Source: Nitrospirota bacterium
GTDB lineage: Bacteria > Nitrospirota > Thermodesulfovibrionia > Thermodesulfovibrionales > JdFR-85
Direction: 5' to 3'
DNA length: 46,619 nt
Assembly (NCBI GenBank): GCA_013151495.1
Contig: JAADIE010000081.1
Coordinates: 1-46,619, forward strand
The notes below the pieces were generated by a model. It was not told where the DNA came from, searched no databases, and worked only from the letters and a program-made list of their open reading frames with translations. Shown here piece by piece: positions 1-46,619 of this stretch (its first letter is position 1; every line of letters begins with the position of its first letter). The position numbers were made by a program, and so were the translations under genes.

Positions 1-53
1 CGCGACGTTAATGCAGTGCTTCTACCCCAGGTGGTGGCACCGACTTAATCGCG

Positions 54-431
54 GTGTACAAGGGAGAGTATATTGCGCTTTTCAATGATAAAGAACTGCT
101 TACTAAAGAAAAGGACTCTTATGGTGCCACTCATGCAGAAGTAGGGGGGTGGTTTCTTGAAGAGGCTCTGTTGCCAGAGGAGATTGTCTTTCCGGTATAT
201 TACCATCATGACCTTGAGAAGATAGAGAAACATAAAGGAATTGCTCTGGCTGTTGCCCTTGCGGAGGCACTGGTTTCAAAGTTTAGTAGCAATACTACTT
301 CTGATGGAATATACAATGAGGAGATAGAGCAAACACTGCTTTCATTGGGGTTAAAGGAGAAGGATATTGAGGATATAGGGGAGTTAATCGAGGTAGAACA
401 GGAGAATATCAGAACCTTTTTTGGCCTGTAG
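54..431 (+). CDS. C-terminal fragment of an HDOD/HD-related domain protein (5' end missing or disrupted)
   Basis: THAEVGGWFLEEALLPEEIVFPVYYHH resembles the second half of HDOD domains. The expected HDxG motif just upstream is absent and an in-frame TAA lies at 9-11. Confidence 0.55.
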   Translation: MYKGEYIALFNDKELLTKEKDSYGATHAEVGGWFLEEALLPEEIVFPVYYHHDLEKIEKHKGIALAVALAEALVSKFSSNTTSDGIYNEEIEQTLLSLGLKEKDIEDIGELIEVEQENIRTFFGL

Positions 432-516
432 CCTTCTGATCCCTTTACATAGTTCAGGAGACAGTCCCCTTGACTAAATTTTTACCGTTATGTCTTAATT
501 TCTATACAGGTATTTT

Positions 517-2028
517 ATGCTGCTTCATCATAGATTTATAGAAACAGCAAAAAAGAAAGCTGACAAAATTGCCTTTATCGATTGTAATACCGGTAAGGAA
601 ATCTCCTATTCCAGGGCACTTATTGGTTCTCTGATCCTTTCAAATCGATTCAAAAAGTTCAGAGATGGCTTCCTTGGTATAATGCTTCCCACATCGGCTG
701 GAGCCGGGCTTTCAATCATCGCCTCATTAATGGCAGGTAAAGTGCCAGTTATGATCAACTACTCAACAGGGGCCGAGCAAAACGCCCTTTACGCAAAGCG
801 TAAATGTGATTTTCACACCATAGTGACATCAAAAAAACTTCTTGAAAAGATAGGTTGTCCTAAACTGGATGGAATGATCTTTCTTGAGGATATTATGGAC
901 AGTGTGGGGAAGATTGAAAAGATTAAGGCAGCAGCATTTTCGAAAATGCCAGCTTCAGTGATAAAGGCCCGATGTGCCAGGGCAACAGAGGATGACGATG
1001 CAGTAATACTATTTACGAGTGGAAGTGAAAAGGATCCCAAGGCTGTAGAGCTTACCCATAAAAATATCTATACAAACATAGAGGCCTTCAGCCAGGTTAT
1101 CGAACTTTCAGAGAGAGACCGAATGCTTGCAACACTGCCTTACTTTCATGTATTCGGACTTACAGTTACACTCTGGGCCCCTCTTTATCATGGAATGACA
1201 ATTATAGCCTATGCAAACCCACTTGATTTCAGGAAGGTCTGTGAGATCATAAAACAGCACAGGCCAACCATGATGGTGGGCACTCCGAGTTTCCTGTGGG
1301 GCTATCTCCGTAAATCCGAGCCCGGAGACTTCCAGAGCATCAGAATTGCTGTTACTGGTGCTGACAAATGTCCGGAGCCCTTGAGGGAAGAGTTTCTTAA
1401 AAAACATGGCCTGCAATTACTGGAAGGTTATGGCACCACAGAGACGGCCCCTGTTATTTCTGTAAATACTCCAGATGCAAACAGGCCTGGAAGTGTTGGC
1501 AGGGTGATACCAGGTGTAGAGGTACGAATAGAGGATTACGAAACAGGCCAGACATGCCCCCCGGGCAAGGTTGGACGGATCCTTGTGCGGGGGCCAAATG
1601 TTATGAAGGGGTATCTGGACGACCTTGAAGAGACCTCCATGAGGATTCGTCATGGATGGTACGACACAGGGGATATGGGCTATTTAGATGAGGATGGATT
1701 TCTCTGGCATGCGGGTAGGCTGAAGAGGTTTGTAAAAATAGGAGGTGAGATGGTCTCACTTGTCAGGGTTGAGGATGTTCTTCAGAGGTTACTGCCCGAG
1801 GATACGGACTGTTGTGTTGTGGAGGTACCAGACCCCAAAAAGGGTGCCCGGATTATAGCTGCTGTTACCAGGAAAATAGATGAAAAATCAATCCTCAAAG
1901 AGATGGCCAGGGAACTTCCAAATATTGCCCTTCCTAAGCAGTTTGTGGTTATTGAGGACCTGCCCAAGATGGGAAGTGGTAAGGTGGATTTCAGAAGGGT
2001 TACCGAGATGGTTCATGAGATGACCTGA
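517..2028 (+). CDS. AMP-dependent acyl-CoA synthetase / acyl-ACP synthetase family
   Basis: ILFTSGSEKDPKAVELTHKN, EGYGTTETAPV, YDTGDMGYLDEDGFL and GKVDFRR motifs of the AMP-binding superfamily. Confidence 0.9.
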   Translation: MLLHHRFIETAKKKADKIAFIDCNTGKEISYSRALIGSLILSNRFKKFRDGFLGIMLPTSAGAGLSIIASLMAGKVPVMINYSTGAEQNALYAKRKCDFHTIVTSKKLLEKIGCPKLDGMIFLEDIMDSVGKIEKIKAAAFSKMPASVIKARCARATEDDDAVILFTSGSEKDPKAVELTHKNIYTNIEAFSQVIELSERDRMLATLPYFHVFGLTVTLWAPLYHGMTIIAYANPLDFRKVCEIIKQHRPTMMVGTPSFLWGYLRKSEPGDFQSIRIAVTGADKCPEPLREEFLKKHGLQLLEGYGTTETAPVISVNTPDANRPGSVGRVIPGVEVRIEDYETGQTCPPGKVGRILVRGPNVMKGYLDDLEETSMRIRHGWYDTGDMGYLDEDGFLWHAGRLKRFVKIGGEMVSLVRVEDVLQRLLPEDTDCCVVEVPDPKKGARIIAAVTRKIDEKSILKEMARELPNIALPKQFVVIEDLPKMGSGKVDFRRVTEMVHEMT

Positions 2029-2100
2029 ATTTATAAATATTTTTAATCAACCCTTTCAGTTGTTTGACTAAATCCAGGGCATTATGTTATCAATATACTG

Positions 2101-2364
2101 ATGAACCCCTTTTCAGAGCTGACAAGGTTTATCAAAGAAAAGAAGGAACGGTATTATTACAGGAGACGCTTTCGTGAGCTTGAGCGGGAGCTTGAGTCGT
2201 TAAGGAAGTTTATCGAATTCAAGCTAAACAGCATGGAGAAAAACCTTAACGACAAGATAACTCAGCTCGAGTTCAGGGTACAGCAGCTCGAGGATTACAA
2301 AAAGGAGGCTGATTGCCTCTCAAAGGTTCTGGATTCCTGTGACCCGGATATTCGCAGGAATTAG
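2101..2364 (+). CDS. Small charged coiled-coil protein of unknown function
   Basis: 87 aa, rich in E/K/R/L with heptad-like pattern; located directly upstream of tRNA genes. Confidence 0.5.
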   Translation: MNPFSELTRFIKEKKERYYYRRRFRELERELESLRKFIEFKLNSMEKNLNDKITQLEFRVQQLEDYKKEADCLSKVLDSCDPDIRRN

Positions 2365-2383
2365 GCCTTATAAAATGATAAAT

Positions 2384-2459
2384 GCGGGCGTAGCTCAGCT
2401 GGTAGAGCACAACCTTGCCAAGGTTGGGGTCGCGGGTTCGAATCCCGTCGCCCGCTCCA
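2384..2459 (+). tRNA. tRNA-Gly (GCC)
   Basis: Cloverleaf GCGGGCG...CGCCCGC-T-CCA, anticodon loop CTTGCCAAG, T-arm GGTTCGAATCC, encoded CCA. Confidence 0.95.
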
Positions 2460-2469
2460 TATAATATCC

Positions 2470-2545
2470 GGCGGCGTACCCAAGCGGCTAAGGGAGAGGT
2501 CTGCAAAACCTTTATTCGCCGGTTCGAATCCGGCCGCCGCCTCCA
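2470..2545 (+). tRNA. tRNA-Cys (GCA)
   Basis: Acceptor GGCGGCG/CGCCGCC, anticodon loop CTGCAAA, T-arm GCCGGTTCGAATCCGGC, encoded CCA. Confidence 0.93.
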
Positions 2546-2602
2546 GACAAAAATTCCCACCTTACAATAATCTCAAAAAAAAGATCCATTTTAATGATTT
2601 AA

Positions 2603-4012
2603 TCAGGAAGAAAGGACTGTGTTGTTGATGTTCTGGTCGATTAGTCCAAGAGATTCAAGATAGTTGTATATGTCTTTCATGGCCTGCTTTATGGCCCTTT
2701 TCCCGTACATACCAACACCTGCATAAAAGAACTCAAGCTTTGCAAGATGCTTCAGTATGTACCGCCATGAATAGAACCTGGCCATGGCTTTAAGGGATTC
2801 TATCTGGAGGGTTACCGGATTCATGCTTTTCGGCATAAAGACCACATGATGGGCGTCGTACTTGCTCCAGTCTGTATGTAGAAGTCGTCCGTCTTCCTTC
2901 ATTTCATAGAAAAAGGGTGTTCCAGGAAGGGGGGTAAGGATCATAAACTGTACGGTGTCAATACCGAGTTTTATGGCAAAATCAGCAGTCTTTTTTATGG
3001 TATCCACATCATCGGTATCTGCTCCAAGTACGAACATCCCATGTATGTAAATGCCGTGGTCTTTTAATGCCCTTATGCATCTGATAATATCTTCGGTATC
3101 CTGTTTTTTATTGTAAGCCTCAAGGGTCTTAGGATTTATAGATTCAAACCCAATATATGTGGTGTCGCAGCCTGAATCAGCCATTAGTTTTAAAAGTTCA
3201 GGGTCTTTTGCTACATCGGTTCTGACCTGAGCTGTCCACTTTAGCTTAATTCCCTCATCAATAATACCCCTGAGGATCTCTTTGGTGCGTTTTTTGTTTG
3301 CTGCAAAGTTGTCATCTACAATAAACTTTGTTGACTTTGTTACTTCTGAAACATACTTGAACTCCTTAATTGTAGCCTCAACTGATTTAAAGCGATATTT
3401 CCTGCCAAATATCTGTATGACAGAGCAAAATTTGCAGTTATATGGACATCCCCTTGATGTGGAAACAGGATAAACATTTGTTGGCTTCCAGTTATGGACA
3501 AGTGAAAAGTCAGGCTCGGGCAGGCTGTCGAGATCTGTTATAAGTGGATGAGGAGGATTATTTATCACCCTTCCATCTGAGTCCCGATAAGAAATGCCCT
3601 TTATCTCGGAAAGGGCTGGCCTGCCTTTAGTCAGGAAATCTATGAGGGCTGGTAAACTGTAATCACCCTCACCCCTTACCACAAAGTCGGCATGCTCCAG
3701 GGCCTCTTCCGGTAAAAAAGAGGGGTGAGCACCACCAATGATAACCGGGATGCCTTTACTGCGCAGATTGTCGGCAATAGAGTATGCCCTGATGGCTGTT
3801 GAAGTGATAGTTGATATACAGACAAGATCAGAGTTTTCTATGTAAGACCAGTCTGGCTCGGAGATATCCTCAATAAAGGCCTTTACCTCAAAGCCACGCT
3901 CTTTGAGTATGGTAGAAAGCAGTACTGCACCCAGTCGAGGAATAGGAAATTTGCTGTAAATATGTGCCCCCGGCGAGCGTGCTTCAATAAATGAAATTCG
4001 TTGTACTTCCAT
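2603..4012 (-). CDS. B12-binding domain radical SAM protein
   Basis: N-terminal cobalamin-binding-like domain (VIIGGAHPSFLPEEALEHADFVVRGEGD), radical SAM CPYNCKFCSV motif. Confidence 0.9.
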   Translation of the reverse strand: MEVQRISFIEARSPGAHIYSKFPIPRLGAVLLSTILKERGFEVKAFIEDISEPDWSYIENSDLVCISTITSTAIRAYSIADNLRSKGIPVIIGGAHPSFLPEEALEHADFVVRGEGDYSLPALIDFLTKGRPALSEIKGISYRDSDGRVINNPPHPLITDLDSLPEPDFSLVHNWKPTNVYPVSTSRGCPYNCKFCSVIQIFGRKYRFKSVEATIKEFKYVSEVTKSTKFIVDDNFAANKKRTKEILRGIIDEGIKLKWTAQVRTDVAKDPELLKLMADSGCDTTYIGFESINPKTLEAYNKKQDTEDIIRCIRALKDHGIYIHGMFVLGADTDDVDTIKKTADFAIKLGIDTVQFMILTPLPGTPFFYEMKEDGRLLHTDWSKYDAHHVVFMPKSMNPVTLQIESLKAMARFYSWRYILKHLAKLEFFYAGVGMYGKRAIKQAMKDIYNYLESLGLIDQNINNTVLSS

Positions 4013-4020
4013 TTAGCTTA

Positions 4021-4050
4021 AGTATATGACATTTCAGGGTGGCTTTGCAA
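4021..4050 (-). promoter_or_regulatory. Putative sigma70 promoter for the radical SAM gene
   Basis: Minus strand TTGCAA-N18-TATACT; -10 ends 8 nt before the ATG. Confidence 0.45.
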
Positions 4051-4100
4051 CAAAAAAATAAATTCCTTTTAAAAAAGATAGGCTATAATTTTAAAGGAAT

Positions 4101-6398
4101 ATGAAAAGACTGAAAATTAAGGTAACCGGAAGAGTTCAGGGCGTTGGATTCAGACCCTTTGTTTACAACCTTGCAAAGGCCCTATCGCTTAGAGGGTATG
4201 TGTTGAACTCATCAAAAGGGGTGGTTATAGAGGTGGAGGGCAACCGGGTGGAGGAGTTTCTTCAGAGATTAAAACAATCACCACCTCCGCTTTCAGATAT
4301 CGAAAGGGTGATTGTAGAAGAGGTATCACCTGTAGGGGAGCAGGATTTCAGGATACTTGAAAGCCAGGAAGAGGGAAGCTTTACCCATGTCTCCCCGGAT
4401 GTATCTGTTTGTGAAGAATGCCTTGGGGAAATGCTTGATAAAACGGACCGGCGATACCTGTATCCCTTTATAAACTGCACAAACTGTGGCCCAAGATACT
4501 CCATTACCCTTTCACTTCCCTATGACAGGCCAAACACCACCATGAGGATCTTTAAGATGTGCCAGAAGTGCCAATCAGAATATGATGACCCCACAAACCG
4601 AAGATTCCATGCCCAGCCAAATGCGTGTCCTGAGTGTGGCCCTTCTCTTAGCTTCAGACTAATTAATAAGGCCTTTAAAAGATGTGTAGAAGAAGATCCT
4701 CTACAGAGTACCATAAACCTGTTGAACTCAGGTGCTATTGTGGCGATTAAAGGCCTGGGGGGTTTTCATATAGCCTGTGATGCCCTGAATGAAAGGGCTG
4801 TAGAGAAACTAAGGGAAAGAAAGCGTAAAAGTAACAAACCCTTTGCCCTTATGGCAGCCTCGGTGGAGATTATAAAGAGGTTTGTCCTTATGGATGACAG
4901 GGAACAGGAGCTTCTTGAGTCAAACAGGCGGCCAATCGTGCTTATGAGAAAACGACCAGGCTGTGAGATACCAGAGGTTGTGGCACCAGGGAATAGATAC
5001 CTTGGTTTCATGCTCCCCTACACACCTTTACACTATCTGCTTTTTTATAGCCCCCCTGGTTCACCTGAAAACCCCCTCTTTAAATGTCTTGTCATGACCA
5101 GTGGAAACCTGAAGGAAGAGCCAATAATACATAGAAATGATGATGCCCTGGAGAGACTGTCGGGACTTGTAGATGCCTTTTTGTTTCATAATCGAGATAT
5201 ATTTATGAGGGTGGATGATTCGGTGGTGAAAAAGGAACTCTTTATCAGAAGGGCAAGGGGGTATGTTCCAGAACCGATAGTGCTTCCAGATGATGGACCA
5301 GAAGTGCTGGCCACAGGTGCTGACCTGAAAAATACCTTTTCATTGACTAAGGAAAACTATGCTATCCTGAGTCAGCATATAGGTGATATGGAAAACTATG
5401 AAACCCTTCTTTTTTTTCAGGAGGTCCTTGAAAACCTGAAGGCCCTTTACAGGATAAAACCCATTGCTGTGGCTACAGACCTTCATCCAGGTTACCTCAG
5501 CCGTCAGTGGGCTGATAGTCAGGCCCTCCCGGTTACCTATATCCAGCACCATTATGCCCATGCAATGGCCGTAGTGGCTGAACATGGGCTTAAGGCCCCG
5601 GTTATAGGAGTGGTTTTTGATGGCACCGGTTATGGCCTTGATGGACGCATCTGGGGAGGCGAGTTTCTCTGGGTAGATACAGAGGGCTTTCAGAGGCTTG
5701 CCCACCTGGATTATCTGAGACTTCCAGGTGGTGAAATGGCTATAAAACAGCCCTGGCGTACGGCCGTGGCATTACTAAGAGGGTTGTATGCTGAGGAAAC
5801 AGAGGGGTTTTTGAAGAGACTTGGTTTTTTTGAACGAATAGATCTGAAACAGATAGAGATGGTGCTCTCGATAGCAGAAAATGAACAGTTCAGTCCATTT
5901 AGCTCAGGCGCTGGCAGGTACTTTGATGCCCTTTCTTCCATAGTATCTCTGGTTGATTTCAATACCCATGAGGCTGAGGCTCCAATGGCTCTGGAGGCAA
6001 TTACCCTTGATGGTGTGGATGAGGTATATCCTTTTGATATAAATGAAGAGACAATACCAATGGTGATAAGTCTTAGAAGATGTTTCCAGAGGGCTGTAGA
6101 TGATTATCTTCAAGATGTGGAGCTTGAAATTATAGCCACAAGGTTCCATAATACAATGGCAGCCCTTATAAGGGATACAGTGATGAGGCTTAAGAGCCGG
6201 AAAGGGGAGGTAAAAGAGGTGGTGCTTTCTGGTGGGGTTTTTCAGAATAGTTATCTTCTTTCAAAGACCTTTGAATATCTTGCTGATACAGGTTTAAAGG
6301 TCTATTTTCACAAATCCATTCCACCCAACGATGCCTGTATCTCACTTGGGCAGGCATATATACTCAGGGAAAGGTTAAAAAGGGGGATGAATGTCTGA
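4101..6398 (+). CDS. hypF: Carbamoyltransferase HypF, [NiFe] hydrogenase maturation
   Basis: Acylphosphatase domain GRVQGVGFRPFVY, paired Cys zinc motifs (CEEC/CTNC, CQKC/CPEC), YrdC-like and Kae1-like domains. Confidence 0.96.
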   Translation: MKRLKIKVTGRVQGVGFRPFVYNLAKALSLRGYVLNSSKGVVIEVEGNRVEEFLQRLKQSPPPLSDIERVIVEEVSPVGEQDFRILESQEEGSFTHVSPDVSVCEECLGEMLDKTDRRYLYPFINCTNCGPRYSITLSLPYDRPNTTMRIFKMCQKCQSEYDDPTNRRFHAQPNACPECGPSLSFRLINKAFKRCVEEDPLQSTINLLNSGAIVAIKGLGGFHIACDALNERAVEKLRERKRKSNKPFALMAASVEIIKRFVLMDDREQELLESNRRPIVLMRKRPGCEIPEVVAPGNRYLGFMLPYTPLHYLLFYSPPGSPENPLFKCLVMTSGNLKEEPIIHRNDDALERLSGLVDAFLFHNRDIFMRVDDSVVKKELFIRRARGYVPEPIVLPDDGPEVLATGADLKNTFSLTKENYAILSQHIGDMENYETLLFFQEVLENLKALYRIKPIAVATDLHPGYLSRQWADSQALPVTYIQHHYAHAMAVVAEHGLKAPVIGVVFDGTGYGLDGRIWGGEFLWVDTEGFQRLAHLDYLRLPGGEMAIKQPWRTAVALLRGLYAEETEGFLKRLGFFERIDLKQIEMVLSIAENEQFSPFSSGAGRYFDALSSIVSLVDFNTHEAEAPMALEAITLDGVDEVYPFDINEETIPMVISLRRCFQRAVDDYLQDVELEIIATRFHNTMAALIRDTVMRLKSRKGEVKEVVLSGGVFQNSYLLSKTFEYLADTGLKVYFHKSIPPNDACISLGQAYILRERLKRGMNV

Positions 6399-7455
6399 AG
6401 GAAGGCTACTCAGGGAGTATGTTAAGAGGCTTGCTCAGAGGATTGGCAGGCCGGTGAGGTTGATGGAGGTCTGTGGTACCCACACGGTGAGTATCTTCAG
6501 ACACGGCATCAGGGCCATGCTCCCTGAGGGGGTTGATCTTCTTAGTGGCCCTGGTTGTCCTGTATGTGTAACCTCCATTGAGGATATAGACTGGGCAATA
6601 GCCTTTTGTAAACAGGTTGGTGGTGTAATTGCCACCTTTGGTGATATGATGAAGGTGCCTGGTTCTGATATGAACTTCTTTCAGGCCAGAGCTGAAGGAG
6701 CTGATATCAGGTTTGTTTACTCTCCTGTTGATGCCCTTAATATTGCAGTTGAGGAACCAGATAAAGAGGTGGTATTTTTTGCTACCGGCTTTGAGACCAC
6801 CTCTCCCACTGTGGCAGCAGTGCTTAAAAGGGCACTTGATGAAAGGGTGGGGAACTTTTATATCTACTCGGTTCATAAGCTTGTACCACCAGCCCTGAAG
6901 GCACTGGTTGAGGACAAGGAGGTAAGGGTTGATGGTTTCATCCTGCCAGGGCATGTAAGCACCATAATCGGCAGCAGGGGGTATGAGTTTTTAGCAAGAC
7001 AGTACAAACTACCTGGAGTTATAACCGGCTTTTCTCCTGAGGAAATAATGCAGGGGATTGCCATGCTTCTTGAGCAGATACTTCAGGGCAGGGCCGAGAT
7101 TGAGATCCAGTATAAAAAGGTGGTAAGGCCTGAGGGTAATCCTCAGGCATTGAGGCTTTTAGAGGATGTCTTTACACTGGCCGATTCCTACTGGAGAGGT
7201 ATCGGTATGATTCCCCAGAGTGGACTGGAACCAGCCGAGCAGTATTCTGAACATGACGCAAAGCAGGCTTTCAGGCTTGAGTTTACATCAAAGCCAGAGC
7301 CACGGGGTTGTTCCTGTGGTGAGGTGCTCAGAGGTGTTAAGAAGCCAACGGACTGTCCGTTGTTCCGAAAGGTCTGTACCCCTGAACGGCCAGTTGGAGC
7401 CTGTATGGTAAGCACCGAGGGAAGTTGTGCTGCCTACTATAAGTATAGCTATTGA
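6391..7455 (+). CDS. hypD: Hydrogenase maturation protein HypD
   Basis: MEVCGTHTVSIFRHGIR, GPGCPVCVTS and FFATGFETTSPT motifs, C-terminal Cys cluster. Confidence 0.96.
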   Translation: MSEGRLLREYVKRLAQRIGRPVRLMEVCGTHTVSIFRHGIRAMLPEGVDLLSGPGCPVCVTSIEDIDWAIAFCKQVGGVIATFGDMMKVPGSDMNFFQARAEGADIRFVYSPVDALNIAVEEPDKEVVFFATGFETTSPTVAAVLKRALDERVGNFYIYSVHKLVPPALKALVEDKEVRVDGFILPGHVSTIIGSRGYEFLARQYKLPGVITGFSPEEIMQGIAMLLEQILQGRAEIEIQYKKVVRPEGNPQALRLLEDVFTLADSYWRGIGMIPQSGLEPAEQYSEHDAKQAFRLEFTSKPEPRGCSCGEVLRGVKKPTDCPLFRKVCTPERPVGACMVSTEGSCAAYYKYSY

Positions 7456-8195
7456 TTAATGGATAGCATGTTTATCTTGTGAGCCAGGCAGCCAGCGCCA
7501 AAGCCATTGTCGATGTTAACAACCGCAATGCCTGGAACACAGCTATTAAGCATAGAAAACAGGGCAGTCAACCCACCCAGTGATGTGCCATACCCTGTTG
7601 ATGTGGGCACCGCAATAATAATCTTATCTGTCAGTCCACCAACAACAGAGGGCAGGGCACCTTCCATACCAGCCACCACCACAATTACCCTTGCCCTTTG
7701 TATGGCATCTTTGTAGGCAAAGAGCCTGTGAATACCGGCAACACCGACATCATAAACCCTTTCAACCTGGCTTCCAAGAAAGGATGCAGTCAGCGAAGCC
7801 TCTTCTGCTACTGCCCTGTCAGAGGTGCCTGCAGTAAGTACCAGAACCAGTCCCTTTTTTTCGGTATCTTCACCGGCCATTATGATTCGGGAATCAGGAT
7901 AGTACCGGGCCTTTTTTATCCTTAGTTTCTTTTTTATCTCCTCATTTGCCCTGGTTATTAACAGCCGACCAGAACGTTTGTATATAAGCCTTGATATTCT
8001 TACCACATCATCAGTGCTCTTTCCTTCTGCAAAAACAACCTCTGGTATTCCCTGTCGTATATCCCTGTGATGGTCGATATGGGAGTTTTCAAGAGACTCA
8101 AAGGGAAGGTGTTTCAGCTTTTCAAAGGCCTCGTTTAAATCGAGCCTGCCCTCTGATAATGCCCTGAGAAGTTTTTTCAGGTTGTTGGCTGTCAT
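7449..8195 (-). CDS. larB: LarB-like (AIR carboxylase family) nickel pincer cofactor biosynthesis protein
   Basis: HRDIRQGIPEVVFAEGKS and VVAGMEGALPSVVGGL / VPTSTGYG / GFGAG motifs. Confidence 0.9.
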   Translation of the reverse strand: MTANNLKKLLRALSEGRLDLNEAFEKLKHLPFESLENSHIDHHRDIRQGIPEVVFAEGKSTDDVVRISRLIYKRSGRLLITRANEEIKKKLRIKKARYYPDSRIIMAGEDTEKKGLVLVLTAGTSDRAVAEEASLTASFLGSQVERVYDVGVAGIHRLFAYKDAIQRARVIVVVAGMEGALPSVVGGLTDKIIIAVPTSTGYGTSLGGLTALFSMLNSCVPGIAVVNIDNGFGAGCLAHKINMLSINQ

Positions 8196-8198
8196 GGG

Positions 8199-9179
8199 TT
8201 ACCATTTAATCAGGGCTGAGCCCCAGGTTAACCCTCCACCGAAGGCCTCAAGAAGAATATAATCGCCCTCTTTTATACGACCGGTCCTGACTGCTTCGTC
8301 AAGTGCAAGAGGTATAGAGGCAGCAGAGGTATTGCCATGACGGTCGAGGGTAAGCATAACCCTGTCCAGCCCCAATCCAAGCCGTTTTGCTGTGGCAGCA
8401 ATAATTCGGTGGTTGGCCTGATGGGGTATCAAAAGAGAAAGTTCATCGGGTTTAACGCCATTTTCCTTGAGCGTGTCGACCACAAGCCTCTCAAGTGTTC
8501 GAACCGCCACCTTGAAGGTCTCGTTGCCTCGCATCTTTATGAAATGAAGCCTTTTCTGGACGGTCTCCTTTGTTGCGGGCATTCTTGAGCCCCCTGCCGG
8601 TACATGCAGAAGGTCCCACATCGAGCCATCAGCATAGATGTTTACCGAAAGGATACCCCTTTTGCCTTTTGTCTTCTCTAAAACCACTGCTCCTGCGCCA
8701 TCGCCAAGAAGCACACAGGTGGTTCGGTCTTTCCAGTCGGTAATTCTCGATAACACCTCTGCCCCCACAACCAGCACCCTTGAGTACACACCAGAGCGAA
8801 TAAAGCTGTCTGCTACTGAAAGGGCATAGATGAAACCAGAGCATGCAGCATTAATATCGAAGGCTGGAATGTTTTTTATACCAAGTTTGTGCTGAAGTAT
8901 GCATGCTGTTGAAGGAAGAATCATATCAGGGCTTACGGTGGCTACCAGGATCAGGTCCAGTTCCTTTGGCTTGATACCAGCGGCCTTTAATGCTTCTTTC
9001 GAGGCCATAAGGGCAAGATCAGAGGCTGCCTCCTGTTTGTCGGCGATTCTTCTTTCCCTTATGCCTGTCCTCTCTCTGATCCATTCATCAGAGGTGTCAA
9101 CCATCTTTTCAAGATCAAAATTAGTCAGAACCTTCTTGGGTAAATATGAGCCGGTACCGATTATCTTTGCATGTACCAA
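8199..9179 (-). CDS. fabH: 3-oxoacyl-[ACP] synthase III
   Basis: [39 protein letters not shown] motifs. Confidence 0.96.
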
Positions 9180-9199
9180 TTATCCTGTTTGACCTCCTT

Positions 9200-10240
9200 T
9201 TATGTAGTCTTTACTGGTTCGGGTTGTTGCTGGGGCGAAAGGATATCCCGATATCTACTTAGTTCCTCTATGATCTTCTGGTAAAACCTCTGCTTGGCAA
9301 ACTCGTTGGCAAGTTTTATTGCATTTCTTATAGCCTTAGAGCTTGAGCGTCCGTGGCTTATTAAACAGGTGCCGTTAATACCAAGAAGCGGAGCCCCACC
9401 GTATTCGGAATAGTCGGTTTTCTTTTTAAAATTACGCAGTGCGGGTTTAAGCAACATATAGGCAATCTTTCCGGTCTTTATATCGGCAATCTCCCTTTTA
9501 AGCATCTTCATAATCGTGTCTGCCAGCCCCTCACTTACCTTCAATACAATGTTTCCTATAAAGCCGTCACACACAACCACATCTGCCACACCGACAAAGA
9601 TGTCCTTGCCCTCAATATTTCCGGCAAAGTTAATGTCGGTGTTTTTTATCAGCTTGAAGGCCTCTTTTGTCAGGAGATTTCCTTTTGTATCCTCCTCACC
9701 AATACTCAGGAGTGCAACCTTGGGATCCTCAACCCCGAGAATCCTCTTTGAAAATGCCCTTCCCATAAGGGCAAATTGAAGGAGGTTTTCGGGTTCGGTA
9801 TCCACATTTGCGCCTGCATCTATAAGGACAAACTTACCGGTAAGGGTGGGCATTGTGGTAGCTATGGCGGGTCTATGTACACCGGGAGACTTGCCAAGCA
9901 ACAGAAGGGCCGTTGCCATCACCACCCCTGAATGTCCTGCACTTACAAAGGCATCAGCCTCCTGGTTCTTCACGAGCTCAATGCCTTTTCTTATGGAAGA
10001 ATCCTTTTTTCTTCTAATAGCAGTAGAGATGTCATCATCCATCTGGACAGTCTGGGTGGTATGTAATATAGAGATCCTTTCCGGGGGGTAATGTTTCCTT
10101 TTTAACTCTTTCTGTAAAAGCTCTCTATCCCCAACAAGTACGATCTCTATATCATCTGTTTCGTTAACGGTCTCAACCGCACCTTCAACAGTGGTCCGGG
10201 GGGCATGATCTCCCCCCATTGCATCAAGGGAGATCCTCAT
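9200..10240 (-). CDS. plsX: Phosphate acyltransferase PlsX
   Basis: MRISLDAMGGDHAP start and SAGHSGVVMA motif. Confidence 0.96.
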   Translation of the reverse strand: MRISLDAMGGDHAPRTTVEGAVETVNETDDIEIVLVGDRELLQKELKRKHYPPERISILHTTQTVQMDDDISTAIRRKKDSSIRKGIELVKNQEADAFVSAGHSGVVMATALLLLGKSPGVHRPAIATTMPTLTGKFVLIDAGANVDTEPENLLQFALMGRAFSKRILGVEDPKVALLSIGEEDTKGNLLTKEAFKLIKNTDINFAGNIEGKDIFVGVADVVVCDGFIGNIVLKVSEGLADTIMKMLKREIADIKTGKIAYMLLKPALRNFKKKTDYSEYGGAPLLGINGTCLISHGRSSSKAIRNAIKLANEFAKQRFYQKIIEELSRYRDILSPQQQPEPVKTT

Positions 10241-10428
10241 AACTCTTCTTTTTCAACTATCTCCAGTACCTTTCTTTCCTTGTAAGAGCCACAGCTAAGA
10301 CAAACACGGTGTGGTAACTTGTATTCACCACACTCGGGGCATTTGACCATTGTGGGTATGCTTCCCTTCCAGTTTGCCCTTCTTTTGTCTCTACGACACC
10401 TTGAGTGTCTTGAATGTGGGTTTGCCAT
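10237..10428 (-). CDS. rpmF: 50S ribosomal protein L32
   Basis: 63 aa, HSRHSRCRRDKRRANWK and CPECGEYKLPHRVCLSCG. Confidence 0.95.
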   Translation of the reverse strand: MANPHSRHSRCRRDKRRANWKGSIPTMVKCPECGEYKLPHRVCLSCGSYKERKVLEIVEKEEL

Positions 10429-10429
10429 C

Positions 10430-10966
10430 TCAGTTCTCCTTTCTGTCTGAGAGTAGTTTCTTCAGTATTTCGAATCGTGGATCTATGCTGGTTTGGTTGC
10501 AAGAGCAGTTTTGAAGGTTCAGATCCTCACCGCATACAGGACAAAGCCCTTTGCAGTCATCGCTACAAAGAGGCTTCATCGGGAGGTTAAGGATAAGCTG
10601 CTCCCTGATAACATCCTCTATGTCGATTTCATCATTTCTGTAAAAGGCAATGTCCGACTCATCAGGACTAAGCTCATGAGCCTCCTCATCACCCATTTCC
10701 TCTATTGGTAGATAAATAAGCTCAACATCAACGGAGAGGTCCTTTTCGAATTCGATCAGACACCGACTACACTGAAGGGTTACCCTGCCTGTGATGTTGC
10801 CTTTGATGCTAAGCTCCTCTTCAACACGGTTCAGTACCAGTGATGCCCGCACATCTCCTACCGGCCTCAGCAGGCTGTTTCCTTCAAGGGGCTCTGAGAA
10901 CTCAATCTCGAGGCCCTCATCCTCGATCTCAGTTATTATTATTTTCATTCTTTCCTCTGTTATCAT
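10430..10966 (-). CDS. YceD/DUF177 family protein
   Basis: Position directly upstream of rpmF, CSRC...CSDDCKGLCPVCGEDLN pattern. Confidence 0.9.
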   Translation of the reverse strand: MITEERMKIIITEIEDEGLEIEFSEPLEGNSLLRPVGDVRASLVLNRVEEELSIKGNITGRVTLQCSRCLIEFEKDLSVDVELIYLPIEEMGDEEAHELSPDESDIAFYRNDEIDIEDVIREQLILNLPMKPLCSDDCKGLCPVCGEDLNLQNCSCNQTSIDPRFEILKKLLSDRKEN

Positions 10967-11022
10967 AGTGTACAGGACATATTATTTTATCATTATTGGT
11001 AAATATGAAGATACCCTCTGAT

Positions 11023-11052
11023 TTGAGATTTTAAGGGAATTAAAATTATAAT
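11023..11052 (+). promoter_or_regulatory. Putative sigma70 promoter for acylphosphatase-bioB
   Basis: TTGAGA (11023-11028)-N18-TATAAT (11047-11052). Confidence 0.6.
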
Positions 11053-11074
11053 GTTTAATAAAAAAGGTTGTCAA
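11045..11074 (-). promoter_or_regulatory. Putative sigma70 promoter for yceD-rpmF-plsX-fabH
   Basis: Minus strand TTGACA-N18-TATAAT, both hexamers perfect consensus. Confidence 0.7.
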
Positions 11075-11104
11075 TAGGTTCTGAAAAAGTTAAGGGGGTT
11101 TATT

Positions 11105-11383
11105 ATGGCAAAAATCAGAGTGCATCTTTATATTGAGGGGAAGGTACAGGGGGTGTGGTACAGGGCCTTTACCAGGGATGTGGCCACAAAATATGGAATA
11201 AGGGGATGGGTTAGAAACCTCCCCGATGGCAGGGTAGAGGCTGTATTTGAGGGTGATGAAAGTGATATTGAAAAGGCTATTGCCGAGTGTTATAAGGGGC
11301 CACCTGCAGCGGTAGTAACAAACATAGATATCAAAAAGGAACCTTTTAAAGGAGAATTTAATGGTTTTGAGATCAGATACTGA
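11105..11383 (+). CDS. Acylphosphatase
   Basis: GKVQGVWYRAFTRDVATKYGIRGWVRNLPDGRVEAVFEG. Confidence 0.95.
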   Translation: MAKIRVHLYIEGKVQGVWYRAFTRDVATKYGIRGWVRNLPDGRVEAVFEGDESDIEKAIAECYKGPPAAVVTNIDIKKEPFKGEFNGFEIRY

Positions 11384-12335
11384 AAATAAAGATATCTTTG
11401 ACGCACTGATAACAGGCGAGCCTGTTCCGGATGATACAGTAGTAGAATTCATAAGTACCTCTCCTATTCATCAGGTTTTTGCATTAGCATCAGAGTTGAG
11501 GGCAAGATATCGTGGAAACAAGGTGGACCTGTGTTCGATCATTAATGCAAAATCTGGCAAATGCCCTGAGGACTGTAAATACTGCGCCCAGTCAATACAC
11601 TACCAGACCGGGGCTGAAAGCTATGGTCTACTTGACAGGGAGAGGATCCTCGAGCAGGCCAGAGAGGCTAAAAAATGGGGCGCAAAGAGGTTTTGTATAG
11701 TAACAAGTGGCAAGCGGCCAAGTCCTAAGGAGCTTGAAAGAATAGCAGACTGTATTGCCAGTATAAAGGAAATTGGTCTTCTACCATGTGCTACCCTCGG
11801 TATACTATCAAGGGAAGATCTACAACTGCTAAAAGAGGCTGGCCTGAACAGATACCATCACAATCTTGAGACCTCAAGGAGCTTCTTTCCTGAGGTATGT
11901 TCAACCCATAGCTATGATGAAAAACTGAAGACCATAGAGGCTGTTAAGGAACTTGGTCTTTCGCTTTGCTGTGGAGGAATTTTTGGTCTTGGCGAAGACT
12001 GGCAACATAGAATGGAGATGGCAAGAGAGCTTAAAAGGATTGGGCCAGACTCAGTGCCAATAAACTTTCTGATCCCTATAAAGGGTACCCCCCTTGGTAG
12101 AAGACCCAAGCTTAATCCGGTGGAGGCCTTGAGGGTGGTGGCCCTTTTCAGGATAGTTTTGCCTGACGCTGAGGTGAGGGTGTGTGGCGGACGTTTGCAG
12201 GTGCTTGGTGAGTTTAATTCCATGATCTTCATGGCTGGGGCAGATGGCCTGCTGGTGGGAAACTATCTGACACAACCAGGCAGAGTGGTTGAGGACGACC
12301 TACGAATAATCAGGGCCCAGGGGCTTAGTTATTGA
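11361..12335 (+). CDS. bioB: Biotin synthase (radical SAM)
   Basis: KSGKCPEDCKYCAQS motif, YHHNLETSRSFFPEVCSTHSYDE, LLVGNYLT C-terminus. Confidence 0.96.
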   Translation: MVLRSDTENKDIFDALITGEPVPDDTVVEFISTSPIHQVFALASELRARYRGNKVDLCSIINAKSGKCPEDCKYCAQSIHYQTGAESYGLLDRERILEQAREAKKWGAKRFCIVTSGKRPSPKELERIADCIASIKEIGLLPCATLGILSREDLQLLKEAGLNRYHHNLETSRSFFPEVCSTHSYDEKLKTIEAVKELGLSLCCGGIFGLGEDWQHRMEMARELKRIGPDSVPINFLIPIKGTPLGRRPKLNPVEALRVVALFRIVLPDAEVRVCGGRLQVLGEFNSMIFMAGADGLLVGNYLTQPGRVVEDDLRIIRAQGLSY

Positions 12336-12345
12336 GGCCTGAACC

Positions 12346-13332
12346 GTGAAGCCCACCTTTCACTGCCGAGTGGTAAATGGTCTTTTTGATGATCCTGTTT
12401 TGTATGTGAGAATAATCCGAGAGGGTAAGGCCCTGCTCTTTGATGCAGGTGACATCTGGGCACTAAATGCCAGAGAGATTCACAAAATAGCCCATGTATT
12501 TATTTCTCACACCCATATAGACCACTTTATCGGATTTGACAGGCTGCTAAGGATACTATTACGCAGAATCTGGCCGCTATATATCTATGGACCAGAAGGA
12601 ATTATAGAATCTATTAAAGGAAGACTCTCTGGTTATACATGGAACCTTATACAGGAATACCCACTTGAGTTTTATGTCCAAGAAGTAAGGCCTGAGAGCA
12701 TAGTCACAGTAAGGTTTTCCGCTTCTGAAGGCTTTGAGCCAGTACAGCTTTATAACCGAGAAAACAGTGGCATCGTTTATGAAAACGAGCTCTTTCATGT
12801 AAAGGCCGAGATCTTAGACCATGGTATCCCTGTACTTGGCTTTTGCCTTCAGGAAAAGGAGCATCTTAATGTTGATCCGGTAAGGTTAAAGGAACTATCC
12901 CTGCCAGTGGGCCCATGGCTTGGCAGACTCAAGGAGGCAATAAGAACTGGTAATCTCACAGAGGATATTCCTGTTACTGAGCAGGGCAAAGTGGTCAGGG
13001 CCGAGGATATGCTCAAACAGGGAGTTGTTAAAAAGACCCGGGGGCAGAGGATTGCCTATGTGGTGGATGTGGCTCCAACAGAGGATAACATCGACAAGAT
13101 CAAGGCCCTTGTGTCAGAGGCTGATCTGCTTTACATTGAGGCTTATTTCCTCGAAGAGGACAGAGACAGAGCTGTGGAGCGTCGTCATCTTACAGCATCC
13201 CTTGCTGGAAGGATTGCGGCAGAGGCTAAAGTGAAAAGAGTGATTCCTCTTCATGTGTCGCCAAAATACAAGGGACGAGAAGTTGAGGTGATTCAAGAGG
13301 TACAACAATTTTACAATATGCTCAAACATTAA
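12346..13332 (+). CDS. MBL-fold (RNase Z-like) metallohydrolase
   Basis: HVFISHTHIDHFIGFDRLLRIL, GTG start, C-terminal HxS-like IPLHVSPKYKG. Confidence 0.85.
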   Translation: MKPTFHCRVVNGLFDDPVLYVRIIREGKALLFDAGDIWALNAREIHKIAHVFISHTHIDHFIGFDRLLRILLRRIWPLYIYGPEGIIESIKGRLSGYTWNLIQEYPLEFYVQEVRPESIVTVRFSASEGFEPVQLYNRENSGIVYENELFHVKAEILDHGIPVLGFCLQEKEHLNVDPVRLKELSLPVGPWLGRLKEAIRTGNLTEDIPVTEQGKVVRAEDMLKQGVVKKTRGQRIAYVVDVAPTEDNIDKIKALVSEADLLYIEAYFLEEDRDRAVERRHLTASLAGRIAAEAKVKRVIPLHVSPKYKGREVEVIQEVQQFYNMLKH

Positions 13333-14398
13333 ATCGGAAGTTTATTATATCTCCGTCCTTTATCTCATAGGTCTTTCCCTCAAGCCTTACAAGACCACGC
13401 TGACGAGCCTCGGCCATGCTACCAGCATCTATAAAATCCCTGTAATTTACCACCTCTGCACGAATGAATCCACGCTCCATATCAGAATGTATTTTACCAG
13501 CTGCCTGGGGTGCAAGGGTTCCCTGTTTAATAGTCCATGCCCTTACCTCATCCTCACCAACTGTAAAAAAGGATATAAGGCCTAGATGACCATAACAGAC
13601 CCTGATTAGCCTGTGCATGGCAGGCTCTTTTATACCAAGCTCCTCAAGAAAGGCGGTCTGTTCGTCGGGTTCAAGCTGGGCAAGCTCCATCTCGATCTTT
13701 CCAGAAAGGGCAATTACAGGGTCCTTATACCTCTTTCTGAACTCCTCGGTAAGTCTCTTTTCATCCTCTGTATTAAAGGTTTTTTCATCCAGATTTATCA
13801 CTATAACCTCTGGCTTTATGGTTATAAACTGAAGATGTCGAAGGGCCTTAAGCTCATCCTCTGTAAACTGCACATCCCTTAGCGGTTTTTCAGCCTCCAG
13901 GGCCTCTTTACATTTTGACAATACCTCCTCTTCCTTAGGGTCGGGCTTTTTGCCCTTTTTCTTTGCCTCGCTAATTCGCTCAAGACGTTTATCCACAAGC
14001 TCAAGGTCAGAAAATATAAGTTCCAGCTTTATAGTCTCTGCATCCTGTATGGGGTTTACCTCTCCCAATGGGTGTACTACCGAATCATCCTGAAAGGCCC
14101 TTACCACATGGACAACAGCATCAACATCCTTCAGAAGATCAAGGACCTTTCGGTTCTGCTGGAGGTCTCCCTTTGTAATTCCAAGATAGTCCACATACTC
14201 CACAGTGGCATAGGTTGTCTTCTTTGGTTTGTATATCTCGGAGAGTCTGTCAACCCTTTCATCCGGAACCTTTACCACTGCTATGTGAGGTTCTGCTTCA
14301 GTTGTAGAATAAACAGTGGTTGGGATATCCATTCCAGTCAGGGCATTGAAGATGGTGGTCTTGCCAACATTAGATGCACCAAGTATACCTATTTTCAT
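13322..14398 (-). CDS. ychF: Ribosome-binding GTPase/ATPase YchF
   Basis: GASNVGKTTIFNALTG P-loop and C-terminal TGS domain (FFTVGEDEVRAWTIKQGTLAPQAAGKIHSDMERGFIRAEV). Confidence 0.93.
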   Translation of the reverse strand: MKIGILGASNVGKTTIFNALTGMDIPTTVYSTTEAEPHIAVVKVPDERVDRLSEIYKPKKTTYATVEYVDYLGITKGDLQQNRKVLDLLKDVDAVVHVVRAFQDDSVVHPLGEVNPIQDAETIKLELIFSDLELVDKRLERISEAKKKGKKPDPKEEEVLSKCKEALEAEKPLRDVQFTEDELKALRHLQFITIKPEVIVINLDEKTFNTEDEKRLTEEFRKRYKDPVIALSGKIEMELAQLEPDEQTAFLEELGIKEPAMHRLIRVCYGHLGLISFFTVGEDEVRAWTIKQGTLAPQAAGKIHSDMERGFIRAEVVNYRDFIDAGSMAEARQRGLVRLEGKTYEIKDGDIINFRFNV

Positions 14399-14410
14399 CT
14401 ATCGACTCCT

Positions 14411-15109
14411 TTATCCAAGCTTTATTTCTGCCTCCGATGGCCTGATGTATCTGGGCGTAAGGGACACAGGGTCTGAAAACTCTCCCCTTTCAGCCAGCGG
14501 TATAGCTAAAACTGCAACAGTGCTTGCCAGAGGACTCATAAGTGAATCAGGGGCAAACACTGCCCTGTCTCCCAGGGCCTCGACTATCTGCTCACGATAT
14601 TTAATGGCTCCACTACCTGCAAATGCCGTCCTGTCCTCAATACTGGACAGAACTTTACTTATTGGGCATACCATATCCGGAGTAAGCCGTTTGATCGCTT
14701 TGGAGTTGCTGCTGAACACAGCAGCATAGACCTCCTTTTTCCTTGCATCAAATAAAGGACAGATGAGGCCACTGAATTGTACAAACTGGTAGGCAAATGC
14801 CTCAAGAGATGACAGGGCAACAAGTGGTTTCCCTGTGCTGTAGCAGAGCCCCTTTGCCGTACTCAACCCGACCCTTAGGCCTGTAAAAGAGCCAGGACCA
14901 ATACCAAGGGAAATGAAGTCTATATCTTCAAGGGAAAGCCCGGAGTTCTTAAAGAGATAAGATATGGATGGTAAAAGAGTAGCGGAATGTCTCTTTATCT
15001 TCCCAAGGCGCACCTCAGCAAGTATGCCCATTGAAGAATCATACAGGCATACACTACCGATTTCTGTGGATGTCTCAATTGCAAGTGTAATCATGCTTGG
15101 AAGATTCAA
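14411..15109 (-). CDS. tsaB: tRNA threonylcarbamoyladenosine biosynthesis protein TsaB
   Basis: ITLAIETSTEIGSVCL, GIGPGSFTGLRVGLSTAKGL. Confidence 0.93.
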   Translation of the reverse strand: MNLPSMITLAIETSTEIGSVCLYDSSMGILAEVRLGKIKRHSATLLPSISYLFKNSGLSLEDIDFISLGIGPGSFTGLRVGLSTAKGLCYSTGKPLVALSSLEAFAYQFVQFSGLICPLFDARKKEVYAAVFSSNSKAIKRLTPDMVCPISKVLSSIEDRTAFAGSGAIKYREQIVEALGDRAVFAPDSLMSPLASTVAVLAIPLAERGEFSDPVSLTPRYIRPSEAEIKLG

Positions 15110-15843
15110 TGCGTCTTTAGAAGACGATTAAAACGGGCCCTCATCAGGCCAAGGTATTTATTCAGGACATGGTCCCGTGATAAAAAGGGTATCACAGGTG
15201 TACACCTGATACCAAGCAGCGTTAGCTCATTTATTATTGCCTCATTACCTGAATCATATCCGAGTCCTGTACGAAAAGAGTTTATTGCTGACCTTTTGTC
15301 ACCCTGCAAGAGCTGAACCTTTCCAAGATGCAGGTAAAGGGTTGGTAAAATCATTTCTGAGGTGGCTGTCCGTGTAGCTCTTTTAATGGCCTTTCTGCAA
15401 TATCTCAATGCCTCTTCAGTAAGGCCTTTTTGAGCAAGCAGATATCCATAGTAAGAGTTTAACAGGGGGTCATCAGGCAGCTCGTTCAGAGCCTGACGGG
15501 CAAGGTCAACAGCTTCATCATAGTTTTTCTTTGAGATCAAACGGTTTAACTCACGGACAATACTCTCCCGGGCCTCCAGAAAAAAGCGATTCTTTTTTAT
15601 CCTTTCAACAACGCTCTGATGCTGCCTGCTCATTAGCTCTTCTATATCATCAACATCGTCAGAGACCTTCTGGGTTATTGTTTTTAGATGTTTTCCACCT
15701 TTATAGATGGAGGTTTTGATAATAATGCCTTCCAGGTGTTGTTTGTCTGTAATAATGTAATAATTGCTACCCTCGTGGGATAGTTTGGTGCTGAACTCAC
15801 GATCTCGTTTTGATGTGATTCTTATTATTCCTCGTTTTTCCAT
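15106..15843 (-). CDS. TPR-repeat protein
   Basis: Tandem TPR-like helices (NYDEAVDLARQALNELPDDPLLNSYYGYLLAQKGLTEEALRYCRKAI). Confidence 0.75.
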   Translation of the reverse strand: MEKRGIIRITSKRDREFSTKLSHEGSNYYIITDKQHLEGIIIKTSIYKGGKHLKTITQKVSDDVDDIEELMSRQHQSVVERIKKNRFFLEARESIVRELNRLISKKNYDEAVDLARQALNELPDDPLLNSYYGYLLAQKGLTEEALRYCRKAIKRATRTATSEMILPTLYLHLGKVQLLQGDKRSAINSFRTGLGYDSGNEAIINELTLLGIRCTPVIPFLSRDHVLNKYLGLMRARFNRLLKTH

Positions 15844-15852
15844 ATTTATTAA

Positions 15853-17280
15853 TTATAACTTATTGCCAGAAAAGTTGTTTCCATTGTCCTGCTGGAACTT
15901 TACAGGCAGGATAAATCTGACCTTTGTACCCATGCCTTTTTGGCTTGAAAATTCAATTCTACCCCCGTGCTCTTTAATGACCTTTTTTGTCATGGCAAGT
16001 CCCAATCCCAGCCCCTGTTTTTTTGTTGTAAAAAAGGGCTCAAACACATGATCAAGCTGTTTTTCATCCAGTCCCTCACCGGTATCCGTAACCTCAAGTA
16101 TAGCGCTGTGGTTGTGTTTAAACAACTTTATTGTTAAATCTCCACCCCGGGGCATTGCCTGAATGGAGTTTAGTATGACATTAAATAGACATGTCTTGAG
16201 TAGTTCCGGATCTACCTCAGCATTTAAAGGTGAGTCCGGGTACTCTCTTTTTATGGTTATACCTGAGCGTTCGGCCCTGGCCCTGATCAGAGAAAGGGTA
16301 TCTTCTACAAGGGTGATGAGGTCTGTCTTTTCAGGTTTCAGTCTAAGTGGCTTACCATACTGCAAAAAACTTTCAACCAGACTGTCCAGTCTTTTTATCT
16401 CATTTTTTATATTTAATAGCAACTCCCTGGTTTCTTCCCTGCACTGACCCATCAGGTGGTCTATGCTGAGGCTAATAAAATTGAGAGGATTTCTTATTTC
16501 ATGGGCCACTGAGCGGGAAAGCTCTCCTATGGTCGACAGATGCTCTGCCTCTCTTAGACGCTGTTCAATCCGTCTTAGTTCAGCGAGTCTTGCAGTCATC
16601 TGATTAAAACTTTCTTTAAGTTCACCAATTTCGTCATTTTCTGTAACCTTCAATTTTACATCCAGGTCTCCAGAGGATATAGCACTTGCGGCAGAAACAA
16701 TTTCCTTAATAGGACGGGTATATCTTTTGGCCAACCACACAGTTGCAATAAATCCTATCAGCATTATAGTGGCTGTAACGAGCAGACGAAGCTTCATGTT
16801 TTTCTTCAGTACAGCCATAATGTCCCTGTTGCTAATGGTCAGATGAATGTAACCCTGATGCTCCCCCTTTATTACTATTGGCAGCACTATATGATAAAGC
16901 TGTCCTTCTTTGGTAACAAACTCCCCGAGCTCTGATTTGAATATCAGTTCTGTGATGTATTCGGGGGTGGTTTCTCCGACTTTAAAGGGGTTTGTGCTGG
17001 CCTGTATTCTGGTTTCGCTGTCAATAATGCTTATTTCCTTGATCCCTTCGGTACGCAGATTTTTAAGATAATTAAAGAGCCCCATAATATCCTTTTGTTC
17101 GGTTTTGGAGATCTCCTGAATGGCAAGATGTATTGCCTCGGTGATTTCAGTTGTTTTCTTCTGAAGCTTTTCTAAAAGCAGCCGTTCCGAGTAAAGCCCA
17201 AAAAGGGTCATCATCAGTATCAGAGATGCACTGAGAGAGACTATCATCAGGATTAGCTTTCGGTTAAGGGTCCATTTCAT
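15853..17280 (-). CDS. Membrane sensor histidine kinase (TM-sensor-TM-HAMP-HisKA-HATPase)
   Basis: H-box RSVAHEIRNPLNFISLSIDHL, N-box NVILNSIQAMPRGG, G-box DTGEGLDEKQL/GLGLGLAMTKK. Open frame reaches 17313; MKWTLNRKL start at 17280 preferred. Confidence 0.9.
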   Translation of the reverse strand: MKWTLNRKLILMIVSLSASLILMMTLFGLYSERLLLEKLQKKTTEITEAIHLAIQEISKTEQKDIMGLFNYLKNLRTEGIKEISIIDSETRIQASTNPFKVGETTPEYITELIFKSELGEFVTKEGQLYHIVLPIVIKGEHQGYIHLTISNRDIMAVLKKNMKLRLLVTATIMLIGFIATVWLAKRYTRPIKEIVSAASAISSGDLDVKLKVTENDEIGELKESFNQMTARLAELRRIEQRLREAEHLSTIGELSRSVAHEIRNPLNFISLSIDHLMGQCREETRELLLNIKNEIKRLDSLVESFLQYGKPLRLKPEKTDLITLVEDTLSLIRARAERSGITIKREYPDSPLNAEVDPELLKTCLFNVILNSIQAMPRGGDLTIKLFKHNHSAILEVTDTGEGLDEKQLDHVFEPFFTTKKQGLGLGLAMTKKVIKEHGGRIEFSSQKGMGTKVRFILPVKFQQDNGNNFSGNKL

Positions 17281-18337
17281 CAGAAGGCTCCTCCACGATC
17301 GTTCCTCCACCAATAACTATATCGTGCTTATAAAAGACAGCTGCCTGCCCGGGGGCTGGTGCCCACTGAGGTTCATCAAACTCAATAAAACAACTGGCAG
17401 GCCCTGTTTTTACAAGCCTTGCAGGTTCATCCTTCATCATGGAGCGGATTCTGGCTGTAATCCTTTCGACAGGCTCTGCTAGCCAGTGTACATCCTCTAC
17501 ATAGACCCTTTTTTTGAATGCCTCCTGGCGGGGTCCAACATAGATGGCGTTTTCCTCTGGTTTTATCTTTATTACATAGAGTGCCTCGGTAGATGGTACA
17601 TTAATTCCTCTACGCTGGCCTATCGTATAGTTGAATATACCCTTATGGGTTCCTATTTGGTTTCCATTTATATCATAAATGGGGCCTGGTCTTTGTGCCT
17701 CAGGCTCTATGGTCTTTATAAACCCTGAATATCCTTTCTCACCAGTGAAACAGATCTCCACACTTTCAAGTCGGTTTGCTGAGGGAAGAGAAAGTTCACG
17801 GGCAATGTGCCTGACATCATCTTTCAGGTAGTAGCCAAGAGGGAAAAGACAGTGCTCAAGCATCCAAAGGGGCAACACATATAGAAAGTAAGACTGGTCC
17901 TTGGCTGTATCAGTGGCCTTTGCAAGATTCACCCTGTCGTCTATCCTGAGCACCTTAGCATAGTGGCCAGTAGCAATAAACTCGGCCCCTTCTGTCCTGG
18001 CAACATCTTCCAGGATCGGGAATTTGATAAATTTATTACACAGAATACAGGGGTTTGGCGTGATGCCTTTCAGATAACCTTTTACAAAAGGCTCGATAAC
18101 CATTTCCATGAACTCTTTACGGGCATTTATGGTTTTATGGGGGATGTCGATAATTTCTGCAGACTCCCGTGCAGCATTAACAGCCTCAAGAGAACAGCAG
18201 GTTCGAGGATTAATTCGCCCACGGGTTTCAAAAAGTAGAAGACTTACCCCTAAAACATGGTATCCCTGCTTTTTCAGTAGATAAGCAGATACCGACGAGT
18301 CGACCCCACCACTCATTCCAAGGATAACCTTTTTCAT
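17264..18337 (-). CDS. mnmA: tRNA-specific 2-thiouridylase MnmA
   Basis: MKKVILGMSGGVDSSVSAYLL start, CILCNKFIKFP, GHYAKV, TIGQRRGI motifs. Start trimmed from 18394 to the Met before KKVILGMSGG. Confidence 0.94.
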   Translation of the reverse strand: MKKVILGMSGGVDSSVSAYLLKKQGYHVLGVSLLLFETRGRINPRTCCSLEAVNAARESAEIIDIPHKTINARKEFMEMVIEPFVKGYLKGITPNPCILCNKFIKFPILEDVARTEGAEFIATGHYAKVLRIDDRVNLAKATDTAKDQSYFLYVLPLWMLEHCLFPLGYYLKDDVRHIARELSLPSANRLESVEICFTGEKGYSGFIKTIEPEAQRPGPIYDINGNQIGTHKGIFNYTIGQRRGINVPSTEALYVIKIKPEENAIYVGPRQEAFKKRVYVEDVHWLAEPVERITARIRSMMKDEPARLVKTGPASCFIEFDEPQWAPAPGQAAVFYKHDIVIGGGTIVEEPSDEMDP

Positions 18338-18343
18338 GAAATA

Positions 18344-18352
18344 AGTATAACA
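18344..18352 (-). promoter_or_regulatory. Putative extended -10 promoter for mnmA
   Basis: Minus strand TGTTATACT, -10 ends 6 nt before the ATG at 18337. Confidence 0.45.
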
Positions 18353-18458
18353 AAAAGCCCTGTTCATTAAACTATCTAAGTAATAGGCACCCAATCTTTT
18401 CTCTGATATAATGTAAGAAACCCGGAGGCTTTACTAATTCAAGCTCCTTTTCAGGTGA

Positions 18459-18724
18459 CAAACTGAATACCCTGCAGGGTATTATGACCTGCATGATTGG
18501 GTTGGCAATGCAATGTTGCCAGCTGTAAATATACCTGAATCTATGAAAGCCACAGAAGGTCCTGGTCCTGAAGCTCACAACCGCCCTGGTTCCTTTATTG
18601 GCCCCATGGCTGCGAGTTTTGAGCCTTTCCTCCTGATGCTCTTCCAAAAGGTGATCTTGAGACAGCAGAAGTATATGGGAAAAGAGTGGCAGAGACAACG
18701 GTAAGATTTTTAAGAGATAAATAA
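18459..18724 (+). pseudogene. Frameshifted remnant of a protein-coding gene, family not identified
   Basis: Frame 1 EYPAGYYDLHDWVGNAMLPAVNIPESMKATEGPGPEAHNRPGSFIGPMAASFEPF continues after a one-base shift near 18626-18630 as PPDALPKGDLETAEVYGKRVAETTVRFLRDK-stop. Confidence 0.5.
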
Positions 18725-18877
18725 AACAACAAGACCTTCGTTTTGAATATAAAAGCCATCCCTTCCTTTATTGTGTTTGTGGGCTAAAATAACCGTAGTA
18801 TCGCATCTTTTTATTGATTGCACAGGTGCCTTTCAAAACTGTTTACCACAGGACAACTTATAGGGTACAATCTCCAT

Positions 18878-20200
18878 ATGGTTAGATATATGATTGTGGA
18901 GGACGATGAATTAATTGCTACCATGTTAAGCGAACTTATTACATCAATAGGTGGCAGGGTGCATTATGCAAAAAATGCAGAAGAGGCACTATCTCTAACC
19001 ACTCTGTATAGAATCGATATAGCCCTGATTGATCTAATGCTACCGGACATTGATGGTATCGAGTTAATCGGAAAACTTCGGTCTTTACAGCAGGATATCT
19101 TTTTTATTGTTATTACCTCAGTATATGAGCCAAGTGTTATAGTGAGGGCTATAAAAGAAGGGGCCTCTGAGTACTTAACAAAACCTTTCGAGGTTCAATA
19201 CCTCAAGAAGATACTGACCAATTACCAGGAACTTGCAATACTGAAGAAAAGAGAAAAGGCCAGGCTGGAGAGCATACCTCCACTTGAGGAGATCCTGGGA
19301 ACAAGCAAGGTAATGAAGGACCTTAAAAGGACAATTGCAGATATTGCCAGATACGATAGTACGGTTTTACTTACAGGACCTACCGGGGTTGGAAAGGGAT
19401 TGATTGCAGGCGTAATTCACAGGCTAAGTAAGAGGGCTGATGGTCCTTTCATTACCTTCGACTGTACTACAGTACCAGAGAACCTTATGGAGGCTGAGCT
19501 TTGTGGTTATAAAAGAGGGGCCTTTACAGGTGCAGACCATGATAAAGTCGGTTTAGTAGAAATGGCTGATGGAGGTACTCTTTTTATTGATGAGATAGGG
19601 GAGTTACCACTGCACCTCCAGACAAAGCTCCTCAGGATAATCGATGAGGGGAGTTTCAGGAGGTTAGGAGATGTAACTGATCGAAGGGTTGATGTAAGGG
19701 TAATATCAGCTACAAATAAAGACCTCAGATCAATGGTGAAAGAGGGAAGATTCAGAAACGACCTTTATTACAGACTGGATGTAATAAGTATAAATGTGCC
19801 ACCTCTTTCAGAAAGAGGAGAGGATGTATGGTTGCTGGCTAATTATTTCTTATGCTATTACATAAACAAAACCGGTAAAAGGATAAAGGGTTTTTCAAAG
19901 GAGGCAGAACGGTTTATATGGCAGTATAGCTGGCCTGGTAATGTGAGAGAGCTTAAAAACCTCATTGAAAGAGCTGTTGTTATGGCCGAGGATGAATGGA
20001 TAAGACCCTCTGACTTTATGATCCCCGAGTATACGATCAGATCAAGAGAGTTCCGGTTCCCTGAGACTCCATTACCCTTAAAGGAGATCGAAAAAAGGTA
20101 TATCAAGTATGTCCTGTCACTGACCGGTAATAATAAAAGTAAAGCAGCAAAGCTTCTGGGCATAACCAGAAATACACTGAGAGAAAAATTAAAAGAATAA
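18878..20200 (+). CDS. Sigma54-dependent response regulator (REC-AAA+-HTH, NtrC family)
   Basis: Receiver IVEDDE/LIDLMLPDIDG/LTKPFE, AAA+ GPTGVGKG, GAFTGA loop (KRGAFTGADHD), C-terminal Fis-type HTH (NNKSKAAKLLGITRNTLREKL). Start trimmed from 18818 to MVRYMIVEDDE. Confidence 0.94.
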   Translation: MVRYMIVEDDELIATMLSELITSIGGRVHYAKNAEEALSLTTLYRIDIALIDLMLPDIDGIELIGKLRSLQQDIFFIVITSVYEPSVIVRAIKEGASEYLTKPFEVQYLKKILTNYQELAILKKREKARLESIPPLEEILGTSKVMKDLKRTIADIARYDSTVLLTGPTGVGKGLIAGVIHRLSKRADGPFITFDCTTVPENLMEAELCGYKRGAFTGADHDKVGLVEMADGGTLFIDEIGELPLHLQTKLLRIIDEGSFRRLGDVTDRRVDVRVISATNKDLRSMVKEGRFRNDLYYRLDVISINVPPLSERGEDVWLLANYFLCYYINKTGKRIKGFSKEAERFIWQYSWPGNVRELKNLIERAVVMAEDEWIRPSDFMIPEYTIRSREFRFPETPLPLKEIEKRYIKYVLSLTGNNKSKAAKLLGITRNTLREKLKE

Positions 20201-20209
20201 ATGGTCAGA

Positions 20210-20229
20210 TTTTAACCAGCTGGTCAAAA
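20210..20229. promoter_or_regulatory. Imperfect 20-bp palindrome, candidate upstream activator site
   Basis: TTTTAACCAGCTGGTCAAAA: perfect ACCAGCTGGT core with 9 of 10 pairs matching, roughly 100 bp upstream of the predicted sigma54 start site. Confidence 0.4.
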
Positions 20230-20299
20230 ATCGATCACCTATATTGTTTTGCCTCTATAAAAAAGGCCACAATCAATACCTTTCATCCAGTGCAATTTC

Positions 20300-20315
20300 T
20301 GGCATTTCTCTTGCA
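20300..20315 (+). promoter_or_regulatory. Putative sigma54 (-24/-12) promoter
   Basis: TGGCATTTCTCTTGCA: GG and GC separated by exactly 10 nt, matching TGGCAC-N5-TTGCW. Confidence 0.65.
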
Positions 20316-20354
20316 CACTACTAATAGCCAAAAAAACAGGGAGGTGATTCGAGG

Positions 20355-20570
20355 ATGATGAACTGCTGGGAGTTCAAGAAATGTGGAAGAGACAAAACTG
20401 GTGATTGTCCTGCTTATACTCGAAGGGCGGGTAAGGTTTGCTGGATTGTGGCAGGAACAATGTGTGATGGGGAGGTTCAGGGTACCTTTGCCAAAAAGAT
20501 TAGCACCTGTATCAAATGTGATTTCTATCAATACATGAATAAAGAGGCCAGAGATAAACTAAAATCCTAA
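20355..20570 (+). CDS. Small two-CW domain cysteine-rich protein
   Basis: CWEFKKCG...CPAY...GKVCWIVAGTMCDGEVQGTFAKKISTCIKCDFY; GGGAGGTG ribosome site. Confidence 0.8.
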   Translation: MMNCWEFKKCGRDKTGDCPAYTRRAGKVCWIVAGTMCDGEVQGTFAKKISTCIKCDFYQYMNKEARDKLKS

Positions 20571-21404
20571 ATTTAGTATTGATTGTTCTTTAATTTCTTT
20601 ATAGGAGAAGACAGGGCCATCTTTACAGATATATAGCTTTCCTGCATAACAGTGGCCACACTTGCCCACACCACATTTCATGTGGGCCTCCAGTGTGGTT
20701 ATTATTCGTTCTTCTGGCATCCCAAAGAAGAAGAGGTCCTGCATGGCCGCCCTGATCATAACCTCAGGGCCACATATAAAGGCCACAGATTTTTTAAAGT
20801 CCACCTCAGCCAGGTGCCACAGAGTGGTTACCAGTCCTACATTTCCCTTCCAGCCATCTGTTGGCCTATCTACGGTTAAAACTACATTGACCCCCTGTTG
20901 TTTCCACTTCCTGGTTTCGTCGAGGTAGACAATATCATCAGGGCTACGGCTTCCATAAAGAAGGGATACCTTATACTTCTTTCTCTTCATAAAGGTCTCT
21001 ATTAAAGGTCTAAGTGGAGCTATTCCAATTCCACCTGCCACTATCACCACATCACGACCCTTAGCAAGTTCTAAAGGAAATGCCCTGCCATAGGGGCCTC
21101 GTATCCAGAGGTTATCGCCTTCTTTCAGCTGATGAATCCTGCCTGTAACCATCCCTACTCTTCTGATACAGAACTCGATTCTGGTACTTTTTCTGGCCAG
21201 AGATGTAACCGATATGGGAACCTCACCAGCTCCCCAGACAGAAACCATAAAGAACTGACCGGCCTTATAATGTACTGGTTCTTCGAGTTCAAGAGTAAAA
21301 AGGCTTACATCTGAGGTTTGTTTTTTTATGCGCTCTATGGTACCTTTTATGGGTCGGTAGATATTGTTTTCCTGTTTTGCGGGCTCTCTGTTTTTAACCT
21401 TCAT
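20559..21404 (-). CDS. FAD/NAD(P)-binding oxidoreductase, sulfhydrogenase/AsrB-like gamma subunit
   Basis: FNR-like fold, VIVAGGIGIAPLRPLIE, C-terminal [2Fe-2S] CGVGKCGHCYAGKLYICKDGPVF. Open frame reaches 21422. Confidence 0.88.
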   Translation of the reverse strand: MKVKNREPAKQENNIYRPIKGTIERIKKQTSDVSLFTLELEEPVHYKAGQFFMVSVWGAGEVPISVTSLARKSTRIEFCIRRVGMVTGRIHQLKEGDNLWIRGPYGRAFPLELAKGRDVVIVAGGIGIAPLRPLIETFMKRKKYKVSLLYGSRSPDDIVYLDETRKWKQQGVNVVLTVDRPTDGWKGNVGLVTTLWHLAEVDFKKSVAFICGPEVMIRAAMQDLFFFGMPEERIITTLEAHMKCGVGKCGHCYAGKLYICKDGPVFSYKEIKEQSILNLGF

Positions 21405-22449
21405 CAGTAATCTCCTCACCATTCAGGGCAATGCTTTTGAGTTTCATACATACACTGGCCATGTCTATTCTGCCAGGGCAGGTAACTGTGCAGCGGCCAC
21501 ACCCCACACAACCAAAACTTTCAAGCACATCAGGGTAGTGTATCAGCTTATGGAAAAACCATCGTTTCGTTCTTTTTATCCTCTCTTCGTTGGGGAGTAT
21601 TCCACCAGCCAGCCTGGTAAAGCCTTTAAAAAGACAGCTATCCCACAGCCTTGCTCGTTCCACTGTGTCGTTATAACTTCTGTCGACCACTGTAAAGCAG
21701 GTACATAAGGGGCACTGGTATACACAACCACCACACTCAAAACACCTCGAGGTTATGCCCTGCCAGAAGCTGTCCTTGATGCGGCCTGATTTTATAAGTT
21801 GCCTGCTTTGCTGAAGGCTTATTCTTTTTTGAAATCGTGCCTTTGAGCTAAGCAATACCTCGTACTGGTCGTCGTAGTCTGATTTTTGTGGTCTACTAAA
21901 AAGAAAATGATAGTTCTTTATGATAGATATAGCCCACTCAGACTCGGCCTGAACAAAGTACCTATCTCCAAGGTCTGTAAGCTGTATATCGAAGCCCTGT
22001 TTAAGATAGGGGCCTGTGTCGAGTCCTATACAGAAACAGGTAGGGTCTGGGTTGTTGCAGACTATGGAGATAAGCAGGCTGTTTTCCCTGCGGCTTTTAT
22101 AATAGGGATCGGGCATCTCATCAATGAAAAATCTATCAAGAGTGTTCAGGGCTGCCACATCACAGGAGCGGAGTCCAAATATGACCCTTTTTGTTTTAGA
22201 GATGGAATCAACTACCCGGTCATCCTTTTTTGAGTACTCAAAGAGCCTTTCATACTGGGGCAGGAAAAACTCCTTGACGCTTGGTAGCAGGGACGGACAG
22301 TTTAACTCTATCTTATGGATATGCTCAACCTGTTTAAATACAATGTCTCCCACCTGATCGCGCATTGGTGCTATAAGCTGCATCTGGTTTCTCAGCTGTC
22401 GCAGCCAGTAAGACAGGTGGTTTTTATCCAGAATCCATTCCCTCTTCAT
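21394..22449 (-). CDS. 4Fe-4S dicluster protein, sulfhydrogenase/AsrA-like beta subunit
   Basis: GLRSCDVAALNTLDRFF, CFECGGCVYQCPLCTCF, CVGCGRCTVTCPGRI. Confidence 0.88.
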   Translation of the reverse strand: MKREWILDKNHLSYWLRQLRNQMQLIAPMRDQVGDIVFKQVEHIHKIELNCPSLLPSVKEFFLPQYERLFEYSKKDDRVVDSISKTKRVIFGLRSCDVAALNTLDRFFIDEMPDPYYKSRRENSLLISIVCNNPDPTCFCIGLDTGPYLKQGFDIQLTDLGDRYFVQAESEWAISIIKNYHFLFSRPQKSDYDDQYEVLLSSKARFQKRISLQQSRQLIKSGRIKDSFWQGITSRCFECGGCVYQCPLCTCFTVVDRSYNDTVERARLWDSCLFKGFTRLAGGILPNEERIKRTKRWFFHKLIHYPDVLESFGCVGCGRCTVTCPGRIDMASVCMKLKSIALNGEEITDEG

Positions 22450-24545
22450 TCCTCTATCCTCAGGCTTTCAAGCTCCACCTCAGGGGGCTTGGGGGTTTTA
22501 ACTACAGGCATCTTATAAAGAGGCTCTATCCTGACAGCACAGACCTTGTATTCCGGGATCTTTGCCTTTGGATCAACTGCAGGGTTGGTAAGTCTGTTTA
22601 CTGCTGCCTCAGCATAATGAAATGGAATAAAAACCGTGCCCTGCGGTATTTTGCCGGTCAGCTTTGCTTTTACCTCAATTGAACCTCTACGAGAGGTAAC
22701 CTTTACTGGCCAGCCATTTTTGATTCCCAGTGAGTCTGCGTCTTCAGGATTTATCTCAACAAAACATTCTGGTTCTTCCCTTTCAAGTACCACCGTTCGT
22801 CTACACATGGTGCCAGTATGGTAGTGGAAATAGATTCTTCCTGTTGTTAAAAGGAAGGGGTATTCTTTATCCGGTGGCTCATCAGGGGGAATGTAATCCA
22901 CAGTTATAAAGGTTCCAAGCCCCTTTGCAAATTTCTTCCGATGTAAATAAGGTGTGCCCGGGTGGTCCTGAGTAGGGCAGGGCCACTGAAGCCCGAACCC
23001 TTCTTTCAGCCTATGATGAAGTATCCCTCCATAGGAGGGAGTTAGCAGTGCAATCTCTTCCATAATTTCATAGGTGCCACGATAGTGCATCCTGTAGCCC
23101 ATTCTTGTGGCAAGATCAACTATAATCTCCCAATCTGCCTTTGCCTCACCTGGTGGCGAGATGGCCCTCTGAAGAAGCTGTACCCTGCGCTCAGTGTTTG
23201 TATAAGTGCCATCCTTTTCTGCAAAGCTTGCAGCAGGTAATACAACATCTGCATAGTTCATGGTTTCATTGGGAAATATGTCCTGCACAACTACAAAGTC
23301 TATCCTTTCCATGGCCTTTTCAAGATGTCCAAGGTCGGGGTCTGAAAGCAGAGGGTTTTCTCCCATTACATAAAGGGCCTTCAGGCGTCCCACATAGGCC
23401 ATATCCATCATCTCCATAAGGGTCAACCCGGGCTTGGGGTTTAGCTTTTTCCTCCAGGTGTTCTGGAATTTTTTTCTTGCCCTCGGGTCTGTAACAGTCT
23501 GATAACCGGAAAAGACATTTGGTAATGCACCCATATCACAGGCACCCTGAACATTATTCTGACCCCTGAGAGGATTTATGCCCGACATGGGTAGCCCTAT
23601 ATGGCCTGTTAACATAACAAGATTTGCCAGTGCCCTTACATTGTCCACCCCAGTGATATGCTGGGTAATACCCATTGCATAAAAGAGCATGGAGCGTTTT
23701 TCCATTGCATAAATACGAGCCACCCTTCTAAGGAGCTGTATTTTTACCCCGGTTATAGCCTCTACCTTGGCAGGATCAAAGGTCCTGAGGGTGTCAAGGA
23801 AGGAGTCAAAGTTTTCTGTCCTCCGTTTAACAAAATCAATATCTACAAGACCTTCGGTAACAATGATATTCATCAAGCCCATCAGAAGTGCAACATCAGA
23901 ACCAGGACGATGCTGTAGATGGATATGGGCAAACTCTGCAAGCTGTGTTTTCCTTGGATCAGCCACTATCAGGGTTGCTCCACTGTCAACTGCATCAAGC
24001 ATATGCATGGCTATCATGGGATGTTGTTCAGTGGTATTGGAGCCGATCACAAAAAGTACCCTGGCATTAATGATTTCATTTATAGAGTTTGTCATTGCAC
24101 CTGAGCCAAAGGCTGCAGCAAGACCACCCACGGTAGAGGAATGACACAGCCTGGCACAATGATCTATGTTGTTGGTTCCGACAACAGCCCTTGCAAACTT
24201 CATCATGAGGTAATTTTCCTCGTTAGTACACTTTGCAGAGCTTAGCAAACCAATGGAATCGCTTCCGTAAAGCCTTTTTATTTCTGTGAGTCGGCGGGCA
24301 ATCAGATCGAGGGCCTCATCCCAGGTTGCCCTTACAAGAGTGCCCCTTTTTCTAATCATTGGAAATTTAAGCCTGTCAGGATGATGGACAAACTCATAGC
24401 AGTTCCAGCCCTTAACACAGAGGCTTCCACGATTTACTGGGTGGTTTATGCAGGGTGATACACCTACAATACGGTCGTCCTCAACATGTAGGTATAGTCC
24501 ACAACCACAGCCACAATAGGGGCATACTGTGAGAATCTTGTCCAT
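22446..24545 (-). CDS. fdhA: Formate dehydrogenase alpha subunit (molybdopterin oxidoreductase, Cys type)
   Basis: N-terminal [4Fe-4S] CPYCGCGCGLYL, DHCARLCHSSTVGGLAAAFGSGAMTNSINEI with Cys at the Sec/Cys position, GINPLRGQNNVQGACDMGALPNVF. Confidence 0.92.
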   Translation of the reverse strand: MDKILTVCPYCGCGCGLYLHVEDDRIVGVSPCINHPVNRGSLCVKGWNCYEFVHHPDRLKFPMIRKRGTLVRATWDEALDLIARRLTEIKRLYGSDSIGLLSSAKCTNEENYLMMKFARAVVGTNNIDHCARLCHSSTVGGLAAAFGSGAMTNSINEIINARVLFVIGSNTTEQHPMIAMHMLDAVDSGATLIVADPRKTQLAEFAHIHLQHRPGSDVALLMGLMNIIVTEGLVDIDFVKRRTENFDSFLDTLRTFDPAKVEAITGVKIQLLRRVARIYAMEKRSMLFYAMGITQHITGVDNVRALANLVMLTGHIGLPMSGINPLRGQNNVQGACDMGALPNVFSGYQTVTDPRARKKFQNTWRKKLNPKPGLTLMEMMDMAYVGRLKALYVMGENPLLSDPDLGHLEKAMERIDFVVVQDIFPNETMNYADVVLPAASFAEKDGTYTNTERRVQLLQRAISPPGEAKADWEIIVDLATRMGYRMHYRGTYEIMEEIALLTPSYGGILHHRLKEGFGLQWPCPTQDHPGTPYLHRKKFAKGLGTFITVDYIPPDEPPDKEYPFLLTTGRIYFHYHTGTMCRRTVVLEREEPECFVEINPEDADSLGIKNGWPVKVTSRRGSIEVKAKLTGKIPQGTVFIPFHYAEAAVNRLTNPAVDPKAKIPEYKVCAVRIEPLYKMPVVKTPKPPEVELESLRIEE

Positions 24546-24558
24546 TGTGCTTTTATTT

Positions 24559-24575
24559 ATGCAAGGTATGTGCCT
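24559..24575 (-). promoter_or_regulatory. Putative sigma54 (-24/-12) promoter of fdhA
   Basis: Minus strand AGGCACATACCTTGCAT, GG-N10-GC spacing. Confidence 0.65.
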
Positions 24576-24731
24576 TTAATTAGATTATAAAGAAAAATCA
24601 ATAAGTTATTAGAATATATTATCAGGAATATGTACTAAAAGTAACCACCTTGTGTGGAAAAATTACCCATACCATCTTTTCTGAATATAAATTAATTTAA
24701 TGTTGCTATAACTATTATTCATGATTTATGC

Positions 24732-24761
24732 TTGACTTAATGCCTGAAGGCATGTTATTAC
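24732..24761 (+). promoter_or_regulatory. Putative sigma70 promoter of the rnf operon with inverted repeat in the spacer
   Basis: TTGACT-N18-TATTAC; spacer holds ATGCC-TGAA-GGCAT (24740-24753). Confidence 0.5.
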
Positions 24762-24806
24762 TTATTGGCTTTTTTACCTACACCAAACCGATACACAGGA
24801 GGTCAA

Positions 24807-26114
24807 ATGGCACTTCTTACTTTCAAAGGTGGCGTTCATCCTCCAGAAAACAAAGAGCTTTCAGCAAAAGCACCTATCAGAGAGGCTGCACCGCCAAAAC
24901 AGGCAGTAATTCCTTTAAGTCAGCATATTGGGGCACCCTGTAATTGTGTAGTAGAGGTTGGGCAGGAGGTCAAAAAGGGGCAACTCATTGGTGAACCTAC
25001 TGCCTTTGTTTCAGCTCCGGTTCATTCTTCGGTGTCAGGAAAGGTGGTTGAGATTACCCAGATTCCTAATGCTATGGGCAGGCTGGTGCAGGCAGTGGTA
25101 ATCGACAACGATGGAAAGGAAGAATGGGCTCCCCTTCAGGATAATCCGGATTATATGAACCTATCACCAGAGGAGCTGAAGGAAAAGATTAAAAATGCAG
25201 GTATTGTTGGAATGGGTGGTGCAACATTTCCTACTCATGTGAAGCTCTCTCCACCAAAGGAAAAGCCTATTGATGTGGTTATTATCAACGGTGCCGAATG
25301 CGAGCCCTATCTCACAGCCGACCATAGATTGATGGTTGAAAATCCTGAACAGGTCATAGAGGGGCTCAAGATACTGATGAAAATACTGGGTGTTTCCAAA
25401 GGCTATGTGGGGATAGAGAACAACAAGCCCGATGCAATCGAGAAGATGACAGAGGCTGCCTCAAAGGAGCCAAACATTGAGGTCAAGGCCCTTCAGGTAA
25501 AGTATCCTCAGGGTGCTGAGAAGATGCTGATCAAGGCCATTATCGACAGAGAGGTCCCGGCTGGTGGACTACCCATGGATGTAGGGGTGGTGGTTCAGAA
25601 TGTCGGTACAGCCGTAGCCATTTTTGAGGCCTGCAGATATGGAAAGCCTTTGATTGAGAGGATTGTTACCGTTACAGGACGGGGTGTTAAAGAACCGGGA
25701 AATCTTAAGGCGAGAATCGGTACCCCAATAAGGCAGCTTATTGATGAGTGTGGTGGCTTTGTAGACAATCCCAAAAAGGTTATCCTCGGTGGACCAATGA
25801 TGGGTTTTGCCCAGTTTTCTCTTGATGTGCCTGTTACCAAGGGTACTTCGGGAGTTCTGGTATTATCTGAGACCGAGTATGTTTCTTCTGAGAAGTATGG
25901 CCCATGCATTCGTTGTGGCAGATGTATTGAGGCCTGTCCTATGGGGCTTATGCCTTTGATGCTCAGTATTCTTTCAGAAAAGGGCTTCTACGAGGATACC
26001 AGGGAATACAATATCATGGATTGTTTCGAATGTGGAAGCTGTACATATGTGTGTCCGTCAAAAAGACCAATCGTGCATCATATAAGATTGGCTAAATCAC
26101 TAATAAAAAGATAA
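24807..26114 (+). CDS. rnfC: Rnf electron transport complex subunit C
   Basis: LLTFKGGVHPPENKE, CIRCGRCIEACP and CFECGSCTYVCP. Start placed at the ATG after AGGAGG rather than 24765. Confidence 0.95.
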   Translation: MALLTFKGGVHPPENKELSAKAPIREAAPPKQAVIPLSQHIGAPCNCVVEVGQEVKKGQLIGEPTAFVSAPVHSSVSGKVVEITQIPNAMGRLVQAVVIDNDGKEEWAPLQDNPDYMNLSPEELKEKIKNAGIVGMGGATFPTHVKLSPPKEKPIDVVIINGAECEPYLTADHRLMVENPEQVIEGLKILMKILGVSKGYVGIENNKPDAIEKMTEAASKEPNIEVKALQVKYPQGAEKMLIKAIIDREVPAGGLPMDVGVVVQNVGTAVAIFEACRYGKPLIERIVTVTGRGVKEPGNLKARIGTPIRQLIDECGGFVDNPKKVILGGPMMGFAQFSLDVPVTKGTSGVLVLSETEYVSSEKYGPCIRCGRCIEACPMGLMPLMLSILSEKGFYEDTREYNIMDCFECGSCTYVCPSKRPIVHHIRLAKSLIKR

Positions 26115-26138
26115 ATAAATAACTAAAGGAGTGATAGG

Positions 26139-27149
26139 ATGGCAGTTACAAACAGGGATCAGGAGCTTGTAGTTACTGTTAGTCCACATGTAAGATCCGA
26201 TGAGTCTACTGCAAAGATAATGTGGACTGTTACATTAAGTCTTTTGCCTGCCTTTGCAATGTCGGTCTATTATTTTGGACCAAGAGCTGTTTATGTAACT
26301 GCCCTGAGTATTCTGGGCTGTTTGTTCAGTGAGTGGCTTGTCCAGAAAATGGCAGGCAGAGAGATAACCCTCTCAGACGGTAGTGCCTTCTTAACCGGTT
26401 TACTGCTTGGAATGAATATGCCATCATCGGTTCCATTTTATATTCCGCTGGTTAGTGCCTTTGTAGCTGTGGCAATAACAAAACAGCTTTTTGGAGGTCT
26501 TGGTTATAACATCTTTAATCCTGCTTTGATCGGTAGGGCCTTTGCCCTGATTACCTGGCCCAGGGCCATGACTACATGGTTTACGCCAACTGCAGCCTTT
26601 GTGGCAATGGATGCAAAAACCACTGCAACTCCTCTTGGGATACTGAAGGAAGAGGGGATGCATAAGCTGCTCGAGGTCTTTGGTGATAAGATGACCCTGT
26701 ATTACCAGCTACTTATTGGGCACAGGGCAGGTTCCCTTGGTGAGACATCGGTAATAGCGATATTAATTGGTGCTGCATTCCTGCTATACAAGAGATATAT
26801 TTCACTTCATATACCTCTTTCATTTCTTGCTACTGTGGCAGTGCTCACCTGGGTCTTTGGTGGGAAAGAAGGACTCTTTACGGGTGATCCTATCGTTCAT
26901 TTGCTTAGTGGTGGCTTGATGTTGGGAGCCTTTTACATGGCTACAGATTATGTAACATGCCCATCAGTAAAGACTGGTCAGATTATATTCGGAATAGGAT
27001 GTGGTGCCCTGACGGCTCTGATAAGGTTAAAGGCCGGTTACCCGGAGGGTGTTATGTTTGCCATACTGCTGATGAACTGTTTTACCCCGCTGATTGATCG
27101 CAATCTCAAGACAAAGGTCTTTGGCGCCAGAAAGGAGGCTGCGAAATGA
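26139..27149 (+). CDS. rnfD: Rnf complex subunit D
   Basis: Polytopic membrane protein, GLGYNIFNPALIGRAF, YMATDYVTCPS; operon position. Confidence 0.94.
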   Translation: MAVTNRDQELVVTVSPHVRSDESTAKIMWTVTLSLLPAFAMSVYYFGPRAVYVTALSILGCLFSEWLVQKMAGREITLSDGSAFLTGLLLGMNMPSSVPFYIPLVSAFVAVAITKQLFGGLGYNIFNPALIGRAFALITWPRAMTTWFTPTAAFVAMDAKTTATPLGILKEEGMHKLLEVFGDKMTLYYQLLIGHRAGSLGETSVIAILIGAAFLLYKRYISLHIPLSFLATVAVLTWVFGGKEGLFTGDPIVHLLSGGLMLGAFYMATDYVTCPSVKTGQIIFGIGCGALTALIRLKAGYPEGVMFAILLMNCFTPLIDRNLKTKVFGARKEAAK

Positions 27150-27817
27150 CTTTCAAGGACATACTGAAGATAACCTTCAACCTCGTTGTCCTTTATCTGG
27201 CAGGTGGGTTGCTGCTGGCTGCTGTTTACGCAAAGACTTCACCAGTAATTTATCAGAAGAACGAGGAAGAAAAGAGGCAGGCCCTTCAGGCCATGATGCC
27301 AGAGGCCCAGGATATAATAAAACTTGGCGACTGGTACCCTCATGAAAAACACGCAGAGTACTATGAGGCTCGTAAATGCGGCGAAATTAAAATTAAAACC
27401 ATTAAGGATGAAAAGACCGGAAAAACAAAGGAAATAAAGGAGTGTATCGATCCAGAACCAATCGGTTATATTGTACAGACCTTTGGTAAAGGTTATTCAA
27501 GTTATATAAACATTCTATTTTCTGTTGATAAGAACTTTGTAGTTCAGAGGATGAATATTCTGCATCATGCAGAAACCCCTGGTTTGGGTGATGAAATTGA
27601 GAAAGACTGGTTTAAGAATCAGTTCAAGGGTAAGGACATAGATCATCTTGTGGTAGATAAAACAGGGACCAGGAAAGAATACATCCAGGCCATTACTGGT
27701 GCCACCATATCTACTAGGGCTGTTACAGAGGATGGTATTAAAAGGGGCCTGGAATTTTTAATAAAAGCCATCAAGGAAGGAGAGGTGGAACATGGAGCAT
27801 CAGGAAGAGAAGGTTAG
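27146..27817 (+). CDS. rnfG: Rnf complex subunit G (FMN-binding)
   Basis: Covalent FMN motif TGATIST (QAITGATISTRAV), HHAETPGLGDEI. Confidence 0.94.
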   Translation: MTFKDILKITFNLVVLYLAGGLLLAAVYAKTSPVIYQKNEEEKRQALQAMMPEAQDIIKLGDWYPHEKHAEYYEARKCGEIKIKTIKDEKTGKTKEIKECIDPEPIGYIVQTFGKGYSSYINILFSVDKNFVVQRMNILHHAETPGLGDEIEKDWFKNQFKGKDIDHLVVDKTGTRKEYIQAITGATISTRAVTEDGIKRGLEFLIKAIKEGEVEHGASGREG

Positions 27818-28433
27818 TTATCTTCAATTAATAAAAAATGGAGTCTTTAAGGAAAATACCATCTTCAGACTGGTTATCAGTCTGTGTCCATCTATTGCTG
27901 TTACCAATAGTGTGAGGAATGGATTCCTGCTTGGTGTAGCGGTTCTTTTTGTTCAGACCATGGTTAACACAACAGTGGCACTTCTTAGAAGGTTTATACA
28001 TCCACGAATCAGGATTCCCATCTTTATGCTGGTTATTTCCGGATGGGTTAGTGTAGTTGATATGGTAATGGCAGCCTATGCAAGGGCCGCCTATAAAGAG
28101 ATCGGTCTGTATATACAGATTATTGTTGCCTTTGCATCAATTCTGGCAAGGGCGGAGATGTTTGCCAGTAAGAACAGACCCCTGGCAGCTTTCTTCGATG
28201 GTTTTGGCTCGGGATTGGGATTCCTGGTAGCCCTTGTGATTATCAGTTTCTTCAGGGAACTGCTTGGTAAGGGCTCTCTTTGGGGTTTTCAGATTATCGA
28301 GGCAAAACCACTGCTTATAATGATAATGCCAGCTGGTGGTTTTATAGCTGTTGGTCTGCTGATGGGCTTTTTCAACTGGATCGATATTCGTTTCTATGGT
28401 GGTAAGGGTGCTGGTGGTGCATCCGGACATTAA
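27792..28433 (+). CDS. rnfE: Rnf complex subunit E
   Basis: NGVFKENTIFRLVISLCPSIAVTNSVRNGFLLG; polytopic; operon position. Confidence 0.93.
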   Translation: MEHQEEKVSYLQLIKNGVFKENTIFRLVISLCPSIAVTNSVRNGFLLGVAVLFVQTMVNTTVALLRRFIHPRIRIPIFMLVISGWVSVVDMVMAAYARAAYKEIGLYIQIIVAFASILARAEMFASKNRPLAAFFDGFGSGLGFLVALVIISFFRELLGKGSLWGFQIIEAKPLLIMIMPAGGFIAVGLLMGFFNWIDIRFYGGKGAGGASGH

Positions 28434-28501
28434 GTAGTTGAATTTGGATCTGCTTATGTGGGATAATTAATAAAGTAATTAGTTTATAAAAGGAGGCTGC
28501 A

Positions 28502-29095
28502 ATGAGCAATGAATTTATAAAACTCTTCGAGCTTTTTATAGCAGCATCGGTAATTAACAACTTTGTATTTACACGCTTCCTTGGGTTATGTATCTTCTTT
28601 GGTGTTTCAAAGAAGATGGAGACTGCAATCGGAATGAGCATTACCTTTACAGCCGTTATGGTTATCGCAGCAGCCCTTAGCTGGCTGGTATTTACCTACA
28701 TCATGGTCCCTCTTGAGATAACATTCCTTAAGATAATCATATTTATTGGTATTGTAGCCGCTTTTGTGCAGGCAGCAGACACGATTATGCGTAAGGTTAG
28801 TCCGGGGTTATATTACAAACTGGGTGTTTATCTTGCTCTCATTTCAACTAACTGTATCATTATAGCGGTTCCGCTTATTAATGCTGGCGAACATTACAAC
28901 TTTCTCGAAAGTCTCTCCTTTGGTTTTGGTTCTGGAATCGGTTTTGCCCTTGCACTTGTTATAATGGCAAGTATTCGTGAAAAGCTTGAGCTTGCCGATG
29001 TGCCAAGGCCATTCAGGGGTATGCCAATTGCTTGGGTCACAACAGCACTTATAGCACTGGCATTTACAGGATTTTCAGGACTGATTACATTATAA
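28502..29095 (+). CDS. rnfA: Rnf complex subunit A
   Basis: LFIAASVINNFVFTRFLGLCIFFGVSKK, TNCIIIAVPL. Confidence 0.94.
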   Translation: MSNEFIKLFELFIAASVINNFVFTRFLGLCIFFGVSKKMETAIGMSITFTAVMVIAAALSWLVFTYIMVPLEITFLKIIIFIGIVAAFVQAADTIMRKVSPGLYYKLGVYLALISTNCIIIAVPLINAGEHYNFLESLSFGFGSGIGFALALVIMASIREKLELADVPRPFRGMPIAWVTTALIALAFTGFSGLITL

Positions 29096-29134
29096 AAATA
29101 CACATACTTTATAGCGTTTATGGAGGTCAGGTAA

Positions 29135-30307
29135 ATGATAGATTACAGCTTAGTAAATGAGATACTCAGGGCAATAGGCAGTCTTAATCTTGCAGAACTT
29201 ATTAATCATATTCCCCTTCCTCATGTTGGTGTGGGTGGTGGCATTGAGGCAAAGGAATCGGTTGATATTGTGCAGACCATAGAGTTTACCGCCATGTTTA
29301 TCTTTGGTGTTGGTGCAGTTTTTGGACTTGGCCTTGCCTTTGCTGCCAAAAAGTTTTCTGTAAAGCGTGACCCAAGGATAGATCAGGTCAGGGAATATCT
29401 GGCAGGCGCACACTGTGGTGCCTGTGGATATCCTGGCTGCGAACAGTATGCCGAGGCAGTTGTGCAAAACCCTGATGTGCCACCAAACCTCTGTACCCCT
29501 GGTGGTGAGAAGGCTGCAAAGATGGTTGCCCTGATTACCGGTAAAGAGGCTGTTGCTACAGAGCCAAAGTTTTCAAGGATAATGTGTCAGGGAGACTGGC
29601 AGAAGTCTACAAAGAGATTTAAATACGAGGGTGTTCAGGACTGCCGCGCTGCTGTGCTTGCAGGTGGTGGGGACAAAAGCTGTATTTACGGTTGTCTTGG
29701 ATATGGAACCTGTGCAAAGGTTTGTCCCTTTGATGCAATCCATATGAATGAAAACCATCTGCCCGTTGTCGATGTTGGCAAGTGTACAGGTTGTAGAAAG
29801 TGTGAGGCAGCCTGTCCGAAAAAGGTCATCGAAGTGCTTCCAGGCAGCAAGGCAGTGGTTGTGGCATGTCATAGCCGCGACAGGGGCGCTGATACCAGAA
29901 AGTACTGCCAGATCGGCTGTATCGCCTGTGGAGCCTGCGAGAAGGTATGCCCCTTTGATGCAGTAAAGGTGGAAAACAATGTCTCAAGGATAGATTACGA
30001 TAAGTGCCGTGTTTGTGGTCTTTGTGTTCGTAAATGTCCTACCAAGGCAATAGTTGATCATATGCCAACCAGGCCAAAGGCCTTTGTGATCGAGGAAAAA
30101 TGTATTGGCTGTAACGCCTGCATGAAGGTATGCCCTGTTAATGCTGCCTATGGTGAGCTGAAGAAACCTCACACCATTGATCAGTCCAAGTGCATTGGCT
30201 GTGGTATATGCACTGCAAGATGTCCTAAACAGGCTATTGACGGCACCTTTAATGCAAAAGAGGTATTCCGTCTGGCCGAGGAAAAGAGGAAGAAAAAGGC
30301 GGCTTAA
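29135..30307 (+). CDS. rnfB: Rnf complex subunit B (polyferredoxin type)
   Basis: N-terminal TM helix, GAHCGACGYPGCEQYAEAV, six ferredoxin-type Cys clusters. Confidence 0.95.
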   Translation: MIDYSLVNEILRAIGSLNLAELINHIPLPHVGVGGGIEAKESVDIVQTIEFTAMFIFGVGAVFGLGLAFAAKKFSVKRDPRIDQVREYLAGAHCGACGYPGCEQYAEAVVQNPDVPPNLCTPGGEKAAKMVALITGKEAVATEPKFSRIMCQGDWQKSTKRFKYEGVQDCRAAVLAGGGDKSCIYGCLGYGTCAKVCPFDAIHMNENHLPVVDVGKCTGCRKCEAACPKKVIEVLPGSKAVVVACHSRDRGADTRKYCQIGCIACGACEKVCPFDAVKVENNVSRIDYDKCRVCGLCVRKCPTKAIVDHMPTRPKAFVIEEKCIGCNACMKVCPVNAAYGELKKPHTIDQSKCIGCGICTARCPKQAIDGTFNAKEVFRLAEEKRKKKAA

Positions 30308-30777
30308 TAAAGACCCGATTTTACCAGGGCAACGGTTCTGCCACGCGGAAACTGGTGTTTTAGGCGTCCACCCCTGTATAAAAGGCATCCAAGGACTGTG
30401 CCTTTATAAAAGGCTATTATATAACCGTCCTGCCAGCTGGGGTTGGCTCTTTCAATGAAACCCCTTTCAAGTAACTCGGTAAGCTCTTGTCGGCTGAGCT
30501 CTACAGTATGTTTGCTTGCCTGGTGGCCAAAAAGTTGAAGGGCATAAGTGGTGGGCTTTAGATGTCTGCCAACCTTGCGTAATATCCTGATACCTGGAAA
30601 CTCTATCCTCTTCATTTTTATGGATTTGATCACAATCGGGTCTGCTGTGGTGCTCGTGATCATCCAGATACTTCTACCGGTTTCAAAAAAGATGTACCCC
30701 TTGAAAGGCTCTGGAGGGATTTCAAATCTTTCTGATAGATAATTCAGGACTATGTGGGGGTCTGCCTGTCTTAGCAT
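30304..30777 (-). CDS. Uncharacterised protein resembling the C-terminal/PUA-like region of NOL1/NOP2/Sun-type RNA methyltransferases
   Basis: KPTTYALQLFGHQASKHTVELSRQELTELLERG and YIIAFYKGTVLGCLLYRGGRLKHQFPRGR; no methyltransferase core. Confidence 0.5.
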   Translation of the reverse strand: MLRQADPHIVLNYLSERFEIPPEPFKGYIFFETGRSIWMITSTTADPIVIKSIKMKRIEFPGIRILRKVGRHLKPTTYALQLFGHQASKHTVELSRQELTELLERGFIERANPSWQDGYIIAFYKGTVLGCLLYRGGRLKHQFPRGRTVALVKSGLY

Positions 30778-31115
30778 TAGTGGACCGGCCCTGAGGAAAG
30801 CATCCTTTCCACTTCTTCAATGATTACCTTGTAGGAGATGCCACCATGAATAAAGGGTTCCCCATTTATCAGGATAACCGGAAGGGTAATAAGGCCATGG
30901 CTCAGTAGCTCCCGGACCTCGGCAAAACGGTTGTCATCCTCAAGAAAAAGATCTATGTATTCAACATGGACAAGGTTGGGGAAGTGATAATCCAGGGAGT
31001 TTTGTAATTGTTCGGCCAGGGCCTGATTGTTGATCCCTTCATCAAAGTAGTTGTCGCTGAAATTTACATCCTCGAAAGGGTTATCCAGGATCTGGATATG
31101 GATTCTCTGTATCAT
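30777..31115 (-). CDS. Small thioredoxin/glutaredoxin-fold-like protein
   Basis: 112 aa, HGLITLPVILINGEPFIHGGISYKVIIEEVERML resembles the cis-Pro half of thioredoxin folds. Confidence 0.5.
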   Translation of the reverse strand: MIQRIHIQILDNPFEDVNFSDNYFDEGINNQALAEQLQNSLDYHFPNLVHVEYIDLFLEDDNRFAEVRELLSHGLITLPVILINGEPFIHGGISYKVIIEEVERMLSSGPVH

Positions 31116-31120
31116 TACTA

Positions 31121-31987
31121 CTACCTCAGTTTTACCAGCAGGTTGTCAATCAGGCGGGCGTTACCATAGTATAGGGCCACCGCAAGGACAACCTCTGGCT
31201 TTTTATATATTTTAACATCTACATCTGTAAGGTCATCAAGGGTTTCAGGATCATACACAGAGGCGTACTGAATCTCCCTGATGTGGGGAGAGCTTTTCAG
31301 GGTTTCCCTGAGAGTGGATGCAGCCTCTTTAAAGCCAGCACCCTCCTTGAGTTTTTCTGCGGCATTCAATAATGCCCTGTAGACAATACCTGCTCCCTGT
31401 CTTTCCTCCTCTGTCAGATACTTGTTTCGTGAGCTCATAGCAAGGCCATCATGTTCCCTGATTGTTGGGCAGGCTATGATCTGAATATCCATGTTCAGAT
31501 CTCTGACCATCTGTTTGATTATCAATGTCTGCTGGAAGTCCTTTAACCCAAAATAGGCCCTTGTGGGTTTTACAATATTAAAAAGCTTCAATACCACAGT
31601 GGTAACCCCTCTGAAGTGACCAGGACGGAAGGCACCACAGAGCTTATCAGAAAGCCCTTCAACTATCACATAGGTCTTATAGCCTTCAGGATACATCTCC
31701 TTCATAGAGGGTAGAAACAGTACATCTACATTCAGGGCCCTGAGTTTTTCTATATCACCTTCTATATCCCTGGGGTATCTATCGAGGTCTTCATTAGGAC
31801 CAAATTGAATGGGGTTAACAAAGATGCTAACTACGGTTATATCATTTTCAGCCCTGGAGCGCCTGATAAGACTGAGATGCCCCTCATGCAGGTAGCCCAT
31901 AGTGGGGACAAAGCCTATGGTTTTACCTGCCCTGGTTAAGATACTGGCCTGTCTTTGCATCTGATCTATTTCACTGAATATATCCAT
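31121..31987 (-). CDS. panC: Pantothenate synthetase
   Basis: GFVPTMGYLHEGHLSLIRRSR, VSIFVNPIQFGPNEDLDRYPRD, AMSSRNKYL. Confidence 0.96.
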   Translation of the reverse strand: MDIFSEIDQMQRQASILTRAGKTIGFVPTMGYLHEGHLSLIRRSRAENDITVVSIFVNPIQFGPNEDLDRYPRDIEGDIEKLRALNVDVLFLPSMKEMYPEGYKTYVIVEGLSDKLCGAFRPGHFRGVTTVVLKLFNIVKPTRAYFGLKDFQQTLIIKQMVRDLNMDIQIIACPTIREHDGLAMSSRNKYLTEEERQGAGIVYRALLNAAEKLKEGAGFKEAASTLRETLKSSPHIREIQYASVYDPETLDDLTDVDVKIYKKPEVVLAVALYYGNARLIDNLLVKLR

Positions 31988-31990
31988 TGA

Positions 31991-33046
31991 TCAGGCATCC
32001 TCCTTAACTAGCCTGAGCAACTCATCAAGCATATCCTGCTCTTTTATCTTTTTTATTACCTTGCCCTTTTTAAACAGGATTCCCTCCCCCTTACTTCCTG
32101 CCACTCCAAAATCAGCCTCTCTGGCCTCTCCGGGCCCATTTACCACACATCCCATAACCGCCACCGTGAGGTCCTTCTGAACATCCCTCAGTTGTCTCTG
32201 GAGTTTTCTGGCAATAGAAACTATATTGACATTGCAACGGCCACAGGTTGGGCAGGAGATTATATTTACTCCATAATGCCTTATCTCCAGGCTTGCCAGT
32301 ATCTCATATGCCACCCTTACCTCATCGTAGGGTGGGGCGGTAAGGGATACCCTTATGGTGTCTCCAATACCCTCTGAAAGCAGAATACCAAGCCCTACTG
32401 CACTTTTTACAATCCCAAGGGGTGGGGGGCCAGCCTCGGTTATTCCAATATGAAGTGGATAGTCAAAGCGAGAGGAAAAAAGCCTGTATGCCTCTACAGT
32501 AAGAGGGACATTTGAGCCTTTCAACGAGACCTTTATATCCTGAAAATCGAGCTCTTCAAGTAGTTCGATCTGGCGCTGTGCACTTTCAACCAGTGCCTCA
32601 GGGGTGGGATGTCCGTACTTTTTAAGGATGTCCTTAGGTAATGAGCCGGAGTTCACACCCACCCTGATTGGTATGCCCCTTTCCTTTGCTGAAGCCACAA
32701 CCTCTTTTATCTTCCACTGGGCACCAATGTTCCCCGGATTCAGTCTCAGGGCATCAGCGCCGGCACTTAGGCTCTGAAGTGCAAGCCGCCAGTCGAAGTG
32801 GATATCTGCTATCAAAGGGATGGATATCCTTTTCTTTATCTCTTTTATTGAAGAGGCGGCCTCTTCATCGGGCACAGCTACCCTTATCACCTCGCAGCCG
32901 AGCCTCTCAAGCCGTCTTATCTGTCTTACTGTAGCGGTGACATCCCTTGTGTCGGTCTTGGTCATGGATTGTACAACAATCGGTGCATTACCGCCTACAG
33001 GGACATTTCCAATACGAATCTGTCTTGTCTTTTTGCGTCTGACCAT
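31991..33046 (-). CDS. ispG: 4-hydroxy-3-methylbut-2-enyl diphosphate synthase
   Basis: VVQSMTKTDTRDV, LRLNPGNIG, CPTCGRCNVNI, GCVVNGPGEAREADFGVAG. Confidence 0.96.
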   Translation of the reverse strand: MVRRKKTRQIRIGNVPVGGNAPIVVQSMTKTDTRDVTATVRQIRRLERLGCEVIRVAVPDEEAASSIKEIKKRISIPLIADIHFDWRLALQSLSAGADALRLNPGNIGAQWKIKEVVASAKERGIPIRVGVNSGSLPKDILKKYGHPTPEALVESAQRQIELLEELDFQDIKVSLKGSNVPLTVEAYRLFSSRFDYPLHIGITEAGPPPLGIVKSAVGLGILLSEGIGDTIRVSLTAPPYDEVRVAYEILASLEIRHYGVNIISCPTCGRCNVNIVSIARKLQRQLRDVQKDLTVAVMGCVVNGPGEAREADFGVAGSKGEGILFKKGKVIKKIKEQDMLDELLRLVKEDA

Positions 33047-33080
33047 AGGATTCTTTAAGTATTATAACAAAATGGGTGGG

Positions 33081-34073
33081 CTACTTATTGTGATTTGACC
33101 TGTACTTTCTTACTGCCCTCTGATGCTCCCTTTCGGTTTTTGAGAATTTATGCCTGCCATCCTTTGTTGCAACAAAGTACAGATAGGGTACATCGGCTGG
33201 ATATAAGGCTGCCATTATAGACTTAAGACCCGGTGATGCAATGGGCCCCGGAGGCAGTCCTTTAATACGATAAGTATTGTAGGGACTGTCCCTGCGAAGG
33301 TCTCTTCTGGTGATCACCTTGGGCGGAGGCTCTACTCCGTATACTGCAGTGGGATCCGATTCAAGGGGCATTCCTCTGCGAAGCCTGTTGTGAAACACTG
33401 CCGAAATCAGAGGGCGTTCATCATCCACCTTGGCCTCCTTTTCAATCAAAGAGGCAAGGGTCAGAAGCCCTCTTTCTGTTAAACCCAGTTCCTTTGCCCT
33501 GTTAAGCATGTCGCTGCTTAATTGGGACCTCATATTTTCGACCATACGGGTGATAACCGTTTCTGCCTCAGTGTATTTAGGAAAGAAATAGGTATCCGGA
33601 AAGAGGTAGCCCTCAACAGAAGGGGCATCAATGTGTAGCTTATTCAGCAGGTCTCTGTCCCTGGAAGCCTTCAGAAACTGGTTTTTGTCAGTAATCTCCA
33701 GTGCATCAAGCCTATCAGCAATCTGCCAGAGATTAAACCCCTCAGGGATGGTAACCTTCACCAGTTCTACATCGCCGCTTACCAGTTTTTGTAGCACCTC
33801 ATGGTCTGAGAGCCTGCCTTCGAATCTGTATGTTCCATGTTTAATCTTGTACTGAAGCCCCCGAATCTTACCCCAGAATACAAACAACCTGGGATGTCTG
33901 ATTATCTGATGTCGCCATAGCAGCGCCGTTACATCTGTAAAGTTCATCCCCCTGCTGATATGGATTTCTACGGGGCCATTGATTTCGTGCTTTATAAAAA
34001 AGGGGTTGAGCATTACATAAATAAACGCAAGCACCAGAGCTATGGTTATATAAAGGAGTTTGCCTTTTTTCAT
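33081..34073 (-). CDS. mltG: Endolytic transglycosylase MltG
   Basis: N-terminal TM, LASLIEKEA, VFHNRLRRGMPLESDPTAVYG, YNTYRIKGLPPGPIASPG. Confidence 0.94.
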   Translation of the reverse strand: MKKGKLLYITIALVLAFIYVMLNPFFIKHEINGPVEIHISRGMNFTDVTALLWRHQIIRHPRLFVFWGKIRGLQYKIKHGTYRFEGRLSDHEVLQKLVSGDVELVKVTIPEGFNLWQIADRLDALEITDKNQFLKASRDRDLLNKLHIDAPSVEGYLFPDTYFFPKYTEAETVITRMVENMRSQLSSDMLNRAKELGLTERGLLTLASLIEKEAKVDDERPLISAVFHNRLRRGMPLESDPTAVYGVEPPPKVITRRDLRRDSPYNTYRIKGLPPGPIASPGLKSIMAALYPADVPYLYFVATKDGRHKFSKTEREHQRAVRKYRSNHNK

Positions 34074-34125
34074 AGGAAGATATATTAACTGAAACCTTTA
34101 GAGGTAGGTCAAGAAGGGAAAAATA

Positions 34126-34160
34126 AAAAGGCAGGCTTCCTTTGAAGCCTGCCTTTTTTT
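34126..34160. terminator. Bidirectional intrinsic terminator downstream of groEL
   Basis: AAAAGGCAGGCTTC-CTTT-GAAGCCTGCCTTTT, 14-bp stem with U-tract on either strand. Confidence 0.85.
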
Positions 34161-34171
34161 GTGGATTTATC

Positions 34172-35797
34172 TTAGTACATATCCATTCCTGCACCGGCAC
34201 CTGGCATCTTTTCTTCCTTTTCAGGAATCTCTGTGATCATCACCTCGGTTGTGATCATCAGTGATGCCACGGATGCAGCATTCTGAAGTGCGGTCCTTGA
34301 GACCTTGGTTGGGTCTATTATACCGGCCTTCATCATGTCTGTGAACTCCTCTTTCTGGGCATCAAAGCCGTAGTTGATGTCATTGGATTCCTTGACCTTT
34401 TCAACGATTATAGCACCTTCGAGGCCGGCATTGGAGACAATCTGCTTGATTGGTTCTTCAAGGGCCTTCTTGACTATTTCAACACCAATCTGCTGATCAC
34501 CCTCAAGTTTGAGTTTTTCAAGAGCTGGGATACACCTGAGCAGTGCAACACCACCACCAGGTACTATGCCCTCTTCCACGGCAGCCCTGGTTGCATGGAG
34601 GGCATCCTCAACCCTGGCCTTCTTCTCCTTCATCTCTGCCTCTGTAGCAGCACCAACATTGATTACTGCCACACCACCGGCCAGCTTGGCAAGCCTTTCC
34701 TGAAGCTTTTCTCTGTCGTAGTCAGATGTGGTCTCTTCGATCTGGGTCTTGATCTGCTTGATTCTGCCCTGGATCTTGGCAGGATCACCTGCACCCTCAA
34801 CAATGGTTGTATTTTCCTTATCTATTGTAACTTTCTTGGCACGACCCAGATCCTCGATCCTCACATTTTCAAGCTTCATACCCACATCTTCTGAGATGAC
34901 CGTACCACCAGTGAGGATTGCAATATCCTCGAGCATGGCCTTTCTTCTTTCGCCAAAGCCCGGGGCCTTGACAGCGCAAACCTGCAGGGTTCCACGCAGT
35001 TTGTTTACTACCAGTGTTGCAAGGGCCTCACCCTCAACATCCTCTGCAATGATGAGTAGTGGTTTGCCCATCTTGGCAATCTGCTCGAGCAGAGGAATGA
35101 GGTCGCGCATGCTGGAGATCTTCTTGTCATGAAGCAGGATAAATACATCCTCCAGGTTGCACTCCATCCTCTCAGGATCAGTGATGAAATATGGAGAGAT
35201 GTAGCCTCTGTCAAACTGCATACCCTCAACAACATCCAGTGTTGTCTCAAGGCCCTTTGCCTCTTCAACGGTGATAACACCGTCTTTACCAACCTTATCC
35301 ATTGCCTCGGCGATAAGCTCGCCAATGGAAGGGTCGTTGTTTGCAGAAATGGTACCAACCTGGGCTATCTCCTTTTTGTCCTGAACAGACTTGCTCATCT
35401 TCTTGAGCTCTTCCACTGCTGCCTCTACAGCCTTGTCAATACCTCTTTTCAGATCCATTGGGTTGGCACCAGCTGCTACATTCTTCATACCCTCTTTGTA
35501 GATTGCATAGGCAAGTACTGTTGCAGTGGTTGTACCATCACCTGCTGCATCTGAGGTCTTGGATGCCACCTCTCTCACAAGCTGGGCACCCATGTTCTCG
35601 AATGGGTCTTTAAGCTCGATCTCTTTTGCAACGGTAACACCATCTTTTGTGATGGTTGGTGCACCGAATTTTTTGTCAATAATTACATTTCTGCCTTTTG
35701 GCCCTAAGGTGGCCTTTACTGCATCTGTTAGGATTGTAACACCCTTTAGAATCGCATTCCTTGCTTCCTCGTCAAATACAAGCTGTTTTGCTGCCAT
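34172..35797 (-). CDS. groEL: Chaperonin GroEL
   Basis: [50 protein letters not shown]-terminal GAGAGMDMY. Confidence 0.98.
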
Positions 35798-35815
35798 ACT
35801 ACCCTACCTCCTTTC

Positions 35816-36079
35816 TTATTCTTCAACTATTCCTAAGATGTCCTCTTCTTTGATGATCAGGTACTCGGTACCATTCATCTTGACCTTTGAGCCAGCATAC
35901 CTGTCGAACATTACCTCGTCACCAACCTTGACCTCTTTTACCTCAGAACCAACAGCCTCCACCTTACCCCTCTGAGGTTTCTCCTTGGCAGTGTCTGGCA
36001 CATAAATGCCACCTGGAGTCTTCTCAACCTCTTCAGTGTAGGATAAAAAGACCCTGTCTTTTAAAGGTTTGAACTTCAT
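35816..36079 (-). CDS. groES: Co-chaperonin GroES
   Basis: [43 protein letters not shown]. Confidence 0.97.
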
Positions 36080-36117
36080 AGGCCTCCACTCCTTTCTTTA
36101 AAGATTTTTTAATTTTA

Positions 36118-36144
36118 TTAGCACTCACTCTTAGCGAGTGCTAA
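36118..36144. promoter_or_regulatory. CIRCE element (HrcA operator)
   Basis: Exact TTAGCACTC-N9-GAGTGCTAA upstream of groES; minus-strand TTGCCT-N18-TATATT promoter at 36143-36172 adjoins it. Confidence 0.96.
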
Positions 36145-36247
36145 TATAATGGTTTTTTCAGGTTTTAGGCAAGGGCATAAAAACCGAGAAATCAGGTATT
36201 ATTGGTAGATAGCTGCTGATATAGCAGAATAGTTTTTAAAATCAGAT

Positions 36248-37102
36248 TTATTGTCCTGAAAACTCCCTTTTTTTGCTTTCGAGAAAATTCTGTAATTCCT
36301 CCTGGAAGATATCTCTCTGTTTTCTTATATGTTCAGGTATACGCATGTTGTATAGCTTAAGGCCCTCGTTTAGCTGGGCGCTGAAGACCTCCTGGAATGT
36401 GCCGTTAAGGATTGCCTCTTTGACCTTCTCGGGATTATAAAGAAGTATATCGGCCAGGATGGTTTTTACCAGTCTTCTTGCACGCTCAATGCCTTCGTCC
36501 GGGGATGAAGGTTCGGGTGCAGTTGGTTGTGGTTTTTCCGGGGCCTTTTGTTCAGATGGTGTCAGTTTTCTTTCTGCAGTAGGTTTTATACCAGCCTCAA
36601 GGTTCTTAACCTTCTGGATGAGCAGCTCCCTTATTTCATGGGTTTCTATGTAATCGTCTGCGCCGTGGAGATTTTCGGGCCTTCTTCTGTATTTGTCCTT
36701 GTCATATACACTACCAATAAGGATTACCTTAATATCTGAGGTCTCCTTTCTTTCCTTGATCCTTTTGCAGACCTCAAATCCGTAAATCTTAGGAAGTGTA
36801 ACATCTATTATCACCAGGAAAGGGTGTTCTTTCATTGCCTTTACCATGGCGTCTATACCGTCCTTGGAGACAAGCACCTCATAACCCTGGGCCCTTAATA
36901 CATCGGTACAGTCCTTTATGACATTGTCGTCCTGATGTGCCACGAGCACAAGGGACTTGTTTAGTTCTTTGAACTTCTTTTTTGCCTTCTTTACTAAAAA
37001 TACAGTGGTACATTTAGGACAGCGGAATCTGCTTCCCTCGGGTGAGACCTTTTCATCGGGTATCTTAAGTTTTACCTTGCACTTTGGACATACAACAATC
37101 AC
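36248..37102 (-). CDS. Zinc-ribbon (MJ0042-like) plus receiver-domain protein
   Basis: MIVVCPKCKVKLKIPDEKVSPEGSRFRCPKCTTVF followed by a REC-like domain with VIIDVTLPKIYGFEVCKRI. Confidence 0.85.
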   Translation of the reverse strand: MIVVCPKCKVKLKIPDEKVSPEGSRFRCPKCTTVFLVKKAKKKFKELNKSLVLVAHQDDNVIKDCTDVLRAQGYEVLVSKDGIDAMVKAMKEHPFLVIIDVTLPKIYGFEVCKRIKERKETSDIKVILIGSVYDKDKYRRRPENLHGADDYIETHEIRELLIQKVKNLEAGIKPTAERKLTPSEQKAPEKPQPTAPEPSSPDEGIERARRLVKTILADILLYNPEKVKEAILNGTFQEVFSAQLNEGLKLYNMRIPEHIRKQRDIFQEELQNFLESKKREFSGQ

Positions 37103-37106
37103 TTTT

Positions 37107-37790
37107 CTACCTCCATCTTCTTAATGGCCTGCCTCTTTTTGGTAACCAGAGTTTAATGGTTAACAGTCCAAAAAAGAAACCTCCAATATGAGCAAACCAG
37201 GCAACGCCTCCCTCTAATCCAGCGCCCTTGCTGAGCAGACCGTTTAGAATCTGTATCAAACCCCAGAAACCAATAACTATTATAGCAGGAACCGTAATTA
37301 TCTCGATAAAAAACCCAAAGAATATTAAAGTATGCACTTTTGCATGTGGATAAAGCAAGAGGTAGGCCCCAAGTACACCAGCCACAGCTCCGCTTGCTCC
37401 AACCATTGGTATGGTGGACTGGGGTGAACTGAGGGCATGGGCATAGGATGCTATAATGCCTGAGAGCAGGTAAAATATAAGAAATCGTATGTGCCCAAGC
37501 CGGTCTTCCACATTGTTTCCAAAGATCCACAGATAAAGCATGTTTCCTATAATATGAAAAAAGCCACCGTGCATGAACATGGATGTAAAAAGAGTTATTG
37601 GTGCTGGCACTGGTTGAGGTGATTTTAAGCTGAGCAGAAATTTCGGTACAGCCCCATAATTGTAGACCACATACTGAAGCCCCCTGGGATGGAATATCTC
37701 CCAGAGGAAAACAAGGCTATTTATAACAATCAGCAGGATTGTAACATAGGGAAATCGTTCGGTCGGATTGTCATCTTTAAAGGGTATCAT
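37107..37790 (-). CDS. Rhomboid family intramembrane serine protease
   Basis: Polytopic, TSMFMHGGFFHIIGNMLYLWIFGNNVED, GASGAVAGVLGAY catalytic GxSG, AHIGGFFFG. Confidence 0.93.
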   Translation of the reverse strand: MIPFKDDNPTERFPYVTILLIVINSLVFLWEIFHPRGLQYVVYNYGAVPKFLLSLKSPQPVPAPITLFTSMFMHGGFFHIIGNMLYLWIFGNNVEDRLGHIRFLIFYLLSGIIASYAHALSSPQSTIPMVGASGAVAGVLGAYLLLYPHAKVHTLIFFGFFIEIITVPAIIVIGFWGLIQILNGLLSKGAGLEGGVAWFAHIGGFFFGLLTIKLWLPKRGRPLRRWR

Positions 37791-37801
37791 TTGATTGTTA
37801 A

Positions 37802-37830
37802 ATTATATGAAATGCTCGGGGTTATGTCAA
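37802..37830 (-). promoter_or_regulatory. Consensus sigma70 promoter of the rhomboid gene
   Basis: Minus strand TTGACA-N17-TATAAT, perfect hexamers. Confidence 0.75.
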
Positions 37831-37932
37831 TATAAATTTTGGAATTTAACTTATTAATCAAGCGGTTATAAGAATGTTTTAATGTAATATTTTTACTACC
37901 GTATGCTACTGTCAAAGAAACAAATATTTTTC

Positions 37933-37961
37933 TTGACAAATTTAAATAAAAATGATTTAAT
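37933..37961 (+). promoter_or_regulatory. Putative sigma70 promoter of the HD-GYP regulator
   Basis: TTGACA-N17-TTTAAT. Confidence 0.55.
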
Positions 37962-37971
37962 TATTAAAATT

Positions 37972-38991
37972 ATGTTAAAAAACCTTACATTTCCGGTTAC
38001 ACCTTCCGTTCTGATTGTTGATGACATACTGTCCAATTTGGAGTTGATTGAGGCAGTAGTTAAAGGGGAGGGTTACGAGGTTTTAAAGGCAATGAATGCC
38101 CGCGATGCCATTTCCCTGTTCGAGGAAAGGCAACCAGACATTGCAGTGCTTGATGTTATGATGCCCGAAATTGATGGCTTCCAGCTCTGTCAGATCCTTA
38201 AAGATATGGCAGGAAAGAGATACTTTCCCATAATCCTGCTTACTGCTTTAAATGACAAGGAAAGCCGCATAAGGGGTATTGAATGTGGTGCTGATGATTT
38301 TATATCCAAGCCTTTCGAGCCAAGGGCCTTTCTTGCAAAGCTCAAGTCACTACTTAGAATCAAATTCCTCTATGATGAACTTGATCATTCCGAAAATATA
38401 ATTCTTACCCTTGCTGTTGCCCTTGAGGCCAGAGACCCATACACCAGAGGACATTCCACAAGGGTTGGTGACCTTTCAAGGGAATTTGCCGAATATATTG
38501 GTCTGAGCAATTATGACCAGGATATGATAAGGAAGGCAGGGCTTTTACATGACATCGGAAAAATTGGTCTAAGTGAGACCCTTCTACTTAAACCATCAAG
38601 GCTTACAGAACAGGAGCATGATGTAATAAAGAGGCATCCTATTATTGGGGAGGAGATCTGTAAACCCCTTAACTCTCTGCAAATGATTCTACCTGCCATC
38701 AGGCACCATCACGAGAGATGGGATGGAAAGGGGTTTCCTGATGGGTTAAAAGGAGATGAGATTCCTCTTTATGCAAGGATTCTTTCAATTGTGGATTCCT
38801 TTGATGCAATGCTTTCTGAAAGACCCTATCGAAAGGGAAGGTCCTTTCGTGAGGTTCTGGAGATCTTCAAACGAGAAAGAGAGTATGGTCAGTGGGACCC
38901 TGTACTGGTAGGCAATTTTATCGAAATGCTTAATGTACTTGGTGAGGAATATATTGTTAACAACAGGATTGCCTATAAACTGGAGCGTTAA
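37972..38991 (+). CDS. HD-GYP response regulator (RpfG-like c-di-GMP phosphodiesterase)
   Basis: REC IVDD/VLDVMMPEIDGF/SKPFEP, HDIGKIGL, HHHERWDGKGFPDGL. Start moved from 37903 to 37972 because the promoter lies between. Confidence 0.9.
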   Translation: MLKNLTFPVTPSVLIVDDILSNLELIEAVVKGEGYEVLKAMNARDAISLFEERQPDIAVLDVMMPEIDGFQLCQILKDMAGKRYFPIILLTALNDKESRIRGIECGADDFISKPFEPRAFLAKLKSLLRIKFLYDELDHSENIILTLAVALEARDPYTRGHSTRVGDLSREFAEYIGLSNYDQDMIRKAGLLHDIGKIGLSETLLLKPSRLTEQEHDVIKRHPIIGEEICKPLNSLQMILPAIRHHHERWDGKGFPDGLKGDEIPLYARILSIVDSFDAMLSERPYRKGRSFREVLEIFKREREYGQWDPVLVGNFIEMLNVLGEEYIVNNRIAYKLER

Positions 38992-38994
38992 TAA

Positions 38995-41900
38995 ATGATC
39001 AAGATTGCCCTGGCTGGAGGGAATGTAGCAGGGGGAGCCTTAATTTCACTTCTTAGAACCGAGCCAAATGTAAAAGTAGTAGCCCTATATGAAGAAAAAG
39101 CCGATGCCCCTGCGGTTATGCTTGCCCGCAAATGGGGCATTCCTGTTTGTACAAGACTTGAAGAGCTATCTGAATATCGGCCATCACTGGTTATAAATGT
39201 AATTGAAGAAAATATAGAGGCAGAGCTTAAGAAGGCCCTTGGTGAGCAGATCGAGATTATCAATCCTGGAGCTGCTAAACTCCTCTGGGATTTTATTGAG
39301 CGCCAGAAAAAGGCACGGGTCGAGACAATAAAGACTATCCAGAATATGAATACCCTTATATCTCTGACCACTGAGGCCTCCAGAGGGATAGAGGCTCCTT
39401 TCCTTAAAAATGCACTCAAAAGAGCACTGGAGATTGCTGAGGCACCTGCTGGAAGCATTGTAACTTACAAAGATAACAAATTACAGCTTCAATGCGCAGT
39501 GGGGCTTAGTAAGAGATTTATTGAAAATACAAGCTGGGAGATGATCCCGGGTGGGCTTACAGAAAAGGTTGTTAAGGAGAAAAAGACTATAGAGATATAC
39601 GACACCCTGACCAGTGATTTCAACAACCCATCACTGATGATAGAAAATATCAGGGCAGTGCTTGCAATGCCCCTTGTAAGGGCAGACCAGTGTGTTGGCA
39701 TCCTGTTTGTGGATGACTTTAAGCCAAGAAGATTTTCAACAAGGCAAAAAACAGCCCTTACGCTTTTATGCAGGATAACCGCAAATACCATTTTCTGGCT
39801 TCACCAGGTTCAGGACATTATTACAGTACAGGCCAGTTTAGATGCTCTCATGGACAGTGTCAACGATCTTGTGTTGATTACTGATCTGGAGGGAATCATT
39901 ACAGACTGTAATAGCAGATTTCTGGATTACAACCTGAGTAAGGCTGATCTTGTAGGTAAATCAATTGCAGATGTGATCAGTACTGAAAGCAATGGATTTC
40001 TTAATGAGGTTATTAAGAAGAGATCGGTAGTACACGAGCTAAAAGTAAATCTGACTGAGGAACTAAGTAAAAGGGCGGAGATAGAGGAGTTGAAACTCAA
40101 TGCCTCTCCTGTTAAGGATAAGTCTGAAAAGGTTCACGGGTATATTTTTGTACTTGAGGATACAACAGAGCGGCTCAGGCTACTGAGTGAGCTTGAACAG
40201 GCGAAGGAGTCTCTGGAGTCCCTGAACCAGATGCTTGAGCAGAAGGTGGTGGAAAGAACTGAGGCCCTTGAAAGGATGAACAGAGAACTTGAAAAGGCCA
40301 ATCAACTAAAGAGCAGATTTATTGCTAATATGTCTCATGAGCTTCGTACCCCTCTGAACTCCATAATCGGTTTTTCTGATATCCTCCTTGAGGAGACCTT
40401 TGGCAGCCTCACGGATGAACAAAAACGTTATATAAGAAATATCCAGAACTCCGGAAAGCACCTCCTTGAACTAATAAACAATGTACTTGACCTTTCAAAG
40501 ATCGACTCCGGTAGATATGAGCTCCAGTATGAGACCTTTTTTGTGGATGAGGTAATTCATGAAGTGGTGGAGACAATGAAGCCTCTGGCAGAGTCCAAAT
40601 CCCTGTCAATTAACATAAATATAGATCCTGAGATAGACACCCTTACGGCAGACAGGGTAAAGATTAAACAGGTTCTTTATAATCTTATCTCCAATGCTAT
40701 AAAGTTTACTCCTGAAGGCGGTAGCATACTGATTACTGCCCAGAGGGAAAAGATAAATGATGAGGATGCCGTGAGATTTGCGGTTAAAGACACGGGTGTT
40801 GGTATTCCACCCGATGACATCGACAGGATTTTTGATGAGTTCGAGCAGATAGACACATCTCTTTCAAGGCAGTACGGAGGAGTGGGGCTTGGGCTTGCCC
40901 TTAGTAAAAGGCTGGTAGAGCTTCATGGTGGCAGGATCTCGGTAGAAAGTACCCTTGGTAAGGGGAGCACCTTTTATTTCAGCATACCAACAGCCAGAGA
41001 GGTACCAAAAGAGGAGCCTGTTGAGAGGCCAGAAGAGGTGCTCGAGGCTGTTAAGCTAAACTATCCATGGACCAAAAAAGAGGCCCCCTTAATACTGGTG
41101 GTTGAGGATGACCAGCCAACCATAGAGCTATTAACAATACACCTTACGCAGGCCGGGTATAAGGTGGCCCACGCCTTCAATGGCGAGGAGGCAATAGAGA
41201 AGGCCCGAACCCTGAAGCCCTTTGCCATCACCCTTGATGTGATGCTTCCAAAGAAAGACGGCTGGGAAGTACTGCAGGAGCTTAAAAGTGACGAGACAAC
41301 GGCAAACATTCCTGTTATTATACACTCCATAGTGGATAACAAGGATCTTGCCTTTGCCCTCGGTGCAACCGATTACATATTAAAACCACTGGATAAAGAT
41401 ATACTTATCGAGAAGCTAAATGAGCTTGCTGCCACAAAGGCAAAGAAGGGGCTGCCTGCAACAGTGCTTTTAATCGAGCCAAAAGAGGAGGAGGCCCAGA
41501 AACTAAAGGAGATCCTTCAGGACTCGGGCACAATAACCTATGTTGCCAAGGATTTGAAAAAGGGGATAGAGCTTGCCATTGCCATAAGGCCAAATCTGAT
41601 AATGGTGAGTGTCGATTCAGATGATACCGATGGTTTTGATGTCATACAGGAGCTGAAGGCCTCGCCTGCAACAAAGGATATCCCTATCTTTGTGCTTTCT
41701 GAAAGGGACCTTTCCGTTGAGGAGAGGCTTGACATGCTTGGTAAGATAGACAGGATTATGAAAAAGAGGGCCTTTGATACCAAAGAACTTATCGAGCATA
41801 TAAAAGAGCTTGAGATTATATACCCAAGAAGGGCCGGGCTTGTTGACGACCTTACAGGGCTTTTCAGCCATCGTTACTTCCATATCAGACTTGCCCAGGA

Positions 41901-42351
41901 AATAGAACGGGCAGAACGATATAAGTTGCCATTGATACTTGTGATGATAGATCTGGACCATTTTGGAAACTACATCGAAAAGGCCGGACAATACAATGCC
42001 AATATAGTACTTAAAAAGGTTGGAGATCTGCTAAAAAGAAATATCAGGGGCTCGGATATTGTTGTACGTTATGGAGGGGATTCCTTTGCAGTGGTACTTC
42101 CTAATACGGTACTGAATGCAGGCATTTCACTAAGCAACAGATTTAATGCTATTATAAAAAACTTCCCCTTTCCTCAGGAGGAGGTTCAGCCAAAGGGAAG
42201 AATTACTGCCAGTGCAGGACTGGCCTTTTATTCAGGGCAGTCTCCTGAGGAGTTGATACTCTGTGCAGAAAAGGCCCTTTCTTATGCAATAAGCAAAGGT
42301 GGCGATAGAGTTGAGGTATTCTCAAAGGAGATCGAAACATTCAAGATCTGA
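38995..42351 (+). CDS. Multidomain hybrid sensor kinase: Rossmann-like N-terminus, GAF, PAS, HisKA, HATPase, REC, pseudo-REC, degenerate GGDEF
   Basis: MIKIALAGGNVAGGALISLL; FIANMSHELRTPLNSIIGFSD; GVGLGLALSKRLVELHGG; LILVVEDD...LDVMLPKKDGWE; LLIEPKEEE...MVSVDSDDTDGFD; RGSDIVVRYGGDSF. Confidence 0.92.
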   Translation: MIKIALAGGNVAGGALISLLRTEPNVKVVALYEEKADAPAVMLARKWGIPVCTRLEELSEYRPSLVINVIEENIEAELKKALGEQIEIINPGAAKLLWDFIERQKKARVETIKTIQNMNTLISLTTEASRGIEAPFLKNALKRALEIAEAPAGSIVTYKDNKLQLQCAVGLSKRFIENTSWEMIPGGLTEKVVKEKKTIEIYDTLTSDFNNPSLMIENIRAVLAMPLVRADQCVGILFVDDFKPRRFSTRQKTALTLLCRITANTIFWLHQVQDIITVQASLDALMDSVNDLVLITDLEGIITDCNSRFLDYNLSKADLVGKSIADVISTESNGFLNEVIKKRSVVHELKVNLTEELSKRAEIEELKLNASPVKDKSEKVHGYIFVLEDTTERLRLLSELEQAKESLESLNQMLEQKVVERTEALERMNRELEKANQLKSRFIANMSHELRTPLNSIIGFSDILLEETFGSLTDEQKRYIRNIQNSGKHLLELINNVLDLSKIDSGRYELQYETFFVDEVIHEVVETMKPLAESKSLSININIDPEIDTLTADRVKIKQVLYNLISNAIKFTPEGGSILITAQREKINDEDAVRFAVKDTGVGIPPDDIDRIFDEFEQIDTSLSRQYGGVGLGLALSKRLVELHGGRISVESTLGKGSTFYFSIPTAREVPKEEPVERPEEVLEAVKLNYPWTKKEAPLILVVEDDQPTIELLTIHLTQAGYKVAHAFNGEEAIEKARTLKPFAITLDVMLPKKDGWEVLQELKSDETTANIPVIIHSIVDNKDLAFALGATDYILKPLDKDILIEKLNELAATKAKKGLPATVLLIEPKEEEAQKLKEILQDSGTITYVAKDLKKGIELAIAIRPNLIMVSVDSDDTDGFDVIQELKASPATKDIPIFVLSERDLSVEERLDMLGKIDRIMKKRAFDTKELIEHIKELEIIYPRRAGLVDDLTGLFSHRYFHIRLAQEIERAERYKLPLILVMIDLDHFGNYIEKAGQYNANIVLKKVGDLLKRNIRGSDIVVRYGGDSFAVVLPNTVLNAGISLSNRFNAIIKNFPFPQEEVQPKGRITASAGLAFYSGQSPEELILCAEKALSYAISKGGDRVEVFSKEIETFKI

Positions 42352-42829
42352 ACTGCTTTATGACTGTATTGAAACACCTGTTGGTCCGCTAAGCATAGTG
42401 TTTTATTATCCAGCCGGAAATACAACCAGGGCCTGTTTATTAAGGATAACCTTCTCACCAAGGGTTTCAGGTGCAAAAAAGACCCCTCTGCCAGAGTATA
42501 TCAAGAGGCAGTTCAGGGAGTATTTCAACGGCAATAGAAAGAGCTTTGATCTTTGTTATGAACTTAAAGGCAGCGAATTCGAAAAAGAGGTATGGGAGCT
42601 AACAGCATCCATACCCTATGGACAGACAAGAACCTATAAATGGATAGCTGAACAGTTAAAAAAGCCAGGTAGTGTCAGGGCAGTAGGGCAGGCCCTGAAG
42701 CGAAATGCCCTGCCCATTGTGGTTCCATGCCACAGGGTAATTATGTCGGATGGTGACATTGGTGGTTATTCGTCTGGCACGGAGATAAAGCGAAGACTGC
42801 TTGATTTAGAATACTACAGTAATCGATAG
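42299..42829 (+). CDS. Methylated-DNA-[protein]-cysteine S-methyltransferase
   Basis: VWELTASIPYGQTRTYKWIAEQL, VRAVGQALKRNALPIVVPCHRVI (active-site PCHRV). Start uncertain; overlaps the kinase 3' end. Confidence 0.92.
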   Translation: MAIELRYSQRRSKHSRSELLYDCIETPVGPLSIVFYYPAGNTTRACLLRITFSPRVSGAKKTPLPEYIKRQFREYFNGNRKSFDLCYELKGSEFEKEVWELTASIPYGQTRTYKWIAEQLKKPGSVRAVGQALKRNALPIVVPCHRVIMSDGDIGGYSSGTEIKRRLLDLEYYSNR

Positions 42830-42836
42830 CCCGGAG

Positions 42837-44633
42837 CTAAAGCTCCTCGTAAAGGACGGTTTTGTTTCTGCCTTCCTGTTTTGCCCTGTAAAGGGCCTGA
42901 TCAGCCCGCTCTATTAAGTCTTCACGAGTCCTTGCATCTTCAGGATAGGAGGCAATACCCAGACTTAATGTAACATTGATATCTGCTGTGTCGGTTTTAA
43001 CAGTAGTCTGTTCCACCTTTTTGCGCAGACGTTCGGCTATCTTTTTGGCCTCTCTTGCAGTTGATTTAAGGATTATCAAAGCAAATTCCTCACCACCGTA
43101 TCGTGCCGGGAAATCAATCTCTCTTACTGCCTTACGAATGATTTCGGCTATTTTTTTCAGGACAGCATCTCCGGCAGGATGCCCGTAAGTATCATTTACC
43201 TTTTTAAAATGATCGATATCAAGAAGTATCAGGGATACTGGTTCTGTGTAGCGGTCTGCCCTTTTAAGCTCTTCCTGTAAACGCTCCTGAAAGCGTCTGT
43301 GATTGTATAGCCCTGTTAGACCATCTGTAAAGGCCATCATCTTTATTTCTTCATGCAGCATTGCCTTTGATGCACTCTCAGAGGCCTGGTAAAGATAGAC
43401 CTCCAGCAGATGGCGCTGGATCTGGTTGAAGGCATCCCTTTTTGATGAAAAAACAGCCACCATGGCCTGTACCCTTTTTTCAATAATCAGTGGTACAACA
43501 AACATGCTCTTGGGATTTACTCCGTTAAGAGGTAGCGCCTTTTTCTTATACATGGCAAGATCTGAAAAATACAGGGGTTTTTTGTTACTCCTTATCAACT
43601 CAAGCAGGGTTTCTTTAAGCTTTTTAATACTGACTTTTTGCTCCTTGATGATCAGTTTGTCTGGTTTGTAGATCCTGTAGCTACTGTTTGTACGCCACAA
43701 AAGTACAGCGGAGCCCCCAGTAAGGGCCTCTGATGACTCCACTATCTTCTGAAGTATCTCATCCAGTTCTATTACCTCTGACAGGGATGAGCCATGTTCA
43801 TGGAGCATGGAGATTGCCTTGTATGAGAGCTTAATCTGAGAAAACATCCTCTGCCTGCCAAGACTTCTGGCAATCTCTTTTGCTATAAGATCCACTACCG
43901 ATTGATCCTTCTCGGTAAAGGCCCTGTAACGGATACTCTCTACACAGAGCACACCAAGGGGTATCTGATCGTCCACTACTGGTGAGGCAATCAGGCTTTT
44001 GATTCTCTCTCCACTGTAATAACCAGGGTTTTTGATTTCACCCTCTTCGGCCCAGATAAGAATGGATTTTTTCTGGAGAAGGACTTCATAAATTATTCCT
44101 TCATCCACAGGATTGCATTCCGTGTCTTTTGCTGAACAAAGACAGGTGAGTTCACCATCTCTGTAGACAAAAATATGAGCATTGTCGGCCACCGTTGCCA
44201 CCTGAGATAGTAACATCAATTCTTCAAGTTCCTCTTTGAGGCTCTTTTCTTCTGAATAAAAGGAGGAAAGAATAAGGTCTTCATCAAGGTGATGACTTGT
44301 CTCAGCAAGCTCCTTTGCCTGGCTTTTAAGTGATGAGAGCCTTTGGCTGAGTGACTCCAGTGATTCCTTATGTTGGTGGGTAATTCCCCAGATCACAATA
44401 GATGAAAAGATGCTATAAAGAATTATCCAGATAGAAGGATTACTAATTGACAGTGTGGTCAGGAGCTCTTTAAGGTGAACAAGGGGTTGAAATGCGATAA
44501 CCATTATCAGGGCCTTGAGCCCGATAAAATTAACACTTACTGCCATAACAGGAATATGTACATAGTGGATAATATCAAGCCTGGTTATCTGGTATAGGGC
44601 TTCAGCTATGCTCTGTAATATAAAAACAGGCAA
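42837..44633 (-). CDS. Membrane-anchored GAF-GGDEF diguanylate cyclase
   Basis: ARYGGEEFALI active site, REID I-site 5 residues upstream, DIDHFKKVNDTYGHPAGD. Hydrophobic reading frame continues upstream of the annotated TTG start. Confidence 0.9.
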   Translation of the reverse strand: MPVFILQSIAEALYQITRLDIIHYVHIPVMAVSVNFIGLKALIMVIAFQPLVHLKELLTTLSISNPSIWIILYSIFSSIVIWGITHQHKESLESLSQRLSSLKSQAKELAETSHHLDEDLILSSFYSEEKSLKEELEELMLLSQVATVADNAHIFVYRDGELTCLCSAKDTECNPVDEGIIYEVLLQKKSILIWAEEGEIKNPGYYSGERIKSLIASPVVDDQIPLGVLCVESIRYRAFTEKDQSVVDLIAKEIARSLGRQRMFSQIKLSYKAISMLHEHGSSLSEVIELDEILQKIVESSEALTGGSAVLLWRTNSSYRIYKPDKLIIKEQKVSIKKLKETLLELIRSNKKPLYFSDLAMYKKKALPLNGVNPKSMFVVPLIIEKRVQAMVAVFSSKRDAFNQIQRHLLEVYLYQASESASKAMLHEEIKMMAFTDGLTGLYNHRRFQERLQEELKRADRYTEPVSLILLDIDHFKKVNDTYGHPAGDAVLKKIAEIIRKAVREIDFPARYGGEEFALIILKSTAREAKKIAERLRKKVEQTTVKTDTADINVTLSLGIASYPEDARTREDLIERADQALYRAKQEGRNKTVLYEEL

Positions 44634-44794
44634 CCACGCATACAGGGCCTGCCAGCCCTTATGGTAGCAGTATCCTAAAAATACAGCTAATGCTGATGAG
44701 GTTAAAATTATGTACAGAGGGGTTTTCTGGGATATGCCTGAGTAAAGAACTCCACACTGAAGGGCTACTAACAGTACTGGCAGAAGGATATTGA

Positions 44795-45071
44795 TCAGAT
44801 GTCTCTTCCGCGCCTTTTTTCCTCCTCTTTAAAAAACTTCTTATAAAGGACCTCCCATTCTGGCGAGCCTTCAACCAGCTTCTTTGAGTAAGAACTGAGT
44901 TTTCGTCTTACCACCTCGTCTATCTCTTCGCCAAGCTTGAGTTCCTCTATTATACTGCGCCTGATCTGTTACTTTGCCCTCTTCCTCGTTAACCTTTATT
45001 AGATTGCGGTTTTTTAACTCCCTTAAAAGCACATGGCTCATGTGGGTGATCTTTTCGTCTGATAACATCAT
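44795..45071 (-). pseudogene. DUF507-family protein with a frameshift
   Basis: MMLSDEKITHMSHVLLRELKNRNLIKVNEEEGKVTDQ in one frame, then RSIIEELKLGEEIDEVVRRKLSSYSKKLVEGSPEWEVLYKKFFKEEEKRRGRDI-stop in another; shift near 44958-44963. Confidence 0.75.
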
Positions 45072-45349
45072 AGGATGAGATTCCTCTCTCTGACAAGCTT
45101 TTGTTTGGTAAGATCAAAAAGTCTTTTGTAGTCAAGCCTCTTGTTCTCAATTTCATCTTCAAACTGCTTGAGAATCTCTCTTACTTCGGCATTTAGCCTG
45201 TCTTCAACCATTAACTCATCAAGCAGTATCTCGGCTGTAATGTTTATAAGCTCCTCTTTGTCTATCTCAGAGGTGATATACTCCCTCTTCAGGAGGTCTT
45301 CAATAATCCTCCTTGCCATAGGTGGAACCCATGAACGAGGAATTCGCAT
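45068..45349 (-). CDS. DUF507-family protein
   Basis: 93 aa, ARRIIEDLLKREYI...DRLNAEVREILKQFEDEIENKRLDYKRLFDLTKQKLVRERNLIL; tandem with a second DUF507 copy. Confidence 0.75.
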   Translation of the reverse strand: MRIPRSWVPPMARRIIEDLLKREYITSEIDKEELINITAEILLDELMVEDRLNAEVREILKQFEDEIENKRLDYKRLFDLTKQKLVRERNLIL

Positions 45350-45351
45350 TG

Positions 45352-45573
45352 TTATCTTTCCATAAAAGGAAGCAGTGCTATGTTTCTTGCCCTCTTGATA
45401 GCAGTGGTCAGTTCACGCTGATGCCTGGCACAGGTGCCTGTCATCCTCCGTGGAAGAATTTTGCCCCTTTCGGTCATGTAACCTCTCAGGGTCTTATAGT
45501 CCTTGTAATCAATAAAAGGCACCTTTTCTGCACAGAACTTGCAGTATTTTCTTGTATGGAACCTTCTTACCAT
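45352..45573 (-). CDS. rpsR: 30S ribosomal protein S18
   Basis: [62 protein letters not shown]. Confidence 0.97.
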
Positions 45574-45610
45574 CCCTTAACTCCTTTCAAGATTTTTATA
45601 GCAAATTTTA

Positions 45611-46012
45611 TTAAAATGGTTCAAGTTCAGTTGTTTCATCCGGTGGTACAAGGTCGTCATCAGCGCCAAAGTCATCGGTTGTCTGCGGAGTATCTCTTCT
45701 TGGTAGAAACTTTATGGTGCTTGCAATGACTTCGAACTTGCTACGCTGCTGTCCCTCGTACTCCCACCTTCTTTCACGCAGTCTGCCTTCTACCAGAATC
45801 GGGCTGCCCTTTGAGAGATACTGCGTAGAGCTTTCTGCCTGCTTGCCAAAAACAACGGTGTCTATAAAAAGGGTCTCATCTTTAAACTCATCCCCCTGTT
45901 TGACCCTCGAGTTTACGGCTATTCTCATGTTGGCCACGGCAGTGCCTGCCGGCGTATAACGGAGTTCAGGATCCTTTGTAAGATTTCCTATGAGTATTAT
46001 CTTATTGAACAT
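45611..46012 (-). CDS. ssb: Single-stranded DNA-binding protein
   Basis: MFNKIILIGNLTKDPELRYTPAGTAVANMRIAVN, acidic C-terminus. Confidence 0.96.
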   Translation of the reverse strand: MFNKIILIGNLTKDPELRYTPAGTAVANMRIAVNSRVKQGDEFKDETLFIDTVVFGKQAESSTQYLSKGSPILVEGRLRERRWEYEGQQRSKFEVIASTIKFLPRRDTPQTTDDFGADDDLVPPDETTELEPF

Positions 46013-46372
46013 TTAAGCCTCTTGAGGTGTTGCCTCAGGGGTTTCCTCTGGCTTCTTCAGTTCATCAAAAAGCTGTTTTAGTTGCCTTTTGTCCATCCTG
46101 ATAAACATGAACTTGAATACAGGCTCAAATACTCTGTAAAAACGTTCAATCTTTTCAATTGCATCAGAAGGAGCCTTGAATGTATAAAGAATATAGTAAC
46201 CCTGAGTCCTTTTGTTCAGCTCATAGGCGAGTTTCCTACGCCCCCAGTTATCCTCTTTAAGAATCTCCCCTCCGTGTTTTTCAATGGTCCCCTTAATCTT
46301 TTGTGAGACCTCCTGGAGTTCTTCCTCACCAAGTGAGGGTTCAATAATAACAATATTCTCGTAGTAATTCAT
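46013..46372 (-). CDS. rpsF: 30S ribosomal protein S6
   Basis: MNYYENIVIIEPSLGEEE, WGRRKLAYELNKRTQGYYILYTF. Confidence 0.96.
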   Translation of the reverse strand: MNYYENIVIIEPSLGEEELQEVSQKIKGTIEKHGGEILKEDNWGRRKLAYELNKRTQGYYILYTFKAPSDAIEKIERFYRVFEPVFKFMFIRMDKRQLKQLFDELKKPEETPEATPQEA

Positions 46373-46462
46373 CTTTGTACCTCCTTTTGGATCTATAGCC
46401 CTCTTTAATTTAATTAAGAGAGCAAGGAGTTATTGTAATAATAACCCAGATTTAATCCATTA

Positions 46463-46492
46463 AGCATAACCTATCAGGGTGAGGTATGTCAA
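46463..46492 (-). promoter_or_regulatory. Putative sigma70 promoter of the rpsF operon
   Basis: Minus strand TTGACA-N18-TATGCT. Confidence 0.55.
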
Positions 46493-46619
46493 TATAATGT
46501 CGTTTTAATGACGTAGATAGGTATAGAGATATTTACCACTCTAAGAGAAAAACAATACACATAGAAGAAGGAAAGACAGGAGAACGGATAAGTACGGTTG
46601 AAACTTTAAGTAGGATAAC

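Follow-up and report, generated by a model that had tools for sequence, protein, structure and literature searches.

A putative bidirectional promoter with a symmetrical -10 element between yceD-rpmF-plsX-fabH and acyP-bioB in a Nitrospirota bacterium

Two gene groups that lie back to back, yceD-rpmF-plsX-fabH and acyP-bioB, very probably have a single symmetrical promoter in common, usable by RNA polymerase in either direction. The site, located in the stretch of 46,619 nucleotides that was analyzed here (the window), is best read as a sigma-70-type bidirectional promoter, in which the symmetrical -10 element of a conserved yceD promoter was recruited in this lineage for acyP-bioB; we assign this reading a probability of about 0.8. 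The initial annotation had proposed a bidirectional promoter with a shared -10, and this is supported by the elements themselves, their spacing, shuffled sequences and the rarity of the arrangement. The promoter type is already known, and the present site is an unusually clean example that is near consensus on both sides.

Genes and promoter elements

The identities of the flanking genes were checked against Pfam and NCBIfam. The minus strand carries yceD (10430-10948, PF02620), which probably starts at 10948 behind the Shine-Dalgarno motif AGAGG (10958-10954) and whose closest named relative, from a Nitrospirae MAG, shares 40% identity. It is followed by rpmF for ribosomal protein L32 (10237-10428, PF01783), plsX (9200-10240, PF02504) and fabH (8199-9179, PF08541/PF08545). 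On the plus strand, the acylphosphatase gene acyP (11105-11383, PF00708) is preceded by a good Shine-Dalgarno motif, AAGGGGG (11092-11098), and its end is overlapped by the biotin synthase gene bioB (11361-12335, TIGR00433). A ribonuclease Z-like gene (12346-13332, NF002558) is probably part of the same operon.

In the 156-bp intergenic region between yceD and acyP, the plus strand harbors TTGAGA (11023-11028, five of six consensus bases) and TATAAT (11047-11052), directed toward acyP-bioB, and the minus strand harbors a perfect TTGACA (11069-11074) and TATAAT (11045-11050), directed toward yceD-rpmF-plsX-fabH. Reading of the sequence and an independent scan agreed to the base with the positions and sequences given in the initial annotation. 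The two -10 hexamers overlap by 4 bp inside the palindrome ATTATAAT (11045-11052), so that TATAAT can be read on either strand. TTGAGA-N18-TATAAT matches the consensus at 11 of 12 positions and TTGACA-N18-TATAAT at all 12, and these two ranked highest among seven promoter-like matches in 2.5 kb. Both spacers measure 18 bp, slightly above the optimum of 17 bp, which was counted against the preferred explanation. No plus-strand promoter better than TTGAGA-N18-TATAAT was found by the scan in the 156-bp gap before acyP, which, together with the good Shine-Dalgarno motif of acyP, argues for a promoter in the acyP direction.

Transcription starts had been expected near 11059 on the plus strand and 11038 on the minus strand, seven bases past the respective -10 elements. 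Transcription usually starts at a purine. Both bases are T on their own strand; the more likely start sites are the nearest purines, A11058 or A11060 on the plus strand and A11041 or A11040 on the minus strand. From this geometry the predicted divergent starts lie 17-21 bp apart. The pair 11058/11040 would be separated by 18 bp, with a T at -18 on both strands.

Frequency of the two-sided arrangement

Since the intergenic region has a GC content of 27% compared to 44% in the window, the region itself was shuffled to obtain the null distribution. An overlapping pair with a total of 23 of 24 matches did not occur in any of 20,000 dinucleotide shuffles, and pairs with at least 21 matches occurred in 0.045% of them. 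Across 20 shuffles of the entire window no overlapping pair came up to 22 matches. The overlapping promoter pair is not a product of chance.

Genome-wide counts were obtained by pattern searches. TTGACA-N15-18-TATAAT is found 17 times in this genome but only once as the reversed control, which indicates that the housekeeping promoters of the organism follow the sigma-70 consensus. A strict two-sided pattern, TTGANN-N14-16-ATTATAAT-N14-16-NNTCAA, has a single match in this genome, and a search of 396 genomes of the phylum yielded 14 places, distributed over 13 genomes; the reversed pattern, used as control, occurs in neither set. According to a crude ORF call, about eight of the 14 places are located between divergent genes, namely the present site and those at Fur-family regulators (L074, L104, L105), rnpA (L098), a response regulator (L102) and bioA/lepA (L099, L100), and the remainder lie within genes, between tandem genes or in an unclear setting. 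Judged by these counts, against none for the control, the two-sided architecture is a real, rare and recurrent class. At two of the Fur-family genes, from two genomes of family f10 (L074 and L104, around 1501-1551), a -35 of the symmetrical promoter overlaps a Fur-box-like sequence, TTGATAATGATT..., which suggests autoregulation.

Conservation in related genomes

The promoter facing yceD is widely conserved. A TTGACA-type -35 and a TATAAT-type -10 separated by an 18-bp spacer are present at 20 of the 29 yceD loci that were inspected in the order. Upstream of yceD in L043-L072 the promoters are close to perfect consensus, and the constancy of the 18-bp spacer across the order is unusual. The genus is represented by one further genome, the sister genome G001, in which ATTATAAT is identical and 28 of 33 bases agree over the stretch that contains the plus-strand -35 and -10. 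However, its -35 toward acyP has decayed to TTGTGC (three of six), and the minus-strand spacer toward yceD is 16 bp long. Approximately 230 bp of extra, repeat-rich DNA precede acyP in this genome, where mutually similar repeat-rich stretches (GCGTTAATTGCGTT... and GTTGAGTTTTGAG...) occur before acyP and bioB (L003, 720-950 and 1230-1490). Elsewhere in the family, in genera g4 and g6, yceD and acyP are divergent on one contig and a reverse -35 is absent opposite the yceD -10; in g3, g5, g7 and g8 the two genes are located on different contigs. The promoter toward acyP is thus not conserved, and the full-strength symmetry is particular to this genome. Three loci from related genera (L006, L007, L010) carry TATGGCATAAT 6-7 bases ahead of the acyP ATG, a position that suggests a leaderless or near-leaderless mRNA.

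The yceD leader contains further conserved sequence. Two blocks, 10980-10997 and 11005-11017, are identical in G001, while their flanks differ. The first, of 18 nt, includes a possible extended -10 on the minus strand, TGATAAAAT (10984-10992), which has no clear -35 and might represent a second yceD promoter, P2. The second, ATGAAGATACCCT, with no strand assigned, is identical at 13 of 13 positions. The blocks between 10980 and 11017, which were counted against the preferred explanation, could contain other regulation, a binding site or this second promoter. Two yceD promoters are likewise reported for E. coli (PMC13060810). By eye, the conserved block AATAATGATAAAATAATA resembles half a Fur box. 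A search of the region against Rfam gave nothing credible. When folded, the yceD leader in this genome was no more structured than shuffled sequences (z 0.46); the G001 leader is more stable than its shuffles (z -2.83), and the folds predicted for the two genomes differ.

Proposed mechanism and alternative explanations

We propose that the conserved housekeeping promoter of yceD-rpmF-plsX-fabH, whose -10 reads TATAAT on both strands, would in this lineage also be bound by RNA polymerase in the opposite orientation, as TTGAGA, a good -35, stands across from it with suitable spacing. Polymerase bound in reverse would transcribe acyP-bioB and probably the RNase Z-like gene as well, so that transcripts would leave the site in both directions, from near A11058/A11060 and A11041/A11040. 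Because the geometry overlaps, polymerase is expected to bind the shared -10 one way at a time, and competition between the two directions is plausible here since both are near consensus. With its perfect consensus the yceD side should win. The output of acyP-bioB would then be limited by polymerase bound toward yceD and would form the minor product, a coupling by passive competition that would need no dedicated biotin or fatty-acid regulator.

It is rather unlikely that the yceD-ward promoter alone matters and that acyP-bioB is transcribed from another promoter or by read-through, the plus-strand match being an incidental by-product of the symmetry of the -10 and transcription from it weak. 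The minus-strand promoter is kept in the order and the plus-strand -35 is decayed in G001, and in several relatives the expression of acyP seems to depend on other sequences, with a -10-like element immediately ahead of the ATG. Against this stand the quality of the plus-strand match, which agrees with the consensus at 11 of 12 bases, its -10 being perfect, and has no strong plus-strand competitor in the gap, and the whole promoter pair, which exceeds the shuffles. The initial annotation went further than the bidirectional promoter and regarded mutual exclusion as a device that couples fatty-acid and ribosome genes to biotin synthesis. That such a device was selected is unlikely, although the geometry forbids simultaneous binding, competition appeared once bidirectional promoters of E. 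coli had been strengthened (PMC12825309), and other families provide, at lepA/bioA, a further case of a -10 common to a biotin gene and a translation gene. Exclusion makes the two outputs compete and predicts opposite rather than joint changes, and thus a joint rise of biotin and fatty-acid synthesis does not follow from it. Moreover, the arrangement is not conserved in the sister species or the family, E. coli promoters showed no competition at basal activity (PMC12825309), and a possible second yceD promoter would weaken the coupling still further. The metabolic coupling is therefore unsupported.

PlsX makes acyl-phosphate, which an acylphosphatase could hydrolyse. The functional partner on the plus side might thus be acyP rather than bioB, with exclusive transcription separating two antagonistic enzymes. 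Here acyP is first on the plus side and plsX lies in the opposing operon, and exclusion is more easily reconciled with such opposition than with a shared demand. This idea is nevertheless most improbable, as action of AcyP on long-chain acyl-phosphate is presumed, the arrangement is not conserved and a search of the literature turned up nothing that connects acylphosphatase with PlsX. The bidirectional promoter recruited in this lineage from the conserved yceD promoter is the reading we prefer.

Control of the biotin genes

Feedback or repression of the BirA type is unlikely, because HTH_11 (PF08279) was not found in this genome, which is 95.6% complete, and the biotin ligase (L096) contains BPL domains only, lacking the N-terminal HTH repressor domain looked for as a mark of a BirA-regulated operon. 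Inspection of the 156-bp gap by eye showed no BirA operator.

A parallel occurs in families f29 and f41, where bioA is divergent from lepA with a common -10. Two of these loci match the strict pattern (L099 and L100, around 1501-1549). Among eight f29 loci with a lepA-like divergent gene, an assignment based on a short motif only, six have TTGACA-N17-TATAAT toward lepA overlapping TATAGT toward bioA. The shared lepA/bioA -10 sites, strong toward lepA, are those of L099 and L100 and those upstream of bioA in L118, L123, L130, L132, L133 and L136. In this genome bioA is not divergent from lepA, and the same test showed no symmetrical promoter for it. It would be a long shot to conclude that in the phylum a symmetrical -10 is repeatedly common to a biotin gene and the strong promoter of a translation gene (bioB with yceD-rpmF, and bioA with lepA in f29 and f41) and that polymerase competition thereby holds biotin synthesis down at high ribosome-related transcription, without a repressor. 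The parallel was drawn post hoc, and a tendency of divergent neighbours to borrow strong promoters may explain all cases. If the lepA/bioA parallel holds, it would suggest that in bacteria without a BirA repressor housekeeping transcription controls the biotin genes passively.

Comparison with known bidirectional promoters

Prokaryotic bidirectional promoters with a symmetrical -10 have been described by Warman, Grainger and colleagues (PMC10268837, PMC12825309), and in a 2021 study cited in both papers. Experiments have established this architecture in E. coli, bioA/bioB among the examples, which speaks for the preferred explanation (PMC12825309, PMC10268837). Their commonest configuration has 18 bp between starts and a T at -18, a base that is typical but not obligatory (PMC10268837). 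The present site resembles this class in its -10 elements overlapping on opposite strands, its divergent mRNA-coding genes and the expected steric exclusion of two polymerases, and the distance between the predicted starts falls within the 7-25 bp of the class. Their 2026 study states that polymerases cannot occupy both orientations together, but in five E. coli examples, including bioA/bioB, basal activity was too weak for exclusion to matter, and weakening of one direction brought no gain in the other (PMC12825309). When one -35 was strengthened, the other direction was repressed; exclusion affected the output only when one direction was strong (PMC12825309). In contrast to these promoters of low basal activity, both -35 elements are near consensus here, with starts that are predicted rather than mapped. 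As competition in E. coli appeared only at high activity, a pair that is naturally near consensus is of use for testing it, and the site adds a clean example to a promoter type whose role in regulation is still under study.

As at bioA/bioB of E. coli (PMC12825309), a biotin synthesis gene would be read here from a bidirectional promoter. However, the E. coli promoter has biotin genes on both sides, whereas the partner here is yceD-rpmF-plsX-fabH. BirA represses both the bioA and the bioB side in E. coli, unlike the present case, in which the biotin ligase has no repressor domain. The site also resembles the lepA/bioA promoters of other families of the phylum (L099, L100 and six f29 loci), which likewise combine a perfect consensus toward a translation gene with an overlapping -10 toward a biotin gene, although the genes are different and the -35 toward bioA is weaker there (three to four of six bases in f29).
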